Assembly: GCA_025056215.1 (NCBI GenBank)
Contig: JANWWC010000001.1
Coordinates: 558,001-622,000 of the forward strand
Origin: Cytophagales bacterium
Lineage (GTDB): Bacteria > Bacteroidota > Bacteroidia > Cytophagales > Flammeovirgaceae
DNA length: 64,000 nt
Direction: 5' to 3'
The translations under genes and the position numbers were made by a program. The notes below the pieces were generated by a model that was not told the origin of the DNA, searched no databases, and worked only from the letters and a program-made list of their open reading frames with translations. Shown here one piece after another: positions 1-64,000 of the stretch. Position 1 is the first letter of the stretch, and each line of letters starts with the position of its first letter.

Positions 1-447
1 GCCTTGGAGTGCCTTTTCAGGAGTAGCTCCTAAAGAATAATAATAAGCTATCTCATATCCTTTTCCGGAGTAAGAAGTAAGCTCGCTAGGTTTTTTCCAC
101 ATACAAGAAGCTCTTGCGTGGTCGGCAGTATAACAGCAAGCACTCCACTTTCCATTTGCTGACCAACTATGCGTATTGCAATTTCCTTGATCTGGCTTGT
201 GTTGTTGTAAATCACGCGCGTGTTGCTGAGCTACAACAGTTAAAGAAGCAGATAAAGGAATAGGTTTGAGTCCTTTCGAAATTCGGTAAGTTTGAATTTT
301 TTCTACTAATTCTAATTCTGCTACTGAAAGCCCTCCATTAGTACAATATTGACTGATTCGAGTTTTAGAGGAAACAAGTGGCTTGACGCGAAAAACATCA
401 CAACCACATAACATCAAAATCCATAAAAAAACTCTCCAAGATTTCAT
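1..447 (-). CDS. CAP/SCP-like domain lipoprotein, 3' end beyond window
   Basis: The frame opens at an ATG at 447 and stays open for 149 codons to the left edge, so the gene is cut by the window. The first 16 residues are a short hydrophobic lipoprotein signal with a lipobox ending LCGC, so the product is probably lipid-anchored. From about residue 40 it reads like the start of a CAP (SCP/PR-1) domain: an ELVEKIQTYR helix, then LxxVAQQHARDLQ, a CNTHSW motif and GYEIAYYYS. CAP proteins are secreted proteins of varied and often unknown function. It is cysteine-rich for a Bacteroidota protein (CNTH, CC, SC), which suggests disulphides outside the cytoplasm. A perfect inverted repeat lies just upstream (462-482). 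Family call is fairly good; function is not known. Confidence 0.7.
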   Translation of the reverse strand, partial: MKSWRVFLWILMLCGCDVFRVKPLVSSKTRISQYCTNGGLSVAELELVEKIQTYRISKGLKPIPLSASLTVVAQQHARDLQQHKPDQGNCNTHSWSANGKWSACCYTADHARASCMWKKPSELTSYSGKGYEIAYYYSLGATPEKALQG

Positions 448-461
448 AGTTTAGTCTAGCT

Positions 462-482
462 TTTACGTAACATGTACGTAAA
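462..482. repeat. Perfect 8-bp inverted repeat upstream of the CAP lipoprotein
   Basis: TTTACGTA, a 5-base spacer (ACATG), then TACGTAAA. It sits 15 bases upstream of the start codon at 447 on the minus strand. It could be an operator or a small hairpin in the leader; no U-tract follows, so it is not a convincing terminator. Confidence 0.5.
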
Positions 483-567
483 GAAGACATATAACGAATA
501 TTTCGAAGAGATGTTAATACCTCTAAATTTGCGATATTTAACAAAAGCGGGTTTGATTTTACTTTTT

Positions 568-1371
568 TTAGAATTCTTCTTTTCGAATGGTATAAATGCC
601 AATGCGCGTTAGATAAAGTTTGTTGTTCACTTCAGTAAAATACAAATCAGTAATAAAAAAGCAAGGAGGTAAAAATTCAATTCCTTCTAAATTAAAATGA
701 GCTGACTCCCTAGTAGTAGTAACCATAAATGCAGGGGTGCGACTAAATTTTGTATCAATCAAGCGCTTCCCCTCAAACCACATTTTAATATCTTTTTCAT
801 TGAGAACTTCTGTTCTATCTTGTTCTTCATCAGAATGCTTATGTTCTAAAAGAACCACATATTTCTTTTGGGGATTAATGTATTTGGCAAGAACGCTATC
901 GCTCTTTTTTTGCAAAAAGTATCGATAAATTTCACGAGCAGCTTCTTCCACAAGGCGCGCTTTCTTCATGTGTTCTTTTGTAATAAAACTATAATCTGCA
1001 ACTTGTTCGTCAAGGTGAACTAAGCGATGAATTTCGATAGGATTTTTTTCCAACTCAAAATAATCATAAGGCTTAGTTCCACTGTTCATTAAGATAAGGT
1101 CTTCAGAGCGATCTATCGCCCAAGTAGCGTCAGTCTTCAACAAAGATATGTACATACTCGGCACCCATACTTGCATTACTTTTCTTTCTGGTTCAAAATT
1201 CTGAACACCAATCAGAACTCCATTATAGCGAACATGGCGTGGTCTTTCAGCAATAAGGCTCAAGAAATTTTCTCGAACGGGATAGTATCTTTTTTGTAAA
1301 TCAAGTTGGGCAAACAAAGGAAGACTACATCCTAAAAAGCAAATAAGAAGTTTTTCTTTTATTTTCGTCAT
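568..1371 (-). CDS. Secreted hypothetical protein
   Basis: 267 residues starting at ATG 1371. Residues 1-21 form a typical signal peptide (KEKLLICFLGCSLPLFAQ), with likely cleavage after FAQ, so the mature protein is periplasmic or outer-membrane associated. The rest is soluble, rich in charged residues, with no transmembrane helix and no motif I recognise. The C-terminus (about residues 190-265) has alternating hydrophobic strands, suggesting a beta-rich fold. It is divergently arranged to gldF with only 51 bases between the two start codons, so the two may share a control region. I do not recognise the family; a Bacteroidota-restricted secreted protein is the best description. Confidence 0.6.
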   Translation of the reverse strand: MTKIKEKLLICFLGCSLPLFAQLDLQKRYYPVRENFLSLIAERPRHVRYNGVLIGVQNFEPERKVMQVWVPSMYISLLKTDATWAIDRSEDLILMNSGTKPYDYFELEKNPIEIHRLVHLDEQVADYSFITKEHMKKARLVEEAAREIYRYFLQKKSDSVLAKYINPQKKYVVLLEHKHSDEEQDRTEVLNEKDIKMWFEGKRLIDTKFSRTPAFMVTTTRESAHFNLEGIEFLPPCFFITDLYFTEVNNKLYLTRIGIYTIRKEEF

Positions 1372-1422
1372 TGTTTATTTTTATTTACAAATCTTTGTTT
1401 TCAAAGGTACGAAAAATATTTT

Positions 1423-2151
1423 ATGCTAGCGATACTTCAAAAAGAATTTGTGTCCTTCTTTTATTCTGCAGCCGCCTACGTAATATGGAGCGTTTTTTTA
1501 GTAGCTGCAGGCTTGTTTATTTGGATACTTCCTGATACAAGCGTATTAGAATCTGGATACGCTTCTTTAGAAATATTTTTTGAAATCAGCCCCTATTTAT
1601 TTTTATTTCTTATTCCTGCTATTACGATGAATACTTTTTCAGAAGAATATAAAAGCGGTACTATCGAGCTCCTTTATACGCGTCCTCTCACCGATTGGCA
1701 AATTATTGTAGGTAAATTTTTAGGATGTTGGTTGGTTTCTTGCATCGCAATTTTACCCACGTTCATTTATTATTCAATAGTATGGAAATTAGGACTTCCG
1801 CCTGGTAATATCGATACTGCAAGTACAATTGGTTCTTATATAGGATTATTCTTATTAAGTGCTGCTTTTACATCAACAGGTGTTTTTGCTTCTTCAATAA
1901 CACATAACCAAATTGTTGCTTTTATTTTATCATTTTCACTTTGTTATACGTTATACGATGGATTTTCAGCTCTTGCTTCTCTTGATAAATGGTCGAACTA
2001 CTCTTATTATATTCAACAACTAGGAATTCATTATCACTATAAATCATTAGCGCGCGGTTTGATTGACGCAAGCGATGTTGTATATTTAGGAAGTGTTGTA
2101 ATATTTTTTTTGTGTTTCACTCGTCTGATTTTACAGCGTAGAAAGTGGTAA
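1423..2151 (+). CDS. gldF: Gliding motility-associated ABC transporter permease GldF
   Basis: 242 residues with about six hydrophobic segments, the usual length and layout of GldF-type ABC-2 permeases. The recognisable part is residues 60-95: NTFSEEYKSGTIELLYTRPL followed by DWQIIVGKFLG, the conserved cytoplasmic segment of this permease family. In Flavobacterium GldF works with the ATPase GldA and GldG, and the set is needed for gliding and is found across gliding Bacteroidota. Neither gldA nor gldG is next to it here; instead the 3' end overlaps a metal-type ABC permease by 7 bases. The ATG at 1423 is the only sensible start, 51 bases from the divergent gene. The family assignment is strong; actual gliding by this organism is inference. 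Confidence 0.85.
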   Translation: MLAILQKEFVSFFYSAAAYVIWSVFLVAAGLFIWILPDTSVLESGYASLEIFFEISPYLFLFLIPAITMNTFSEEYKSGTIELLYTRPLTDWQIIVGKFLGCWLVSCIAILPTFIYYSIVWKLGLPPGNIDTASTIGSYIGLFLLSAAFTSTGVFASSITHNQIVAFILSFSLCYTLYDGFSALASLDKWSNYSYYIQQLGIHYHYKSLARGLIDASDVVYLGSVVIFFLCFTRLILQRRKW

Positions 2152-2975
2152 ATGCTTTTTGGATTATTATAGCAGGCAGTTTAGTAGCTGCTTCGTGTGC
2201 ACTCCCCGGTTGTTTCTTGTTGCTAAGACGCCAATCATTGGTAGGAGATGCTATTTCTCATGCAATCTTACCAGGAATTGCAATTGCTTACTTATTCTTC
2301 GGAAGAAACCCTTGGGTAATATGGATAAGCGCAACTTGCTTTGGCTTATTTTCTACTATTCTGATGGATTGGATTCATTACAAAACTAAACTACAAGCCG
2401 ATACTGCTATTGGGGTGGTATTTACTTTCTTTTTTGCTATCGGAATCATTCTAGTTTCATTCTTTGCTGGAAATGTAGATATCGACCAAGAATGCGTGCT
2501 CTATGGCGAAATTGCATACATCCCTTTGGAAAATAAATGGCTTGGTGTTCCAGTAAGTATTTGGAGACAGCTCATTTTGCTTGTTTTTATTATCGCAGCC
2601 ATAAGCATTTTCTACAAGCAATTTCTTATTACAACTTTCGATGAAGAATTCGCCAAACTTTCTGGATTCCAAACTACTGTTTGGCATTATGCGCTTATGG
2701 GAATTGTTTCCTTGGCGACAGTAGTTTCTTTTGAAGCAGTTGGAGCCATTTTAGTAATTTCTTTTTTAGTAGTTCCTGCTGCTATTGCGTTCTTACTGGC
2801 TCATCGCCTTATTTCGATGTTAATCATTTCGGTAATCGTTAGCATTATTATTTCTTTTGCAGGTTATTGGCTGGCGATTGCATTCAACGCTTCCATAGCG
2901 GGCGCTATGGCTGTAGTTTCTGGAATCAGCTTTATTGTGATTTGGATGTACGAAAAAATTAAAAAAATAAATTAA
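2145..2975 (+). CDS. Metal ABC transporter permease (ABC-3 family, ZnuB/MntB-like)
   Basis: 276 residues with about eight transmembrane helices. The N-terminus (LRRQSLVGDAISHAILPGIA) and the mid-protein FEAVGAILVISFLVVPAA segment are hallmarks of the ABC-3 permeases that import Zn2+ or Mn2+ (sometimes Fe). It starts with GTG at 2145, inside the last codons of gldF (7-base overlap), so the two are translationally coupled. No ATPase or solute-binding protein gene is adjacent, so the rest of this transporter must be encoded elsewhere. Which metal is carried cannot be told from the sequence. A perfect inverted repeat lies shortly after the stop codon. Confidence 0.88.
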   Translation: MVNAFWIIIAGSLVAASCALPGCFLLLRRQSLVGDAISHAILPGIAIAYLFFGRNPWVIWISATCFGLFSTILMDWIHYKTKLQADTAIGVVFTFFFAIGIILVSFFAGNVDIDQECVLYGEIAYIPLENKWLGVPVSIWRQLILLVFIIAAISIFYKQFLITTFDEEFAKLSGFQTTVWHYALMGIVSLATVVSFEAVGAILVISFLVVPAAIAFLLAHRLISMLIISVIVSIIISFAGYWLAIAFNASIAGAMAVVSGISFIVIWMYEKIKKIN

Positions 2976-2979
2976 CTGT

Positions 2980-3005
2980 CATTATGGCATTATTACGCCA
3001 TAATG
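2980..3005. repeat. 9-bp perfect inverted repeat between the metal permease and the sigma-54 activator gene
   Basis: CATTATGGC, an 8-base spacer, then GCCATAATG. It begins 5 bases after the upstream stop codon and ends 3 bases before a TATCTTTG -7 box. There is no U-tract directly after the stem, so I favour an operator over a terminator, but either is possible. Confidence 0.5.
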
Positions 3006-3008
3006 TCT

Positions 3009-3016
3009 TATCTTTG
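3009..3016 (+). promoter_or_regulatory. Bacteroidota -7 box TATCTTTG
   Basis: Exact match to TAnnTTTG, 18 bases before the ATG at 3035. No clear TTTG is seen at the -33 position; that position falls inside the inverted repeat 2980-3005. Confidence 0.5.
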
Positions 3017-3034
3017 TTGAAAATACCTTAAAAA

Positions 3035-4315
3035 ATGGACATAGAATCAATCAAACAACGTTTTGGAATTATTGGTAATTCTCCTAAGCTCAACTACGCT
3101 ATTGAGGTAGCAGTTCAAGTAGCTCCTACTGACTTAACGGTACTCATTACAGGAGAAAGCGGCAGCGGAAAAGAATCTTTCTCTAAGATTATACATCAAC
3201 TTAGTCATCGGAAACACGGTCAGTTTATTGCTATCAACTGTGGCGCAATTCCAGAAGGAACAATCGACTCAGAGCTCTTTGGACACGAAAAAGGCTCTTT
3301 TACTGGAGCAACCGAAATGCGAAAAGGATACTTTGAAGTAACTGATGGCGGCACTATTTTCCTTGATGAAATCGGAGAAATGCCTCTAAGTACACAAGCG
3401 CGTTTATTGCGCGTTTTGGAAAACAAAGAGTTTATACGCGTAGGTTCTTCAAAAGTTCAAAAAACTGATGTGCGCGTCATTGCTGCAACAAATGTCAATC
3501 TATTAGAAGCTGTCGAAAAGAAAAGATTTCGAGAAGACTTGTATTATCGCCTTAGCACAGTACCTATCTATGTACCGCCTTTACGCGAAAGAGGAAACGA
3601 CATCGAATTGTTATTTAAAAAATTTACTACCGATTTTGCTGAAAAATATCGAATCAAACCAATTACTCTTACTCCCGAAGCGAAAGAACTCTTGTTGCGT
3701 TTCCCTTTTCCAGGAAATATCCGACAACTTAAAAATATTGCAGAACAGATTTCTCTTTTGGAAATAAATCGAGAAATCACAGCAGAGCGCTTACAAAAAT
3801 ATCTAACTCCTACGCCTTCGCCTTCTACCTCCTTGATACTCTCCGACAATGCGCGCAATGCAGACCTGAATGAAAGAGAAATCCTCTATAAAGTGCTTTT
3901 CGATATGAAAAGAGATGTAGCTGAGCTTAAAAAACTAGTGCTTACGCTCTTAGAAAACGGAATGGCAAATGCGAATCAAATTTTACAAGCCAACAAACAT
4001 CTTTTTCAAGAAGAAAATATTCCAGAAATCAAAACTCCTTCTGAAACAAGTACTTATCCTGCAAGACCCTTGCTTATAGAACCTTCTAAAGAGTCTAAAC
4101 TTTCTACAGAACACGGAGAAGAAACTACTGTTGACGTGGAAGAAGTAACAAACGATTATGAAGATGAGTCGCTTTCTCTTTCGCAAAAAGAAAAAGAAAT
4201 GATTATCAAGGCTTTAAAAAAGAATCGTAATAAACGAAAATATGCAGCCCAAGATTTAGGAATTAGTGAACGCACTCTTTATCGAAAAATCAAACAGTAC
4301 GATATCGAAGACTAA
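3035..4315 (+). CDS. Sigma-54-dependent AAA+ transcriptional activator with Fis-type HTH, no receiver domain
   Basis: 426 residues. Residues 15-250 are the sigma-54 activator AAA+ domain: Walker A GESGSGKE, the L1 loop LFGHEKGSFTGA, Walker B GGTIFLDEIGEM and the sensor region RVIAATN. The sigma-54 contact loop reads GSFTGA instead of the textbook GAFTGA, a mild substitution. A long low-complexity linker (about 265-385) leads to a C-terminal Fis-type helix-turn-helix (about 385-426, KYAAQDLGISERTLYRKIKQY). There is no N-terminal sensory domain: the protein begins almost directly at the ATPase, as in the orphan activators common in Bacteroidota. It probably activates RpoN promoters, whose identity is unknown. 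cysC follows after 22 bases and is probably co-transcribed. Confidence 0.9.
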   Translation: MDIESIKQRFGIIGNSPKLNYAIEVAVQVAPTDLTVLITGESGSGKESFSKIIHQLSHRKHGQFIAINCGAIPEGTIDSELFGHEKGSFTGATEMRKGYFEVTDGGTIFLDEIGEMPLSTQARLLRVLENKEFIRVGSSKVQKTDVRVIAATNVNLLEAVEKKRFREDLYYRLSTVPIYVPPLRERGNDIELLFKKFTTDFAEKYRIKPITLTPEAKELLLRFPFPGNIRQLKNIAEQISLLEINREITAERLQKYLTPTPSPSTSLILSDNARNADLNEREILYKVLFDMKRDVAELKKLVLTLLENGMANANQILQANKHLFQEENIPEIKTPSETSTYPARPLLIEPSKESKLSTEHGEETTVDVEEVTNDYEDESLSLSQKEKEMIIKALKKNRNKRKYAAQDLGISERTLYRKIKQYDIED

Positions 4316-4337
4316 TTCAACACAAGCAAACTTTGGT

Positions 4338-4994
4338 ATGGAAGAACAAAAAAGCCCTATTTTAGACAACATTTTTGGCTACCAAACGCGAATTCGAAAA
4401 CAAGACCGAGAGTATCAAAAAAGACAAAAAGCGATGTGCATTTGGTTCACAGGGCTTTCTGGCTCTGGAAAATCTACCCTTGCGAATGCCTTAGAACAAA
4501 GTTTATTTGAGGCAGGATTCAACACCTACATTCTCGATGGCGATAATATTCGCTTAGGGCTCAACAAAGATCTAACTTTTTCAGAGAAAGACAGACGTGA
4601 AAACATTCGACGCATCGGAGAAGTTGCCAAATTGTTTGTAGATGCAGGAATTATTGTAATCACTGCTTTTATTTCTCCCTTCGAGGCAGATCGCCAAATG
4701 GTGCGAAACCTGTTAGAAAAGGATGAGTTTTTAGAAATTTTTGTCGATTGCCCCTTAGAAGTATGCGAGCAAAGAGACGTCAAAGGACTTTATAAAAAAG
4801 CGCGTGCCGGGCTCATTAAGGATTTTACAGGGATAGGCTCTCCTTTTGAAGTACCTCAAAAACCCGATTTGGTCATTCGTACTCATTTACAACCTATAGA
4901 AACATCTGTCAATCAGTTGCTCGAATTAGTACTTCCTAAAATTAGCCTAAAAAAACCTAAGCCTAACCATTTTGTTTATAACAGCTCTTTTTAA
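4338..4994 (+). CDS. cysC: Adenylyl-sulfate (APS) kinase
   Basis: Phosphorylates adenosine 5'-phosphosulfate to PAPS, the sulfate donor for assimilation or for sulfotransferases. The start ATG 4338 gives 218 residues; a longer in-frame extension would run into the preceding gene and adds nothing conserved. Features: P-loop GLSGSGKST, LDGDNIRLGLNKDLTF, the conserved RRIGEVAKLFVDAG helix, FISPFEADRQ and the C-terminal GLYKKARAG ... FTGI ... YE-like segment. An N-terminal stretch of about 30 residues rich in charged residues precedes the kinase core, as in many stand-alone CysC. No sulfate adenylyltransferase (cysD/cysN) or PAPS reductase is nearby, so the link to the sigma-54 activator just upstream is the only local context. 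Confidence 0.92.
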   Translation: MEEQKSPILDNIFGYQTRIRKQDREYQKRQKAMCIWFTGLSGSGKSTLANALEQSLFEAGFNTYILDGDNIRLGLNKDLTFSEKDRRENIRRIGEVAKLFVDAGIIVITAFISPFEADRQMVRNLLEKDEFLEIFVDCPLEVCEQRDVKGLYKKARAGLIKDFTGIGSPFEVPQKPDLVIRTHLQPIETSVNQLLELVLPKISLKKPKPNHFVYNSSF

Positions 4995-5013
4995 AATAAA
5001 AACAATAATTAAT

Positions 5014-5048
5014 GCAAAAAAGCCGCAAGATCTGTGTGCTTGCGACTT
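5014..5048 (-). terminator. Intrinsic terminator after rpsA
   Basis: On the minus strand a 9-bp stem (AGTCGCAAG / CTTGCGGCT, one G-T pair) with a 9-base loop is followed by a run of T residues. It lies 17 bases beyond the rpsA stop codon. Confidence 0.8.
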
Positions 5049-5064
5049 TACTAAAGGCTTTCAA

Positions 5065-6888
5065 TTACTGGGCGAGTTGATCTTTTAGTTTTGAGAGAAC
5101 ATCAAGATCTCCAAGCGTTGTCTTTTCGCTAGCTTTATTAATCTCTTCAATCGACTTAGTAGCTTCGTTCAAAGAGGGAGTTTCATCCTTTTGTTGTTTT
5201 TTGTCTTTCTTTGAAGAAGCTATTAAAGTAGACTCATCAGCTTTGAAAGTAGCTGTATGTGAAAGAAGAATTTTCTTTTCTTCTTTATTAAATTCTGTAA
5301 CCTTGAAGTCAAGAGTTTCGCCGATGTCCGCTTTTGTGCCGTCTTCTTTAAGAAGATTTTTGCTTAAGCAAAATCCCTCGATTCCGTAAGGGAGCTCAAG
5401 GATAGCACCCTTGTCGTTTTTAGCCACAATTGTGCATTTGTGAACAGAATCCTTTACGAACACACTCTCAAATACATCCCATGGATTTTCTTCCAGTTGC
5501 TTATGACCAAGTGCCAAACGTCTCGCCTCCACATCAAGTTCAAGAACTTTTACTTCTAGTTTTTCATTTACCTTGATAAATTCACTTGGATGTTTGATTT
5601 TCTTTGTCCAAGAGAGGTCTGAGACATGAACTAACCCATCAATTCCTTCTTCTAGTTCGATAAACAAACCAAAATTAGTAAGATTACGCACAATACCTGT
5701 GTGAACTGTACCTACTGCGTATTTGGTGAGAATTTCTGGTTTTGTCCAAGGATCTTCTGTAAGTTGTTTGATGCCGAGAGACATTTTTCGCTCATTTCGG
5801 TCTATTGTCAAAACAACAGCTTCTAACTCATCGCCGACTTTAATAAAATCTTGTGGATTGCGAAGATGCTGCGACCAAGACATTTCAGAAACATGAATCA
5901 GACCTTCTACTCCTGGAATAATCTCTAAGAATGCTCCATAATCTGCAACATTCACAATCTTACCTCTCACACGTGTACCAGGAACAATGTTGGGGTCAAG
6001 ATTATCCCAGGGATGAGGCGTGAGTTGTTTCATACCTAAGGAAATACGGCGCTTTTCATCATCAAAATCCAATACTACTACATTCACCTTCTGACCCAAA
6101 GAAAGCACCTCATTAGGATGATTAATTCTACCCCACGAAATATCAGTAATGTGCAACAGACCATCTACTCCCCCTAAATCTATAAATACGCCAAAGTTGG
6201 TCATATTTTTGATTTCGCCTTCTAGCACCTGACCTTTTTCCAAATTATTAAGAATTTCTTGGCGTTGTTTTTCGAGATCTTTCTCAATAAGAACCTTATG
6301 AGAAACTACAACGTTATCATTAGAGTAGTTAATTTTAACAACTTTGAGTTCCATCATTTTGCCGACAAAAACATCAAAGTCTTTAATGGGGCGAACATCG
6401 ATTTGAGAACCCGGTAAAAAAGCTTCAATGCCGAAAATATCTACAATCAAACCGCCTTTTGTTCTTCTCTTTACGTATCCTTCAATTACCAAATCTTTCT
6501 GGAAAGCTTCTTCGATTTTTTGCCATGCTTGGAAGATTTTAGCTTTGCGACGAGAAAGCACAATTTGCCCCGTTTTGTCTTCTCGGCTTTCTACGTAAAC
6601 CAGCACTTCTGAACCTATTTGAAGATCTGGCATGTCGCGAAATTCATTCAACGGCACTAGCCCATCGGACTTTGCTCCAATGTTTACTACTACATCGCGA
6701 TCGGTGATACTCACCACTACCCCTGGCACTACATTGCGTTCTTCTAAAGTGGTAATCGTGCCTTCATACATTTTTGTTAAGCGGTCTGCTTCTTCTTTGG
6801 TATAGGTGCCTGCGGCTCCTTTTTTACCACTGTAACTTTCCCAATTAAAGTCTCCCTCTTGTACTATATTTAAGTTTTTGTCCGACAT
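5065..6888 (-). CDS. rpsA: 30S ribosomal protein S1
   Basis: 607 residues carrying six S1 (OB-fold) RNA-binding repeats, at roughly 50-118, 135-200, 220-290, 305-375, 392-462 and 478-545. Repeats 3-5 show the canonical pattern GxVxNxTxFGxFIxL...DGLxHxSDxSW...R.SLGxKQL. S1 binds mRNA at the small subunit and is especially relevant in a lineage that makes little use of Shine-Dalgarno pairing. The last 60 residues are a charged, low-complexity tail ending in a short helix (LGDLDVLSKLKDQLAQ), longer than in the E. coli protein. It is transcribed alone: a canonical promoter lies upstream (6989-7023) and a terminator downstream. Confidence 0.97.
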   Translation of the reverse strand: MSDKNLNIVQEGDFNWESYSGKKGAAGTYTKEEADRLTKMYEGTITTLEERNVVPGVVVSITDRDVVVNIGAKSDGLVPLNEFRDMPDLQIGSEVLVYVESREDKTGQIVLSRRKAKIFQAWQKIEEAFQKDLVIEGYVKRRTKGGLIVDIFGIEAFLPGSQIDVRPIKDFDVFVGKMMELKVVKINYSNDNVVVSHKVLIEKDLEKQRQEILNNLEKGQVLEGEIKNMTNFGVFIDLGGVDGLLHITDISWGRINHPNEVLSLGQKVNVVVLDFDDEKRRISLGMKQLTPHPWDNLDPNIVPGTRVRGKIVNVADYGAFLEIIPGVEGLIHVSEMSWSQHLRNPQDFIKVGDELEAVVLTIDRNERKMSLGIKQLTEDPWTKPEILTKYAVGTVHTGIVRNLTNFGLFIELEEGIDGLVHVSDLSWTKKIKHPSEFIKVNEKLEVKVLELDVEARRLALGHKQLEENPWDVFESVFVKDSVHKCTIVAKNDKGAILELPYGIEGFCLSKNLLKEDGTKADIGETLDFKVTEFNKEEKKILLSHTATFKADESTLIASSKKDKKQQKDETPSLNEATKSIEEINKASEKTTLGDLDVLSKLKDQLAQ

Positions 6889-6988
6889 GATACAACGCGA
6901 TTTTAATACGCCTCTTACCCCGCGTTAAGTAAGAAGATTAAAGTGAAACAATTAAACCATTGATGCGCTTTCTTAAAAAAAGCGTTTG

Positions 6989-7023
6989 CAAAGTTAGAAG
7001 TTTGAAGCCTAATAAAAAACAAA
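6989..7023 (-). promoter_or_regulatory. Promoter of rpsA (TTTG-N23-TAACTTTG)
   Basis: On the minus strand the -33 TTTG is at 7023-7020 and the -7 box TAACTTTG at 6996-6989. The leader to the ATG at 6888 is then about 95 bases and begins with a small hairpin (CGCTTT / AAAGCG at 6966-6984). Confidence 0.75.
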
Positions 7024-7081
7024 TTTCAAGAAAAATTATTTTTTTTGTTTTCTCCAAAACAACTAATTCGAAAAAAATCTC

Positions 7082-9025
7082 ATGAAAATGCAATTCCCTG
7101 TCAGGGCTTGGAAATTATGCAACGCTTTTTATTTGCTGTTGATAATACTCTTCTCCTTAATAGTTTATTTCTTTTTTAATGTGTACTTTCAAAAAAATGA
7201 CCTATTTTATATAGTAGTAGGGGTCACGTGTTTGTTTATTGCTTTCGGAATGATCATTTTATGGTGGATGGGATTCCGACGCTTGTATCGTATCTATCAA
7301 CAGCAAATAACCCATATCGAAAACCAAAATAAACATCTAGAACAACTCTCTCAGCAACTTTCTGCTATCGATGAAAGAAACTATACCCAAATCATTTGGC
7401 AAAACAACTGGCTTTTCAAATTTCAACAAAAACAATACCAACAAGATGAGCTCGCCTGGCTGGCGAGATGTGCTACTCAGATTCTTCCCGTTCCGTTGGC
7501 AACAATTATGAAAATTAATTCTCAAGAAGAGCAACTCCAAGCTATAGAAGTATATTTTGCTCCTACACAAATGCGATATCAAGGTTTTACTATTGAAAAA
7601 TCCAAGTATGCTGCTCTTTTTGATATTGTAAAAAATTACACACCTCTTACGCTTTCTTTACAACCCACTAATGATTGGTTGTATCATTTTGGGATTCAGT
7701 GCGCTATAGCTTATCCGATTTATTGCCAACATCAATTTTTTGGAGGAATAATCGCTTTTCATACAGAGAGTTCTTACGAATTCAGCTCGCGGCAACACGC
7801 TCTTTTAGAATGGATAGCCCAAAGCGTTAGCATGTATCTCACAGAAATAGAACAAAGAAAAACAATTCACCACCTTTCTATTTTTCAGAAAGAGCACTCT
7901 TTTTTTATGTCATCTTCGCCAATCGGAATTGCTCATTTCAAATCAGATAAACCTATCAGCATCGCGACTTTAAAATACCGCCCTGAAAAGTTGCTACAAA
8001 TTCCATTGTATGAAGTCAACGATGTGTTTTTAGAATATCATCGCATCGAAAAAACGGAAAAAATTTCAATTTCTCTCGATGAGATTATCGCAAGATATGT
8101 CGTGATAGAACTGATAGAAAAACGCCAGTATACAACCGAAAAAATACTCCCCGATGGCAAAGGAGACCTTCGATATTTACAACGATATATCCTTGCGGAT
8201 GCTTCTTTTGATGTCGTTTCATCAGTATGGATAATCGAAGTAGATATTACTTTATTAAAATCAGACAATTTATTTTATCGGTCTTTGTCGGAACAATCAA
8301 GTGCTATGCAAGTAGTTACAGATAAAAATGGAATCATTTTATTTGACAATCAACGAGTTTCAAAAACGTTAGGATGGCAGTTAGAAGAGCGAAAAGGAAA
8401 ATCTCTTTACTCATATATGCAAAAAAAAGACGCCTCTACTCTACAAAAATTAGCATTTTTAACGCAACATACGGAAACAATCCAATTTTTTTGTGGTATT
8501 CATCTTACGACTCGTTTTGGGGAAGATATCGAAACCGATGGAGTTATTTCATTCCATAAACACCCTCATCAAGAAATAAAAGGGCTTTTATTCGAATTCT
8601 ATCCTTCAAAAGCGCGTGCAGAACAAATTCAAAAGCTACAGCAAGAAGCAGACTTTTATAAACATCTCGTCGAAAATCAAGGAATTGCTATTACCGTACT
8701 CAATCGAGAAGGAATTATTTTGTATGAAAGCGAATCTTTGCAAAAGCTCTTTGGCTATTCTTCCGAAATGCGATTAGGAAAGCATGGATTTGAGTATTTC
8801 GATGATGAAGATACTTACTTAATCCATAAAAATTTTCAGATTGCATGTAAAACGCGTCAGCCTGTTGCATTTGAAACGCGTTTTCGACATTATAATGGAA
8901 ATTGGAAAAAGGTAGAAATTACATTTGTCAACTTATTGGAACAGCCAAGCGTACAAGGAATTCTTATGATTTGGCAAGACATCAGCTACACTATTAGACG
9001 TTTAACTTCTAAAGAAAATAAATAA
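7082..9025 (+). CDS. Membrane-anchored GAF/PAS sensor protein without an output domain
   Basis: 647 residues. Two transmembrane helices near the N-terminus (about 16-35 and 42-62) are followed by a short coiled coil (about 70-100, NQNKHLEQLSQQ). Residues 120-260 look like a GAF domain (ARCATQILPVPLATIM...IAYPIYCQHQFFGGIIAF). Two PAS/PAC units follow at about 405-510 and 540-640 (VTDKNGIILFDNQ...GWQLEERKGKS; VLNREGIILYESE...LFGYSSEMRLGK), the second ending in a PAC signature (FETRFRHYNGNWKKVEITF) and WQDIS. The protein then stops: there is no histidine kinase, GGDEF, HTH or phosphatase domain. It may signal through a partner protein. It is monocistronic, with asd convergent and a shared terminator hairpin at its stop codon. 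Confidence 0.78.
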   Translation: MKMQFPVRAWKLCNAFYLLLIILFSLIVYFFFNVYFQKNDLFYIVVGVTCLFIAFGMIILWWMGFRRLYRIYQQQITHIENQNKHLEQLSQQLSAIDERNYTQIIWQNNWLFKFQQKQYQQDELAWLARCATQILPVPLATIMKINSQEEQLQAIEVYFAPTQMRYQGFTIEKSKYAALFDIVKNYTPLTLSLQPTNDWLYHFGIQCAIAYPIYCQHQFFGGIIAFHTESSYEFSSRQHALLEWIAQSVSMYLTEIEQRKTIHHLSIFQKEHSFFMSSSPIGIAHFKSDKPISIATLKYRPEKLLQIPLYEVNDVFLEYHRIEKTEKISISLDEIIARYVVIELIEKRQYTTEKILPDGKGDLRYLQRYILADASFDVVSSVWIIEVDITLLKSDNLFYRSLSEQSSAMQVVTDKNGIILFDNQRVSKTLGWQLEERKGKSLYSYMQKKDASTLQKLAFLTQHTETIQFFCGIHLTTRFGEDIETDGVISFHKHPHQEIKGLLFEFYPSKARAEQIQKLQQEADFYKHLVENQGIAITVLNREGIILYESESLQKLFGYSSEMRLGKHGFEYFDDEDTYLIHKNFQIACKTRQPVAFETRFRHYNGNWKKVEITFVNLLEQPSVQGILMIWQDISYTIRRLTSKENK

Positions 9026-9057
9026 ACCTACAAGCCCGCAATTGTAGGTTTATTTTC
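9021..9057. terminator. Two-way terminator between the PAS protein gene and asd
   Basis: Perfect 13-bp stem (AATAAACCTACAA / TTGTAGGTTTATT, 9021-9033 and 9042-9054) with an 8-base loop; T-rich on both strands. The plus-strand stop codon is inside the left arm. Confidence 0.85.
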
Positions 9058-10047
9058 TTACACCAAACGATTTTTTACTAAATATTCAGCAATTTGAACA
9101 GCATTTGTCGCAGCTCCTTTGCGGAGATTATCAGCCACAATCCACATATTTAATGTTTTAGGCTGGGTTTCGTCACGACGAATACGCCCGACAAACGTTT
9201 CATCTCTTCCATGAGAAATAATAGGCATCGGATAAATGTTATTTTTGGGGTCATCCATTACTATAACGTTTTCTGCTTTTTCTAAAATAGCGCGTACTTC
9301 TGCCAACTCAAACTCGTTTTCAAACTCCACATTTACAGATTCGGCATGACCTCCAATTGTAGGAACACGAACAGTAGTAGAAGTAACTCTAATACTATCG
9401 TCCATCATGATTTTTTTGGTTTCATTCACCATTTTCATTTCTTCTTTTGTGTAACCGTTATCCAAAAAAACATCAATGTGAGGTATAACGTTCAAATCAA
9501 TTTTATAAGGATAAGCTTTTACTCCTTCACGGCCGGCTCTCTCGTCCATAAGTTGATCTACCGCTTTTTTACCTGTTCCTGTAACGGATTGGTAAGTAGA
9601 AACTACTACTCTTTTTACTTTGTAGCGCTTGTGCAAAGGGTATAACACGACTACCATTTGAATAGTAGAACAATTAGGATTGGCGATAATTTTATCTTCT
9701 TTCGTGAGAAGATGCGCATTGATTTCTGGCACGATTAGTTTTTTGGTAGGATCCATGCGCCAAGCAGAAGAATTATCGATAACAGTCGTTCCTACCTCAG
9801 CAAATTTAGGTGCGTTTTCTAATGACGTGCTTCCTCCTGCCGAAAAAATGGCAAGATTAGGCTTCTTAGCAATCGCCTCGGGAATCGTCATGACGCGATA
9901 AGTTTTTCCTCTGTACTCTACTTCTTTGCCTGCAGATTTTTCAGAAGCTACTAAATACAGTTCATCATACGAAAACTTGCGCTCATCTAACACTTTGAGA
10001 ATTTCATTGCCCACCAATCCGGTAGCACCAACAACTGCTAACTTCAT
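9058..10047 (-). CDS. asd: Aspartate-semialdehyde dehydrogenase
   Basis: Reduces aspartyl phosphate to aspartate semialdehyde with NADPH, the branch point to lysine/diaminopimelate, threonine and methionine. The start at 10047 (MKLAVVGATGLVGNEIL) gives 329 residues, normal for the family. A longer in-frame start at 10122 is excluded because the promoter box (10095-10102) lies inside that extension. Visible motifs: the N-terminal nucleotide-binding GATGLVG, the catalytic cysteine in ANPNCSTIQ, the substrate segment VVSTYQSVTG, the late GGHAESVNVEFE and the C-terminal DNLRKGAATNAVQIAE. It is monocistronic. Confidence 0.97.
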   Translation of the reverse strand: MKLAVVGATGLVGNEILKVLDERKFSYDELYLVASEKSAGKEVEYRGKTYRVMTIPEAIAKKPNLAIFSAGGSTSLENAPKFAEVGTTVIDNSSAWRMDPTKKLIVPEINAHLLTKEDKIIANPNCSTIQMVVVLYPLHKRYKVKRVVVSTYQSVTGTGKKAVDQLMDERAGREGVKAYPYKIDLNVIPHIDVFLDNGYTKEEMKMVNETKKIMMDDSIRVTSTTVRVPTIGGHAESVNVEFENEFELAEVRAILEKAENVIVMDDPKNNIYPMPIISHGRDETFVGRIRRDETQPKTLNMWIVADNLRKGAATNAVQIAEYLVKNRLV

Positions 10048-10094
10048 TACTTTAAATAAATTTATGAAAATTAAATTTAGGAAACTTTGAAGCG

Positions 10095-10123
10095 CAAAGT
10101 TAGAAGAAATATCATATTCCAAA
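10095..10123 (-). promoter_or_regulatory. Promoter of asd (TTTG-N17-TAACTTTG)
   Basis: Minus strand: TTTG at 10123-10120 and TAACTTTG at 10102-10095. The transcript would start near 10089 and leave a leader of about 40 bases before the ATG at 10047. Confidence 0.78.
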
Positions 10124-10311
10124 TCAATTTATCTCGTAAATTAAAATAAAAAATCGAAGAAGTACGCTGCCCTTACCGAACAACGCAAACTCATGAGAGA
10201 ACGAACTGATTGTGTTTTTTCTCGGTGTTTACAGTCGCAATAAGTTAAGAATTTTAAATTTTTTTGGCACTCTCTCAATAGAAGTCGAAAAAATATAAGC
10301 AAAAATGGATG

Positions 10312-10779
10312 TTACTTAAAAAATCCGCCTAACCCCTTTTTAAGTGAATCTGAAATCCCACCTGCAATCCCTTTAGAAATGACATCTGTACATCCTAAAG
10401 AGTTAATAATATCCGCAATATTATTAGTTTTAGATTGACCTTTTATCATTTCAATCACTTTAGGAACAACAAGCGCCGCAACGGGCTGTGCGACAGCTGC
10501 TGACAATCCAATTTTTGAAGAGAGCGCTGTCACTGCAGTGGAAATCAGCGTCTTTACGACAGGGTTTTCTGCTATTTGCGAAGTAGATAAATTTTTGTCT
10601 GTGAACAAAGATGTAAGTTGCGCAAGATTTCCTTTGAGAAGTTCTTGTTGTAAGTTCTCTATTACAGAGCTTCCTATTGTCTGAACAGTTTGGTTAGCTT
10701 GCTGGTTGCTCAATTTAAATTTGTTCATCAATTCATTTCCCAATGAACTTGACAACTGTTTTACAATATTATCAATCAT
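10312..10779 (-). CDS. Small helical protein, possibly DUF937/YidB-like
   Basis: 155 residues, no signal peptide and no clear membrane helix. It is rich in Ala, Ser, Gln and Leu, with several amphipathic helices and a Gly-rich tail (GIAGGISDSLKKGLGGFF). The N-terminal pattern IVKQLSSSLGNELMNKFKLS and the repeated LxxLLxxG style recall the DUF937/YidB group, but I am not certain. Its ATG at 10779 overlaps the stop of the dihydroorotase-like gene by 8 bases, so it is the third gene of a plsC - dihydroorotase-like - this operon. Function unknown. Confidence 0.6.
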   Translation of the reverse strand: MIDNIVKQLSSSLGNELMNKFKLSNQQANQTVQTIGSSVIENLQQELLKGNLAQLTSLFTDKNLSTSQIAENPVVKTLISTAVTALSSKIGLSAAVAQPVAALVVPKVIEMIKGQSKTNNIADIINSLGCTDVISKGIAGGISDSLKKGLGGFFK

Positions 10780-12031
10780 AATTACAAGAATTAAAAACGG
10801 TAAACAATGGCTTTCCGACTAAATTTTTGCCAATGTAAGGAGAATTCTTAGATTTAGAAAAAATATTTTCCAAATTAAATTGCCAAGAAAAAGATTTATC
10901 GAATACTGTCAAATTAGCAGGCTGATTTTCAGCAATTTTTGGAGAAGGAAGATTTAAAATTTTCCTTGGACCAGATGTAAGTTTTTCAACAATTACTTGC
11001 CAAGAAATCCACGAAGGTTTATATGCTAATAAAGCACCAAAACAAGATTCCAAGCTTAATGCTCCAAATTCTGCAAAGTCAAATTCAAGGCGTTTACTTT
11101 CTATATCTTGCGGAAAATGCCCAGAGGCAATTGCATCGATAGTACCATCCGCAATTCCCTCCCAAAGAGAAATTCTATCCGACTCGGTGCGCAAAGGAGG
11201 ATTGAGTTTAAAATTCGTATCAAATGTCGTAAGAGCTTCATCGGTGAAGCATAAATTATGCACATAAACATCTGCTGTGATTGGCAATCCTTTTGCTTTA
11301 GCTTGTCTTAAAATTTGTACTCCATTCTGAGTAGAAATTCCAGAAAAATGAATTTTGCCTTTTGTGTACTCTACAAGTGCGATATCTCGCATAAGTGGAA
11401 GAGTTTCGGCTATTTCAGGAATACCATTCATGCCTAATTGAGTGCTGATTGCTCCCTCGTGCATTTGCCCAAACCGAGTTAAAGCTCTCTCTTCTGGGCG
11501 ATTGATGAACAACCCTCCAAAAGGCTTGATATACAACAAAATATTTTTGATAACTTCAGGGTGATTAAGCGCACGAATGCCATCGGTGAAGGCTACAGCT
11601 CCTGCTCTATGCAAGTCGTATAATTCACACATTTCCTCACCAGCAGCATTGAAGGTAGCACATGCAGTAGGAAGTAGTTCTACTCCAAAATTTTGGGAAC
11701 TTTTTTTCACAAATTCTATAGCTGCTTTTGATTGTAAAGGAGGAGACGTATTAGGCAAAACCACCACTTGTGTAAAGCCTCCTGCTTTTGCTGATTGACA
11801 TAGCGTTTCGATGGTATCAATATGTTCAAAACCAGGCTCGCATAACCTAGCACTCATATCCACCCAGCCCGCTGATACACACAAATCGCTGCTTTGAATA
11901 ACTTGAACATCGCGTTCTACAATGTGAGGAGAAATTCTGCGAATAATGCAATCTTCTATAAGAATATCTTGGTGAAGAAAATTTTGTTCCGACAAATCGA
12001 CAATAAGAGCATTTTTAAGCAATAGGCGCAT
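10772..12031 (-). CDS. Dihydroorotase-family protein lacking the metal ligands (probable non-catalytic PyrC homologue)
   Basis: 419 residues, full length for a class I dihydroorotase. The fold is recognisable: N-terminal beta-sandwich, AKAGGFTQVVVLPNTSP, DEALTTFDTNFKLNPPLR, FGALSLESCFGALLAY and a C-terminal PANLTVFD. The catalytic metal sites are gone. The HxH after the first strand is DMSARL (WVDMSARLCEPG instead of DxHxHLREPG), the later HxxH strand reads IHFSGIST, and the catalytic Asp motif ATDHAPH reads ASGHFPQ. Enzyme activity is therefore unlikely. Non-catalytic PyrC homologues are known, such as PyrC' in Pseudomonas, which support aspartate transcarbamoylase assembly; a similar role here is inference. 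It overlaps plsC by 17 bases and the next gene by 8, so it is an operon member. Confidence 0.85.
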   Translation of the reverse strand: MRLLLKNALIVDLSEQNFLHQDILIEDCIIRRISPHIVERDVQVIQSSDLCVSAGWVDMSARLCEPGFEHIDTIETLCQSAKAGGFTQVVVLPNTSPPLQSKAAIEFVKKSSQNFGVELLPTACATFNAAGEEMCELYDLHRAGAVAFTDGIRALNHPEVIKNILLYIKPFGGLFINRPEERALTRFGQMHEGAISTQLGMNGIPEIAETLPLMRDIALVEYTKGKIHFSGISTQNGVQILRQAKAKGLPITADVYVHNLCFTDEALTTFDTNFKLNPPLRTESDRISLWEGIADGTIDAIASGHFPQDIESKRLEFDFAEFGALSLESCFGALLAYKPSWISWQVIVEKLTSGPRKILNLPSPKIAENQPANLTVFDKSFSWQFNLENIFSKSKNSPYIGKNLVGKPLFTVFNSCNYD

Positions 12032-12806
12032 TATCTTCTCTATCTTTATGAAACTGCTGCAAAATAAAAGGTTTTTCCTGTTCGATGAGCTTAATAATCC
12101 TTTCTTGAATAGCTTCTAAAGTTTCACCGTCAGTAGGAATCCAAGGAGTTTTGAAAGTAATGCTCAATTGAGTATTGGTTTTTTTGAATCTAAGTCCTTT
12201 TTTATCAAAAGCACGTCGAAAACCATTGATTACAATCGGAACTACCACAGGCTTAAATTCTTTAATGAGATGTGCCGTTCCCTTTCGCACAATAGCATAA
12301 GGACTCGTAGTACCTTGTGGAAAATGAATTACCCACCCCGATTCAAGAGCTTTTTTAATTTTCTCGGGCGCTTGCTTATCAGGAGCTCTATTGACTTCTT
12401 GCCCCTTGTGTCTCCAAGAGCGCCTTACTGTAACAGCCCCCGTTAAAGCAAAAATTTTAGGGATCCAACCACTTTCATACATCGTTTCTTCAGCTGCTAC
12501 ATAATACACATTAATGCGAGGAGCAAACATATAAATCGGAAAAAAAGGAATTTTTCGAAAACCCCATTTGTGAGCTGAAAAAGCATGGTAGATTGCAATA
12601 ACATCGGCATAATACGTTTGGTGATTAGAAATAAACAGTACATTCTTTTCTGGAAGGTTATCCAAATTTTCCCAGCCTGCTACTTTTAATTTGTTCCAAA
12701 TGTTGATTCTACCAAAAGTCGCTGCTGCTAAAAATCCTATTACAACTCGTTTTAAAAAGAGTGAATTTCCAAATACATCGCGCTCGAATAATTTATTCCA
12801 AATCAT
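12015..12806 (-). CDS. plsC: 1-acyl-sn-glycerol-3-phosphate acyltransferase (PlsC-like)
   Basis: Acylates lysophosphatidic acid, or a related lysophospholipid, at the membrane. 263 residues with a hydrophobic N-terminal segment (about 16-35). Acyltransferase motif I reads SNHQTYYADV, so His and Asp are separated by five residues rather than the usual four (NHxSxxD). Motif III reads FPQGTTSP instead of the common FPEGTRS, and the later VVVPIVINGF fits motif IV. These variants suggest a lineage-specific branch rather than an inactive enzyme. It starts at ATG 12806 and is the first gene of an operon with the dihydroorotase-like gene (17-base overlap). Confidence 0.85.
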   Translation of the reverse strand: MIWNKLFERDVFGNSLFLKRVVIGFLAAATFGRINIWNKLKVAGWENLDNLPEKNVLFISNHQTYYADVIAIYHAFSAHKWGFRKIPFFPIYMFAPRINVYYVAAEETMYESGWIPKIFALTGAVTVRRSWRHKGQEVNRAPDKQAPEKIKKALESGWVIHFPQGTTSPYAIVRKGTAHLIKEFKPVVVPIVINGFRRAFDKKGLRFKKTNTQLSITFKTPWIPTDGETLEAIQERIIKLIEQEKPFILQQFHKDREDNAPIA

Positions 12807-12963
12807 ACAAAACTAGAAAGGCATCAATTAAAATTTTGAATTCCGCCGTTCTTCAAAAAAACGCGTTGCAAAAAAAACATTTTCATCATTGAAAATGCAA
12901 AATATTTTTTTGCTTTATTTATTTAGCGCCTCGAAAATTATTGCTACAATCTAACAAAAACTA

Positions 12964-12971
12964 TATTTTTG
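12964..12971 (+). promoter_or_regulatory. -7 box TATTTTTG before the propeller protein gene
   Basis: Exact TAnnTTTG, with a TTG 18 bases upstream as a possible -33 element. It supports the ATG at 12996 over the in-frame TTG at 12969. Confidence 0.5.
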
Positions 12972-12995
12972 AACTATTTTTTTAATAAAAAACTC

Positions 12996-15872
12996 ATGAA
13001 ACATCAGATATTTCTACTATTCCCAATCCTATCTTTGTCGAATCTGTTTGCTCAAACAGGCGATTTCTATTTAACTCATTATACTCCTTCGATTTCTAAT
13101 TTTGACAACAACATCAGCGCTATTGCTCAAGATATAAGTGGGCAAATGTGTTTCGCTCATCGGCAAGGTGTTCTTAAATTCGATGGAAAATCTTGGCATC
13201 TCAATGCCACGCCAAGCTCTGTTTTAAGTATGGCGTACGAGGAAGCCACAGCAAAGTTATATGTAGGTTGCAGATACGGCATAGGCTACATTTCTACTAG
13301 CCTAAACCAAAAAGAAGAGTACACAAAAATCTCTGACGAAATCTCAAATGCAAAACAAACTTTATTAGTAGGAGAGTTTGCATTTTTTCTTCACGAAAAC
13401 GGAATTACGCAAGTAAGCTTAAAAAACCAACAAGTCTTGCAACAATTCAACCGAACGCCTCAACAAAACTTTCGCACTATATTTGCTCATAAAACTACTT
13501 TATTCGCACAAGATATCAACGGAAAATGGTTTTCACTCCAAAACCAATCTTTTCAAGAACTTTCTAAGCCTTTTACAACTTCTCTTATAGCCTTTGCCAA
13601 AAGAACTCCTAATCAAGAAAAAACCCTTATTGGTACCATAGACGGAAAATTATTTCTCTTCGATGGAACATCGTTAAACCCCGTTAAAACAGAAGCTGAT
13701 AATTATTTAGCAGAAAGTGGACTCAAAAACCTTTTTCCTATAGATCATCAAATTGTGGCTATCGGTACTGCAAGAGGTGGCTGCGTGATCTTAAATTTTA
13801 TGACGCAAAAAGTTATAGGTTATATCAACTATAACACAGGACTTCCGGACGATGAAGTACTCGCTATCGGAGTAGATAAAAGTAAAGGCATCTGGATAGC
13901 GCATGAATTCGGGCTTACTCGCGTAGATTATGAATTACCTATTCGCTCATTTTCAAATTTTCCAGGCTTACACGGAAATCTATACACCTTTTCTAAATTC
14001 CAAAATAAAATTTATGTAGGTACAACTGAAGGAGTTTACGTCTTATCTGAAATTAAAGATTATACAGAAGTTCGGAAATTTGTAGAACAACGCAAAGCAC
14101 AACAACTTGAACAACTCCGCGAGGCGTCATCTAAGTCGCCTTCTTTCACCAAAGAAGAGCTTGCAACTTCTCAGGTTGAAGTCTCTTCTAATGTCCCAAA
14201 AAGAAATTTTTGGAATTTATTGTTCGGAAGAAAAAAAGAAGAAAACTCCCAACCCTCTCTTGATAAAAAGCAAATTCGAGAAGCTAAAAGAAAAGAAAGA
14301 CGTGAGAAAAGAAAAAAGAAAAATAAAGAAAATTCTGAAGAATCTGAAGAAGAAACTACAAAGCAAACTCAACAGGAGTCGCCCACCCCTAGTCCCTTGT
14401 TGAATTCATCCACAACATCTTCTCCTAAAACTTCTTTACCATCGCCTTCTTCAAAACCTTCTACTCCTCAGCTCGTAAGCGATGTAGTACTAAAATCTAT
14501 TTCTTATGCTTTTCAAAAAATCAAAGAGATAGAAGGCAAATGCACGCAACTTTTAGAATTTGAAAATCAGCTAATCGCTGTCACAAACAAAGGAGTTTAT
14601 TTTATTCAGGGAAATCGAGCCTCAAAAATAGCTTCTCACCTTGTGATTTATGCTTACATTACAAGCCAAAAAGAATTATGGCTTTCTACCTTTGATGAAA
14701 AAGTTTACATCTATCAATACAAACAAAACAAATGGCAACTGTTTCAAGTCATCGATAATGTAGAAGACTACATTAATACTATCTTAGAAGACAAGCATGG
14801 AAGTGTTTGGCTAAGCGGAACTGATATCTTAAAAAAATGCACTCTTATAGAAAACAAATGGACAATAAGCGCTGAACTAGAAATTTATAACCCGTTCGGC
14901 GATGAAATTTCGCTTCTTAATTACGATAATAAATTATATGCCTTTCTTTCCAAAAAAGCTTACTACTACGATCTTACATCTGATAGCATGATGTTAGATT
15001 CTTTGCTAAGCCAAAAATTAGAACGTTCTTTAAAATTTATTGCGTCGCAACCTAACATCTACTGGGTACAAGAACAACGCGACTGGCATGTGTTTTCTTC
15101 TTTACCTCAAATAAATACATCAGTGTATTTAAGGCTCTTTAAAAACGTAAACCAACTTTTTGTAACTGAAAAAAACACTCAAATTTGGATTATTAGTGAA
15201 CATCAAAAACTTTATCAACTCGATTTATCTCAGAAAGCTACTTACAAACATGAATATGATGTATTTTTGAGAGAAGTGAAAACCTCTGCTGGAGGTAATT
15301 TTCTGAATATACAACAGCTTAACTTCGACTACCAACATAACACCGTAACTTTTCTTTTTTCCATACCTGATTTTATAGACGACCGTTCAACAGAGTTTCA
15401 GTACCGCCTCTTAGGCTTGACTAACAACTGGTCAGAATGGAGTGTAGATCACGCTTCCGTTACCTTCAACTATTTACCTGCTGGCGATTATCAGTTGGAA
15501 GTACGCGCTCGAAATGCGATAGGACAAATTTTTGATTGCAACCCCATTCAATTCAAAGTAAATCCTCCTTACTGGAAAGAACCTTGGTTTTACGCTTTGG
15601 AAGTAATCTTTTTTTCTTCTTTGTTACTCATTTCTTTTAAATTAAATAGGAGCAATAGTGTCAATCGTTTCATTTCAAAAGCGCTTACTTATTTAACGCT
15701 TATTTTGGTTGTAGATTTTCTGAATCTTATTATTTCATCTTACTTAGAGTTTGACGAAACACCAGTAGTAGTATTCGCCACTCAGTGCGCTATTTCTCTA
15801 ATGATTTTTCCTTTAGAAAAGATTTTAGAAAAATTCATTACAAAAAGTAAACAACCAATGAATAACTACTAG
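12996..15872 (+). CDS. Beta-propeller (Reg_prop-like) and Y_Y_Y domain membrane protein, no kinase or HTH output
   Basis: 958 residues from ATG 12996. A signal peptide (HQIFLLFPILSLSNLFAQ) is followed by a propeller of short repeats (about 25-330: ISAIAQDISGQMCFAHRQG, GIGVDKSKGIWIAHEFGL), as in periplasmic sensor heads of hybrid two-component regulators. A charged low-complexity insert (about 385-495, mostly K/E/R then S/P/T) splits the propeller, which resumes at about 500-770. A Y_Y_Y domain follows (about 780-875, FQYRLLGLTNNWSEWS...LPAGDYQLEVRARNA), then about three membrane helices and a short tail. Histidine kinase, receiver and DNA-binding domains are absent. Either it signals through partners or it is a remnant cut short; the decayed DNA downstream fits the second view. 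Confidence 0.8.
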   Translation: MKHQIFLLFPILSLSNLFAQTGDFYLTHYTPSISNFDNNISAIAQDISGQMCFAHRQGVLKFDGKSWHLNATPSSVLSMAYEEATAKLYVGCRYGIGYISTSLNQKEEYTKISDEISNAKQTLLVGEFAFFLHENGITQVSLKNQQVLQQFNRTPQQNFRTIFAHKTTLFAQDINGKWFSLQNQSFQELSKPFTTSLIAFAKRTPNQEKTLIGTIDGKLFLFDGTSLNPVKTEADNYLAESGLKNLFPIDHQIVAIGTARGGCVILNFMTQKVIGYINYNTGLPDDEVLAIGVDKSKGIWIAHEFGLTRVDYELPIRSFSNFPGLHGNLYTFSKFQNKIYVGTTEGVYVLSEIKDYTEVRKFVEQRKAQQLEQLREASSKSPSFTKEELATSQVEVSSNVPKRNFWNLLFGRKKEENSQPSLDKKQIREAKRKERREKRKKKNKENSEESEEETTKQTQQESPTPSPLLNSSTTSSPKTSLPSPSSKPSTPQLVSDVVLKSISYAFQKIKEIEGKCTQLLEFENQLIAVTNKGVYFIQGNRASKIASHLVIYAYITSQKELWLSTFDEKVYIYQYKQNKWQLFQVIDNVEDYINTILEDKHGSVWLSGTDILKKCTLIENKWTISAELEIYNPFGDEISLLNYDNKLYAFLSKKAYYYDLTSDSMMLDSLLSQKLERSLKFIASQPNIYWVQEQRDWHVFSSLPQINTSVYLRLFKNVNQLFVTEKNTQIWIISEHQKLYQLDLSQKATYKHEYDVFLREVKTSAGGNFLNIQQLNFDYQHNTVTFLFSIPDFIDDRSTEFQYRLLGLTNNWSEWSVDHASVTFNYLPAGDYQLEVRARNAIGQIFDCNPIQFKVNPPYWKEPWFYALEVIFFSSLLLISFKLNRSNSVNRFISKALTYLTLILVVDFLNLIISSYLEFDETPVVVFATQCAISLMIFPLEKILEKFITKSKQPMNNY

Positions 15873-15878
15873 AGCTAA

Positions 15879-16095
15879 CTTTTTGGGAGAAAACTCAATG
15901 AATTGTTCTTTTCCAATTCCCATGGCAAACATATCAGCAGCCATGCTCGTCAATTTTAAATGTTCTCATAAGAAACTATCTACTTCAAGGACTATTAAAA
16001 ACATCTTTGCAACTACCCGCGCACGGCTTCTGCCTAATAATAACATTAGCAGCTTTAGAGCTACACTTTTTAGAATTGTTAATTTCGAAAATTAA
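15879..16095 (-). pseudogene. Unidentified coding remnant downstream of the ABC-F pseudogene
   Basis: On the minus strand short protein-like stretches can be read, for instance MAADMFAMGIGKEQFIEF from 15944, with in-frame stops and shifts upstream of it. I cannot match it to a family. It may be the lost C-terminus of the ABC-F pseudogene or a separate dead gene. No intact gene lies in 15873-16130 on either strand. Confidence 0.35.
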
Positions 16096-16129
16096 TTAAA
16101 TAAATGATCCCAAAGTATTGTTCTAGTCA

Positions 16130-17296
16130 GTACTAATGATGTGCGCCTTACTTTCATGCTTGAAGATAATTTCGCTATTCTTGTCTATTTTGGAAAAAAT
16201 CTCCTTCTTTAAGTTCTAACTGAATCGTAACACCTCATTCGACTTCTCCAACATCAGGTTGAATTTTTTGAGTAATCAATTCAAAAATTGGGTGATAGCT
16301 AAACTATCTTGAGAAAAAACCAGGACTTTGTCACCTTTTTCTATGTTAGAACAATATTTTCGAAAAGAATTCTCCCTTCCAAAGACTTTGATAATCCTTC
16401 TACCATCAGAACCTGATCTCCTGCTTCACGCTCTGGTGTAAAAACAATTCCAGGATAGCGACTTGAAAACGGGTTGACTTCTTCTATACTCAATTTTTCA
16501 AGAAGTTTCTTTCGGCTGTGGCTTGTATGCATTTAACAGCATTAGCGTTAAAACGTCTGACAAACTTTCCTAATTCTTTGCGTTTTTTTCAATTTTTTTT
16601 ATTTTTATTTGCTACCTGACAGGCTGCCAAACGACTAGCTTCATACCAAAAGAATAATTTCCTGTATAAACAGTAATTTTTCGAAGCCAATCCCCAATAT
16701 GATTATAAACAGCTTGCAAAAAATGCCTATCGTGAGAAACTACAATCACCGTATTTTTAAACTGCCAAAAATTCTTCCAGTCACACAATCGTTTTGACAT
16801 CTAAGTCGTCGGTAGGCTCACATCCAAAAGCAAAACATCAGGATTCCCCAAAAGCGCCTATGCTAACAATACACGAACTTTTGGGTTATTGCTTAGCTCA
16901 AACATTTTGAGATGATGTAAAGATTCTTGAATTCTTAAACCACTAAGCAATTCAGTTGTGTGAGATTCTGCTGTCCAAGTTGCTCATTTCGGCGAATTTT
17001 TCTTCCAGTTTCAGAAGCGCGCATACCATCGTTTTTCGATAAAATCAGCTTTTTCGTAAAGTGTTTCTTTCTTTTTACATAGGATATTAGTTGCTCATGT
17101 CTCATAAGAACCGTTTGCAAAACTTCATAGGGTTCATTAGCAAAGTGAGTTTGCTTAAGTACTAAAAGGCACGCAGATGGCTCTATGAGAACTTTTTCTA
17201 TAGTAGGTTCTATTTCACCTAGTAAATTTTTAAAAAAAGTAGATTTGCCAGCGGTATTTTAGCGTAACGAAGAAATAAATTAGAGACTGCAATCAT
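16130..17296 (-). pseudogene. Decayed ABC-F ATPase, YbiT type
   Basis: Pieces of one ABC-F protein can be read in order along the minus strand, in different frames with stops between them. The former start is MIAVSNLFLRYA at 17296, followed by a deletion of about 25 codons. Next come a mutated Walker A (NTAGKST, near 17255), then EIEPTIEKV and FANEPYEVLQTVLMRHEQL, then LSGLRIQESLHHLKMFELS, NPKVRVLLA-stop-ALLGNPDVLLLD, NTVIVVSHDRHFLQAVYNHI, YTGNYSF, and YPGIVFTPEREAGDQVLMV with SKSLEGRILFENI. ABC-F proteins act on ribosomes as translation factors. The second ATPase half is almost erased. The old start codon lies 12 bases after the prfB stop, so it was once the second gene of a prfB operon. Confidence 0.82.
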
Positions 17297-17308
17297 GAGC
17301 AAAAAATG

Positions 17309-18386
17309 TTAATGCATCATCAGGTAAGCCTTAATAAACTCATCAATTTTTCCGTCGAGAACTGCTTGCGTATCAGAAGTTTCTACACCAGTTCGAGCAT
17401 CTTTAACCAACTTATAAGGATGAAGGACGTAATTCCGGATTTGAGAACCAAAATCTATTCGTTTTTTAGTACTTTCTAAACGCTCTCGTTCAGCATTCCG
17501 CTTTTCTATTTCAAGTTGGTATAAGCGAGATTTGAGCATTTTAAGAGCCTTTTCCTTATTTTGAAGTTGCGAACGCTCTTGCTGACATTCAATAATAATG
17601 CCTGAAGGAGCGTGGCGGAGCCGGACAGCTGTCTCTACTTTGTTTACATTCTGACCGCCAGCGCCTCCTGAGCGAAAAGTTTCCCATGTAATATCCGAGT
17701 CTTTAATCTCAATATGAATAGAATCATCCACTACAGGATAAACAAATACAGAAGCAAAAGAAGTATGTCTTCGAGCGTTTGCATCAAAAGGAGAAATCCG
17801 CACTAGCCGATGTACTCCAATCTCAGATTTGAGGTAACCATAAGCAAATTCTCCATCAATTTCGAGCGTTACCGATTTGATACCCGCACCTTCACCGGGA
17901 TGATAGTTAACTTCCTTCACCGTATAACCGTGAGACTCTGCCCACATAATATACATCCGCATAAGCATCTCTGCCCAATCCTGACTCTCTGTACCTCCCG
18001 CTCCTGCATTGATTTCTAACATAGCGCTCATTTGATCTTCTTCGGCTCCTAGCATTTTTTTGAGCTCAAGAGCTTCTATAGCCTTTTCAGTTTTAGAAGC
18101 CTCCGACTCTATTTCAGTCTCTGAAACATCACCTGCTTCATAAAATTCAAAGAGCGTCTCGAGGTCAGAGAGCAAGCGCTCTACTTTTTCGTACTCTTCA
18201 ATCCATTTTTTTTTGGATTTAATACTTTTTATGATAGCTTCTGCTTGCTTAGGATTTTCCCAAAAGTCGGCTCTACTTGTCTGAGCTTCTTCTTTTCGAA
18301 TCTCTTCTTTTTTAGAATCGTAGTCAAAGATATCTCCTCAAAGCCTCTACACGAGCTTTTAAATCTTTTATTTGACTCTGGTTCAT
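17309..18386 (-). CDS. prfB: Peptide chain release factor 2, programmed +1 frameshift
   Basis: Reads UGA and UAA stop codons and releases the peptide. Translation starts at ATG 18386 ([20 protein letters not shown]), meets an in-frame TGA at 18326-18324 right after CTT, and continues in the +1 frame with [13 protein letters not shown]. The joined product is 358 residues, normal for RF2. The class motifs are intact: the stop-codon recognition loop ISPFD and the catalytic loop [12 protein letters not shown]. The downstream frame alone looks like a 288-residue gene without the N-terminal helical domain, which would be wrong. The decayed ABC-F gene follows after 12 bases; a promoter lies at 18411-18441. 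Confidence 0.96.
18323..18338 (-). promoter_or_regulatory. RF2 frameshift signal (AGGAG - 4 nt - CTT TGA C)
   Basis: Minus strand: AGGAG at 18338-18334, then ATAT, CTT, TGA, C. This is the standard autoregulatory RF2 site: an internal Shine-Dalgarno-like element just before the slippery CTT and a weak TGAC stop. Confidence 0.93.
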
Positions 18387-18410
18387 AAATGTAGACTTAC
18401 AATTTTCGCG

Positions 18411-18441
18411 CAAAAATAGAGAACAGCGCAAAAATCTCAAA
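18411..18441 (-). promoter_or_regulatory. Promoter of prfB (TTTG-N19-TATTTTTG)
   Basis: Minus strand: TTTG at 18441-18438 and TATTTTTG at 18418-18411. It predicts a leader of about 20 bases before the ATG at 18386 and so supports the frameshifted start. Confidence 0.72.
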
Positions 18442-18648
18442 CTATACCTGCTCTTTTTAAAGGAATCAAATTTTTGCTATCAAGCCTTATGCACATTCAA
18501 AAAATTTCTAATTAATTCACAAATTCACATGTTTTTATACCTATTAGAATCAAAAAAATACTTATATTAGCAAAAGAATTGTTAAAAAAATCACATTGTT
18601 TGAGAAATCAGCAGAGAGCTTTAAAGTGAATTCCAAAATCTTCTTCAT

Positions 18649-20997
18649 ATGTTAGTAATCAAACGAGATGGACGTAGAGAGAGTGTAAGATTCGATAAAA
18701 TTTTAACTCGCATTCAAAATTTATGCTATGGCTTAGACGAAAAGCATGTAAGCGCTGTAGAAGTAGCACGCAAAGTAATTTCAGGACTCTATGACGGTGT
18801 AACTACAGAAGCATTAGATGTTTTAGCAGCTGAAATAGCTGCGAGTATGTCTACTTACCATCCTGACTACGGAAAATTAGCAGCTCGCATTGCTATTTCT
18901 AATCTTCATAAGACGACAAGCAACTCGTTTTCTAATACCATGAAACGGCTGTATGAATATCGAGACCCTAAAACAGGAGAAAATGCTTCGCTAATCTCGC
19001 GCGAAGTATATGAAGTCATTCGAAATCATGCAGCTTTGTTAGATTCTGTTATCGATTATAACCGAGACTACAATTTTGATTACTTTGGATTCAAAACCTT
19101 AGAAAAATCTTATCTTTTTAAGCTAAACGATAAAGTTGTAGAACGTCCCCAGCACATGTTTATGCGCGTTGCAGTAGGGATTCATTACAACAATATCGAA
19201 GCAGCGATTCAGACTTACAACCTTATGAGTGAAGGGTGGTTCATTCATGCTACTCCCACTCTCTTTAATGCAGGTACTCCTAAGCCACAATTGTCTTCTT
19301 GCTTCTTAGTGACCATGAAAGACGATAGCATTGAAGGTATCTATGATACACTCAAACAATGCGCTCTTATCTCACAATCTGCAGGGGGTATAGGTCTTTC
19401 TATCCATAACATTCGAGCTGAAGGTTCTTACATTAAAGGAACCAACGGCAAATCGAACGGAATCGTACCGATGTTGCGCGTGTTCAACGATACAGCTCGC
19501 TATGTAGATCAAGGTGGTGGTAAACGCAAAGGAGCTTTTGCTATCTACTTAGAACCTTGGCATAGTGACATCTTAGCATTCTTAGAATTAAAGAAAAATC
19601 ACGGAGAAGAAAATCGACGTGCACGCGACTTGTTCTATGCCCTTTGGATTCCAGACCTATTCATGAAACGCGTAGAAGAAGACGACGTATGGAGTCTATT
19701 CTGTCCCCACGAAGCACCTGGTCTCTACGATACATATGGAGCTCACTTCGAACAACTCTATGAAAAATACGAACGAGAAGGGTTAGCCAGAACTACTATA
19801 AGAGCAAGAGAGCTATGGTATAAAATCTTAGAATCTCAAATCGAGACTGGAACTCCCTACATGCTTTACAAAGATGCAGCCAATGCAAAATCCAATCAGA
19901 AAAATTTAGGAACCATCCGGTCGAGTAACTTATGTACAGAAATCATAGAATACACTTCACCAGAAGAAGTTGCTGTTTGCAATTTAGCTTCTCTTTCACT
20001 TCCTAAATTCGTAGAGAACGGAACATTTAATCATCAGCGTCTATTTGAAGTTACTCAAATCGTAACTCGCAACTTAAATCGCATTATCGATATTAACTAC
20101 TATCCTGTTCCTGAAGCACGTCGTTCAAATCTGCGCCATCGACCTATCGGAATCGGTGTACAAGGATTAGCTGATGTGTTCATCATGTTGCGAATGCCTT
20201 TTGATTCTGATAGAGCTCAACAACTCAATAAAGATATTTTTGAAACTATTTATTTTGGGGCTCTGACAGCATCCTTAGAACTCGCTAAACAAGAGGGTCC
20301 TTATGAAACCTTTGAAGGCTCTCCTATCTCAAAAGGCATCTTTCAATTCGACATGTGGGGTGTACAACCTACTTCAGGAAATTGGGATTGGGAAAATCTC
20401 CGTGAAGCAATTAAAAAGCATGGCGTAAGAAACTCTCTCCTAGTAGCTCCTATGCCAACAGCATCTACGTCGCAAATCTTAGGAAATAACGAATGTTTTG
20501 AACCCTATACTTCAAATGTGTACGTAAGAAGAGTTCTTTCAGGAGAGTTTATCGTCATCAATAAACACCTACTCAAAGATTTAATTAAACTCGGACTGTG
20601 GAATGAAGATATTCGCAATGAGATCATTGCTAACAATGGCTCTATTCAAAACATTAAGCAAATTCCACAAGAGTTAAAAGAAATCTACAAGACAGCATGG
20701 GAGATCAGTCAGAAAAAAATTATCGACATGGCTGCAGATAGAGGTGCTTTTATTTGTCAAAGTCAAAGTCTAAACCTGTTTATGGCAAACCCCACTCATT
20801 CTAAACTCACTTCTATGCACTTCTACGCATGGAAAAAAGGTTTAAAAACAGGGATGTACTATTTGCGCACCAAGCCGGCTTCTGAAGCAGTAAAGTTTAC
20901 AGTAGATGTAAGCAAATTGCAAAAAAAAGAACCTGTTTCGACATCGTCTCAAGTCTGTTCTATAGATAGTCCTGACTGTGAAAATTGCTCAGCATAA
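18649..20997 (+). CDS. nrdA: Ribonucleoside-diphosphate reductase, class I alpha subunit
   Basis: Reduces ribonucleotides to deoxyribonucleotides. 782 residues. An N-terminal ATP-cone (about 1-90, [14 protein letters not shown]) indicates overall activity control by ATP/dATP. The catalytic core shows the redox cysteine in LSSCFLV, the radical-site motif SSNLCTEI (N-x-C-x-E), the partner cysteine in [11 protein letters not shown] and [19 protein letters not shown]. The C-terminal tail ends [10 protein letters not shown], a CxxC pair that relays electrons from thioredoxin or glutaredoxin. The beta subunit gene nrdB is not in this window, which is unusual compared with species where the two are adjacent. 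The ATG at 18649 follows a 260-base AT-rich upstream stretch in which I see only a near-match -7 box (TATATTAG, 18563). Confidence 0.96.
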
Positions 20998-21050
20998 AAG
21001 ATTATTGCGCTTTTTTGCTAAAAAGATTTTAGCCTTATCCAATAAAAAAC

Positions 21051-22046
21051 TTAATCAAGAATTACTAACTTTTCCAACTCATTTCTGATAAAAATAACCT
21101 CTTCTGATGAAAGTTGAAAAGAAAGTGATTGAGCGTTTTCTTCTACTTGTTGAGGGTTGCGCGCTCCGACAAGTAAACAAGTGATACCAGGTTGCTGTAA
21201 AGTCCAATTCAACACTATTTGCGAAATTGTAGCTTGATACTTACGAGCAAACGGACGCAAGAGCTCTAAAAACTCAAGTATTTTGCTGCGATTGTGTGGC
21301 TTAAAAAATTTTGTATGTGGGCGATGATCTCCTTCCGAAAAAGAATAATCCATGCCAATTTTTCCAGTAAGGAGACCTCGTTGTAATGGGCTATAAGCCA
21401 AAACACTAATGTTATGTTGAATACAATATGGAACTGTGTACTTTTCAATAGTTCTCTCCACCATACTATACGGCACTTGATTAGACACAATAGGCACTTG
21501 AGTTCTGGCTCTTTCAATTTGTTCGGGAAGATAGTTACAAACTCCTGCAGCACGAATCTTTCCTTGCTCAAGAAGTTTTGATACAGCCTCAAATGTTTCT
21601 TCTATAGGAGTAGAGTTGTCTGGCCAATGAATCTGATAAAGATCGATATAATCTGTTTTGAGCCTTCTAAGACTTTGTTCGCACTCGTAGATAACGCTCT
21701 CTTTTCCTGAATACTTATAAATTTTAACATCTTGTCCGTCGTTCATTTTGCTATCAAAATAAAAAACACCTTTTTGCAAATCCCATCGCAATCCAAACTT
21801 TGTTAAAATTTGAACTTTATCGCGCGGTATACCTCGAAGAGCCTCCGCTGTAAGTTCTTCACTTAATCCGAAGCCATAAATGGGAGCTGTATCAATGGTT
21901 GTGATTCCCAATTCTATAGATTTTTGAATTGCTCTGATAGCTTCTTTTTGATCACTTCCACCCCACATCCAACCTCCAATTGCCCAAGCGCCAAACGCTA
22001 TTTGGCTTACATTTACATCCGAATTACCCAATTGTACTTTTTGCAT
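21051..22046 (-). CDS. Aldo/keto reductase
   Basis: 331 residues with the aldo/keto reductase barrel. Catalytic residues are visible: Asp and Tyr in TIDTAPIYGFGLSEE, Lys in QILTKFGLR and His in YQIHWPD. The NADPH-binding end is LLVGARNPQQVEEN. It uses NAD(P)H to reduce carbonyl compounds or oxidise alcohols. The N-terminus (LGNSDVNVSQIAFGAWAIGGWMWG) fits the YajO/IolS-like subgroup that often acts on sugars or general aldehydes. It is transcribed alone on the minus strand, convergent with nrdA. The exact substrate is unknown. Confidence 0.92.
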   Translation of the reverse strand: MQKVQLGNSDVNVSQIAFGAWAIGGWMWGGSDQKEAIRAIQKSIELGITTIDTAPIYGFGLSEELTAEALRGIPRDKVQILTKFGLRWDLQKGVFYFDSKMNDGQDVKIYKYSGKESVIYECEQSLRRLKTDYIDLYQIHWPDNSTPIEETFEAVSKLLEQGKIRAAGVCNYLPEQIERARTQVPIVSNQVPYSMVERTIEKYTVPYCIQHNISVLAYSPLQRGLLTGKIGMDYSFSEGDHRPHTKFFKPHNRSKILEFLELLRPFARKYQATISQIVLNWTLQQPGITCLLVGARNPQQVEENAQSLSFQLSSEEVIFIRNELEKLVILD

Positions 22047-22159
22047 ACTCCTGTTTTAAGAAATTTGAAATAAATCTTAATTTTTTATTTTAAAAATAAA
22101 CGATAACTACCATTTTTTAAAAAAAAAATTAAAATCAAAATGCTTTTATTATTTTTTTG

Positions 22160-22167
22160 TAACTTTG
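22160..22167 (+). promoter_or_regulatory. -7 box TAACTTTG before the T9SS protein gene
   Basis: Exact match to TAnnTTTG, 45 bases upstream of the ATG at 22212. No -33 TTTG is seen at the usual distance. It makes the earlier in-frame ATG at 22140 unlikely as start. Confidence 0.5.
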
Positions 22168-22211
22168 AGATAACTTGTAGGTTTATCTTTCAACCCCAAC
22201 TTCTGAGAGCT

Positions 22212-25130
22212 ATGAGAAAATTATACTTTATGTTAAATCTCTTATTTGTTTTTTCTAAGATATATAGTCAAACTGCTTGCCTTTATCGACCCAACCAAGA
22301 TAACCCTAGTTGGATAGATCCTACTCACTGGGTCTGTTTATCTCCTGCTGCACAATGCGCCGCTGATATTCCAAAATATCCTGTGGCTAATGACGACGTT
22401 ATTTCACCCGGCTATAACATTTTAGTAAATATTGTTTCTCGCACCGTAAACAACATTACAATGACAGCAGGAAATTTTTTCCCTGCAAAGCTCACCGTTC
22501 AAGGAGGTGCCACTCTAACTTGCAACAATCTAACTATCAATAGCCATGCTACAAGCTCACAAGAAGCATCTTTAATAATTTACGGTAATGGTACTACTGT
22601 GCAAGTAAATGGCAATCTCACTTTCAACAAACCTGCTACAAACAGCAGCACTTCTATATTAGGTCTTTTTATGGCTTCTTTAGCAACTGAAACTCCTACT
22701 CTCAATGTAAATGGTAATTTAGTTTTTAATCACTTAAACGGAGCTCTCGGCTCAGGAGGAACAGATAACGATTCTATTGAGTTTGACGTAGCTGGAACTT
22801 CTACCGTAAATGTAGAAGGAACTACCACCTTCGTTAACGAACTAGGTTATACGAGAATTAACATTTTTAGCAATGCAAAAGTCAACTTTAAAGGAGGAGC
22901 TTCTTTCACAAGGCAAAATACCACAGGAAGCTTACAAATTATTCTAGAAGATAATGCAGAACTTAATATAGGAACGAATATCACTCCAGCTAACGCTACT
23001 TTTACAAACGGTGGAACAGCGGGAGCAGGACGCGATGTAATTATTGACATTGAAGGGAATGCTAAAATGAATGTGTATGGAAACATGAATGTTACCCATA
23101 CAGGCGGAGATGATGTAATAATATCTGTTAATCCTAACTCGTCTTTGGGCACAAAAGGCAGACTGGTTACTTCAGGAAATCTTACTATTAACTCTTCTCT
23201 TTCTGCTGATGACATCAAAATTTCAGCTTTACAAGATAGTTCTTATATTGGTGTAGGAGGAAAATTTAGTTTTACCAGTAACACACCCAATACCCGCCTT
23301 GAAATTACCTTAGACAAAGGAGGAAAAATAAAATGTAGCGATTTTAATGTAACTCAAATACAAGGGAACGGTGTTCTGATTACCACTAATAATACACCAG
23401 CAACGCCCATTCCAAAAATTGAAGTAGCAGATACTTTTGAGATAAGTACTATAAACAGCTCCTTTTTTACTACTATAGACCTTAATCGGGGGGAATTAAT
23501 AGCCGACAAAGGTATTTTTAGCCTTAATAATGGATCAAGTTTGCGCCTATTTATTGATGGAAGTTCTCATGCCCAATTCACAAGCGATGTATACGCTATC
23601 CGAAATGGGGGTGATAGCGTAGTAATTGAAGTAGGTCAGAATCCTACAGGCTCAACAGCTCAACTCAGTGTAGGAGGCAACCTTTTTTTAGATAATAATG
23701 TTATTACGTCGAACCGATGGGTATTTTTGAAAGGCTATCAAAACTCTACAACTACTGTAACGGGCAATATCGAATTGAAAGCCGAAGCAGCAGATCAAAC
23801 ACGCGTACAATTAGAAAATAATGCAGTTTTGCGGATGGGAGGCAGCTTTAAACGTCCTAACGCTTTCGGATATTTTGCTATGTACGATAATTCAACCCTT
23901 GAACTTATCGGAACAAGTCCTCAATATATAATTGGCGACGATACTACAGGCAATGGAACAGACTTTAACAACTACAAACGTGTTGTAATTAACAATACTT
24001 CTAGCACAGTACCACAAGTAGTGCTTACTTCTGATGCTACAATTGAAAGTCGGTTAGTCTTCAACAACGGGGTAATAGGAAGTACACCAGGTAAAAGAAT
24101 CATTCTCATTGATAACGCTCAAGCAGGCTCAGGAACCGTCACTACCTTTAATAACAACGATGGAGGCAAACCTAATAGCTTTGTAATCGGCACTATGCGA
24201 AAAATCGGAGACGATACCTTTATTTTTCCAGTAGGAGATACTTCTGGAGGAAATTTGATATGGGCGCCTATTGGAATCATTTCTCCTTCAGGCACCTCTA
24301 CTTTTGATGCAGAATATCGTTATCAGCGGCCTGCAAATTATAATAATTTAAGCAGTGGACTTGCTCACATAAGTGGAAGAGAATACTGGAATCTAGATAG
24401 AACGAGTGGCTCTGCTTCCGCTCAAGTGCGTCTTTTCTGGAAAAACGCTGAAAGAAGTATGATTGACGATATTACTTCTTCTGACTTGAGAATTGCACGC
24501 TACAACGGAACTACATGGCAACAACACAGTGGCACAATTCTCCCTGGCTCTACTATTGGTCCAGGAGGTAATGGTGCTATCACAACATCTTCAGCTCTTT
24601 CAACCTTTAGCCCTTTCACTTTTGGGTCTAATAGTTTTAGTGTGAATCCTCTTTTAACTGATATTCTTGACTTTCGTGTAGAGCGCAAAAACGAATACGT
24701 TATCATTTTATATCAGCTTTCTCCTAACTCCCGCGCTACCCATATTAAAATTCAAAAATCTTACAACGGAACAGATTGGCTCAATATAACAGAGAGAAAC
24801 CTTCTTTTATCGCACTTTGAAGATTTTGAACCTAATAGTGCTTACTATCGTTTGGCATTGTGTGAATCTTCTTGTAGTTACTCTACTGCAAAATGGATCT
24901 ATGGCACTATTCCTACTATCAAAGTTTCAAAAGTTGATAATGAAATTTTAGTAGAAGGCATTTCACCTAAATCTGAACTGCAATTGTTCGACGTTAGTGG
25001 AAAAATGGTAGCACAGACAACTTCTGAAGAAAATCATCATATCTTCAAAAAGCAATTGGTAGAAGGCATGTATATTTTAAAAGTAGTATCTCTTAATGGG
25101 ACCGTTCAAAGCATTAAATTCAAATGGTAG
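22212..25130 (+). CDS. Secreted adhesin-like protein with T9SS type A sorting domain
   Basis: 972 residues from ATG 22212, which places the signal peptide (RKLYFMLNLLFVFSKIYSQ) at the very start. Residues 60-550 contain many short Asn/Gly/Thr-rich strand units such as VNGNLTFN, LNVNGNLVFN and TSGNLTINSS, the look of a right-handed beta-helix. Around 620-780 is a segment typical of Bacteroidota surface proteins (KRVVINNTSS...TSDATIESRLVFNNGVI, FIFPVGDTSGG). The last 75 residues form a type A C-terminal domain (ELQLFDVSGKMVAQ...LVEGMYILKVVS) for export by the type IX system. Probably a cell-surface or released structural or adhesive protein; no catalytic motif seen. Its stop overlaps rlmD by 11 bases. 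Confidence 0.85.
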   Translation: MRKLYFMLNLLFVFSKIYSQTACLYRPNQDNPSWIDPTHWVCLSPAAQCAADIPKYPVANDDVISPGYNILVNIVSRTVNNITMTAGNFFPAKLTVQGGATLTCNNLTINSHATSSQEASLIIYGNGTTVQVNGNLTFNKPATNSSTSILGLFMASLATETPTLNVNGNLVFNHLNGALGSGGTDNDSIEFDVAGTSTVNVEGTTTFVNELGYTRINIFSNAKVNFKGGASFTRQNTTGSLQIILEDNAELNIGTNITPANATFTNGGTAGAGRDVIIDIEGNAKMNVYGNMNVTHTGGDDVIISVNPNSSLGTKGRLVTSGNLTINSSLSADDIKISALQDSSYIGVGGKFSFTSNTPNTRLEITLDKGGKIKCSDFNVTQIQGNGVLITTNNTPATPIPKIEVADTFEISTINSSFFTTIDLNRGELIADKGIFSLNNGSSLRLFIDGSSHAQFTSDVYAIRNGGDSVVIEVGQNPTGSTAQLSVGGNLFLDNNVITSNRWVFLKGYQNSTTTVTGNIELKAEAADQTRVQLENNAVLRMGGSFKRPNAFGYFAMYDNSTLELIGTSPQYIIGDDTTGNGTDFNNYKRVVINNTSSTVPQVVLTSDATIESRLVFNNGVIGSTPGKRIILIDNAQAGSGTVTTFNNNDGGKPNSFVIGTMRKIGDDTFIFPVGDTSGGNLIWAPIGIISPSGTSTFDAEYRYQRPANYNNLSSGLAHISGREYWNLDRTSGSASAQVRLFWKNAERSMIDDITSSDLRIARYNGTTWQQHSGTILPGSTIGPGGNGAITTSSALSTFSPFTFGSNSFSVNPLLTDILDFRVERKNEYVIILYQLSPNSRATHIKIQKSYNGTDWLNITERNLLLSHFEDFEPNSAYYRLALCESSCSYSTAKWIYGTIPTIKVSKVDNEILVEGISPKSELQLFDVSGKMVAQTTSEENHHIFKKQLVEGMYILKVVSLNGTVQSIKFKW

Positions 25131-26523
25131 TTGCTTTTTCTAAAAGCGCAATGTTTTCAACATGATAGGTGTGAGGAAACATATCAACAGGTTGTATCTT
25201 TTTTACACGATATTTTTTAGCAAGCAATTGTAAATCCCGTGCCTGTGTAGCAGGGTTGCAACTTATATACACAAGGCGCGGACTTTCTATGTCCAATAAC
25301 TTTTTGATTACCTCTGTAGACATTCCATTCCGCGGTGGATCGGCAATAATTACATCAGGCTTTCCTTGAGCGAAAATAAAATCATCTTTTAAAACATCCT
25401 TTATATCTCCTACAAAGAAGTATGCATTTTGAACCTGATTAAGAAAAGCATTTATTTTTGCATCTTCTATGGCCTCAGGAACGCATTCTATTCCCACTAC
25501 TTTTCGAGCTTTTTTAGAAACAAATAAAGCAATTGTTCCTGTGCCTGTGTAAAGGTCATAAACGATTTCTTTTCCACTCAAACCAGCAAACTCTCGAACT
25601 TTCTTGTAAAGCTCATATGCTTGTTCTGAATTGGTCTGATAAAAAGATTTTACACCTACTCGAAAACGAAAATTTTCCATAGTTTCCACTATAAACGAAT
25701 CTCCGAAGTAAGTAATAACAGGTAAATCAGCATAAGAATCGTTTAGTTTGGTATTAATCACATAATTTAAAGAGACTATCATAGGAAAATTTTGATGCAA
25801 AAATTGCATCACTTCTTCAATAGCGCTTGCATGATTCTCTCCAAATTGGACAAGCACTAACCACTGACCTACACTATTATTCCGCAATACAATTCCTCTT
25901 AAAAATCCTTTTTTTTCCTTTAAATGAAAAAATGAAAAATTGCGCTGTTTAGCAAATTCTCGTAAACGATTCCGAATCTGATTTGCGACATCATTTTGCA
26001 AATAACAAGTTTGAATATCTAACACCTTATCAAAATGCTTAGGAATATGAAATCCAAGTCCTCTGCGGTCGATTACCTGTTGAGAATGAATTTCTTCTGC
26101 ACTTAACCAACGCGCATGAGTAAAAGTATACTCCATTTTATTGCGATAATATTTTTGAGAAGATGCGCCGATAATAGGAAGTACTTCCTGAATTTCTACT
26201 TTTCCGATACGCTGGAGCGTCTCTATAACGTATTGTTGTTTGTACTCGATTTGTTTATGATATTGAAGATGCTGCCATTTGCAACCTCCGCATATACCAA
26301 AGTGCTCACAAAAAGGCTCTACATAGTCTGCAGAGCGCTGATGAAAATGCGTAGGCAAAGCCACAGCATAATTCTTTTTGTTTTCTATTATTTGTAAATC
26401 CGCTATATCTCCTGGAATAGCGCCTTCAATAAAAATCACCTTTTCTTCTATACGACTAACACAGCGCCCTTCGCCCGCAAAGCGCTCTACTTGAACGTTT
26501 TCTAATCTTTTTTTATACGACAT
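25120..26523 (-). CDS. rlmD: 23S rRNA (uracil-5-)-methyltransferase RlmD-type
   Basis: 467 residues. An N-terminal TRAM domain (about 1-58) is followed by the four-cysteine iron-sulphur motif (CEHFGICGGCKWQ plus a later Cys). The C-terminal SAM-dependent domain has the QTNSEQAYELYKKV segment, YDLYTGTGTIALF (SAM loop), DPPRNGM and the catalytic cysteine in YISCNPATQARDL. It uses SAM to make 5-methyluridine in RNA. Bacteroidota proteins of this family are named RlmD, but the exact site (m5U1939 or another) cannot be decided here. It is convergent with the T9SS gene, has its own promoter (26540-26573) and is transcribed alone. Confidence 0.92.
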   Translation of the reverse strand: MSYKKRLENVQVERFAGEGRCVSRIEEKVIFIEGAIPGDIADLQIIENKKNYAVALPTHFHQRSADYVEPFCEHFGICGGCKWQHLQYHKQIEYKQQYVIETLQRIGKVEIQEVLPIIGASSQKYYRNKMEYTFTHARWLSAEEIHSQQVIDRRGLGFHIPKHFDKVLDIQTCYLQNDVANQIRNRLREFAKQRNFSFFHLKEKKGFLRGIVLRNNSVGQWLVLVQFGENHASAIEEVMQFLHQNFPMIVSLNYVINTKLNDSYADLPVITYFGDSFIVETMENFRFRVGVKSFYQTNSEQAYELYKKVREFAGLSGKEIVYDLYTGTGTIALFVSKKARKVVGIECVPEAIEDAKINAFLNQVQNAYFFVGDIKDVLKDDFIFAQGKPDVIIADPPRNGMSTEVIKKLLDIESPRLVYISCNPATQARDLQLLAKKYRVKKIQPVDMFPHTYHVENIALLEKATTI

Positions 26524-26539
26524 GCTTATAAACTTTTAG

Positions 26540-26573
26540 CAAAAATAACTTACTATGCTTTGAGTTTCACAAA
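26540..26573 (-). promoter_or_regulatory. Promoter of rlmD (TTTG-N22-TATTTTTG)
   Basis: Minus strand: TTTG at 26573-26570 and TATTTTTG at 26547-26540. The leader to the ATG at 26523 would be only about 10 bases. Confidence 0.65.
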
Positions 26574-26709
26574 AGGAGATTTATTCAAGCAGTCTCGTTT
26601 TTAATTATCAAAAATTCCTTATAAAGTAACAATAATTTTACGGAAGCGGTGTTTTTTTATTTGGTATCGCTTATTTTTTGCTGCTCATTTTTTTAAACTA
26701 TAATACACC

Positions 26710-27957
26710 ATGCAAGTAAGTCAGTTTACTGAGAATCCAATTGTACTGCGTCTGTTAGAAGAACTACGGCAAGAAGGAATTTACCAAAAGCAATTTTCAG
26801 ACGTGTTAGATGACCAAGGAAATCAATACGTAGACTTAGTACAAGAAGGTGGCGGCATGTTAGGAATTGCTTTAACAGGATATGTATACATTTTAGAACA
26901 AGTCGGAATTCGGTTTATGGGGCTTGCAGGAACTTCTGCAGGTGCTATCAACACCATTTTAATGGCTAGCTTAGGAAAAATACAAGAAGCTAAATCTCAT
27001 AAAGTTCTTCATTATTTGGCTAATAAGAACTTTTTCGAATTCGTAGACGGCGACGAAGACGTTATCAACTTTATTAAGCTTTCTGTTTCTAAACCTAAAG
27101 AAGTAGGATTTTTTTGGAAATTTAAATACGCATGGTTCGCCTATCAAATTGCAGATACTATCAGGGAACACATCGGCATGAACCCGGGCATTAACTTTTT
27201 GACATGGCTCATTGAAATTTTGGAAGAAAACGGAATAAAAACCTTGAAAGACCTCAAAAAACTGCGAGCTCAACTGCCCGATAGTTTGCACATTAGGGAC
27301 GGAGTGGAAAATACAATAGACGGATTGGAGGCTCGTTTAGTCATGATAGCAGCCGATATTACCACTCAGACCAAAATAGAGTTCCCCCGCATGGCTTGTT
27401 TATATTGGGATAATCCTGATGAAGTTAATCCAGCTTATTTTGCTCGCGCCTCTATGTCTGTTCCAGTCTTTTTTTATCCCTTAAGGCTTAATAACCTTCC
27501 TCGCAACGAAGAAGCCAAACAACGATGGAGTGAATTGGCAGGCTATCGCGGAGAGATTCCACAAGAAGTAGTTTTGGTGGATGGAGGAATTGTTTCTAAT
27601 TTTCCTATTAATGTATTTCATAAAACAAATGCCGTGCCTCGTTTGCCCACTTTTGGCGTAAAACTGGGCATCGACCGCACTGAAAGCACTACAATTAAAG
27701 GAATTAGAAGCCTTTTTGGCGCTTCGTTTGATACAGCGCGGCACATTCATGACTTTGATTTTATTTTCAGAAACCCTGAGTATAGGCAATTAGTAGCTCA
27801 CATCGATACAGGCGAGCACCATTGGCTCAACTTTGCTATGTCAGATTACGCTAAAGTCGATTTATTCGTACGAGGAGCAAAAGCAGCTGCAGATTTTCTC
27901 AAAAGATTCGATTGGCAAAAGTACAAAGAATATCGTCGTCAATTGAAAGTGACTTAG
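26710..27957 (+). CDS. Patatin-like phospholipase
   Basis: 415 residues, no signal peptide. The patatin catalytic set is present: oxyanion hole QEGGGMLGIA (about residue 50), the nucleophile serine in GLAGTSAGAIN (GxSxG, about residue 78) and the dyad aspartate in VLVDGGIVSNFPI (about residue 295, DGG). Such enzymes hydrolyse acyl esters of phospholipids or other lipids. It is cytoplasmic or membrane-peripheral and stands alone, with 185 bases upstream and 255 downstream. The second patatin in this window (57245) is membrane-anchored and only distantly related. Confidence 0.9.
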   Translation: MQVSQFTENPIVLRLLEELRQEGIYQKQFSDVLDDQGNQYVDLVQEGGGMLGIALTGYVYILEQVGIRFMGLAGTSAGAINTILMASLGKIQEAKSHKVLHYLANKNFFEFVDGDEDVINFIKLSVSKPKEVGFFWKFKYAWFAYQIADTIREHIGMNPGINFLTWLIEILEENGIKTLKDLKKLRAQLPDSLHIRDGVENTIDGLEARLVMIAADITTQTKIEFPRMACLYWDNPDEVNPAYFARASMSVPVFFYPLRLNNLPRNEEAKQRWSELAGYRGEIPQEVVLVDGGIVSNFPINVFHKTNAVPRLPTFGVKLGIDRTESTTIKGIRSLFGASFDTARHIHDFDFIFRNPEYRQLVAHIDTGEHHWLNFAMSDYAKVDLFVRGAKAAADFLKRFDWQKYKEYRRQLKVT

Positions 27958-28212
27958 AAATTGATTTTCAAAAAGTAAGTAATTGAAAGTTTCATTTTTT
28001 AGTTTTAATCTATCATGCCTCTCCATACGTTACAGCTGTCGTGTACTGATTGTTGAAAATTTGTAAGAATTATAGAGACCTAGTCCATCACCGTTTGAGG
28101 AAATTGATTTAAGGAATTAGTTTTGCTAAAAATTTGTTAAAATCTATAGATCTTGTCTTCAGATTCCAAAAAATAATTCCACATTATCCATCAATTTGAG
28201 CATTTTTAAACC

Positions 28213-29196
28213 ATGCCTATTATTACACCTCAGCCTTTTAAAAATCCTTTTGGATATTGGAATGGTCACCTACAAACAATTCTTCCAAGTGTGTTCCGAA
28301 AAATTCCGCTCCCCTATGAAAAGCGTCATCGCATCTTTACGCCAGATAACGATTTTTTAGACATTGACTGTACATCTCAGCAACACTCAAACTTAGTAAT
28401 AGTGCTCCATGGTTTAGAAGGAAACTCTTATCGCCATTACGTATGCGGACTCATCAAATTGTTTCAACAACATGGCTGGGACGGTGTAGGATATAATTGC
28501 CGTTCCTGTAGCGGAGAACTAAATTGGCAGCCGCGCCTTTATCATCATGCAGACTCTGAAGACTTTGCTTTTGCAATAGATTTTATTTTACAATCTACCT
28601 CCTATCAAAATATTGCTTTAGTAGGATTTAGCATGGGAGGAAACATTCTCATAAGATACCTTGCAAAATTTGCGGAGCACCTCTCACCTCTTATTAAGGT
28701 AGGAGTTGCCATTTCTTCGCCTTATCATCTCAAAGAAGTAGCTATTGAAATTGAAAAACCTCTAAAACGATTTTACAACGATAAATTTGTAAAAAAGATG
28801 ATAAAGAAAGTGATACAAAAGAAAAAAATTTTAAAAGAAAAATTCCCTATTGACGAAAAAGATATTTTTAAAATTCGAACTTGCCGAGATTTTGACAAAC
28901 TCATTACAGCACCCCTGCACGGATTTGCCAATCCAGATGAGTTTTATGAACAAGCAAGTATCTCAACCCATATTCATAAAGTCAAAATTCCAATTTTGTT
29001 GTTGAGCGCTTCAAACGACCCTCTTCTAACGCCCTCTTGCTTTCCCTATCAAACAGCTCAAAATAGTTATAACTTCTACTTAGAAGTTACGCATAGCGGC
29101 GGACACGTAGGCTTTTGCGTTCAAAATTCTGTTTTTACTTATGCAGAACAAAGGGCGCTCGCTTTTTGTCAGCATTTTATCTCCTCAAAACTTTAA
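28213..29196 (+). CDS. YheT-family alpha/beta hydrolase
   Basis: 327 residues. It shows the YheT/EMB8 pattern: an N-terminal NPFGYWNGHLQTILPS, then LVIVLHGLEGNSYRHYV (oxyanion region), YNCRSCSGELN, and the nucleophile elbow GFSMGGN with the serine. The catalytic His is probably in THSGGHVGF near the C-terminus and the Asp in SASNDPLL. Members hydrolyse esters of unknown natural substrate; E. coli YheT has carboxylesterase-like activity. It is followed after 125 bases by the YggS gene on the same strand and may share a transcript with it. Confidence 0.88.
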   Translation: MPIITPQPFKNPFGYWNGHLQTILPSVFRKIPLPYEKRHRIFTPDNDFLDIDCTSQQHSNLVIVLHGLEGNSYRHYVCGLIKLFQQHGWDGVGYNCRSCSGELNWQPRLYHHADSEDFAFAIDFILQSTSYQNIALVGFSMGGNILIRYLAKFAEHLSPLIKVGVAISSPYHLKEVAIEIEKPLKRFYNDKFVKKMIKKVIQKKKILKEKFPIDEKDIFKIRTCRDFDKLITAPLHGFANPDEFYEQASISTHIHKVKIPILLLSASNDPLLTPSCFPYQTAQNSYNFYLEVTHSGGHVGFCVQNSVFTYAEQRALAFCQHFISSKL

Positions 29197-29321
29197 GAAA
29201 ATCTAAAATTTTTAATTCATGATAAAAGTACATTCTTTTCTTAAGCACTTGAAAAAGTTCTATTTTCTGGATTTCTCTGTTTAAGAGTTCGTATGTTATT
29301 TTGAAACACAATTTTGAAGAT

Positions 29322-29984
29322 ATGATAGCGCAACGCCTGAAAGAATTCGAAAAACTGTTGGCAGGCACTTCTTGCCGATTAGTAGCTGTTAGCAAAACAA
29401 AACCAATTCCAGACTTGATGGAGGCTTATTCTGCAGGACAACGGCTTTTCGGAGAAAATAAAGTGCAGGAAATGTGCGAAAAGCAACCTGCTATGCCACC
29501 TGATATAGAATGGCACCTTATCGGACATTTACAAACCAATAAAGTAAAATATATTGTCCCATTTGTAGCACTCATTCAGAGCGTAGATAGTTGGCGCTTG
29601 TTAGAAGAAATCAATAAAAGAGCCTCCAAAGTGAATCGAATAATAAATTGTTTATTACAAATTCACATAGCTCAAGAAGAAACTAAATTCGGATTAGATG
29701 AAAAAGGATTGGAAGAACTTCTCCAAAATCCACTCTTACCTACTCTTTCGAACATACGAATTTTAGGACTTATGGGAATGGCTACGAATACAAATGACCA
29801 ACAACAAATCCGAAAAGAATTTCGTTACTTGCGCCATTTATTCGATAGTTACGCTAAAAACTTACATACTCCTAATGTTTTATTTCAAGAACTTTCGATG
29901 GGTATGAGCAACGATTACAAAATTGCTATTGAAGAGGGCTCTACACTCATTCGGATAGGGAGTGCAATTTTTGGGAGTCGTTAG
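29322..29984 (+). CDS. yggS: YggS/PLPBP family pyridoxal phosphate homeostasis protein
   Basis: Binds pyridoxal 5'-phosphate and buffers the cellular PLP pool. The ATG at 29322 gives 220 residues; a TTG seven codons earlier (29301) is possible but less likely. Motifs: the PLP lysine in LVAVSKTKP, FGENKVQE, the typical IEWHLIGHLQTNKVK, QIHIAQEETKFGL and SMGMSNDYKIAIEEGSTLIRIG at the C-terminus. The fold is the alanine-racemase-like barrel without the C-terminal domain. It has a 4-base tail-to-tail overlap with pth. Confidence 0.95.
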   Translation: MIAQRLKEFEKLLAGTSCRLVAVSKTKPIPDLMEAYSAGQRLFGENKVQEMCEKQPAMPPDIEWHLIGHLQTNKVKYIVPFVALIQSVDSWRLLEEINKRASKVNRIINCLLQIHIAQEETKFGLDEKGLEELLQNPLLPTLSNIRILGLMGMATNTNDQQQIRKEFRYLRHLFDSYAKNLHTPNVLFQELSMGMSNDYKIAIEEGSTLIRIGSAIFGSR

Positions 29985-30544
29985 TTATTAAAATCTGTCA
30001 TTGTTTTTTCTAATCCGACCAAACCAAAAGAAAGAATCGCACGAGTTGCTCTTTCGATAATAGCGGGCAATTGCTCTTGTTCTTGAAGCGAAAACTTTCC
30101 TAAAACGTATTCTATTTGCTTGCCTTTTGGATAATTATTGCCAATGCCTAATCTCATGCGAGCGTAGTTCTGATGTCCGAGCATTTCTTCGATGTGTTTG
30201 AGTCCATTATGTCCTGCGGAAGAACCTTTGGGCTTGATGCGAATCTTTCCGAAAGGAAGAGCGAGATCATCTACTACTACTAATAAATTTTCGATAAAAA
30301 TATGATATTCCTTTAAAGCAGCAACTACTGCTTTTCCACTCAAGTTCATATAAGTAGTAGGTTTTGCCAAATAAAAATGCTTTCCTTTATGCTTGAATTC
30401 CGCCACAAGTGCGTGCTTTCCTATATCAAAATTTACAGACTGTTGTTGTGCCAAAGCATCAAGTATCATAAAACCAATATTATGGCGGGTATTGTCGTAC
30501 TCTGGGCCTATATTTCCAAGCCCTACGATGAGATATTTTACCAT
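29981..30544 (-). CDS. pth: Peptidyl-tRNA hydrolase
   Basis: Cleaves peptidyl-tRNA that drops off ribosomes and recycles the tRNA. 187 residues, the standard length. Motifs: VGLGNIGPEYDNTRHNIGFM with the catalytic His, LAKPTTYMNLSGKAV, VVDDLALPFGKIRIKPKGSSAGHNGLKHIEE, and RLGIGNNYP. It is divergent from a small lipoprotein gene (60 bases between starts) and convergent with yggS. Confidence 0.97.
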   Translation of the reverse strand: MVKYLIVGLGNIGPEYDNTRHNIGFMILDALAQQQSVNFDIGKHALVAEFKHKGKHFYLAKPTTYMNLSGKAVVAALKEYHIFIENLLVVVDDLALPFGKIRIKPKGSSAGHNGLKHIEEMLGHQNYARMRLGIGNNYPKGKQIEYVLGKFSLQEQEQLPAIIERATRAILSFGLVGLEKTMTDFNN

Positions 30545-30604
30545 TTTTTAAACAAAAATCGACGAAAAAGTATTTTTGAAGCAACAAAAGTAAACGAATC
30601 CGAT

Positions 30605-30970
30605 ATGAAGCAAAAATTTTTGTGGTTATGGGGGTTTATTTTGATAAGTTGCTCAGAAACCACCATTCAAGGGTTTGACTCTCAAAGTTGGAAATCGGAT
30701 AGAATGGGATGCCGCGGATTGCGAATGCAATTACTTTCTCATTTTCAGGCTCATAAAGAAAAATTTTTGAATCTGTCTGAAAAGCAACTTCTCGATATAC
30801 TCGGAAAACCTGATAAAATAGAATTAGCACAGCGCAACCAGCGATTTTTCTATTACTTTGTAGAAAAAGGCTCTCAGTGTGATAGTTCTTTTTCTAGACC
30901 TGGCAGACATGTGGTGATTCGAATCAATTCCATAGAAATTGTAAACGAAATAAACATTCCTCCTTTATAA
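30605..30970 (+). CDS. Small lipoprotein, SmpA/BamE-like C-terminal segment
   Basis: 121 residues from ATG 30605. The open frame extends further upstream, but that part overlaps pth and has no signal. The N-terminus KQKFLWLWGFILISC is a lipoprotein signal with cysteine at residue 16. Residues 55-80 (LNLSEKQLLDILGKPDKIEL) resemble the LGxPD helix-turn of SmpA/BamE-type lipoproteins. Two further cysteines (about 35 and 96) may form a disulphide. It probably sits at the outer membrane or periplasm. Identity with BamE is not claimed; no specific function is known. Confidence 0.6.
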   Translation: MKQKFLWLWGFILISCSETTIQGFDSQSWKSDRMGCRGLRMQLLSHFQAHKEKFLNLSEKQLLDILGKPDKIELAQRNQRFFYYFVEKGSQCDSSFSRPGRHVVIRINSIEIVNEINIPPL

Positions 30971-31004
30971 AACAAAAGAGCCGAACTTTTTTAGCGTTCG
31001 GCTC
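30966..31004 (-). terminator. Intrinsic terminator after sodA
   Basis: Perfect 9-bp stem (GAGCCGAAC / GTTCGGCTC at 30978-30986 and 30996-31004). On the minus strand it is followed by TTTTGTTTTAT. It lies between the sodA stop and the end of the convergent lipoprotein gene. Confidence 0.82.
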
Positions 31005-31023
31005 CAAAACAACTTAAAAAAAC

Positions 31024-31632
31024 TTACTTCAAGGCTTTTTGATAATTCCTTCCTACTTCGTCCCAGTTAATAATATTGAAGAAAGCGGCTATATATTCAG
31101 GACGGCGATTTTGATACTTTAAATAGTAAGCGTGTTCCCAAACATCCAATCCTAAAATAGGAATTCCTTTTACTTCAGCGACATCCATGAGCGGATTGTC
31201 TTGATTAGGAGTAGAAGTGATTTGCAACTTTTTATCGGTATTTACAATAAGCCATGCCCAACCTGAACCAAATCTTGTAGCGGCTGCTTTTGTAAACTCT
31301 TCTTTAAATTTATCGAAGCCTCCTAACTGAGTATTGATAGCTTCTGCGAGTGCTCCACTTGGTTGAGATGGTGTCGGCGACATAATCGTCCAAAACAAAT
31401 TGTGATTCCATGCGCCCCCTCCATTATTGCGCACTGCTACTGGTAATTGGCTTACGATTGCAAATAACTCTTCATAAGACTTGTTTTCGTGTGGTGTTCC
31501 TGCAATAGCATTATTCAGATTAGTAACATACGTTTGATGATGCTTTGTGTGATGAATTTCCATCGTCATCTTATCAATATAAGGTTCTAAAGCATCATAC
31601 GCATACGGAAGTTTAGGAAGTTCGAAAGCCAT
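31024..31632 (-). CDS. sodA: Superoxide dismutase, Mn-type signature
   Basis: 202 residues. Converts superoxide to oxygen and hydrogen peroxide. Metal ligands are visible: His in [12 protein letters not shown], His in [11 protein letters not shown], and Asp/His in [17 protein letters not shown]. The gate residues favour manganese: a glycine rather than glutamine stands in the NNGGGAWNH segment, and a glutamine is present in [11 protein letters not shown], as in MnSOD. A cambialistic enzyme remains possible. No signal peptide, so cytoplasmic. It is transcribed alone with a strong terminator. Confidence 0.94.
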
Positions 31633-31745
31633 ATATTTTATAGTTTAATGGTTTGACAAAACTCTCGCACTAACTTCGTGTAAATCTTTGAAATATGCAG
31701 TATGTTCGCTATTATTTTTTTCTCAACAGCCGTAAAAAATAACTT

Positions 31746-32045
31746 ATGGAAAACTCAAAACATCATCTTATAATAGAATATTGTCCTAAATGTGGTTGGC
31801 TTTTGCGCTCTGCTTGGATAGCTCAAGAATTGCTCACTACTTTCACAGAAGAGTTAGACGGAATCACTCTCAAACCGTCTTCCGATTCAGGAACTTTTCG
31901 GATATATCTAAATGGCGAAATCTTTCATGATAGAAAACTCCATAACGGTTTTCCTGAGCTGATTTCATTAAAACAAAAACTCCGCGACAAAATTGCGCCT
32001 CATAAATCATTAGGACACACTGATTCCAAAAAATATAGTTCCTAA
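31746..32045 (+). CDS. SelT/SelW/SelH (Rdx) family thioredoxin-like protein
   Basis: 99 residues. The N-terminal IEYCPKCGWLLRSAWIAQELL is the Rdx-family CxxC motif; here both positions are cysteine, so no selenocysteine is used. The middle part (GTFRIYLNGEIFHDRKLHNGFPELISLKQKLRD) matches the conserved beta strand and helix of the family. These small proteins are thought to act in thiol redox reactions. The C-terminal 15 residues are polar and variable. It lies upstream of smc with a 52-base gap and may share its transcript. Confidence 0.85.
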   Translation: MENSKHHLIIEYCPKCGWLLRSAWIAQELLTTFTEELDGITLKPSSDSGTFRIYLNGEIFHDRKLHNGFPELISLKQKLRDKIAPHKSLGHTDSKKYSS

Positions 32046-32097
32046 AAATTTATGCTCCTTATTTGCTTAGAACTGAAATATTAAAAATTTGACTCTG

Positions 32098-35000
32098 ATG
32101 ATATTAAGCAAACTAGAAATTCGAGGATTTAAGAGCTTTGGCGATAAAGTATCATTTCATTTTCACGAAGGAGTAACAGGTATAGTAGGCCCCAATGGCA
32201 GTGGGAAATCGAATGTAGTAGATGCTATTCGTTGGGTATTGGGAGAACAACGCTCTCGCGTATTGCGCTCTGACAAAATGGACAACGTTATTTTTAACGG
32301 CACGCGTACACGCAAACCCGTTCAGATGGCGGAAGTATCTATTAGTTTCAAAAATACGCGCAACCTTTTGCCTACGCAATATACCGAAGTAACCGTTACG
32401 AGGCGCTTCTACCGCTCTGGAGAAAGTGAATATCTTCTCAACAATGTGCCTTGTCGTCTTAAAGATATTCAAAACCTTTTTATGGATACAGGGATTGGAG
32501 CAGGTAGTTATGCTATTATCGAACTTAAAATGGTCGACGAAATTTTGAACGATCAGAATAATTCGAGGCGCCAATTATTCGAAGAAGCTGCAGGAGTTTT
32601 AAAGTTCAAACAACGCAAAAAAGAATCCGCTCGCAAACTAGAAGAAACAGATACCGACTTAGCTCGCGTAGAAGATTTGTTGTTCGAAATAGAAAAAAAC
32701 TTAAAATCCCTTGAAAAGCAAGCTAAACAAGTTCAAACTTACCTTAAACTTAAAGAAGACTACCAACAAGCTACTATTTGTTTAGCTGTTCTGAATGCTC
32801 AAAACTATCAAAATTCCTTGTATACTCTCCAAGAACAAATTCAAAAAGAAGAACTTTTACAAGCAGAAATAAGCAAACAAATTGCTTTTTCAGAGGCAAA
32901 TATCGAAAAATATCAGCATGAGCTCGTTCAAAAAGAAAAATGGCTCCAGTCTAGACAAAAAGCACTCAACGAAAACCAAGAAAAAATCAGACAAATAGAA
33001 AGCGAAGTTAAAATCAAACAAACACGTTCAAAATTTCTTCAAGAGAAACTTACTTCTTTACAACAACAACTAGAGCAAGATGCTCAAATCGCTCAACGCA
33101 CTCAACAAAACATGCAAGCTCTATTGCGCGAACAAGAAACTCTCAGTAAACAACTTCGCGAGGCTGAATTTTTGTTAGAAAAAGTCCAACAAGAACACCA
33201 TCAACAAAAACAAAGCGCTCAACAAAAAAAAGAAACCCTTACTGCTATTGAACAACAACTCCGCCACAATCAAGCCACTCTCTATCAAATCCAAAAAGAA
33301 TATGAAATCAACCAAATACACGTTCAAGCATTAGAACAAGAACTCAAAAATTACCAAGATTCTCATTCTCATCAATCGTCGTCGCTTCAAACGTTCGAAC
33401 AAAAAATAAAGGAACTTCAGTCTGCTTTGAACATACGGGAACAGGAGTTAGCTCAAAAACAAAAAGACGAAAATTTACTTCTCTCAGAAATTGCCAAGCA
33501 AGAACAAACCTTGCGCACTCTTCAAGAAGAACTTTCATTAGCACAACGACGCCATGATGCCAAATCCAACGAGTATGACCTCACGAAAGCTATGGTAGAA
33601 AATTTAGAAGGATTTCCACAAGCACTCGTTTTACTCAAAAAAGAATGGAATCACGGCAAGCAACTCACCTACTTTTCCGATATTATCACAACATCCGAAA
33701 AATTCAAAGTAGCTATCGAAAGCTTTTTAGAGCCTTATTTAAATTATCTAATAGTTGAAAATGAGTCGCTCGCATTAGATGCCATTCAACTCCTGGCGAA
33801 TTCTGGCGTCGGAAAAGCTCATTTTTTCATTTTAGAAAAGTTTCGAAAGCTTCCTAAAGAAATTCGACTTCCTGAAAAATCGCTTCCAGAATTTATTGTT
33901 CCTGCTTTAGAAATTGTAGAATACGATAAAAAATACGCTGCATTGGTACAAAAATTACTGCAAAACGTATTTATCTGCACTAAACCTGTTGAAAATTTGC
34001 AAGTCCTTTCTTTCATAGGAAAAGAAGATACGCTTATCAGCCTTTCGGGTAATCTCATCTTTCAACCTACTACCATTTCGGGAGGTTCTGTAGGACTTTT
34101 TGAAGGCAGAAGAATCGGAAGAATTAAGAACTTGGAAAAATTAAGTATCGAAAAAGAACAACTATCCCACCAAATAGAACAACTTCAAGAAAACATAGAA
34201 GATCTTCGACAACAAATCGAAAAATTACGCTCAACTTTAGCAGGGGAAAAACTCAAAAAACTCGCTGAGGAAATTACTCAAGTGCGCTACGAACTCTCTA
34301 CTACTCAACTCAAATACGAACAACATATTCGGCTACTAGAAACTGCAACCGACAAACACGAACAACTTCAAAAGCAACTTCTTTCCCTAAAAGAAACTCA
34401 AGAGCAACTACTACCTACTATCAATGAGAAAAAACAAGAAATTGAACTTTTAGAAATACATTTTCAAGCACTTAAGGCAGAAGTAGAAAAGGAATTAGAA
34501 AACCACCAACAATTGACAACTCGCTACAACCAACAAAATCTTTTGTTTTACCAACTTCAAAACAAATTCGAAAGTATCTCTAAAGAAATTCAATATAAAG
34601 AACAAATCTATCAACAAACTTCAGCTCGTTTTTTATCTAATCAGCAACAAGCCGAACAAGTGGCTCTGGAAATCGAAATTATTCAGAATACGAGTGAAGA
34701 CTTCAAAGAACATCTTTATGAGTTATACGAAGAAAAGAAACGCCTCGCAGAATCTGTATTAGAAGCAGAAAAAGAATATTACGCTTTACGCAGCAAAATT
34801 CATGAGGAAGAAAAAAACATCAGACAGTTGCGAACCCAACGCGAGAACAGCATCGCAATTAGCATGCAGTTGCAACAAAAATATGCCGAAAAGCAACTTC
34901 ATTTAGATTCCATCTGCCAACACTTGAACACTGAATTTGGTATTTCATTAGAGGAAGCTTTTCAGCAACTTTCTAACTCTGCCTTCAAAGGATATCATGA

Positions 35001-35655
35001 AGAAAACTTGAAACACGAAATTCAAGAAATCCGCAAAAAAATGGATTCGTTAGGCGCCATTAATTATACTGCAATAGAAGCGTATCAGGAAATCAAACAG
35101 CGTTACGAATTTATCAACGCACAACGAAAAGACCTGCTAGAGGCAAAATCTTCTCTTCAGAAAACTATCTCAGAAATTGAAACTGTCGCACGCCAAACTT
35201 TTATGGAAACTTTTGAAGCTATCCAAAAGCATTTTATAGAAGTTTTTCGCTCCTTGTTTACTTTAGAAGATAATTGTAGCTTACGGCTTTCTAATCTGGA
35301 AGATCCCTTAGAATCTCCTATTGAAATAATAGCTCACCCAAAAGGAAAGAGACCTTTAACCATCAATCAACTTTCAGGAGGAGAAAAAACCTTAACTGCT
35401 ATAGCACTCTTATTTGCTATCTACTTAGTTAAGCCTGCTCCTTTTTGTATTTTTGACGAAGTAGATGCTCCTCTAGATGACGCTAATATAGATAAGTTCA
35501 ACAATATTATTAGAAAATTTTCTGATCGCTCTCAGTTTATTATTGTTACACATAACAAAAGGACTATGACTCATGCAGATGTGCTCTATGGCATCACTAT
35601 GCTGGAGCCAGGCATTTCAACAGTTGTACCTGTAAGTTTAAAAGAATTAAACTAA
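32098..35655 (+). CDS. smc: Chromosome segregation protein SMC
   Basis: Structural maintenance of chromosomes ATPase that organises and separates the nucleoid. ATG 32098 gives 1185 residues, the normal size; the in-frame TTG three codons earlier is unlikely. Domains: N-terminal Walker A [20 protein letters not shown] (about 32), a long coiled coil (about 170-500) rich in Gln/Glu/Lys, a hinge (about 505-660, [14 protein letters not shown] and [16 protein letters not shown]), a second coiled coil, and the C-terminal ABC signature [13 protein letters not shown] with Walker B [15 protein letters not shown]. scpA/scpB are not nearby. It ends 2 bases before the convergent phosphate transporter gene. 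Confidence 0.97.
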   Translation: [1185 protein letters not shown]

Positions 35656-35657
35656 AA

Positions 35658-37070
35658 TCAACCCATCATCCACCAGAATAGTAAAAATAAACCTGCTGAA
35701 AGCCCTACACAGACTGGAAATGTAAGCACCCATGCAATAAAAATGCTCCGAATAGTATTGCTTCGTAAATTAGCAAGTCCTCCGAGTGCTGCCATACTTC
35801 CCGCAATTCCCGATGAGAGCACCTGCGTAGTACTTACAGGCAATCCTAACCAAGAAGCTAATCCAATAGTACTCATTGCAATGAGTTCTGCACTTGCTCC
35901 TTGTGCATATGTAAGATGAGTCTTTCCAATCCTTTCTCCAATTGTGAGTACAATCCGCTTCCAACCAATTGTAGTTCCGACCCCCAAAGAAATAGCAATC
36001 ATCATAAGAACCCAGGTAGGAGCGTAATCGGTAGTTATCTTTTTAAGCTTAGAGACAGCAGAATGAAGATTTTCTTTTTGACGTCCATTTAAGCCAGAAT
36101 CATCGCTTTCAATGAGCTTTTTAGCATGTTTAGAAATAAGCAATACGTCTTTACGTATTTCAACACGGTCTTTTTCTGCAATAATATTCTCATTATTTTC
36201 TGCGAGGGTGAGTCTATCCTCAATATCTTTTGCTTCCATTTTTGATTCTTGAACAATCTTCGCATACTTTTCTGATAATATGTTTACATCGATCTGATTA
36301 ATTACTTGCTGATAAGCATACAAAATGCCTTTGATTTCAGACGGATTCGTTACTGACTTTAAGGCAAATTGAGTGGGAAGGATAGCAATTAATATTAACA
36401 TTACCAGCCCTACTCCCTTTTGTCCGTCGTTAGAGCCATGTGAAAAACTTACTCCTGAGCAAGTTAAAATCAGAATAATGCGAATCCACCATGGAGGTGC
36501 TTGCGTTTTAGAAGGTTCGGTAAACAAACGATCGTTTTTATTAAAAATATTTCGAAGAAACACCACTAGCAAAAGCGTTCCTAAAAATCCAATCAAAGGC
36601 GAAATGAGCAACGAAAGCCCTATTTCATACGCTTTGCTCCAGTTTACGGTAGCTTCCCCAGAACCTGGAATAAATTGAAATGCAAGACCTACTCCTAAAA
36701 TAGAACCTATCATCGTATGCGAACTAGAACATGGAATTCCTAAATACCAAGTGCCTAAATTCCAGATAATAGCAGCAAACAAAATAGCTAATATCATAGC
36801 AAGACTATGATAGATATTAGTATCTGTAAGAATCTCGGTAGGAAGAAGATTCACGATTCCCATAGCAACTGCTACTCCTCCCATCAATACTCCTAAAAAA
36901 TTAAGAATTCCTGAAAGAATAACAGCCGTGCGAGGTTTAAGCGAATGGGTATAGATTACTGTTGCAACGGCATTGGCAGTATCATGAAATCCATTGATAA
37001 ATTCGAAAGCACAAGCACATAATATGCAGAAAATCAGGAGTAATGTAAATGTTAAATCTAATCCAAACAT
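35658..37070 (-). CDS. Inorganic phosphate transporter, Pit family
   Basis: 470 residues with about ten membrane helices in two homologous halves. The first half has FINGFHDTANAVATVIYT and the second TIGLASWLGLPVSTTQVLSSGIAGS, the paired Pit/PiT signatures; CSSSHTMIGSILGVGLA and GSNDGQKGVGLVMLI also fit. Between the halves is a cytoplasmic loop of about 130 residues (about 230-350) rich in Glu and Lys. It imports phosphate, probably as a metal-phosphate complex driven by protons or sodium. A canonical promoter lies upstream (37106-37136). It is not associated with a PhoU-like gene here. Confidence 0.93.
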   Translation of the reverse strand: MFGLDLTFTLLLIFCILCACAFEFINGFHDTANAVATVIYTHSLKPRTAVILSGILNFLGVLMGGVAVAMGIVNLLPTEILTDTNIYHSLAMILAILFAAIIWNLGTWYLGIPCSSSHTMIGSILGVGLAFQFIPGSGEATVNWSKAYEIGLSLLISPLIGFLGTLLLVVFLRNIFNKNDRLFTEPSKTQAPPWWIRIILILTCSGVSFSHGSNDGQKGVGLVMLILIAILPTQFALKSVTNPSEIKGILYAYQQVINQIDVNILSEKYAKIVQESKMEAKDIEDRLTLAENNENIIAEKDRVEIRKDVLLISKHAKKLIESDDSGLNGRQKENLHSAVSKLKKITTDYAPTWVLMMIAISLGVGTTIGWKRIVLTIGERIGKTHLTYAQGASAELIAMSTIGLASWLGLPVSTTQVLSSGIAGSMAALGGLANLRSNTIRSIFIAWVLTFPVCVGLSAGLFLLFWWMMG

Positions 37071-37105
37071 TCGAAAGCGTATTTACATGATTTTGTAAAG
37101 CGAAA

Positions 37106-37136
37106 CAAATGTAAAAATTCTCTTTTTGTTGACAAA
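37106..37136 (-). promoter_or_regulatory. Promoter of the Pit transporter gene (TTTG-N19-TACATTTG)
   Basis: Minus strand: TTTG at 37136-37133 and TACATTTG at 37113-37106, both exact. The leader to the ATG at 37070 is about 30 bases. Confidence 0.78.
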
Positions 37137-37238
37137 TATTGATAGTTTTTTAAAATAAAATATACATCCAAGCATCTTTCTTTATTAAAAATACGTTAAT
37201 TCAATTTAAAAAATATGGTAATATAAACTTTAAGTCCC

Positions 37239-37556
37239 ATGGTGTTGCTCCAAACTCCCACTGATGAAACAGTTTTTCAAATTCTCAGGCAACTGGTTCT
37301 CAAGCATCGAGATTTTAGCATAGATATTGTTTGTCCCTACGCAGACGGCAAAGAACGCTTTACAGAAATCATGATTTACAATAATGAAAAGCAAATCGCA
37401 AATATAGTGTATGAGTCCAAAAGTGGACGTGTAAAAGGGTTGCGTTGCAGTTCATATAAAGATAAAGTTCCAGAAAATATTGTTGATTTAATGTTAGAGT
37501 TTCTTATTCATCAATTTGAGGAAGAAAAAGAAATTTCTCTTACAAGCAGCTCATGA
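37239..37556 (+). CDS. Small hypothetical protein
   Basis: 105 residues starting at ATG 37239. No signal peptide or membrane segment. The sequence alternates strands and helices (TVFQILRQLVLKHRDFSIDI, RFTEIMIYNNEKQIANIVYE) and ends in an acidic, serine-rich tail (FEEEKEISLTSSS). I do not recognise the family. It is a real-looking gene: Bacteroidota-like composition, stand-alone, 120 bases before rocD, with no competing frame. A regulatory role is possible but not shown. Confidence 0.55.
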   Translation: MVLLQTPTDETVFQILRQLVLKHRDFSIDIVCPYADGKERFTEIMIYNNEKQIANIVYESKSGRVKGLRCSSYKDKVPENIVDLMLEFLIHQFEEEKEISLTSSS

Positions 37557-37596
37557 TTTTTTTTAGAAAACAAGATAAAAGTTATATTATTTTCCC

Positions 37597-37604
37597 TATA
37601 TTTG
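37597..37604 (+). promoter_or_regulatory. -7 box TATATTTG upstream of rocD
   Basis: Exact match to TAnnTTTG, 72 bases before the ATG at 37677. No clear -33 TTTG. The leader would contain a small hairpin and a short upstream frame (37654-37680). Confidence 0.5.
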
Positions 37605-37653
37605 CATTCCCAAACCAGCTGTTATTGTTTCATCTGACAAAAGGCTTAGCCTT

Positions 37654-37680
37654 ATGTCGCTTAACTTAGTATCATTATGA
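37654..37680 (+). other. Possible 8-codon upstream frame overlapping the rocD start
   Basis: ATG at 37654 opens MSLNLVSL and ends in TGA at 37678-37680, so it overlaps the rocD ATG as ATGA. A small hairpin (AAGGC TTA GCCTT) lies just upstream. This could couple translation or be chance. Confidence 0.25.
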
Positions 37681-38921
37681 CAACACAAAGCATTACATCA
37701 GAACTTGCAATGGAGTTGGAGCATAAATATGGTGCTCATAACTACCACCCTATCCCAGTAGTATTAGCCAAAGGTCGAGGAGTAAAAGTATGGGATGTTG
37801 AAGGAAGAGAATATTATGATTTCTTATCGGCATACTCTGCTGTTAATCAAGGACATTGTCATCCTCGCATTATTAATGCACTCATTGAGCAAGCTCAAAC
37901 TCTTACTCTTACTTCAAGAGCTTTTTACAACGACAAACTAGGACTCTATTGCAAATACATTACTGAGTATTTTGGCTATGACCGCGTACTCCCTATGAAT
38001 ACCGGCGTAGAAGGGGGAGAAACTGCTATCAAATTAGCCAGAAAATGGGCTTACCAAATAAAAGGGGTCCCTCGTCACCATGCTAAAATTATTTTTGCAA
38101 GAAATAATTTCTGGGGAAGAACGTTGGCTGCTATTTCTTCTTCTACGGACCCCGAGAGCTATGGCAATTACGGTCCTTACATGCCAGGATTTGAGATTAT
38201 TCCTTACAACGATTTAGAAGCTCTTGAAATCGCTTTACAAGACAAAAACGTAGCTGCTTTCATGGTAGAGCCTATTCAAGGAGAAGCGGGTGTAGTAGTT
38301 CCTGATGAAGGCTATTTGCGAAAAGCATATGAGCTTTGTAAGCAAAACAACGTGCTATTTATTGCTGATGAAGTACAAACAGGTATCGGACGCACTGGAA
38401 AACTACTCGCGTGCGATTACGAAGGCTTTAAACCAGATATCCTCATTTTAGGAAAAGCACTTTCAGGCGGTACAATACCTGTTTCGGCAGTGCTCGCTCG
38501 TGATGAAATCATGCTTACCATTCGCCCTGGGCAACACGGCTCTACATATGGCGGAAATCCACTCGCTTGCGCCGTTGCCATGACTGCTTTACAAGTGCTC
38601 AAAGACGAAAAAATGACAGAAAACGCCTATCGCTTGGGCTTCATATTCCGCGAAAGAATGAATGCACTCATTCAAAAAACTAATCTTATCAAACTTGTGC
38701 GCGGAAAAGGATTGCTCAACGCTATTGTAGTGAACGATACACCCGACAGCAAAACCGCTTGGAATTTGTGTATGAATTTTAAGAAAAATGGGCTCCTGGC
38801 CAAACCTACTCATGGCAATATTATTCGTTTTGCTCCTCCGTTAGTGATTACAGAAGATCAATTGCATGAATGCTGCGATATCATAGACAAATCAGTTTTA
38901 GAATATAAAAAAGATAGCTAA
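37677..38921 (+). CDS. rocD: Ornithine--oxo-acid transaminase
   Basis: Converts ornithine and 2-oxoglutarate to glutamate-5-semialdehyde and glutamate, linking arginine and proline metabolism. 414 residues, class III aminotransferase. Motifs: [20 protein letters not shown], the PLP aspartate region [19 protein letters not shown], the PLP lysine in [18 protein letters not shown], and [15 protein letters not shown]. The ornithine transaminase group is supported by the N-terminal [22 protein letters not shown] pattern (given here in overlapping parts: [20 protein letters not shown]). It has its own promoter box and a terminator; arginine released from the cyanophycin locus at 49.9 kb could feed it. 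Confidence 0.95.
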
Positions 38922-38927
38922 AAACCT

Positions 38928-38960
38928 ATGGCAAAGCACCTGTGCTTTGCCATTTTTTAT
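38928..38960 (+). terminator. Intrinsic terminator after rocD
   Basis: A perfect inverted repeat of 12 bp (ATGGCAAAGCAC / GTGCTTTGCCAT) with a very short loop, followed by TTTTTTATTTT. It probably also serves the convergent response regulator gene (TTTTT on the other strand). Confidence 0.87.
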
Positions 38961-38961
38961 T

Positions 38962-39669
38962 TTATTCTGTTTTGTTATCGAGTTCTACCAATTTAAAACC
39001 CTGCCCATGAACATTTAAAATTTGAATACTTGTATCTCCTTTAAGGTATTTTCTTAGTTTGGTAACGTATACATCCATACTTCTTGAATTAAAGTAATTA
39101 TCGTCAAGCCATATTTTTTTAAGTGCCTTAGAGCGGTCTAACACCTGGTTTTTCGATAGGCATAGCATCTTCAGCAAATCGCTTTCGCGCGTAGTGAGTT
39201 TATACTCATTTTTTCCTACTACCAGTCGCTGAGATTTATAATCAAAAACAGTTTTTCCAATGTAAAACACCTCTTGTTGCTCTTGCTCCGCATTCGCTTT
39301 GGAAGAGCGCTTCAAAATAGCTTTGATGCGCATCAGAAGCTCTTCCATGCTAAAAGGCTTTGTTACATAATCATCAGCACCTACGCGAAATCCATGAATG
39401 GCATCTTCTTTCATCGATTTAGCTGTAACAAATATAATCGGAATATCAGCGTTTAACAATCTCACTTCTTCCACAAGCGTATAACCATCCATTTTAGGCA
39501 TCATCACATCGCAAATCAACAAATCGAATTGTTCTTTTTTGAAAGCTTTCAATCCTGTTTCGCCGTCCTTGCAAAGTACTACCACGTATCCCTTGATTTC
39601 AAGGTACTCAGAAAGCACTTGTCCTAAATTAGGATCGTCCTCAACCAACAAAATTTTATGTTTATTCAT
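38962..39669 (-). CDS. OmpR-family response regulator (RprY-like)
   Basis: 235 residues. Receiver domain (about 1-120): acidic pair in LLVEDDPNLG, the phospho-acceptor Asp in LLICDVMMPKMDG, Thr in FVTAK and Lys in YVTKPF. C-terminal winged helix DNA-binding domain of the OmpR/PhoB type (about 135-230, YKLTTRESDLLKMLC, DVYVTKLRKYL). It is similar in layout to RprY of Bacteroides. It overlaps its sensor kinase gene by 8 bases and is the last gene of the galM - glycosidase - kinase - regulator operon, so it may control sugar-related genes. Confidence 0.93.
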   Translation of the reverse strand: MNKHKILLVEDDPNLGQVLSEYLEIKGYVVVLCKDGETGLKAFKKEQFDLLICDVMMPKMDGYTLVEEVRLLNADIPIIFVTAKSMKEDAIHGFRVGADDYVTKPFSMEELLMRIKAILKRSSKANAEQEQQEVFYIGKTVFDYKSQRLVVGKNEYKLTTRESDLLKMLCLSKNQVLDRSKALKKIWLDDNYFNSRSMDVYVTKLRKYLKGDTSIQILNVHGQGFKLVELDNKTE

Positions 39670-41260
39670 GTTTGAAAGGTAGATATATTGTAAACGTACT
39701 TCCTTTTCCTAGTTCACTTTTTACTGTAATTTCGCCTTTATGAGCTTCAGTCATCGCCTTTACATAGCTCAAGCCTAGACCGAATCCTTTAACATTATGT
39801 AAATTTCCAGTTGAAACGCGATAAAATTTATCAAAGATTTTATCCAAATCATCTTTATGAATTCCTTGCCCTTTGTCTGAAACACTAATCTTAATTCCTT
39901 TTCCTAAATTTGAATCGCGTGTAGTAATTGTAATATCTGGAACATTAGGTGAGTATTTTATTGCATTATCCAATAAATTATTGATTATATTAGTAATATG
40001 TACTTCATCAGCTTCAATAATCGGATTCTTGGCTTCTAATTTAAGATTAATTGAGCCTGTTTTGCTTTCTACTAAAATTCCGATGCTTTGGATAGATTTT
40101 TCAATAACTTCGTGCACATTCACTTTTGTAATTTTTAATTCGTATTCTCCTCTGTCTAGCCTTGCAATTTGTAGCACTTTTTCTACTTGCATTGCTAATC
40201 GGTTGTTTTCATCTCTGATGATATTTAAATAACGTGTTCTCTGCTGAGGGAGTTGCGCAATATCAGGGTCAAGAAGCGCCTCAGTAGCCAACGAAACTGT
40301 AGCAATAGGAGTTTTAAGTTCATGTGTCATGTTACTAATAAAATCTTTGGTAATATCTGAGATTTTCTTTTGGCGTATAATTGTAAAAATAGAAAAGGCA
40401 AAGACAAACGTAACTAATAAAAGCAACAAAATGGACGCTAATAATGTAAGCCAAATACTACTCAAAATATATCCTGCTTTATCAGGAAAAAAAACAGCTA
40501 GTTGATAACGCTTCCCAAATAAATCGGACGGAAACAAACGCACTTTATATGGCGATTTAAGGATTTGCTGGTTGTAAGTAGAATCAGCAGTGACTTCTAC
40601 TACAGCTTCGTTCGCTAAACGAATTGCTGAAAAAAATTTTAGGTGAATGTCTCGATTGGCTAATTCTGTCTTTAACAAAGAATCTACAAATTGTAAATTG
40701 ACTCTTTTTTCAATGCTTTTTTCTTGATTAATAAGTTCGCTTACTATATCTGCCACTATTTTCGACATGCGAATGTATTTATTACGTCGAATAATTTCTT
40801 GCTTGCGCCGTAAAGAATCCGTTTCATGAAAACCAGCAAATCCAATTAAAGTTGGCATGCGAGAAGGGTTGTTTTGTCGAGAGATCGATTTTTTTTTCTG
40901 TGTTTTTGTTTCTTCCTCTATGTCGTATGTGATTCCGCTCTCGGCACTTTCATTGATGCGTTGCTTTACGCTCATAGTTTTTTCTTCTCTCCAAATAAGA
41001 TTTCCCGCTGAATCAATATCAAAGGTGAAGTAATCATCAACTACTTTAATTTCATCATTGATTTTTTGTTTTAGCACAAATAGAGCTTCGCGTTGCTCAA
41101 GCTTGCGCACAACTTTCTCCATTGCATATAACACATTATCTTTAAAAACGGACTCTGTAGCATTCATAGCAATTCTAATCCAATAAAATTGGAGCAGAAT
41201 TAGCGATAAAAGCGCTAATACCTCTAACGCAATAATGAAAATAATCGTTTGCTTTTTCAC
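39662..41260 (-). CDS. Membrane sensor histidine kinase (RprX-like)
   Basis: 532 residues. It starts with GTG at 41260, only 2 bases after the glycosidase stop codon, which supports translational coupling. Two membrane helices (about 5-28 and 275-300) flank a periplasmic sensor region of roughly 240 residues with no named domain that I recognise. HisKA follows (about 310-375, FISNMTHELKTPIATV with the phospho-His), then HATPase_c with N box NNLLDNAIKYS, G1 DKGQGI, F box FDKFYRV and G2 GFGLGLSYVKAM. It should phosphorylate the regulator encoded next. The periplasmic part presumably senses a signal at the envelope; a sugar ligand is plausible only from context. Confidence 0.92.
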   Translation of the reverse strand: MKKQTIIFIIALEVLALLSLILLQFYWIRIAMNATESVFKDNVLYAMEKVVRKLEQREALFVLKQKINDEIKVVDDYFTFDIDSAGNLIWREEKTMSVKQRINESAESGITYDIEEETKTQKKKSISRQNNPSRMPTLIGFAGFHETDSLRRKQEIIRRNKYIRMSKIVADIVSELINQEKSIEKRVNLQFVDSLLKTELANRDIHLKFFSAIRLANEAVVEVTADSTYNQQILKSPYKVRLFPSDLFGKRYQLAVFFPDKAGYILSSIWLTLLASILLLLLVTFVFAFSIFTIIRQKKISDITKDFISNMTHELKTPIATVSLATEALLDPDIAQLPQQRTRYLNIIRDENNRLAMQVEKVLQIARLDRGEYELKITKVNVHEVIEKSIQSIGILVESKTGSINLKLEAKNPIIEADEVHITNIINNLLDNAIKYSPNVPDITITTRDSNLGKGIKISVSDKGQGIHKDDLDKIFDKFYRVSTGNLHNVKGFGLGLSYVKAMTEAHKGEITVKSELGKGSTFTIYLPFKHE

Positions 41261-41262
41261 TG

Positions 41263-43509
41263 TTAGCGGAGTTCTTCTAAAAATTGCAAACGCTGAGAAG
41301 CACGAAATTGTTGCTCTCGCAATAAATATCCCAAAGCAGAAATTCCTCTAGGATACCAAAAACCGTTCCATTTATCTTGTGGTCGGTTTCCGAGTGCTCC
41401 ATCGTTGTAAGCATCTGGATTATTTTTATTCCAGCGATAAGCGAAGATAGCAGTAGAAGGCTTCAAGCCAAACCAATAAGAAGCCACTATATCCGAAACC
41501 ATTGTTTTGCTAAACCATGTCACTGACTCTTCAGAAGAAAGATTTACTCCATAAGAACGTAAACTCTTTTGATAAGCAAGTTGGTAAGTAGTAGAGAGCA
41601 TAGGTATAATTTCTTGGATAGTAGCAGAAGAAAAGCCAGAAAGGCCTGGCAAAAACAAAGCTTCTGGAATCGTAATCGAATACTGATTCCAACCGCGAAA
41701 AGTTCTATCTAATGAAACAGGAAGGTAACCTAATTCTCCAAAAGCTTTTACAAGCGAATTTACTATCTTTCTTGCTTCAGCACGATAACGCATCGCTTGT
41801 TTATACCGCAACTTTTCATTAGCTAACTGAATACTTTCAAAATATCCTTTTCCTTCTCCATCTTTTATGCTTTTTATATCCTTTATCTCGGGGTTAGGCT
41901 CTAGTTCTTTGATAGCTAATTTTTCAAACATTTCAGCTGCCACTTCATATGCACATAACTGCTTGACTCCTAAATAAACATTTTCTGGAGATTGCTTAAT
42001 AGCGTCGTTTACATCATATGAACTCCAGCCTACACCTTTATCAGCTAATCCAGAGTCGTCTGTGTCGCGATTCACAACAGAATGCAATAAAACATCTAAC
42101 ATTCCTAAATGAGACTTTACAAATTCATCGTCAGACATAAGTTTCCAATACCAATACAAAAGCAAAGCAAAGTTACAATTCTCTTCTACTGCCATATGCG
42201 GACCAAAACTATACTCCGATGTTTCTGCTACAAAAGGATAATCTCCCACATCGTGCTCTAAAAAAGGTCCGTATTCCGATGCAGACATTCCTTCTTTATG
42301 TTGAACATTTCCCCACTCGTTTTCAAATTGCCACGTCCAAACTTCCTTTCGAGCCAAATAATCGAGCCACATATCGAGTTGGAGTTTTAACCGATAAGGC
42401 GAAAACAAAGCCATTAATTCTGTTTCATGTGCAACATCGATGGTGCTCATATGTCGAAACCTACCTTCCAACAATAAAAAGCGAGGTCTTTGCTTCTCAT
42501 CGATAAGTAAAAAAGCATTTGCATTATCTGAATGAAAAGCTAATGCGATGACCCATTTTTCTTCGGGAGCGATCTTTGAGCGCGACAAAATTTTTTCAAA
42601 CCGAGCAGATAAATCCAAATTTAACGATGCTGCTCGACGTGCATATTCGTTCACCTCTTGGATGTTGCGGAAAAAACGCGTGTAGTAAAACTTTAAATCC
42701 ATATTGTATTTTTTATCGCGAATTACCTTATCGGGGTGGTAAGCAGTGTAAGCAACAGTATCAATGAAATTTTGTCCATTTGCTAAAGAAAAATCAACTT
42801 TCAATGTATGAAAAGAGTTAATTTTGATATGCTGATGCTTTTGATGACTAAGCGAAACTAACGAAAGTAATGTTTTTTCAGAGGTCCCCTCGTCTTTAAA
42901 ATAAAGTTCATTTCTTTTTCTTCCGTCAAAACGCCAAGAGGGTACCGCCGACCCTCTCCCGTATTCATAAGCAATTTTTTGAAACCCTACTTTGATATTT
43001 CCTTCTACATACTTACCCGATCTGTTAAAAATTTCTGAAAGAATGTAGTAAACAGGAGCAATTTGAACTTTTAGTTTAGTAGTATCCCCTAAAGAATCGC
43101 AAGGAGTAAAAGGAGAGACAATTGTTACTATTACGAGAAGCCCATCAGGAGTAGTTCCTGAAAGTTGTACGGATGTCATCCCTAACCTAATTTGCTGATT
43201 AAGAAGATATTGTGCTCCATAGGGCAATCCGCATGTCCGAAAACAATACCTTCCTTTTGAGGTCTGCACTTCTAATAATAGTTCGCTGAATGCATCAGAA
43301 TCAAACCCAAGCGCACCTGTATGAATACCCTGTTCGCCAGTCAGAAAAGAAAAAGAAAAACGGCTTCCATTTCTTGCATTAAGGATAGATAATTGAGTAG
43401 TATCTGTAAAGGGAATTAGCGGAATTTGAGTATCTAAAAAAAAACGAGAGTTTTGCGAATATATCACATCATAAATTAACAGTAAAAAGACTACTATTTT
43501 CCATTTCAT
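41263..43509 (-). CDS. Secreted glycoside hydrolase, GH52-like
   Basis: 748 residues with a signal peptide (KIVVFLLLIYDVIYSQ), so exported to the periplasm or beyond. The best match I can recall is family GH52 (beta-xylosidases): FYYTRFFRNIQEVNEYA, LLEGRFRHMSTIDVAHETEL, EYGPFLEHDVGDYPF, GWSSYDVNDAIKQSPENVYLG (split here as GWSSYDVNDA and ENVYLG) and the C-terminal FWYPRGISALGYL. The acidic residues expected for catalysis (Glu in LLEGRF, Asp in SSYDV) are present. A related (alpha/alpha)6-barrel family is possible. It lies 15 bases after the aldose epimerase gene and 2 bases before the sensor kinase, in one operon. A role in releasing a sugar that the epimerase then handles fits the context. 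Confidence 0.6.
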   Translation of the reverse strand: MKWKIVVFLLLIYDVIYSQNSRFFLDTQIPLIPFTDTTQLSILNARNGSRFSFSFLTGEQGIHTGALGFDSDAFSELLLEVQTSKGRYCFRTCGLPYGAQYLLNQQIRLGMTSVQLSGTTPDGLLVIVTIVSPFTPCDSLGDTTKLKVQIAPVYYILSEIFNRSGKYVEGNIKVGFQKIAYEYGRGSAVPSWRFDGRKRNELYFKDEGTSEKTLLSLVSLSHQKHQHIKINSFHTLKVDFSLANGQNFIDTVAYTAYHPDKVIRDKKYNMDLKFYYTRFFRNIQEVNEYARRAASLNLDLSARFEKILSRSKIAPEEKWVIALAFHSDNANAFLLIDEKQRPRFLLLEGRFRHMSTIDVAHETELMALFSPYRLKLQLDMWLDYLARKEVWTWQFENEWGNVQHKEGMSASEYGPFLEHDVGDYPFVAETSEYSFGPHMAVEENCNFALLLYWYWKLMSDDEFVKSHLGMLDVLLHSVVNRDTDDSGLADKGVGWSSYDVNDAIKQSPENVYLGVKQLCAYEVAAEMFEKLAIKELEPNPEIKDIKSIKDGEGKGYFESIQLANEKLRYKQAMRYRAEARKIVNSLVKAFGELGYLPVSLDRTFRGWNQYSITIPEALFLPGLSGFSSATIQEIIPMLSTTYQLAYQKSLRSYGVNLSSEESVTWFSKTMVSDIVASYWFGLKPSTAIFAYRWNKNNPDAYNDGALGNRPQDKWNGFWYPRGISALGYLLREQQFRASQRLQFLEELR

Positions 43510-43524
43510 ATTGGCTCACGTTTT

Positions 43525-44469
43525 TCATAAAATTTCTAACTGCACGCCAAAGCTTCCTTCGAAAACTTCAGAAGGCTTTAAAACGATAAGTCCTTCTTTA
43601 GTATTAAAAGCATTTACACTGCAAGTCATAGGCTCGATGGCTATTGAATTGCGGTGCGAAGGAGTAAAAATTTGTAAATAATTGAACTTGCTATTTCCAG
43701 TTTCTTGCCAAACTATTAGTTTTTTTCTAGAAGACGGGGAATACAGATGAGTTTCCGCCTTTTCTCCATTTTTTTCAATAGCAAAACAATCATCAAAGAA
43801 ATTATTTCCCAAAGGTGTAGACTGTAAGTAAGCATCAAAAAAACTTTTTTCCCCTGTAGGACACATCTGATGGTCGAGCCTATAACGCTGAGAGCGAGGA
43901 ATGCGAATTTCAAGTTCATTGATAGGCACCTCTAACATAAAGTAAGGATGCCAGCCAAATCCTAAGGGCAAATTAGTGTTTCCGATATTTCTAATTCGAA
44001 CATCTACTTTTAAGCCTCGCTGCACTGAAATCGAATAAATAATTTCAAGAACAGCCCGAAAAGGATAGCCTGGCTGATCTCCTTGGTACTTATAATGCAA
44101 TTCTATAGCTGCAATTTCTTGTTGCATAATGATGTCTACTACCTCGAAAGGTTGATAATATACAAATCCATGCAAAGCTGTATTAATTGTAGTTTCATTG
44201 ACATAAAGTTGATAATGTTTTCCTTCAAATTCATATTGTCCGTTGCGCGTACGATTGGGATAAGGAAACAAAAAAGCACTTTTATAAAACCTGTTATTGC
44301 CTATTTCTTCTGGAGCTAAAATCCCGTCAATTAAAGGAGTATGAAATAAATTGAGCCCCATCAAATTAGCACCATAAGCAGGCAAGATTGTCATAGCATG
44401 CCCTGTAACGACGTTTTGTAATGTAATGCGCTCGTACTGACCAAAGCTTTCTTTTTTTAGCGTAAACAT
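43525..44469 (-). CDS. Aldose 1-epimerase
   Basis: Interconverts alpha and beta anomers of free sugars. ATG 44469 gives 314 residues; the in-frame TTG one codon earlier is not needed. Motifs: catalytic His in ALHGFVYYQPF, His in GFGWHPYF, and Glu in SIAIEPMTCSVNAFN. The N-terminus lacks a signal peptide, so it is cytoplasmic, whereas the glycosidase downstream is exported. It is the first gene of the four-gene operon with the glycosidase, sensor kinase and regulator; the decayed SprT-like gene lies upstream on the other strand. Confidence 0.9.
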   Translation of the reverse strand: MFTLKKESFGQYERITLQNVVTGHAMTILPAYGANLMGLNLFHTPLIDGILAPEEIGNNRFYKSAFLFPYPNRTRNGQYEFEGKHYQLYVNETTINTALHGFVYYQPFEVVDIIMQQEIAAIELHYKYQGDQPGYPFRAVLEIIYSISVQRGLKVDVRIRNIGNTNLPLGFGWHPYFMLEVPINELEIRIPRSQRYRLDHQMCPTGEKSFFDAYLQSTPLGNNFFDDCFAIEKNGEKAETHLYSPSSRKKLIVWQETGNSKFNYLQIFTPSHRNSIAIEPMTCSVNAFNTKEGLIVLKPSEVFEGSFGVQLEIL

Positions 44470-44567
44470 CAATCGAAATATTTAACAATGTGCGTATGAA
44501 AGTAGAATATTGTTATTAAAATACAAATACTTATTGAGAAATATTATTTGCAGAATTGTACTTTCGA

Positions 44568-45122
44568 TGCAAAAAGTTTCTCATTCTATACGTCCCCGAT
44601 AGTGCTTCATTAGAATATTGTAGTTTCCTTTTGGAAAAATATCGCATCCAAGCTCGTATTTCTCCGAGAATCCTAAAAGCAAATTATTAAGATTATCATT
44701 CTGTTTTAAAAGAAAACTTTTGCCGCAGGATTTCTGTAAACTCATTTCTCTAACCCTTACAGATTCCTTATTACCTTTCTTTACGAAGCTGCTCATGCAT
44801 TGGTTTATGAAAAATACCAATCATAAAGCCAAACCGCACGGAAAAAATGGAAGCAAAAAATTTTTAGAGATTTTTTTCGCATATGAAATATTGTTAAAAT
44901 CCAATCACCGAATAAAAAACTTTTTTGCTCTTTTTTGATACTCCATTTCGCTTTGACCTACAAGCACTTAGCTTAAAAATAGGAGAAACTTTTATGTTAC
45001 TGGCAGTACAAAATATCGCAAGGAAAAGAAATTGGACGGTACACTATAGGCAAAAAACTGCGACCCTCACAAGCATATCGATTCATGTAAGCACTAAAGT
45101 GATTGTGGCAAAAGAAATCTAA
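44568..45122 (+). pseudogene. Decayed SprT-like zinc metalloprotease gene
   Basis: Pieces of a SprT-family protein occur in order on the plus strand in shifting frames. From about 44581 LILYVPDSASLEYCSFLLEK then YRIQARISPRILKANY and a stop. Next comes RRISVNSF, and at 44752-44820 NPYRFLITFLYEAAHALVYE, matching NPYxFLITxLHEVAHL. Then, in another frame, KAKPHGKNGSKKFLEIFFAY, and finally a C-terminal remnant after 44930. The zinc-binding HExxH is mutated to YEAAH, and at least three frame changes or stops are needed to read it. The gene is dead. It lies between SusD and the aldose epimerase operon. Confidence 0.82.
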
Positions 45123-45123
45123 T

Positions 45124-45153
45124 AAAAAAGCGGCTTTTAAGAGCCGCTTTTTT
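45124..45153. terminator. Two-way terminator downstream of SusD
   Basis: Perfect 12-bp stem (AAAAAAGCGGCT / AGCCGCTTTTTT, 45124-45135 and 45142-45153) with a 6-base loop; T-run on both strands. It separates the SusD gene from the pseudogene and the galM operon. Confidence 0.9.
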
Positions 45154-45170
45154 GAAAAAATGATAACTAA

Positions 45171-46502
45171 CTAATAGCCAGGATTTTGCACCATTGCCGA
45201 ATTAAAAAGCATCTCAGAGGTAGGAATAGGCAACAGTTGCTTAAACGATTCAAATCCAGACGGTTTTGAACTCAAGACATCAACAGCTCGGTTGGTTCGA
45301 ACTAAATCAAAGAAGCGATGTCCTTCAAAAGAAAACTCCAACCTTCTTTCTTTTTCGATTTCAGCTAAATACTCTGCATAACTCAGCGTAGTAGAAGTGA
45401 GAAGAGGAACTCCTGCTCGTTGTTTAATCTTGTTGATATCCGCCACAATCTGAGTTCGGCTGCCGTTGGATTGAGCTAATGCTTCTGCACGAATCAGATA
45501 CATTTCTGCCAAACGAAGCATTATTACATCATCTACGCCGTTAGGAGTAGCATACTTCGTCACTGCAATACTTTTACGCACAGAATCAGCAGTAGTATAA
45601 GCGTTTAGAACTGGAGTTGTTCTAATTACGTTTGTGCCGGCACCCGACGTAAATCTGCCAATACTGTTGGGTGCTCCAGCATTAAATTCTACTGCGAAGA
45701 TGACTTCTTCATTGCGTTTTTCTCTAAAAATAGCAGTGTAATTAGGCAACAACTTATATCCAAAACGTGCACTATCGATTAAAATAGAGGCTTGCTCGAT
45801 AGCAAGTGGATAATTTTTAGCATACAACGCTACGCGAGCAAGCAGTGCGCGCACTGCTCCTTCCGAAGCTCGAAAGTAAGCATTCCCTTTTCCACGCGGA
45901 ACGTTGGGAAGCGCTGCTTGCAATTCGCTAATAATAAAATTATAGACTTGATCAGCAGTGCTTCTAGGAGTGTTTTGCGCTGATTTAGTGGCATCTAACT
46001 CTACATTTCCCTTCGTACGCAAAGGCACTCCTCCGAAACATTTCACCAAATTAAAATAATGAAATGCTCTCAAGAAACGAAGTTCAGCTTCAATACGAGG
46101 ACGATCGGCTGCTGTCGCCCCTGAAGTAGCTAATCTATCTAAAATAATATTAATGCTATTAATAGCCGAGTAGCTAGTTTCCCAAATAGAACGAACCACA
46201 GCCGTAGTAGGATCATAAGCATTTTGACTGATTGTAAAATACTGACCACGCTCCAAAGAAGGATCTCCAGTGGCGTTGTCAGCAGCTAATTCTCCCAAAA
46301 TCACAGTTTCAAAATGAAATCCGCGCGAACGAAGGTTGGAATAACAGCCTGTTAACGCTGCTTCCACCCCATCGGCAGTACGAAAAACGTCATCAATATC
46401 TACTTGGTCGGTTGGCTTAGTATCTACAATTCGCTCACAGGAAGTTGCTACTAGCAACATTCCTACCGACAAGAGGGTGAAATATTTTTGAGTATATTGC
46501 AT
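45171..46502 (-). CDS. SusD/RagB family outer-membrane nutrient-binding lipoprotein
   Basis: 443 residues with a lipoprotein signal (LLSVGMLLVATSC, cysteine at about 22). SusD hallmarks: N-terminal DVFRTADGVEAALTGCYSNL, the helical TPR-like core (AELRFLRAFHYFNLVKCFGG), GAVRALLARVALYAKNYPLA, and the C-terminal MLRLAEMYLIRAEALAQSNG, LAEIEKERRLEFSFEGHRFFDLVRT (in parts: EIEKERRLEFSFEGHRF). It forms the lid of the TonB-dependent SusC porin encoded just upstream (31-base gap) and captures a substrate at the cell surface. The substrate is not known; no enzyme gene follows directly in this pair. Confidence 0.94.
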   Translation of the reverse strand: MQYTQKYFTLLSVGMLLVATSCERIVDTKPTDQVDIDDVFRTADGVEAALTGCYSNLRSRGFHFETVILGELAADNATGDPSLERGQYFTISQNAYDPTTAVVRSIWETSYSAINSINIILDRLATSGATAADRPRIEAELRFLRAFHYFNLVKCFGGVPLRTKGNVELDATKSAQNTPRSTADQVYNFIISELQAALPNVPRGKGNAYFRASEGAVRALLARVALYAKNYPLAIEQASILIDSARFGYKLLPNYTAIFREKRNEEVIFAVEFNAGAPNSIGRFTSGAGTNVIRTTPVLNAYTTADSVRKSIAVTKYATPNGVDDVIMLRLAEMYLIRAEALAQSNGSRTQIVADINKIKQRAGVPLLTSTTLSYAEYLAEIEKERRLEFSFEGHRFFDLVRTNRAVDVLSSKPSGFESFKQLLPIPTSEMLFNSAMVQNPGY

Positions 46503-46533
46503 GATTATTAAGTTTCGTTATTAGTGAATAAAA

Positions 46534-49500
46534 TTAAAATCCTATATTTAAGCCAAGTGTATAAGTTCTTGCTTGCGGATATGTATAGCGATCTTGCCCT
46601 TGAATAGTAGCAGTGGGTCCGCTAAAGTTCACTTCTGGATCTAACCCGCTATAATTTGTAAAGGTTAGTAAGTTTTGAGTCATAATGTAAACTCTTAGCG
46701 AAGCAATTTTTATTTTTTCAAGAGAAGACTTTGGAAGATTATATCCTATAGAAAAGTTTTTCAGACGCAAGAAAGAACCATCTTCCAACGCATACGAGCT
46801 TTTACGAATGGTAGCCTGCCCTCCGAAAGGAGTTCCAGCACGTGGCACGTAAGTAACATCGCCAGGCTTCTGCCATCTATCTAAAACAGCTTCTCCTTTA
46901 TTTCTACCGACACTACTCGGATCATCTAACAAATAGCGGTTTTGATTATGAATTAGGTTTCCGTAAGTCCATTGGAAGAAAATATTCATATCAAAATTTT
47001 TGTATTTAAAATCGTTAGTAAATCCGCCGAAGTGTCTTGGGTTAGGGTCATAAAATACCCTATCATTAAGAGCGATATTAGAATTATCGGGATCAATTTT
47101 TCCGTCTCCATTTTTATCCAAATAAATAGGATCGCCAGTAGCAGGATCCACTCCTTGATATTGGAGTAAGAAAAAGGTCCCAATAGGTTGCCCTACTACG
47201 AAAACTCCTCCAGCGCGATTGCTTCCAGAAAGTCCATCAGCATTATTAGCAAACTGAAAATCTGGCGCGTTAGGATACATAGAAAGGAGTTTGTTTCGGT
47301 TAAAAGTAATGTTGAAAGAGGAGGTCCAAGAAAAACTCTCAGTTTTAACATTCGCAGTATTGAAAGATACTTCAAGACCTCTGTTTTCTAACGAACCTAC
47401 GTTATCCAAATAACTTGTGAAGCCTGTCGAACTCGCAATGGGTACTGAGAACAAAATACCTGTAGTGTGCTTATAGTACAAATCTACAGTAGCTGTTACG
47501 CGATCCTTCAATAAACCTAAATCTACACCAACGTTGTACTGCTCAGTTTGTTCCCAACGCAAGCGAGGATTCGCCAAGCGAGTAATCACAAGACCTCCTG
47601 CATTTACAGTAGTAGCAGAGGAATAAGTAGAACCTGTTCCGTAGGTAGAAAGGAAGCTAAAGTTACCAATTCTATCGTTTCCTTGAATTCCCCAGCCTCC
47701 TCGAATTTTAAACTCACTAATGGTCTTTTTGAGAGATTGCCAAAATCCTTCTTCCGATACTCTCCACCCTAACGACACACCAGGAAAGTTTCCATAACGA
47801 TTTTTCTTACCAAAGCGAGAAGAGCCATCAATACGATAATTTAAAGTCCAGAGATATTTAGCTTTATAATCGTACTGAATCCGTCCAAAGAAAGACTGGA
47901 ATCCGACATCTACTGCCGTAGCCCTTCCAAAGATAGGGTCTCCATCTTGGTATTGGATAAGGTCGGTAGGGAAGGTTCTCGATTCCGAAGTGAGGAATCT
48001 ATCTCTCATGCGCTCAAAACTCCATCCACCCATTAAAGTCACATTGTGAGCATCATTAAAGGTTTCGGAATAACTCAAGTACGTTTGCTGTAACAAACGA
48101 ATCTGATTAGAAAAAGCACCTAGTCCATCAGCTGTTGCGGCTAATGCTTTATTCAAAAGCAAAGGACGGAAAGCATGGTCGCGTACAGTCGCATAATCGA
48201 TGCCCCATTGATGTTTCAAGGTGAGTTTATCCGTAATATCCCAGTCTACATAAGCATTTGTGATATTTCGGAAGTTTTCTGTGAGAAAAATAGGAGCTTT
48301 TACCGTAACGACAGGGTTTAGAGCAATGTTTCCAAGAGTAGTACCTGCTACACCATTAGTTGTGTTAAAAGTTCCATCAGGATTGTAAATAGGAGCAGTA
48401 GGAAGTGCAAACATAGCATTGTTGATAGGCGCTCGATCGTCGTTATCAGACTGTTGACGATCGTTGAATGAAAAGGTGTTTCCTGTTTTCAATCCGATGC
48501 GAACTTTGTCATTAATTTCATGGTCTATATTCAAACGCTGCGTGTATCGCTCGTAACTTGTTCCCCGTAAAATACCATCTTGACGGAAATAACCCACCGA
48601 AGTAAAAAACTTGGTTTTTTCTTTTCCGCCACTCATACTTATTTCGTGGTTTTGGATAGGAGCTTCAAATCCTCTGCGAAAGATTTGCTTTTGCCAATCA
48701 GTGTTATTATTGTTACCATCAAAGTTAGATACTGTACCTGTAGCTGCTACTACGTCTGGAGAAGCAGCGAATTGTTTATATTGCTCTGCATTCAATAAAG
48801 GATAGTAGCGGCGCGGTTCTTGAATTCCATAAGAAGTGTTCACATTAATTTTTGTTTTCCCTTTAGCACCGCTTTTTGTTGTGATCAGCACAACGCCGTT
48901 TGCTCCACGCGCTCCGTAAATAGCGGCCGCTGCAGCGTCTTTCAGTACTTCTATAGACTCAATATCTGCAGGGTTTAAGTCGGAGAGCGCATTTGTAGGC
49001 TGAACGTTTCCGAAACCACTACTACCTACCGTTCCCGAAGTCATCGGAACGCCGTCTATCACATAGAGCGGTTCGTTAGCAGTTCCACTAATAGAACTTC
49101 CTCCGCGCACTTTTACAGCAAAAGCAGCTCCTGGGGTACCAGATGCAGATTGAATTTGAACTCCTGCTGTTCTACCTGTTAATGCTCCATCGATGCTTGG
49201 CGTAACTGTTTGTACTAATACTTCAGATTTTACAGATGAAACAGATCCTGTAATGAGTTGTTTGCTCGAGGCACCATATCCTACGACAATTACTTCTTCC
49301 ATGAGCTTTATATCTTCCTCCATTACCACATTTACTTCCGTTTGGTTATCACTAAGCGCTATTTCCTTTGTCTGATATCCTACAAAAGAGAATACCAAAA
49401 CAGCATTTTCTGGAACACTCAAATTAAAAACTCCATCCATATCGGTGATTGTACCGTTAGTAGTACCTTTCACCAATACATTAACGCCAGGCAAACCTTG

Positions 49501-49605
49501 TGGAGAATCTTTTGATGTAACTTTCCCCCTTATCATTCTGTCTTGTGCATATACAAACGCGCAAGCCAGATAAATCATTAAGAAAGCAATGAGCTTTTTA
49601 AACAT
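46534..49605 (-). CDS. SusC/RagA family TonB-linked outer-membrane transporter
   Basis: 1023 residues. Signal peptide (KLIAFLMIYLACAFVYAQ), then a CarboxypepD_reg-like domain (about 22-105, IRGKVTSKDSPQGLPGVNVL, FSFVGYQTKEI) of the SusC type. The TonB box region EEVIVVGYG is followed by the plug domain (about 120-225, IDGALTGRTAGVQIQSASG, DAAAAAIYGARGANGVVLITT) and the 22-strand barrel to the end (TYTLGLNIGF). It imports a large substrate with its SusD partner, powered by TonB. The absence of a long N-terminal STN domain means no transmembrane anti-sigma signalling is expected. Upstream are 295 bases with no gene. Confidence 0.96.
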   Translation of the reverse strand: MFKKLIAFLMIYLACAFVYAQDRMIRGKVTSKDSPQGLPGVNVLVKGTTNGTITDMDGVFNLSVPENAVLVFSFVGYQTKEIALSDNQTEVNVVMEEDIKLMEEVIVVGYGASSKQLITGSVSSVKSEVLVQTVTPSIDGALTGRTAGVQIQSASGTPGAAFAVKVRGGSSISGTANEPLYVIDGVPMTSGTVGSSGFGNVQPTNALSDLNPADIESIEVLKDAAAAAIYGARGANGVVLITTKSGAKGKTKINVNTSYGIQEPRRYYPLLNAEQYKQFAASPDVVAATGTVSNFDGNNNNTDWQKQIFRRGFEAPIQNHEISMSGGKEKTKFFTSVGYFRQDGILRGTSYERYTQRLNIDHEINDKVRIGLKTGNTFSFNDRQQSDNDDRAPINNAMFALPTAPIYNPDGTFNTTNGVAGTTLGNIALNPVVTVKAPIFLTENFRNITNAYVDWDITDKLTLKHQWGIDYATVRDHAFRPLLLNKALAATADGLGAFSNQIRLLQQTYLSYSETFNDAHNVTLMGGWSFERMRDRFLTSESRTFPTDLIQYQDGDPIFGRATAVDVGFQSFFGRIQYDYKAKYLWTLNYRIDGSSRFGKKNRYGNFPGVSLGWRVSEEGFWQSLKKTISEFKIRGGWGIQGNDRIGNFSFLSTYGTGSTYSSATTVNAGGLVITRLANPRLRWEQTEQYNVGVDLGLLKDRVTATVDLYYKHTTGILFSVPIASSTGFTSYLDNVGSLENRGLEVSFNTANVKTESFSWTSSFNITFNRNKLLSMYPNAPDFQFANNADGLSGSNRAGGVFVVGQPIGTFFLLQYQGVDPATGDPIYLDKNGDGKIDPDNSNIALNDRVFYDPNPRHFGGFTNDFKYKNFDMNIFFQWTYGNLIHNQNRYLLDDPSSVGRNKGEAVLDRWQKPGDVTYVPRAGTPFGGQATIRKSSYALEDGSFLRLKNFSIGYNLPKSSLEKIKIASLRVYIMTQNLLTFTNYSGLDPEVNFSGPTATIQGQDRYTYPQARTYTLGLNIGF

Positions 49606-49900
49606 CTGTTTGTAGATTTAAATTGAGAAATAATTGAAAACTATAAAAATGAGTTATTAAATTACAAGCGAAATTTGAGAAAAAGTAAAAACTATTGGAG
49701 GAGATAAACAAGTGCAAAAGTGTGAATATCTTTTCATAGCCGTAAAGAATTTAGGTTGATATTGCAAAAGAAGAAAGAAAAATCATTTAATCAAAAAAAT
49801 TTAAAAAAACATCAAAAAAAGTACGAACGATTTAAAAAACTTAATCCTTAATTATAATATTTGCAAGCCAAACATTCTTTCAACTTAATATTTGTCGAGT
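49606..49900. other. Intergenic region between divergent SusC and cyanophycinase genes
   Basis: 295 bases of AT-rich DNA. It must hold the promoters of both flanking transcription units, but I see only near-matches to the -7 box (CACTTTTG on the minus strand, near 49715; AATATTTG on the plus strand, near 49860). No gene, tRNA or clear hairpin. Confidence 0.4.
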
Positions 49901-50800
49901 ATGTTAAAGAACTATTTAAAAAAAGCAGTTTTAGCAACTACTTTATGCTACATGTACGCTTGTACAACCAATAGCCCATCGAACAAAGAACTTCCTAGCG
50001 AGTCTTCTACAGAAGTCTCTTCCAACAACAAAGGGAAACTTTTTATTATTGGAGGGGGACCTCGCCCAGTTTCTCTAATCAAAAGGCTCGTAGATGCTTC
50101 TGGAATTCGAAACGGAGGTTACGTGGTTATTCTTCCAATGGCAAGCGCCGACCCTGCAGACACCGTTCTTTTTTACAGCAGAAGGCAATTCGATTCTTTA
50201 GGCATTAAAAACATTGTAGCTTTTTCCTTCAAAAAAGGAGAAAAACCTGCTCCTTCTAAAATTGACTCCCTTTCAAAAGCTACTATCATTTATATCTCAG
50301 GCGGAGATCAAAACAAATTTATGGATATCGTAGGAGGTACTGAAATTGAAAAAGCCATTCTTACTGCTTATCAAAACGGAGCCACCATAGCAGGTACAAG
50401 TGCGGGAGCAGCTGTCATGAGTGAGAAAATGATCACAGGAAATGCTTTAAAGTATCCTGATTATGAATCTACCTTTGAAGTAATCGAGGCTAAAAACCTC
50501 GATATTGGACGCGGACTCGGATTTATCAAGCGCGGAATTATCGACCAGCATTTTTTGATTCGTAGCAGGCATAACCGTCTCATCACTTCTATTATAGAAT
50601 ATCCTGACCTGATTGGAGTTGGAATTGACGAATCGACAGCTATTTTGGTTCAGGGAGATTCGGCAGAGGTAGTAGGTCTTTCACAAGTGATGGTGTTTGA
50701 AAATCCAGAAAGATCTGCATATCAAAAAAATGGGAAACTAGGGGCGCGCAACTTGCGAATTCATTTGTTAGTCGAAGGAGAAAAATTCTTTTTGCGCTAA
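49901..50800 (+). CDS. cphB: Cyanophycinase, lipoprotein form (peptidase S51 family)
   Basis: 299 residues from ATG 49901; an in-frame TTG three codons before is less likely. A lipoprotein signal ends CYMYAC, so the enzyme faces the periplasm or surface. The core (about 45-299) is cyanophycinase: KGKLFIIGGGPRP, VVILPMASADPAD, IYISGGDQNKFM, the nucleophile Ser in TIAGTSAGAAVMS, GIIDQHFLIRSRHNRL and GIDESTAILV. Cyanophycinases cut the Asp-Arg polymer cyanophycin to beta-Asp-Arg dipeptides. Another S51 peptide activity cannot be excluded. The downstream YfcC-family transporter (42 bases away) fits uptake of the products. Confidence 0.9.
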   Translation: MLKNYLKKAVLATTLCYMYACTTNSPSNKELPSESSTEVSSNNKGKLFIIGGGPRPVSLIKRLVDASGIRNGGYVVILPMASADPADTVLFYSRRQFDSLGIKNIVAFSFKKGEKPAPSKIDSLSKATIIYISGGDQNKFMDIVGGTEIEKAILTAYQNGATIAGTSAGAAVMSEKMITGNALKYPDYESTFEVIEAKNLDIGRGLGFIKRGIIDQHFLIRSRHNRLITSIIEYPDLIGVGIDESTAILVQGDSAEVVGLSQVMVFENPERSAYQKNGKLGARNLRIHLLVEGEKFFLR

Positions 50801-50842
50801 AAAGAAAGTTTTCTTTTTATTTTCTAATTTCAAAGTACGCAT

Positions 50843-52228
50843 ATGAAAAAAATACCTGATACTCTCGTAATTGCTTTTAGCATTCTTGTCGTTTTTATGA
50901 TATTAACTTGGGTCATTCCTGCGGGAGAATATCAACGCGTAGAGAAAGATGGACGCATGATAGTAGTTCCTGGCTCTTATCAACCTACTCAACAAGTTCC
51001 ACAGAATTTGGGGGCTGTTTTACTCGCTCCTATTCGTGGTTTTGTTTCAGCTTCTGAAATTATCGGATTTGTACTTCTGATTGGAGGAGCTTTTGGAATT
51101 ATCAATGCTACAGGTGCTATTACGGCTTCTCTTCAAAGCATTATTCAAGCAAGTGCCAACAAGCCTTATCTCAAAAAAGTTATTATTCCGCTGGTAATGT
51201 TTGTGTTTTCATTAGCGGGTGCTACGTTTGGAATGAGCGAAGAAAACTTAGTATTTATTCTTATTACTGTACCGTTAGCTATTTCATTAGGATACGATTC
51301 CATCGTTGGAGTTGCTATTCCTTTTATTGCAACGGGAGCAGGATTTGCAGGAGCTTTTAGCAATCCTTTCACTATCGGAATTGCGCAAAAAATTGCTGAC
51401 GTTCCTATTTTCAGTGGATGGGAATACAGGCTTATCGTTTGGTTTCTCATGACAGTTGCAGCAATAATATGGGTAATGGCATATGCTAATCGAGTAGAAA
51501 AAAATCCGCAATACAGTATGATGTATGAAATCGATAGAACCGTAGGCTGGACGGAATCCGCGCATTCTGCTCAACTCGAGTTTACTTTTAGAAGGAAACT
51601 CGTATTAGCTATTTTTTTTATAGGACTCATTTTACTCATCGTAGGAGTAAGCATCTGGGATTGGCATATCAACGAAATTGCCGCTCTATTTTTGGGCATG
51701 GGAATAGCCTCTGCCATAGCATACCGCATCAAATTAGACAAAATGATTGATGCCTTTATTCATGGCGCCAAAGACATGGTTCACGCTTCCCTGGTGATTG
51801 CACTTTCAAAGGGTATTTTGCTAATTGCTACTGATGGAAAAATTATTGATACTATTCTTTACGGTGTAGCTGGACTTATGGATGGACTTCCTAAATTTGT
51901 AACAGTAGAAATGATGTTTTTTGTACAGAGCTTTCTTAATTTTTTTGTCCCTTCTGGCTCTGGGCAGGCTGCTCTTACAATGCCTATCATGGCTCCCTTG
52001 AGCGATTTACTTGGCATTACCCGACAAACAGCAGTCTTAGCATTCCAATTCGGCGATGGACTTTCCAATATGTTTATTCCTACAAGCGGAGTTACTATGG
52101 GAATTCTCGCAATTGCAAAAATCCCTTATGACATTTGGATCAAATGGATATGGAAACTTATGCTTGTTTTTTTTCTTATAGCATTTTTATGCTTAATTCC
52201 TCCTGTAACGATGTTTGAATGGACATAA
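50843..52228 (+). CDS. YfcC family membrane transporter
   Basis: 461 residues with about 11-12 membrane helices. Recognised by the N-terminal LTWVIPAGEYQRVEKDGRMIVVPGSYQ style (in parts: TWVIPAGEYQRV, VVPGSYQ), FGMSEENLVFILI, IPFIATGAGFAGAFSNPFTI, and the late FLNFFVPSGSGQAALTMPIM. YfcC/ArcD-like carriers are thought to move amino acids or short peptides. Standing directly after a cyanophycinase it may import beta-Asp-Arg or arginine; this is inference. It is followed after 17 bases by the SiaB-like gene. Confidence 0.88.
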   Translation: MKKIPDTLVIAFSILVVFMILTWVIPAGEYQRVEKDGRMIVVPGSYQPTQQVPQNLGAVLLAPIRGFVSASEIIGFVLLIGGAFGIINATGAITASLQSIIQASANKPYLKKVIIPLVMFVFSLAGATFGMSEENLVFILITVPLAISLGYDSIVGVAIPFIATGAGFAGAFSNPFTIGIAQKIADVPIFSGWEYRLIVWFLMTVAAIIWVMAYANRVEKNPQYSMMYEIDRTVGWTESAHSAQLEFTFRRKLVLAIFFIGLILLIVGVSIWDWHINEIAALFLGMGIASAIAYRIKLDKMIDAFIHGAKDMVHASLVIALSKGILLIATDGKIIDTILYGVAGLMDGLPKFVTVEMMFFVQSFLNFFVPSGSGQAALTMPIMAPLSDLLGITRQTAVLAFQFGDGLSNMFIPTSGVTMGILAIAKIPYDIWIKWIWKLMLVFFLIAFLCLIPPVTMFEWT

Positions 52229-52245
52229 AATAAGCACTTGTATGT

Positions 52246-52818
52246 ATGCTTGAAAAATTGTACGAGTATTATAAAAAAATTCCACCAGAAACATGGTATG
52301 AAGATAAGAATCTCGCTCATTCTCATGTTTTTTTTAATGGCATTATTACACAAAATGTAATTATGTGCTTCACAGAAAAAATTTTGAAAATTTTAAACAG
52401 TTCAGATGAAATCACTAACAAATTAGCATTTGGAATAGGGGTAGAACTTTCTCAAAACATACAAATCCATTCCGTCGAACGCGCTTTAGATAAAAACGAC
52501 CAAAGAATTCATGGAAAAGGTATTTTGTTGTGTGAAAAGTTTCCTTCATTTCTTGTTTTGAGCGCAGGAAACGTTATCAAAAAGGAAACTGTCAAATTTC
52601 TCGATGATAAATGTAAGTTTATTAATCATCTTAACCATGAGCAACTCCGCGAATATTACAATATGGAAAGAAGGCAGTCGCTTATTACAAAACGAAAAGG
52701 AGGAAATGTTGGGTTAATAGATATGGCAAAGAAATCAGGAAATCCTCTTAATATTCACTTTCATACAATTGATGAGAAATATTCTTTTTTTGCGCTTGGT
52801 GTTCGCATCAATTCTTGA
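52246..52818 (+). CDS. SiaB-family protein kinase (DUF6272)
   Basis: 190 residues, cytoplasmic. The ATP-binding GHKL-like features are visible: ELSQNIQIHSVER (Glu/Asn box), and GGNVGLIDMAKKSG (glycine box near residue 155-170). In Pseudomonas aeruginosa SiaB phosphorylates SiaC at a threonine, and the PP2C-type SiaA reverses it; SiaC then controls the diguanylate cyclase SiaD. Here only SiaB and SiaC are in view, with a 52-base gap between them. The upstream YfcC gene ends 17 bases before, suggesting one transcript. A short ATG at 52242 is out of frame. Confidence 0.85.
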   Translation: MLEKLYEYYKKIPPETWYEDKNLAHSHVFFNGIITQNVIMCFTEKILKILNSSDEITNKLAFGIGVELSQNIQIHSVERALDKNDQRIHGKGILLCEKFPSFLVLSAGNVIKKETVKFLDDKCKFINHLNHEQLREYYNMERRQSLITKRKGGNVGLIDMAKKSGNPLNIHFHTIDEKYSFFALGVRINS

Positions 52819-52870
52819 TAATTTGCATTTGTTTCAAAATTGTATTGTACCTTTAACTAACAAGTCTTAA

Positions 52871-53248
52871 ATGGAGGACCTATTTATTGAAGGAAAAGGA
52901 TTTATTCCTAAAGTAGAATTAAACGCCCAAACTGGCGTACTTAATTTTTCAGGGCAATCCTATCACGAATATACAGACGAATTTTTCGATCCTATATTTG
53001 CGTGGATAAGCCAGTATCTAAAAGAGCCTGGTAAAAAAATTACAGTAAATTTTCGAATGACGTATTTTAATACAGCCTCTTCAAAGTGTTTTCTTGAAAT
53101 ATTAGAGATGCTAAAAGCTTATCAGAATAACTGCGGAGGGCAAATCACCGTAAATTGGTACTATCAAGCCAATGACTATGATATGTTAGAAACAGGAGAA
53201 GATTTTATCATAGATACCCAACTGAACATCAATCTTATTCCTTATTAA
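52871..53248 (+). CDS. SiaC-family regulatory phosphoprotein (DUF1987)
   Basis: 125 residues. The domain covers the whole protein: IEGKGFIPKVELNAQTGVL, SGQSYHEYTDEFFDP, and FRMTYFNTASSKCFLEIL. Threonine 68 in YFNTASSK stands exactly at the position of the phosphorylated Thr68 of P. aeruginosa SiaC as I recall it. Such proteins act as switch partners whose binding to a target depends on phosphorylation. The target here is unknown because no diguanylate cyclase (GGDEF) gene is nearby. It ends the plus-strand gene run that starts with cphB. Confidence 0.88.
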   Translation: MEDLFIEGKGFIPKVELNAQTGVLNFSGQSYHEYTDEFFDPIFAWISQYLKEPGKKITVNFRMTYFNTASSKCFLEILEMLKAYQNNCGGQITVNWYYQANDYDMLETGEDFIIDTQLNINLIPY

Positions 53249-53296
53249 TCTTAATAATCGCTGCTTCTTTAGGGGCTACAAAAATTTTAACTTTTA

Positions 53297-55012
53297 TTAC
53301 TTTGTTTCGATGAGACGTTGCTCTACAATTTTTTGTTTTAATATAAAAGAGTCTTCAGATCCTTGCTCAAGCGCTTTTTTCCAGTGACTAACAGCTTCTT
53401 CTTTGCGATTCAATTTAAATAAAACATCTCCGTAATGCTCTATAATAGTAGCACTAGGGGAAGAAGAAAGCGACAGCGCTCGTGAAATATATTTTTCAGC
53501 CTCTTCATAATTGCCCAAAGCATACAACACCCACCCATACGTATCTAAATAAGTTGGATTTTCAGGCGCTAAGGCTACTAATTGAGAAGCCATCGAGGCA
53601 GCAAATTCCAAATTTTCTCGTCGTAAAGCTAAGTAATAGCTCCAATTATTAAGTACGTATAAGTTATTCTTATCATGATTCATTACAATCCGATACGATT
53701 CATCACATTTTTCATAATTTTTCAAATTGTGATAAACATCACCGAGTTGCGCATAAAACTGCAATTGGACAATTTCTTGATTGTCAGAAATCATTAAACC
53801 CGCTTTCAAAGACTCTAATGCTTCGTGGTATTTTTTTTTAGCTACATAACCAATTCCATTATATAAGTAAAATAGCGGCTCATTAGGAAAATAAGAAATT
53901 GCTTCTTCTGAATGTAAAATGAGAGAATCATAATTAGAAAGTAAATATTCGATTCCAAGCAACTGCAGCCATAGTCTATGATTATTACCATCTATATGAA
54001 GAGCTTTTTGATAAGCAGCAAGTGCTTCTAGTATGTTGTTATTAGCACTAAAAAAATCTCCTAACACAATATGAACTTGACTATTTTCAGGATAAGCATT
54101 TGCCAACGCTTTTGCTAAAGCTAATCCCTGAAGTCTATCTTTATCAGTAGACTTGTATTTCAAAATATTTACCATGATTTCTATTTTTTTTTCTATTTCT
54201 AACTCTGAATTTTTCAATAAAAATTCTAAATCAGAGTATTCTACATCGGAATAAGATGAATAACCTTTTATACTGAGCTCTAAAGAACGAAGTTCAGGAT
54301 TATCAGGAAATTTTTGAATATACTTAGAAAGAAGCACTGCTGCTTCTTCTTTGATATCAGACCTAATGAGTAATTTAATATAATTAACCACAGAGCTTTC
54401 TACTTCCCTTCCTAAAAGGAGAATGCGCTCCATTTCTTTATTAGCAGCTTCGAGATTTTTCAACTGCAAATAAGTTCTTTGTTTACGCAATGCTATCTTT
54501 TCATCAAATCCAAAGAGAGATTCATATTTTTCACATACTTTTATGATATCTTCTAACTTTTTGAAAGACTCATAAAGATCAATCAACCCTACAAAATAGT
54601 CTTTTGTCGGATTAATTTTAATGGCTTGCTTTAAGCATAGTTCGGATTTTTTTAAATTTCTCTGGCGATTATAAAGCGAACTTAACCAACTCCACCAAAG
54701 CGCTTTTGAATTGTCTAATGCTAAGGCTTTTTCTGCAAACTCGATTGCTTTTTCAATTTGATTCATCTGATAGTAGCATCTTGCAATTTCGTATTTTACT
54801 GTAGCATTTGCGCGATAAGAATCAATTTCCAAAAACTTATTAAGAGCTTGAGAAAAATTATCTGTTATTTTGTATTTTATAGCTTCTATAAATAAAGCTT
54901 CAAGATACTCTTGTGGTACTTCTTTTGGTAGATTGGCTCCTTTTTGGGCGTAAACCCAAGCATTTAAAGTTATAAAAACAGATAAGCTTAAAATATGAAG
55001 GTTCATTTTCAC
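53297..55012 (-). CDS. Secreted TPR-repeat protein
   Basis: 571 residues with a signal peptide (LHILSLSVFITLNAWVYAQ). It is almost entirely tetratricopeptide repeats from about residue 35 to 560; clear units include IEKAIEFAEKALALDNSKAL, LEALAAYQKALHIDGNNHRL, YHEALESLKAGLMIS, YEEAEKYISRALSLSSSPSA and KEEAVSHWKKALEQG. TPR proteins scaffold protein complexes; in Bacteroidota such proteins often support envelope functions. It overlaps the sugar nucleotidyltransferase gene by 4 bases, so it is the third gene of cdsA - nucleotidyltransferase - TPR. Partner unknown. Confidence 0.88.
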   Translation of the reverse strand: MKMNLHILSLSVFITLNAWVYAQKGANLPKEVPQEYLEALFIEAIKYKITDNFSQALNKFLEIDSYRANATVKYEIARCYYQMNQIEKAIEFAEKALALDNSKALWWSWLSSLYNRQRNLKKSELCLKQAIKINPTKDYFVGLIDLYESFKKLEDIIKVCEKYESLFGFDEKIALRKQRTYLQLKNLEAANKEMERILLLGREVESSVVNYIKLLIRSDIKEEAAVLLSKYIQKFPDNPELRSLELSIKGYSSYSDVEYSDLEFLLKNSELEIEKKIEIMVNILKYKSTDKDRLQGLALAKALANAYPENSQVHIVLGDFFSANNNILEALAAYQKALHIDGNNHRLWLQLLGIEYLLSNYDSLILHSEEAISYFPNEPLFYLYNGIGYVAKKKYHEALESLKAGLMISDNQEIVQLQFYAQLGDVYHNLKNYEKCDESYRIVMNHDKNNLYVLNNWSYYLALRRENLEFAASMASQLVALAPENPTYLDTYGWVLYALGNYEEAEKYISRALSLSSSPSATIIEHYGDVLFKLNRKEEAVSHWKKALEQGSEDSFILKQKIVEQRLIETK

Positions 55013-56019
55013 AGTTCAATTGTATTATAATCACCAATATTCCAATCACACGTTTTTAATTTAATTTTTACAAAACTTCCTATCATGGAATTAGCAATCT
55101 GCGCATTTTCTATAAGAGTGTTTTCCTGAATAATGCTGTTCATTACCACAGATTGTTCAATTTTAGTATTATTTCCAACTGACACATAGGGACCTATTAC
55201 TGAATTTCGAATTAGCACATTTTCTCCGATATAAACAGGCGGAATTAAGACTGAGTTTTCATTTAGTGCAGATTTTGATAAAAGCGGGTAGCCCTCTTGC
55301 TGAAGATATTTCATGTATTGAGCGTTTGTGGCTACGGTAGTTTCTTTATTTCCACAATCTAACCAATCTTGCACTGTAGCTGTGTATAACTTAATTCCCT
55401 TTTTACGCATATTTTCAAGAGCATCTGTTAACTGATACTCTCCTTTTACTTGGAAGTTGTTTTCGATCAGATATTCTATCTCGCTCTTTAAAAGTTCTGC
55501 TTTTTGAAAATAATAAATTCCGATGATGGCAAGGTCTGAAACAAAAGTTTTAGGTTTTTCTACAAAAGATGTAATTTCACCATATTCATTAGTAGTGACA
55601 ACCCCAAATGAAGAGGGATTGGGAACGCGCTTCGTCCATATAATAGCATCTTTATTTTTATCGATTTGAAAATCAGCTCTAAACAAAGTATCAGCAAAAG
55701 CAACGATTACGTTTCCTTTTAACGAAGGCGCTGCACACAAAACTGCATGAGCTGTTCCGAGTGGTTGTTCTTGGTAATAAATTTTTCCTGTTGTGCCCAA
55801 GTTGCGAGCTACTTGTAGAAGACGCTCTTCTACTTCCTTACCAAAACTGCCAACAATGAAACTTATTTCTTCAATAGGCTCCGAGGTCATGCGTGCCAAA
55901 TCATATGCAAGCCAATGTACGATTTCTTTTCCTGCAAGTTTGAGAAGTGGCTTAGGTGTCGTGAGAGTGTGAGGGCGCAAGCGCGTGCCTTTGCCCGCCA
56001 TCGGAATGATAATCTTCAT
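55009..56019 (-). CDS. Sugar-1-phosphate nucleotidyltransferase with left-handed beta-helix
   Basis: 336 residues. N-terminal nucleotidyltransferase domain (about 1-235): IIPMAGKGTRLRPHTLTTPK (split as PMAGKGTRLRPHT and PKPLLKLAGK), YYQEQPLGTAHAVLC, VEKPKTFVSDLAIIGIYYF and LDCGNKETT. The C-terminal 90 residues are hexapeptide repeats (ENVLIRNSVIGPYVSVGN, IENAQIANSMIGSFV), as in RmlA-long, GlmU-like and mannose-1-phosphate guanylyltransferases. It activates a sugar phosphate with NTP for polysaccharide or envelope synthesis; glucose-1-phosphate thymidylyltransferase is the commonest annotation but substrate is not decided. It is 24 bases from cdsA and overlaps the TPR gene. Confidence 0.88.
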   Translation of the reverse strand: MKIIIPMAGKGTRLRPHTLTTPKPLLKLAGKEIVHWLAYDLARMTSEPIEEISFIVGSFGKEVEERLLQVARNLGTTGKIYYQEQPLGTAHAVLCAAPSLKGNVIVAFADTLFRADFQIDKNKDAIIWTKRVPNPSSFGVVTTNEYGEITSFVEKPKTFVSDLAIIGIYYFQKAELLKSEIEYLIENNFQVKGEYQLTDALENMRKKGIKLYTATVQDWLDCGNKETTVATNAQYMKYLQQEGYPLLSKSALNENSVLIPPVYIGENVLIRNSVIGPYVSVGNNTKIEQSVVMNSIIQENTLIENAQIANSMIGSFVKIKLKTCDWNIGDYNTIEL

Positions 56020-56043
56020 GAAATTCTAAAGATTTTTGCGAAG

Positions 56044-56880
56044 TTAATTAAACAAGCGTATAAAAGCTACAATAAAAGGTGCTGACAAAATCAAACTATC
56101 AAAACGATCGAGAAATCCACCATGGCCTGGAATAGCATCTCCCGAATCTTTGATAGCCATACTTCTTTTAAAAAGAGATTCCACCAAGTCTCCATACGTT
56201 CCAGCTACTACAATAATAACGGAAATAGCCAGCCACTGCCAATTGTTAAGTGTATTATAAAAATAAGCAAATGCTTGTCCTACCAAAATAGAGAGAATAG
56301 CTCCGCCTATGCTTCCTTCCCAAGTTTTTTTAGGAGAAATGCGCTCAAAGAGTTTTCGTTTTCCGAAGTTTTTGCCTGCAAAATAAGCTCCCGAATCGTT
56401 TGCCCAAATCAAGAAAAGCGAGCCCATGATAACTTCATAATGATAAACTCCATCGTAAAAAATTGCCATATTTAGAAGAGCAAACGGAAGCCCTACATAA
56501 AGAATGCCTAAAAAAGTAAATCCTAAATTTTTCATAGGAGTAGGATCATTAGGCTTATAGAGTTTAATGAGGTATGCTACAGAGAACCCTAAAAACATCA
56601 AATGATAATATTTAGGACTAAATTTTCCCCATTCAATAAAAAAGGTTAGCACAAATAATAAAAAACCTAATACTGTTCCATATCTTTTGAGGGGTAAATA
56701 GCCATCTAATCCAATAAGTTTATAAAATTCCAACATAGTGGCGACAGAAATAAAACCAAATATTAGAAAATACCCCCATTCACTGATAACAATAGCAACC
56801 AAAATAATCGAGGCGCCTACAACACCTGCGATAATGCGCTGCGTAAGCTCAGGGAGTTTACGGATTTGGGTATGTATCAC
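56044..56880 (-). CDS. cdsA: Phosphatidate cytidylyltransferase
   Basis: Makes CDP-diacylglycerol from phosphatidate and CTP, the precursor of phospholipids such as phosphatidylethanolamine and phosphatidylglycerol. 278 residues with about seven membrane helices. The family signature is intact near the C-terminus: GDLVESLFKRSMAIKDSGDAIPGHGGFLDRFDSL (in parts: KDSGDAIPGHGGFLDRFDSL). Also ANDSGAYFAGKNFGKRKLFE and ISPKKTWEGSIGG, the conserved catalytic region. It is first of a short operon with the nucleotidyltransferase and TPR genes, and 78 bases from the IscA-like gene upstream. Confidence 0.95.
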   Translation of the reverse strand: MIHTQIRKLPELTQRIIAGVVGASIILVAIVISEWGYFLIFGFISVATMLEFYKLIGLDGYLPLKRYGTVLGFLLFVLTFFIEWGKFSPKYYHLMFLGFSVAYLIKLYKPNDPTPMKNLGFTFLGILYVGLPFALLNMAIFYDGVYHYEVIMGSLFLIWANDSGAYFAGKNFGKRKLFERISPKKTWEGSIGGAILSILVGQAFAYFYNTLNNWQWLAISVIIVVAGTYGDLVESLFKRSMAIKDSGDAIPGHGGFLDRFDSLILSAPFIVAFIRLFN

Positions 56881-56958
56881 GATTGGACAGCAAAACTTTA
56901 AATTTTTGGCAAATTATAAAATAAACCTAAAACAAAAAACCTAACACTAACAACTGCG

Positions 56959-57243
56959 CTAATTTTCTTTTCTGAAAATAAACCCTCTTTCGGTATCTCT
57001 TTCTTCAAAGTCTAGCACTACCCCTGCCAAATACATCAAATGGCGCTTATCTACTAAATAGTGAAATCCTTCTTCTACAAAAGTTTCATCAAAATCAGTA
57101 GGTTTGTCTAAGCCTACTACGTACTGATGGCTACAACCGCTCCCTTTGACACCAATTCTTAAACAATAACCTTCTGGTATCTTTTTGTTCTTGAGAATAT
57201 GCTCTATTTCTTCCTTTGCTTTTGAAGTAATACGAACAAACAT
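56959..57243 (-). CDS. IscA/HesB-family protein lacking the C-terminal CGC motif
   Basis: 94 residues, the HesB/IscA fold: ITSKAKEEIEHILKNKKIPE, LRIGVKGSGCSHQYVVGLD with the first conserved cysteine, and VVLDFEERDTERGFIFRKEN. The normal A-type protein continues with a CGCG motif that supplies two more cysteine ligands; here the chain stops right after GFIF, so only one of three ligands remains. Short versions of this kind seem to form a Bacteroidota branch. Iron-sulphur carrier function is therefore doubtful. The gene abuts the membrane patatin (its ATG is 1 base after the patatin stop), suggesting co-transcription. Confidence 0.82.
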   Translation of the reverse strand: MFVRITSKAKEEIEHILKNKKIPEGYCLRIGVKGSGCSHQYVVGLDKPTDFDETFVEEGFHYLVDKRHLMYLAGVVLDFEERDTERGFIFRKEN

Positions 57244-57244
57244 A

Positions 57245-59605
57245 TTATAACTTTAGTAAGCTATCTAAGGTCATCAATGAACGCTTATTAAAATCGGAAT
57301 ACACTTGATTGAGAATATGTTCGCGCTCTTGAGTAGTGAGCCTCCAACTCAAGGAAGCAGAACGTTTACGCTTTCCTAAGTTCTCTGAATCTCTAAAATA
57401 TTGAAAATCGACAGTATGTAAATAGTTAGGGTACCATTCGCGCGCATAAGTGATTACATTATCGTTGCGAATGTCTTGCAAGTTAGCAATATTAGAAAGC
57501 ATATTGCTTAAAGGAGAAAGTAAATCGCCTAAAATTGAACTCGGAGGCAATTGCCTTGTTTCTCGTTCTTTTTGAGAATCCCGAATAGACAATAGGATAA
57601 CGCGAGACGTATTTTGTGAAATCCAATTTCGAAAAATATACAAGAAATGTACAGCATCTGAAATTCCGAAATTATCTGACATTCCTGCATCAATTACTGC
57701 CATCACAGGTTGAGATGGCAAAACAGTAGTAGGCGTAATATAAGGAAACGTAGCGCTCATGCGAAGAGCAGAAACAAAAGGCAAACTATCAGCTCCCTGT
57801 TCTGCAAACATACGGCGAAATTCTACTCCTTTAATTTGAGTAATAGTATTAGAAGCTTTCTCAAAAGCTCCATCTGTATTCATGTACGATACGTATTGAG
57901 GAGAAATATAAAGCTTTTTTCCGTCGTTTACGATAGTAGGCGCAATTATCATCATAGGAATAAGCCCTCGTTGTTCTGGTTGAGCATAATCTATGAGCTT
58001 TTTATCCAAAAAATAATCTGTATCTTTTAAAAGTTTTCTTTCTAAGGCGTACCCTCTATCTTTAGAATAAATTTGACCATTGTATTCGTAAGTGTTCCAA
58101 TGAAAAAGCATGTCGTTTACTACCATGTTGAAAATGATAGGATTCAGCTTATCCTGAGCCATTTTATCGGTATAGCGCTTATCCGTAGGGTTGATACAGC
58201 CTTGTGTAATTTCTCTCAAATAAAGTTCCCTGTAAGTAGCAGCACCAATCATTCCGCCTGAAGAACCTGTAATCAGAACCGTATATTTCATGATTTGCGT
58301 TTTGAGTGCACTATCGATAATCTGAAGCGTTCGAAGCGTCCAAATAGCAGAGCGCTGCCCCCCTCCACTTACGCACAAAAATACCATTGGAGGTTTTTGA
58401 TGAGCAGGAAATTTTGCACGCCAATTTTCTAAAATTTTGATGGTCTGATTGTAATCCGATTGAAAATGTTGAGCGTTGCTTTGCAATTTCAGTTGTTCTG
58501 AATTGTAGGGCGCTAATTTTTCATAACGAAGCCCTAAAGCTCTATTCTCTGGCGCATGAGAACGCTGAAAAGTAACTGTTAAAACGATAATGAGAACTAA
58601 GACTGCTGCAAAAGACCATTCTCGCATCCAATAAAATACTGCCCCTGTAAACATCAACAAAATTGAAAAAAGAATAAGTCCACTCGCGGCAGCGGGGATC
58701 TGCACCCAATCGTTTTCTTGATATACTCCTAATAAAAGAAAAATAATTAAAAAAATGAGTTGTAATAAAATGGCATTAAGCTGATTTTGGTCAAAAATTC
58801 TCGTGATTACTTCTCTATCGATATACCCTTCATTATCAACAGTTTTCCAAGAAAAAGGAAACTCGTAATACGTTTTGACAACAATACTTTTTTCACGTGA
58901 TTCTTTAATGCGATTCATTACATTGACGCGCTGAAAAGTGTTTTTTTTGAGCTGTTTGTCTAGATTTTTAGCCAACCATTTAAAATAATCTCGGTTAGTA
59001 ATGCTAAAATAAAGCATTGCTATTCCGACGGTAGCTACCTGACCCGCTATAAAACCTATAATTCGCCCTGCAATAGTAGTGTAAGATTCTTGCTCATACT
59101 CCCTTTGAAAAACAATAATGTTGATAATATAGTAAATCATCACGACCAGTGGAAGGACGCTATTGTTTACGCTAAATCTGATAAAAGGCTTGCTTAAAGT
59201 TCCTAAAAAACTAAACCTATGGCTATCTAAAATGTAAGAAGTAATATGAAAAACAATTGTAAATGTCCCGAAGGCTATTCCAACGATAAAAAAACTCAGC
59301 CAACTGACTTCATTGAGATACTCTGGATCTAAAAATAAATAAGGAATTCCTAAACTCTTACCTAATGAACCACTAATACACGCTAGCAAGACACCCCAAA
59401 AAGCCACTAAAAATATGTTTTTCCGAAAATGCAACAATAACAATTGCACTGGAAATGAGTAAAAAACAGGAGCTATGTGTTTTACTACAAAACTCATACA
59501 GCGCGTATTTAAAAAATGCTCCGTAACTTTTGTCGGTTTTGCTTCAATAGCACGTAACCGACATATCGGATTGTAAATTACGCGAAAAATAGAAGAAAGA
59601 TACAT
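57245..59605 (-). CDS. Membrane-anchored patatin-like phospholipase
   Basis: 786 residues starting at ATG 59605; a later ATG (residue 37) is an alternative. The first 370 residues hold about seven membrane helices in two groups (about 50-200 and 275-350) around a charged cytoplasmic loop. The catalytic patatin domain follows (about 405-700): VFLCVSGGGQRSAIWTL (oxyanion hole), the nucleophile Ser in LITGSSGGMIGAA, and the dyad Asp in AVIDAGMSDNFGI. Likely acts on membrane lipids at the inner membrane. A lipid-related role fits cdsA 300 bases downstream and the IscA-like gene between them. Long intergenic region upstream (59606-59919). Confidence 0.87.
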   Translation of the reverse strand: MYLSSIFRVIYNPICRLRAIEAKPTKVTEHFLNTRCMSFVVKHIAPVFYSFPVQLLLLHFRKNIFLVAFWGVLLACISGSLGKSLGIPYLFLDPEYLNEVSWLSFFIVGIAFGTFTIVFHITSYILDSHRFSFLGTLSKPFIRFSVNNSVLPLVVMIYYIINIIVFQREYEQESYTTIAGRIIGFIAGQVATVGIAMLYFSITNRDYFKWLAKNLDKQLKKNTFQRVNVMNRIKESREKSIVVKTYYEFPFSWKTVDNEGYIDREVITRIFDQNQLNAILLQLIFLIIFLLLGVYQENDWVQIPAAASGLILFSILLMFTGAVFYWMREWSFAAVLVLIIVLTVTFQRSHAPENRALGLRYEKLAPYNSEQLKLQSNAQHFQSDYNQTIKILENWRAKFPAHQKPPMVFLCVSGGGQRSAIWTLRTLQIIDSALKTQIMKYTVLITGSSGGMIGAATYRELYLREITQGCINPTDKRYTDKMAQDKLNPIIFNMVVNDMLFHWNTYEYNGQIYSKDRGYALERKLLKDTDYFLDKKLIDYAQPEQRGLIPMMIIAPTIVNDGKKLYISPQYVSYMNTDGAFEKASNTITQIKGVEFRRMFAEQGADSLPFVSALRMSATFPYITPTTVLPSQPVMAVIDAGMSDNFGISDAVHFLYIFRNWISQNTSRVILLSIRDSQKERETRQLPPSSILGDLLSPLSNMLSNIANLQDIRNDNVITYAREWYPNYLHTVDFQYFRDSENLGKRKRSASLSWRLTTQEREHILNQVYSDFNKRSLMTLDSLLKL

Positions 59606-59784
59606 GGCAGAACATAGTTTTTAACATGTTTTTTAGTATGACAATTTGTCAAAATAGTTTGTCGAATTTTAGAGCGAAAACTTATCGCTATTTGACGTTC
59701 ACCTAAAATATTCGATGATTTTAAAAAATTTAGACAATTTTCAGAATTTATAGCCAGATTTTCTTCTCTATCAAGAAAAAGTAC

Positions 59785-59792
59785 TAACTTTG
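59785..59792 (+). promoter_or_regulatory. -7 box TAACTTTG of the DEAD-box helicase gene
   Basis: Exact TAnnTTTG. The transcript would start near 59799, giving a leader of about 120 bases to the GTG at 59920. No clear TTTG at -33. The rest of the 314-base gap (59606-59784) shows nothing recognisable. Confidence 0.55.
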
Positions 59793-59847
59793 CAACTAGT
59801 TTTAAGTTAGAAGGTTGAGTGCAGAAGTGTCGTGTCTGTGTTTTTTT

Positions 59848-59920
59848 CGAAATAAATGAAAGACATCAAACTGTACATCAGCCTTTTGAGTATAAGTACA
59901 GTTTTAAATTTCATTTATCG
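59848..59920 (+). promoter_or_regulatory. Leader hairpin that covers the helicase start codon
   Basis: Outer stem ATAAATGAAA (59852-59861) with TTTCATTTAT (59909-59918), extended by a CG pair on each side of a small bulge, so the G of the GTG start is paired. Inner stem AAACTGTAC (59868-59876) with GTACAGTTT (59896-59904); 19-base loop. All pairs are Watson-Crick. Confidence 0.6.
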
Positions 59921-61668
59921 TGGAAAAATTTCGATCTCTCGGGCTCTCAGAAGCTACTCTACAAGCAATTGCTAAAAAAGGATATTCAGAACCTACTCCC
60001 ATTCAAGCTGCTACTATTCCTTTATTATTACAGGGTAATGTAGATGTCATCGGACAAGCGCAAACTGGCACAGGTAAAACTGCTGCTTTCTGCATTCCCA
60101 TTATCGAAATTATAGAGCCTGCATCATATGTTCAAGCGCTTATTCTCACCCCTACTCGCGAACTGGCACTACAAATATCGCGCGAAATAGAAACTCTCAA
60201 AGGAGAAAAACCGTTGCGCGTTGCGACTGTCTATGGAGGAGTTTCTATCGAACGTCAACTCCAAGAACTTCAATGCGGCGTAGATATTGTAGTAGGAACA
60301 CCTGGTAGAATAATTGATTTCTTAGAAAGAGATGTATTAAAACTTGATAAAATTAGCTTTTTTGTGCTTGATGAAGCCGACGAAATGCTTAACATGGGCT
60401 TTATCGAAGATGTAGAACGCATCTTAGAAAACACGCCAAAAGAAAAACGCATGTTGTTTTTTTCGGCTACAATGCCTGAACGAATCATGTCGCTAGCCAA
60501 ATCATTTATGCGAAATATTGAAATTGTACAAATCGAAAAAAAGCAAATTACCGCTCCTACTGTCAAACAAATTTACTATCAGATAGCCAAATCAGAAAAA
60601 ATTGATGCTATCGCCCGAATTATAGATGCGAACGAAGAATTTTACGGTATGATTTTCACACGTACCAAAAGTGACGCCGACGAAGTCGCTTCCCAGCTCA
60701 TCGAAAGAGGTTATCACGCTGATGCTTTACACGGCGATATTTCTCAAAGCTTGCGCGAAAAAATTCTTGAAAAATTTAAAAAAAGAAGAATCAACATCTT
60801 AGTCGCTACAGACGTAGCAGCGCGCGGGATAGACATCAACAACCTTACCCACGTAATTAACTATTCTCTTCCCGAAGACCCAGAAGCATACGTCCATCGG
60901 ATTGGGCGTACAGGGCGAGCAGGCAAAGAAGGAATTGCCATTAGCCTTGTTACGCGCACTGATATGAAAAAGCTCAACACTATCGAGAAAATTGCCAAAA
61001 CTAAGATTCAACTCGAAAAACTTCCTACAGGAAAAGAGATTGTCGAAACGAAAAGGAAAAAGTTAATTGAAAAACTTCTTTCAAATGCACAAAGGTCTTC
61101 TTATTTACCCATATACAACGAAATAGCTCAACAACTTATTCAAACAGATGTAGCACCTCACGTTATTATAGCAACGTTGCTACATCAACTATACGGAAAA
61201 GCACTTGACGAAAAATCTTATACCGCTCTTTCCGATCATTCTACCGATAAAAAACGCTCTTCTAGTGGAAGAGTACGCTTATTCGTTGCACTTGGTAAAA
61301 AGGATGGTTACTCTGCACGCAGATTAGTGAACTTCTTTGAAGATGAAACCCATACTCCTTCTCGCCTCATCGACGATGTTGCAGTAATGGAAAATTATTC
61401 TTTCATAACCGTGCCTGAGAGTGAAGCCGAAAAAATCTTAAAGCATTTTAAAAAGCACTCCAAAGGAGAAAGACCATTAGTGGAACGCTCTCAAGAAAAA
61501 ATCAAAAAAGAAAACTCTGTTAACTCTCGTTTAGAAACATCTAAACATTCAAAAGCAAAAGCTACCGACAAATTCCAAGTTTCTAAGGAATTTCATAAAA
61601 GGAATTCCAAATCACAGCGAACTATTGAAAAATACATCCCCTTAGAAATGGATGATTTCAAGTATTAG
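59920..61668 (+). CDS. deaD: DEAD-box RNA helicase (DeaD/CshA-like)
   Basis: 582 residues starting at GTG 59920; an in-frame stop lies just upstream, so no earlier start exists. Helicase core (about 1-365): Q motif (GYSEPTPIQ), Walker A AQTGTGKT, PTRELALQI, DEAD in VLDEADEMLNMGF, SAT in FFSATMPERI, and HRIGRTGRAGKEG. A helical spacer is followed by a DbpA-type RNA-binding domain (about 445-525, RVRLFVALGKKDGYSARRLV, VAVMENYSFITVPE), then a Lys/Ser-rich basic tail. Roles include ribosome assembly and RNA structure removal, often raised at low temperature. The leader structure suggests translational control. Confidence 0.94.
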   Translation: MEKFRSLGLSEATLQAIAKKGYSEPTPIQAATIPLLLQGNVDVIGQAQTGTGKTAAFCIPIIEIIEPASYVQALILTPTRELALQISREIETLKGEKPLRVATVYGGVSIERQLQELQCGVDIVVGTPGRIIDFLERDVLKLDKISFFVLDEADEMLNMGFIEDVERILENTPKEKRMLFFSATMPERIMSLAKSFMRNIEIVQIEKKQITAPTVKQIYYQIAKSEKIDAIARIIDANEEFYGMIFTRTKSDADEVASQLIERGYHADALHGDISQSLREKILEKFKKRRINILVATDVAARGIDINNLTHVINYSLPEDPEAYVHRIGRTGRAGKEGIAISLVTRTDMKKLNTIEKIAKTKIQLEKLPTGKEIVETKRKKLIEKLLSNAQRSSYLPIYNEIAQQLIQTDVAPHVIIATLLHQLYGKALDEKSYTALSDHSTDKKRSSSGRVRLFVALGKKDGYSARRLVNFFEDETHTPSRLIDDVAVMENYSFITVPESEAEKILKHFKKHSKGERPLVERSQEKIKKENSVNSRLETSKHSKAKATDKFQVSKEFHKRNSKSQRTIEKYIPLEMDDFKY

Positions 61669-61676
61669 TTCAACGA

Positions 61677-62726
61677 ATGGTAGATTATCTTATTGTTGGA
61701 TTAGGGATTGCAGGCACTAATTTAGCTCTTACCCTATCAGAGAAAGGACACTCATTAGCCCTTGTAGACGATGGCGAATTTCCAAGTTCCTCGCGCATTG
61801 CAGCAGGTCTTTTTAACCCAATTACGGGAGTAAAGCTTCTTAAGAGTTGGAATGCTTCTCTTTTTTTTCCATACCTATTACAACACTATCGAAAATGGGA
61901 ACAAAAATGGAACCAAAAATTCTTGTATCCTATCGGCATTTACGTACCTTTCGAAAACATAGAAACCCAAAATAAATGGCTAGGCGCTCAGCACGACGAA
62001 CGATATAAACATTTTGTTTCTTCTACTCATAACGTCCCTTTAAACTTACCTGATTTTGAAAATCCTTTCGGAGGAATGTTTCTACAGCCAGCAGGCTTTT
62101 TGGATATCAATACTTTTTTAACATGTGCTTATTCTTACCTTGCTCAACGTCACATGTTTATAAGAGAAAAGCTCGACTACACAAGCATTAAAATCTATTC
62201 TGATAAAATTGTTTGGAATTGTATAGAAGCCCGTAAGCTCATTTTTTCCGAAGGACAACGAAACTATTTAAATCCCTTTTTTCCTAATCTTAAGTATCAT
62301 CGAGTTAAAGGTGAAATTCTTACTATCTATTCGCCTAATGCAGAGAGTATTCCGTATGTAATAAATAAAGGAATCTGGGTAGTTCCATTAGGCAATCACT
62401 TATATAAAATAGGTTCTACATACGATAACCTCCAACGCGACACAATTCCTACCGAAAAAGGCAAGCAAGAAATTTTACAGCGCTTTACAAAAATGTTTCA
62501 TTGGCAATACACAGTTGTAGAACACCATGCAGCTATTCGTCCTGCCACTTTTGATAGAAGACCATTTGTAGGACTTCATACTCAGTACAAGAATATCGGT
62601 ATTTTTAATGGAATGGGCACAAAAGGAGTTTCTATGTCGCCATATTTAGCAGAACACTTTTACAATGTACTCGAAAACCAGGTTCCTTTGATGTCAGAAA
62701 TAAATTTTAACCGTTGCTACACATGA
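61677..62726 (+). CDS. FAD-dependent oxidoreductase (DAO family)
   Basis: 349 residues. The N-terminal FAD-binding Rossmann motif is VDYLIVGLGIAGTNLALTLSE (GxGxxG), followed by SSRIAAGLFNPITG. The C-terminus carries HHAAIRPATFDRRPFVG and GIFNGMGTKGVSMSP, the FAD-contacting tail of D-amino-acid oxidase-type proteins (ThiO/GlyOx-like). It oxidises an amine or amino acid; substrate unknown. It starts 8 bases after the helicase stop and its stop overlaps the next gene's start (ATGA), so they form an operon. Confidence 0.85.
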   Translation: MVDYLIVGLGIAGTNLALTLSEKGHSLALVDDGEFPSSSRIAAGLFNPITGVKLLKSWNASLFFPYLLQHYRKWEQKWNQKFLYPIGIYVPFENIETQNKWLGAQHDERYKHFVSSTHNVPLNLPDFENPFGGMFLQPAGFLDINTFLTCAYSYLAQRHMFIREKLDYTSIKIYSDKIVWNCIEARKLIFSEGQRNYLNPFFPNLKYHRVKGEILTIYSPNAESIPYVINKGIWVVPLGNHLYKIGSTYDNLQRDTIPTEKGKQEILQRFTKMFHWQYTVVEHHAAIRPATFDRRPFVGLHTQYKNIGIFNGMGTKGVSMSPYLAEHFYNVLENQVPLMSEINFNRCYT

Positions 62727-63955
62727 AATTGCCACCACACTTTAAGACGATGGCTATCGCCGCACTAGTTCTTAAAATAATAGCCGGTTGGGGAATTGGT
62801 TGGCTATATTTATACTATTACGGTGGCAATGGTGACACGTGGCAATACGATTGGCAAGCAAAAGTTATTAACCAATTAGCAAAAGAAAACCCACAAAAAT
62901 ATTGGCTTTTTATGCGAACTATCTACGAGCCTATTCATCTGAAAGACGTATACGATAGATGTCACTGCGAAAAGCCACGCGCTATGCTGATGACCAAAAT
63001 AGTTTCGATACTATATCGCATCACAAATAACAACTATTGGATAAGTAGTGCTTTGCTTTCTATTATCGCTTTTACAGGGCTCTTATACGCTCTTTTACAA
63101 ATCATACGCCTTTTCCCTCAACATTCAACGGCTTTGACAATAGGTTTTTTATGGATTCCTTCTACTGTAGTTTGGTCATCAGGGCTTCTTAAAGAGACCA
63201 TCATGATGACCTGCATTAGTGGCATTGTGGGAATTTCGTTTTCATGGTACCAAAATATTTCTCAATCGCTAAGCAAAACTATTTTTAAAGTATTGCTTTT
63301 ACTAGTGTTCTCGAGTTTACTGATTTTTCTCAAATATTATTACGCTGCTACTCTTTTCCCTACTCTACTCGCCTTCTTTTTGGCAGATTATCTTTACAAA
63401 ACGTTTCAGTTTCAATTTTATATAACCTTTTTTATTGCTTGGTTATGCTGCGCTGCTATCGGAACGAGTTTTCATCCTAACCTACATTTTCAAAACATTC
63501 TTGAAGCGACTTACAAAAATCATCAAAACATTATTGCTGAAACTGTTAATCCAAATAATCTTCTCTTTTTTTACAAATTTCAGCCTACTATCAAAAGTTT
63601 TCTTTTGAATATTCCGCTGGGCATAATGCAAGGATTGTCGATGCCTTACATTTGGAAAGTACAACATTGGTTTCAAGCGTTGGCTTCTTTTGAAAATATG
63701 TTATTCTTAGTTCTTGCTATTATTCACATGATTAACTTTAAAAAAACCTTTAAAGTTTCTCCTAAAGAAAAATTAGCTATCCTGGCAGTAGTGACATTTA
63801 GCCTTAGCACTTTAGCATGGCTTTCATTAGCTGTTCCAAACGCTGGTAGCCTTACAAGATACAAAATAGGATTTTTGCCGTTTTGGGGAAGTCTCTTGTT
63901 ATGCGGAGTTATTCCAAAAATTTCTCTACTACTTCAACGATATCGTCCATTTTAG
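62723..63955 (+). CDS. Polytopic membrane protein, GT-C glycosyltransferase-like
   Basis: 410 residues from ATG 62723 (ATGA overlap with the previous gene; an earlier TTG is less likely). About ten membrane helices. After the first helix a loop reads GGNGDTWQYDW, and further loops hold FMRTIYEPIHLKDVYDRCHC; acidic residues in the first loop are typical of GT-C transferases. SSGLLKETIMM lies between helices. Families of this kind transfer sugars from lipid carriers outside the membrane, but I cannot identify the donor. Its last 47 bases overlap the end of a minus-strand gene that enters from the right. Confidence 0.6.
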   Translation: MKLPPHFKTMAIAALVLKIIAGWGIGWLYLYYYGGNGDTWQYDWQAKVINQLAKENPQKYWLFMRTIYEPIHLKDVYDRCHCEKPRAMLMTKIVSILYRITNNNYWISSALLSIIAFTGLLYALLQIIRLFPQHSTALTIGFLWIPSTVVWSSGLLKETIMMTCISGIVGISFSWYQNISQSLSKTIFKVLLLLVFSSLLIFLKYYYAATLFPTLLAFFLADYLYKTFQFQFYITFFIAWLCCAAIGTSFHPNLHFQNILEATYKNHQNIIAETVNPNNLLFFYKFQPTIKSFLLNIPLGIMQGLSMPYIWKVQHWFQALASFENMLFLVLAIIHMINFKKTFKVSPKEKLAILAVVTFSLSTLAWLSLAVPNAGSLTRYKIGFLPFWGSLLLCGVIPKISLLLQRYRPF

Positions 63956-64000
63956 CATCGGAATAAGCTCCCGACGTTGTATAAACAATTTTTCCGTTTT
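63909..64000 (-). CDS. C-terminal end of an unidentified protein (rest beyond right edge)
   Basis: A minus-strand frame runs in from the right edge and stops at TAA 63911-63909. It can be read as NGKIVYTTSGAYSDAKMDD then IVEVVEKFLE, a protein-like C-terminus with an amphipathic last helix. The overlap of 47 bases with the plus-strand membrane protein means the two genes are tail-to-tail. Family unknown; only about 29 residues are visible. Confidence 0.5.
   Translation of the reverse strand, partial: NGKIVYTTSGAYSDAKMDDIVEVVEKFLE

Follow-up and report, generated by a model that had tools for sequence, protein, structure and literature searches.

Does a gene pair that lies directly behind a putative cyanophycin-degrading unit work with that unit, or has it come to sit there by chance? 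The question is raised by four open reading frames on the plus strand, cphB, yfcC, siaB and siaC, which follow each other at positions 49901-53248 of the window (the whole stretch of 64,000 nucleotides of Cytophagales DNA analyzed here) with gaps of 42, 17 and 52 bases (Table 1). A preliminary description of this DNA had given the same order, strand and gaps, and the open reading frame coordinates agree with it. We think it probable that the locus consists of a scavenging unit and, side by side with it, one of several scattered SiaB/SiaC pairs, which came to lie behind yfcC in the source lineage and is probably read from the same transcript.

Table 1. Positions of genes and promoter-like matches, in window coordinates.
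Feature	Position	Strand	Basis or remark
rocD, ornithine aminotransferase	37677-38921	+	TIGR01885 674 bits (cut-off 378)
SusD-type protein, SusC partner	45171-46502	-	SusD_RagB 108 bits
SusC-type TonB-dependent transporter	46534-49605	-	CarbopepD_reg_2 and Plug domains; divergent from cphB
One-mismatch promoter match	49860-49894	+	ahead of cphB
cphB, predicted exported cyanophycinase (S51)	49901-50800	+	start ATG 49901 or TTG 49892; TIGR02069, S51 motifs, hydrophobic N-terminus
yfcC, DcuC/YfcC-family carrier	50843-52228	+	DcuC match; near cphB in relatives' loci
One-mismatch promoter match	52134-52166	+	within the 3' end of yfcC; siaB begins about 80 bases downstream
One-mismatch promoter match	52214-52248	+	overlaps the siaB start codon
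siaB, SiaB-family protein kinase (DUF6272)	52246-52818	+	NF038262 115 bits
One-mismatch promoter match	52822-52855	+	siaB-siaC gap
siaC, SiaC-family phosphoprotein with T68	52871-53248	+	PF09345 145 bits
TPR protein gene	53297-55012	-	next gene after siaC, opposite strand to the run

A probable cyanophycin-scavenging unit

The identification of cphB as a cyanophycinase gene, made in the preliminary description, stands. The protein scores 164 bits against TIGR02069 (cut-off 126.6) and 83 bits against Peptidase_S51, it matches the solved cyanophycinases 7uqv, 3en0 and 7uqw, and GTSAGAA and other S51 blocks are unchanged across eight homologs. The serine of the GTSAGA motif is presumably the catalytic one. 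Judged from its sequence, CphB should cleave cyanophycin to beta-Asp-Arg. A weak lipobox (MYAC) stands at the end of its hydrophobic N-terminus, and the protein is plausibly a lipoprotein. A hydrophobic N-terminus was found in all 73 cphB proteins that could be scored (18 of the 91 proteins failed the pattern and length filter), and 22 of the 73 have a lipobox-like N-terminus by a rough criterion that overlooks several clear cases. The assignment of the next gene to YfcC holds at the level of the DcuC/YfcC family (377 bits against DcuC), but with 398 bits the protein falls below the cut-off of 500 of the equivalog model for the YfcC basic amino acid antiporter (NF008611). We infer beta-Asp-Arg as its substrate and propose that it imports this dipeptide.

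The cphB-yfcC pair is a conserved unit. We read 11 cphB loci of relatives over 16-17 kb each, together with 80 database loci (the best 80 of 263 matches, several of them ended by contig ends), and searched 58 genomes, all from outside the source's own genus. The 91 loci amount to at most 90 distinct ones, since L108 and L243 are apparently the same Raineya orbicola locus; both come from a 79,944-base contig. Among the relatives, yfcC directly follows cphB in four loci and comes one gene later in six (10 of 11 in total); within the best 80 of the 263 matches it is present in 36 loci and directly downstream in 33. Genes for an isoaspartyl peptidase (IaaA) occur in 10 of the 11 relatives' loci and in 15 of these best 80, and SusC genes in 8 of the 11 and 54 of the 80 (7 and 51 when the alignment must cover 300 residues or more).

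In the window, no isoaspartyl dipeptidase gene lies beside cphB. The source genome has two PF01112 genes, both elsewhere (C12:11918 and C9:83870). The best candidate for the peptidase that would split the dipeptide is C12:11918, which is 57-59% identical to four IaaA proteins from relatives' cphB clusters. A signal-like N-terminus is absent from all four cluster IaaA proteins inspected and present in C9:83870; for C12:11918 a cytosolic location is uncertain because its open reading frame has alternative starts. The earlier proposal that cyanophycinase is exported and its products are taken up is supported by this context: by the N-termini of the cphB homologs, the presence of YfcC and IaaA genes in 10 of the 11 relatives' loci, and the lack of a signal in the four cluster peptidases inspected.

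The SusC/SusD pair upstream, which lies beyond the stretch covered by the preliminary description, probably also belongs to the scavenging unit. In two relatives the top match of the window SusC is the SusC of the cphB locus (740 bits in G013, first among 105 matches; 737 bits in G014, first among 113). Searching back with the G014 protein returns the window SusC at 739 bits as reciprocal best match, and the next protein of the source genome reaches 150 bits in its best piece (its three pieces sum to about 310). In G003, the cphB-locus SusC is not the top match (410 versus 593 bits). The window SusD is 31-34% identical to the SusD proteins of six relatives' cphB loci and 28% identical to that of L117. 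One could also argue that SusC/SusD is part of a sugar locus, and a sugar substrate is possible because an aldose epimerase gene and a glycosidase-like gene adjoin the pair. It is uncertain whether rocD is a member of the unit: homologs occur in 7 of the 11 relatives' cphB loci, and here the gene lies 11 kb away from cphB.

The proposed pathway would then run as follows. SusC/SusD would act on cyanophycin at the outer membrane, exported CphB would cut the polymer to beta-Asp-Arg, YfcC would carry the dipeptide into the cytosol, and an isoaspartyl peptidase encoded elsewhere, most plausibly C12:11918, would split it there. The source bacterium would probably feed in this way on cyanophycin, a polymer in which other microbes store nitrogen.

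The SiaB/SiaC pair behind yfcC

The preliminary description called the last two genes a SiaB kinase and SiaC. Family membership is borne out, with SiaB above the cut-off of the SiaB-family kinase model (NF038262, cut-off 85) and SiaC matching the Pfam SiaC family, but both fall below the equivalog cut-offs (SiaB 55 bits versus 225; SiaC 83 bits versus 150). Hence, they are family members and not strict equivalogs of the Pseudomonas proteins. The source genome encodes eight SiaC and seven SiaB proteins at scattered positions, with six SiaB/SiaC pairs. E67, Q70 and N71 are invariant in all seven SiaB proteins, whose profile is matched by the solved protein 6kko chain A at 3e-30, and Y65, F66, N67 and T68 together with S70 and S71 are invariant in all eight SiaC proteins. 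T68 is described as the phosphorylated residue of Pseudomonas SiaC (PMC7647112). SiaB would phosphorylate SiaC on T68, and one of many SpoIIE-type phosphatases, a partner that we infer, would take the phosphate off. The source genome has 35 SpoIIE matches; none lies beside the SiaBC pair or anywhere in the window.

Cotranscription of siaBC with cphB-yfcC is likely, since just 17 bases separate yfcC from siaB and no exact promoter pattern lies in them. We scanned for TTTG-N17-23-TAnnTTTG, which we take to be the promoter form of Bacteroidota. This exact pattern occurs 13 times in the window, more often than the 5.0 expected (none of 100 shuffles reaches 13); none of the three gaps of the run contains it, and one match lies within yfcC (51200-51230). 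If one mismatch is tolerated, 10 matches fall on the plus strand of 45000-54300, against 4.4 expected from a simulation, and transcription of siaB or siaC may begin internally because such matches lie near both genes (Table 1). The gaps also contain no terminator-like site, as the preliminary description had stated. Two such sites on the plus strand lie inside genes of the run (51295-51314 in yfcC and 52923-52938 in siaC), and their number in the region is close to chance (10 versus 7.0 expected). Most likely, the four genes share a transcript, and any functional link of siaBC to the other two is hypothetical.

The SiaBC pair is not part of the conserved cphB-yfcC unit. The preliminary description had joined the two and named a separate location of SiaBC in most relatives as evidence against this; neither SiaB nor SiaC occurs in any of the 11 relatives' cphB loci (0.15 SiaC expected by chance), and the combination is not conserved. 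Among the best 80 of the 263 database matches, one locus has SiaC near cphB: L265, from the Cytophagia MAG PH2015_04U_30_13, with the order cphB-siaB-siaC. We reject it as a recurrence because it lacks yfcC, has promoter patterns of its own and carries SiaBC from a different group; it is independent and probably due to chance. In L265, 169 bases separate cphB from siaB, exact promoter patterns lie upstream of both siaB and siaC (three in the locus versus 1.2 expected; 21 of 200 shuffles reach three), and among the matches of its proteins the window SiaC ranks 39th of 48 and the window SiaB 34th of 34. L204 and L213 were also discarded: each has a protein that matches the SiaB profile weakly (E 3e-5 and 5e-5), but at 676 residues these proteins are by their length not SiaB, and no SiaC accompanies them.

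We also looked for a clear ortholog of the window pair in a fixed place, reading 40 SiaC regions from 10 relatives (a part of the matches listed). The SiaC tree (48 rows) puts the window SiaC in a group of 19 rows (support 93/99) and gives no firm exact place; the window SiaB sits on a long branch (1.86), likewise without a firm place. The 19-row group consists of stand-alone SiaBC pairs and of SiaC genes without a recognized SiaB. L128 has a SiaC gene, and no SiaB was recognized in L126, L131, L135, L138, L145 and L156, with the profile search included. One of the six scattered pairs would have come to sit behind yfcC in the source lineage. The chance of a same-strand SiaBC pair within 2 kb behind this one cphB-yfcC pair is about 0.0025 (counting seven pairs) or 0.0021 (counting six), calculated after the fact. 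Because a shared transcript is likely and this chance is low, a selected link of SiaBC to cphB-yfcC within the source lineage is possible.

Other readings of the locus

It is also conceivable, if unlikely, that the four genes form one functional operon in which SiaBC governs the uptake of cyanophycin, for instance through binding of SiaC to YfcC, with carbon or nitrogen status gating the feeding pathway. The short gap, the gaps free of terminator-like sites and exact promoter patterns, and the intact SiaB and SiaC motifs are consistent with this. Pseudomonas SiaABCD depends on carbon availability (PMC7647112), the SiaD structure paper suggests DUF1987 proteins as modulators of adjacent proteins (PMC8457831), and in G001, G003 and G014 another SiaBC pair has a SpoIIE phosphatase on one side and an ABC transporter on the other. 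However, the gene order is not conserved, and the other SiaBC pairs of the source genome adjoin various genes (peptide deformylase and AnmK, a GH3 glycosidase, an SPFH protein, a metallophosphatase, a fatty acid desaturase), so that the neighbor does not predict the role of SiaBC. A broader version, which we regard as quite unlikely, is that SiaBC of Cytophagales, lacking a diguanylate cyclase as target, is rewired to membrane transport and SiaC controls the adjacent carrier, here YfcC and in the conserved SpoIIE-SiaB-SiaC-ABC block of three other genera the ABC transporter.

That the unit turns over the cell's own cyanophycin instead of scavenging it is very unlikely. None of the seven window open reading frames of at least 700 residues, a length chosen from the expected size of cyanophycin synthetase, matches that enzyme (all seven were compared with Pfam and four of them with NCBIfam), and CphB has an apparent export signal. 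The clustering on which this reading draws is that of cyanophycinase and cyanophycin synthetase genes, which usually lie together when both are present (PMC10206079).

The preliminary description called SiaBC pairs normally tied to cyclic-di-GMP. In the source genome (assembly 99.5% complete) we found no GGDEF match, and the same search was positive in 8 of 14 control genomes. SiaC is present in 45 of the 58 genomes among the matches listed, GGDEF in two, and one of these two has SiaC, which leaves 44 of the 45 SiaC-bearing genomes without GGDEF. The tie is therefore largely contradicted, and action of the window pair via cyclic-di-GMP as in Pseudomonas, to which family membership points, is extremely improbable. 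A gene missing from the assembly or a cyclase without a recognizable GGDEF domain would be the ways around this result. Since no diguanylate cyclase was found, SiaC would have a different target.

Known systems and implications

The window unit resembles a published cyanophycin utilization locus, that of strain L21-Spi-D4 (Ben Hania et al., as cited in PMC10206079); the same paper cites a cyanophycinase cluster in Flammeovirga pacifica WPAGA1. As described there, both loci cluster a cyanophycinase with a transporter, and polymer from outside is proposed as food. Relatives of the window locus also carry an isoaspartyl peptidase in the cluster, whereas the source's own peptidase genes lie elsewhere in its genome. 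The transporters of the window unit are SusC/SusD and a YfcC carrier. In Citromicrobium sp. JLT1363, too, a TonB-dependent transporter near a cyanophycinase gene was proposed for cyanophycin from gene context; it is not a Bacteroidota SusC/SusD, and the passages on it in PMC3400609 mention no YfcC. With Pseudomonas aeruginosa SiaABCD (PMC7647112, PMC8457831) the window shares a kinase of the SiaB family next to a SiaC-family protein that carries T68, but has neither SiaA nor SiaD alongside.

Our reading would provide a concrete, testable route for cyanophycin feeding in Bacteroidota, in which SusC/SusD would serve a peptide-like polymer. Because one of the 45 SiaC-bearing genomes among the matches listed has GGDEF, findings on SiaC in Pseudomonas do not tell us its target in Cytophagales, and the genes adjacent to SiaBC pairs become candidate targets.

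Gene run and cyanophycin neighbourhood

The preliminary description placed cphB, yfcC, siaB and siaC in this order on the plus strand, and our analysis bears this out (table), with gaps of 42, 17 and 52 bases. It also correctly saw no terminator between the genes: of the two plus-strand terminator-like sites, one falls within yfcC and the other within siaC, and the gaps have none. The exact pattern TTTG...TAnnTTTG is enriched in the window (13 matches versus 5.0 expected; 0 of 100 shuffles are as high). One match lies within yfcC, none in the three gaps. One-mismatch forms are about twice as frequent on the plus strand of the region as simulated (10 versus 4.4). One is found inside yfcC, about 80 bases upstream of siaB, and one in the siaB-siaC gap. 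Co-transcription is therefore likely. Across the window 16 of 25 same-strand neighbour gaps measure at most 50 bases (with mechanical ORF choice), hence spacing like that of the run is ordinary here.

Features of the window and loci named in the text (positions without a locus are window coordinates)
Feature	Position or locus	Remark
Ornithine aminotransferase	37677-38921	
748-residue protein with GH52 match	41266-43509	adjoins aldose epimerase and two-component system
SusC/SusD pair	45171-49605	divergent from cphB
cphB	49901-50800	+
yfcC	50843-52228	+
siaB	52246-52818	+
siaC	52871-53248	+
Gene closing the run	53297	opposite strand
SiaBC pairs, own genome	window, L016, L018, L019, L021, L022	
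Lone SiaC, own genome	L017, L020	
Lone SiaB, own genome	L023	divergent from Cache-HAMP-SpoIIE gene
S51 plus secretion-tail proteins, relatives	L110:5863-7872, L111:3010-5097	examples; domains by Pfam

The family assignments hold. The cphB product exceeds the cyanophycinase equivalog cut-off and the siaB product the SiaB-family cut-off, yfcC falls in the DcuC family, and the SiaC model of Pfam matches siaC strongly; yfcC, siaB and siaC stay below the YfcC, SiaB and SiaC equivalog cut-offs. The S51 motif blocks of cphB are invariant across 8 homologs, and the cyanophycinase matches the solved structures 7uqv and 3en0 by sequence.

The survey covered 58 genomes from the order, ours among them; 12, again counting ours, have a cphB match at E < 1e-60. 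We read the 11 other loci over 16-17 kb each and checked selected members with Pfam. In 4 of them yfcC lies directly downstream of cphB, in 6 one gene later. Ten of the 11 loci have an Asparaginase_2/IaaA gene, 7 an ornithine aminotransferase, 7 a SusD and 8 a SusC, the last count falling to 7 when an alignment of 300 or more residues is required. The ornithine aminotransferase also has a homolog in the window. Among the best 80 of 263 database matches to the cphB alignment, 36 loci contain yfcC, which in 33 follows cphB directly. SusC occurs in 54 of the 80, or in 51 under the 300-residue requirement, whereas IaaA is present in 15 and rocD in 1. Large proteins with an S51 and a secretion-tail domain also lie near cphB, by BLAST in 8 of the 11 relatives' loci and 35 of these 80; it is possible that they are second extracellular peptidases.

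Judged by a crude rule, the N-terminus is hydrophobic in all 73 scorable cphB proteins (out of 91); all four IaaA proteins inspected begin directly with the enzyme domain. An exported cyanophycinase and a cytosolic IaaA would need a dipeptide carrier between them. Since the two enzymes would sit on different sides of the membrane and yfcC is at hand, YfcC may be that carrier. The window's cphB cluster contains no IaaA gene; two PF01112 genes lie elsewhere in the genome. One (C12:11918) is 57-59% identical to these four cluster IaaA and has alternative starts, the other has a signal-like N-terminus. Cyanophycin scavenging, proposed earlier as an exported enzyme with uptake of its products, is thus supported at the sequence level by the conserved cphB-yfcC neighbourhood, the CphB N-termini and the company of IaaA.

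The SusC/SusD pair probably extends this unit. In a search of 8 genomes, the best match of the window SusC is the cphB-locus SusC in G013 (740 bits; next best of 105 matches, 592) and in G014 (737 bits; next best of 113, 638). The G014 protein in turn finds the window SusC as best in our genome (739 bits), where the next protein matches in pieces (best 150 bits, three totalling about 310). In G003 the cphB-locus SusC scores 410 bits, behind a best match of 593. A sugar role of the pair is possible, since its far side is flanked by genes for an aldose epimerase, a two-component system and a glycosidase-like protein.

In Citromicrobium, a TonB-dependent transporter near a cyanophycinase was earlier proposed to serve cyanophycin (PMC3400609). 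The sole paper found that pairs cyanophycinase with SusD lists both kinds of genes, in Dyadobacter, in its accessible portion (PMC11573002). In the literature searched, a single paper speaks of a "cyanophycin utilization locus" (PMC10206079); it cites Ben Hania et al. and a Flammeovirga pacifica cluster. A full-text literature search found no published mention of cyanophycinase together with YfcC.

The SiaBC pair beside cphB-yfcC

The genome encodes 8 SiaC and 7 SiaB, as 6 pairs, 2 lone SiaC and 1 lone SiaB. The SiaB residues E67, Q70 and N71, which we take to be the N-box of the ATPase fold, are invariant in all 7, and 6kko is the solved structure matching both SiaB and SiaC by sequence. The 8 SiaC share, without exception, YFNT and the two serines that follow. 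The YFNT threonine is position 68 in the window's SiaC, and T68 is reported as phosphorylated in Pseudomonas SiaC in the available text of PMC7647112. The other pairs neighbour YidC and a metallophosphatase, a fatty acid desaturase, GH3, SPFH, or peptide deformylase and AnmK. SpoIIE-type phosphatases give 35 matches in the 2.83 Mb genome, one with an internal stop.

The join of SiaBC to the cyanophycinase-transporter unit is not conserved in these relatives. No SiaB or SiaC profile match occurs in the 11 relatives' cphB loci, where 0.15 SiaC are expected by chance. In the relatives at hand, none of the same genus, SiaBC lies elsewhere, an outcome that the preliminary description had named as speaking against its reading; their SiaC closest to the window's, among the matches listed, are found in SiaBC pairs or alone, at other places. 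Only one of the best 80 of 263 database loci (L265) has both SiaB and SiaC, and we rejected it as a recurrence, as it carries a different SiaBC with its own promoter patterns. Two further database loci show weak SiaB-profile matches in long proteins. On present evidence the pair appears to be a lineage-specific neighbour of cphB-yfcC, with no evidence of a function in the pathway.

SiaBC, cyclic-di-GMP and adjacent transporters

The supposed tie of SiaBC to cyclic-di-GMP fared no better. Our genome has no GGDEF match, in a search whose control was positive in 8 of 14 genomes. Of the 58 genomes, 45 carry SiaC and 2 give a GGDEF match: G011 (77% complete, with SiaC) and G046 (a partial match, without SiaC). 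Therefore 44 of 45 SiaC genomes lack a GGDEF match, and in these 44 a SiaD-like target is excluded within the limits of the Pfam GGDEF model and of the assemblies.

A block of SpoIIE phosphatase, SiaB, SiaC and ABC transporter, seen at the loci L133, L128 and L159, is kept in three genera (G001, G003 and G014), and a fourth genus (G006, L142) has SiaB-SiaC-ABC without the phosphatase. The phosphatase is of the sensor SpoIIE type and the transporter has about 1040 residues. Pfam gave the domains of the G014 member, whose TerB match stays below the cut-off; the other members were assigned by BLAST, with identities over nearly the whole protein of 51-57% for the phosphatase and 61-68% for the transporter. 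In the literature searched we found no paper on SiaC partner switching in Bacteroidota or SpoIIE partner switching in Cytophagales. DUF1987 proteins have been suggested to modulate adjacent proteins, according to the part available of the eLife SiaD paper (PMC8457831). Together, the scarcity of GGDEF, the SiaBC-ABC blocks and this suggestion make it worth a test whether SiaC acts on adjacent transporters, a bold candidate reading. The SiaBC switch in this order looks uncoupled from cyclic-di-GMP.
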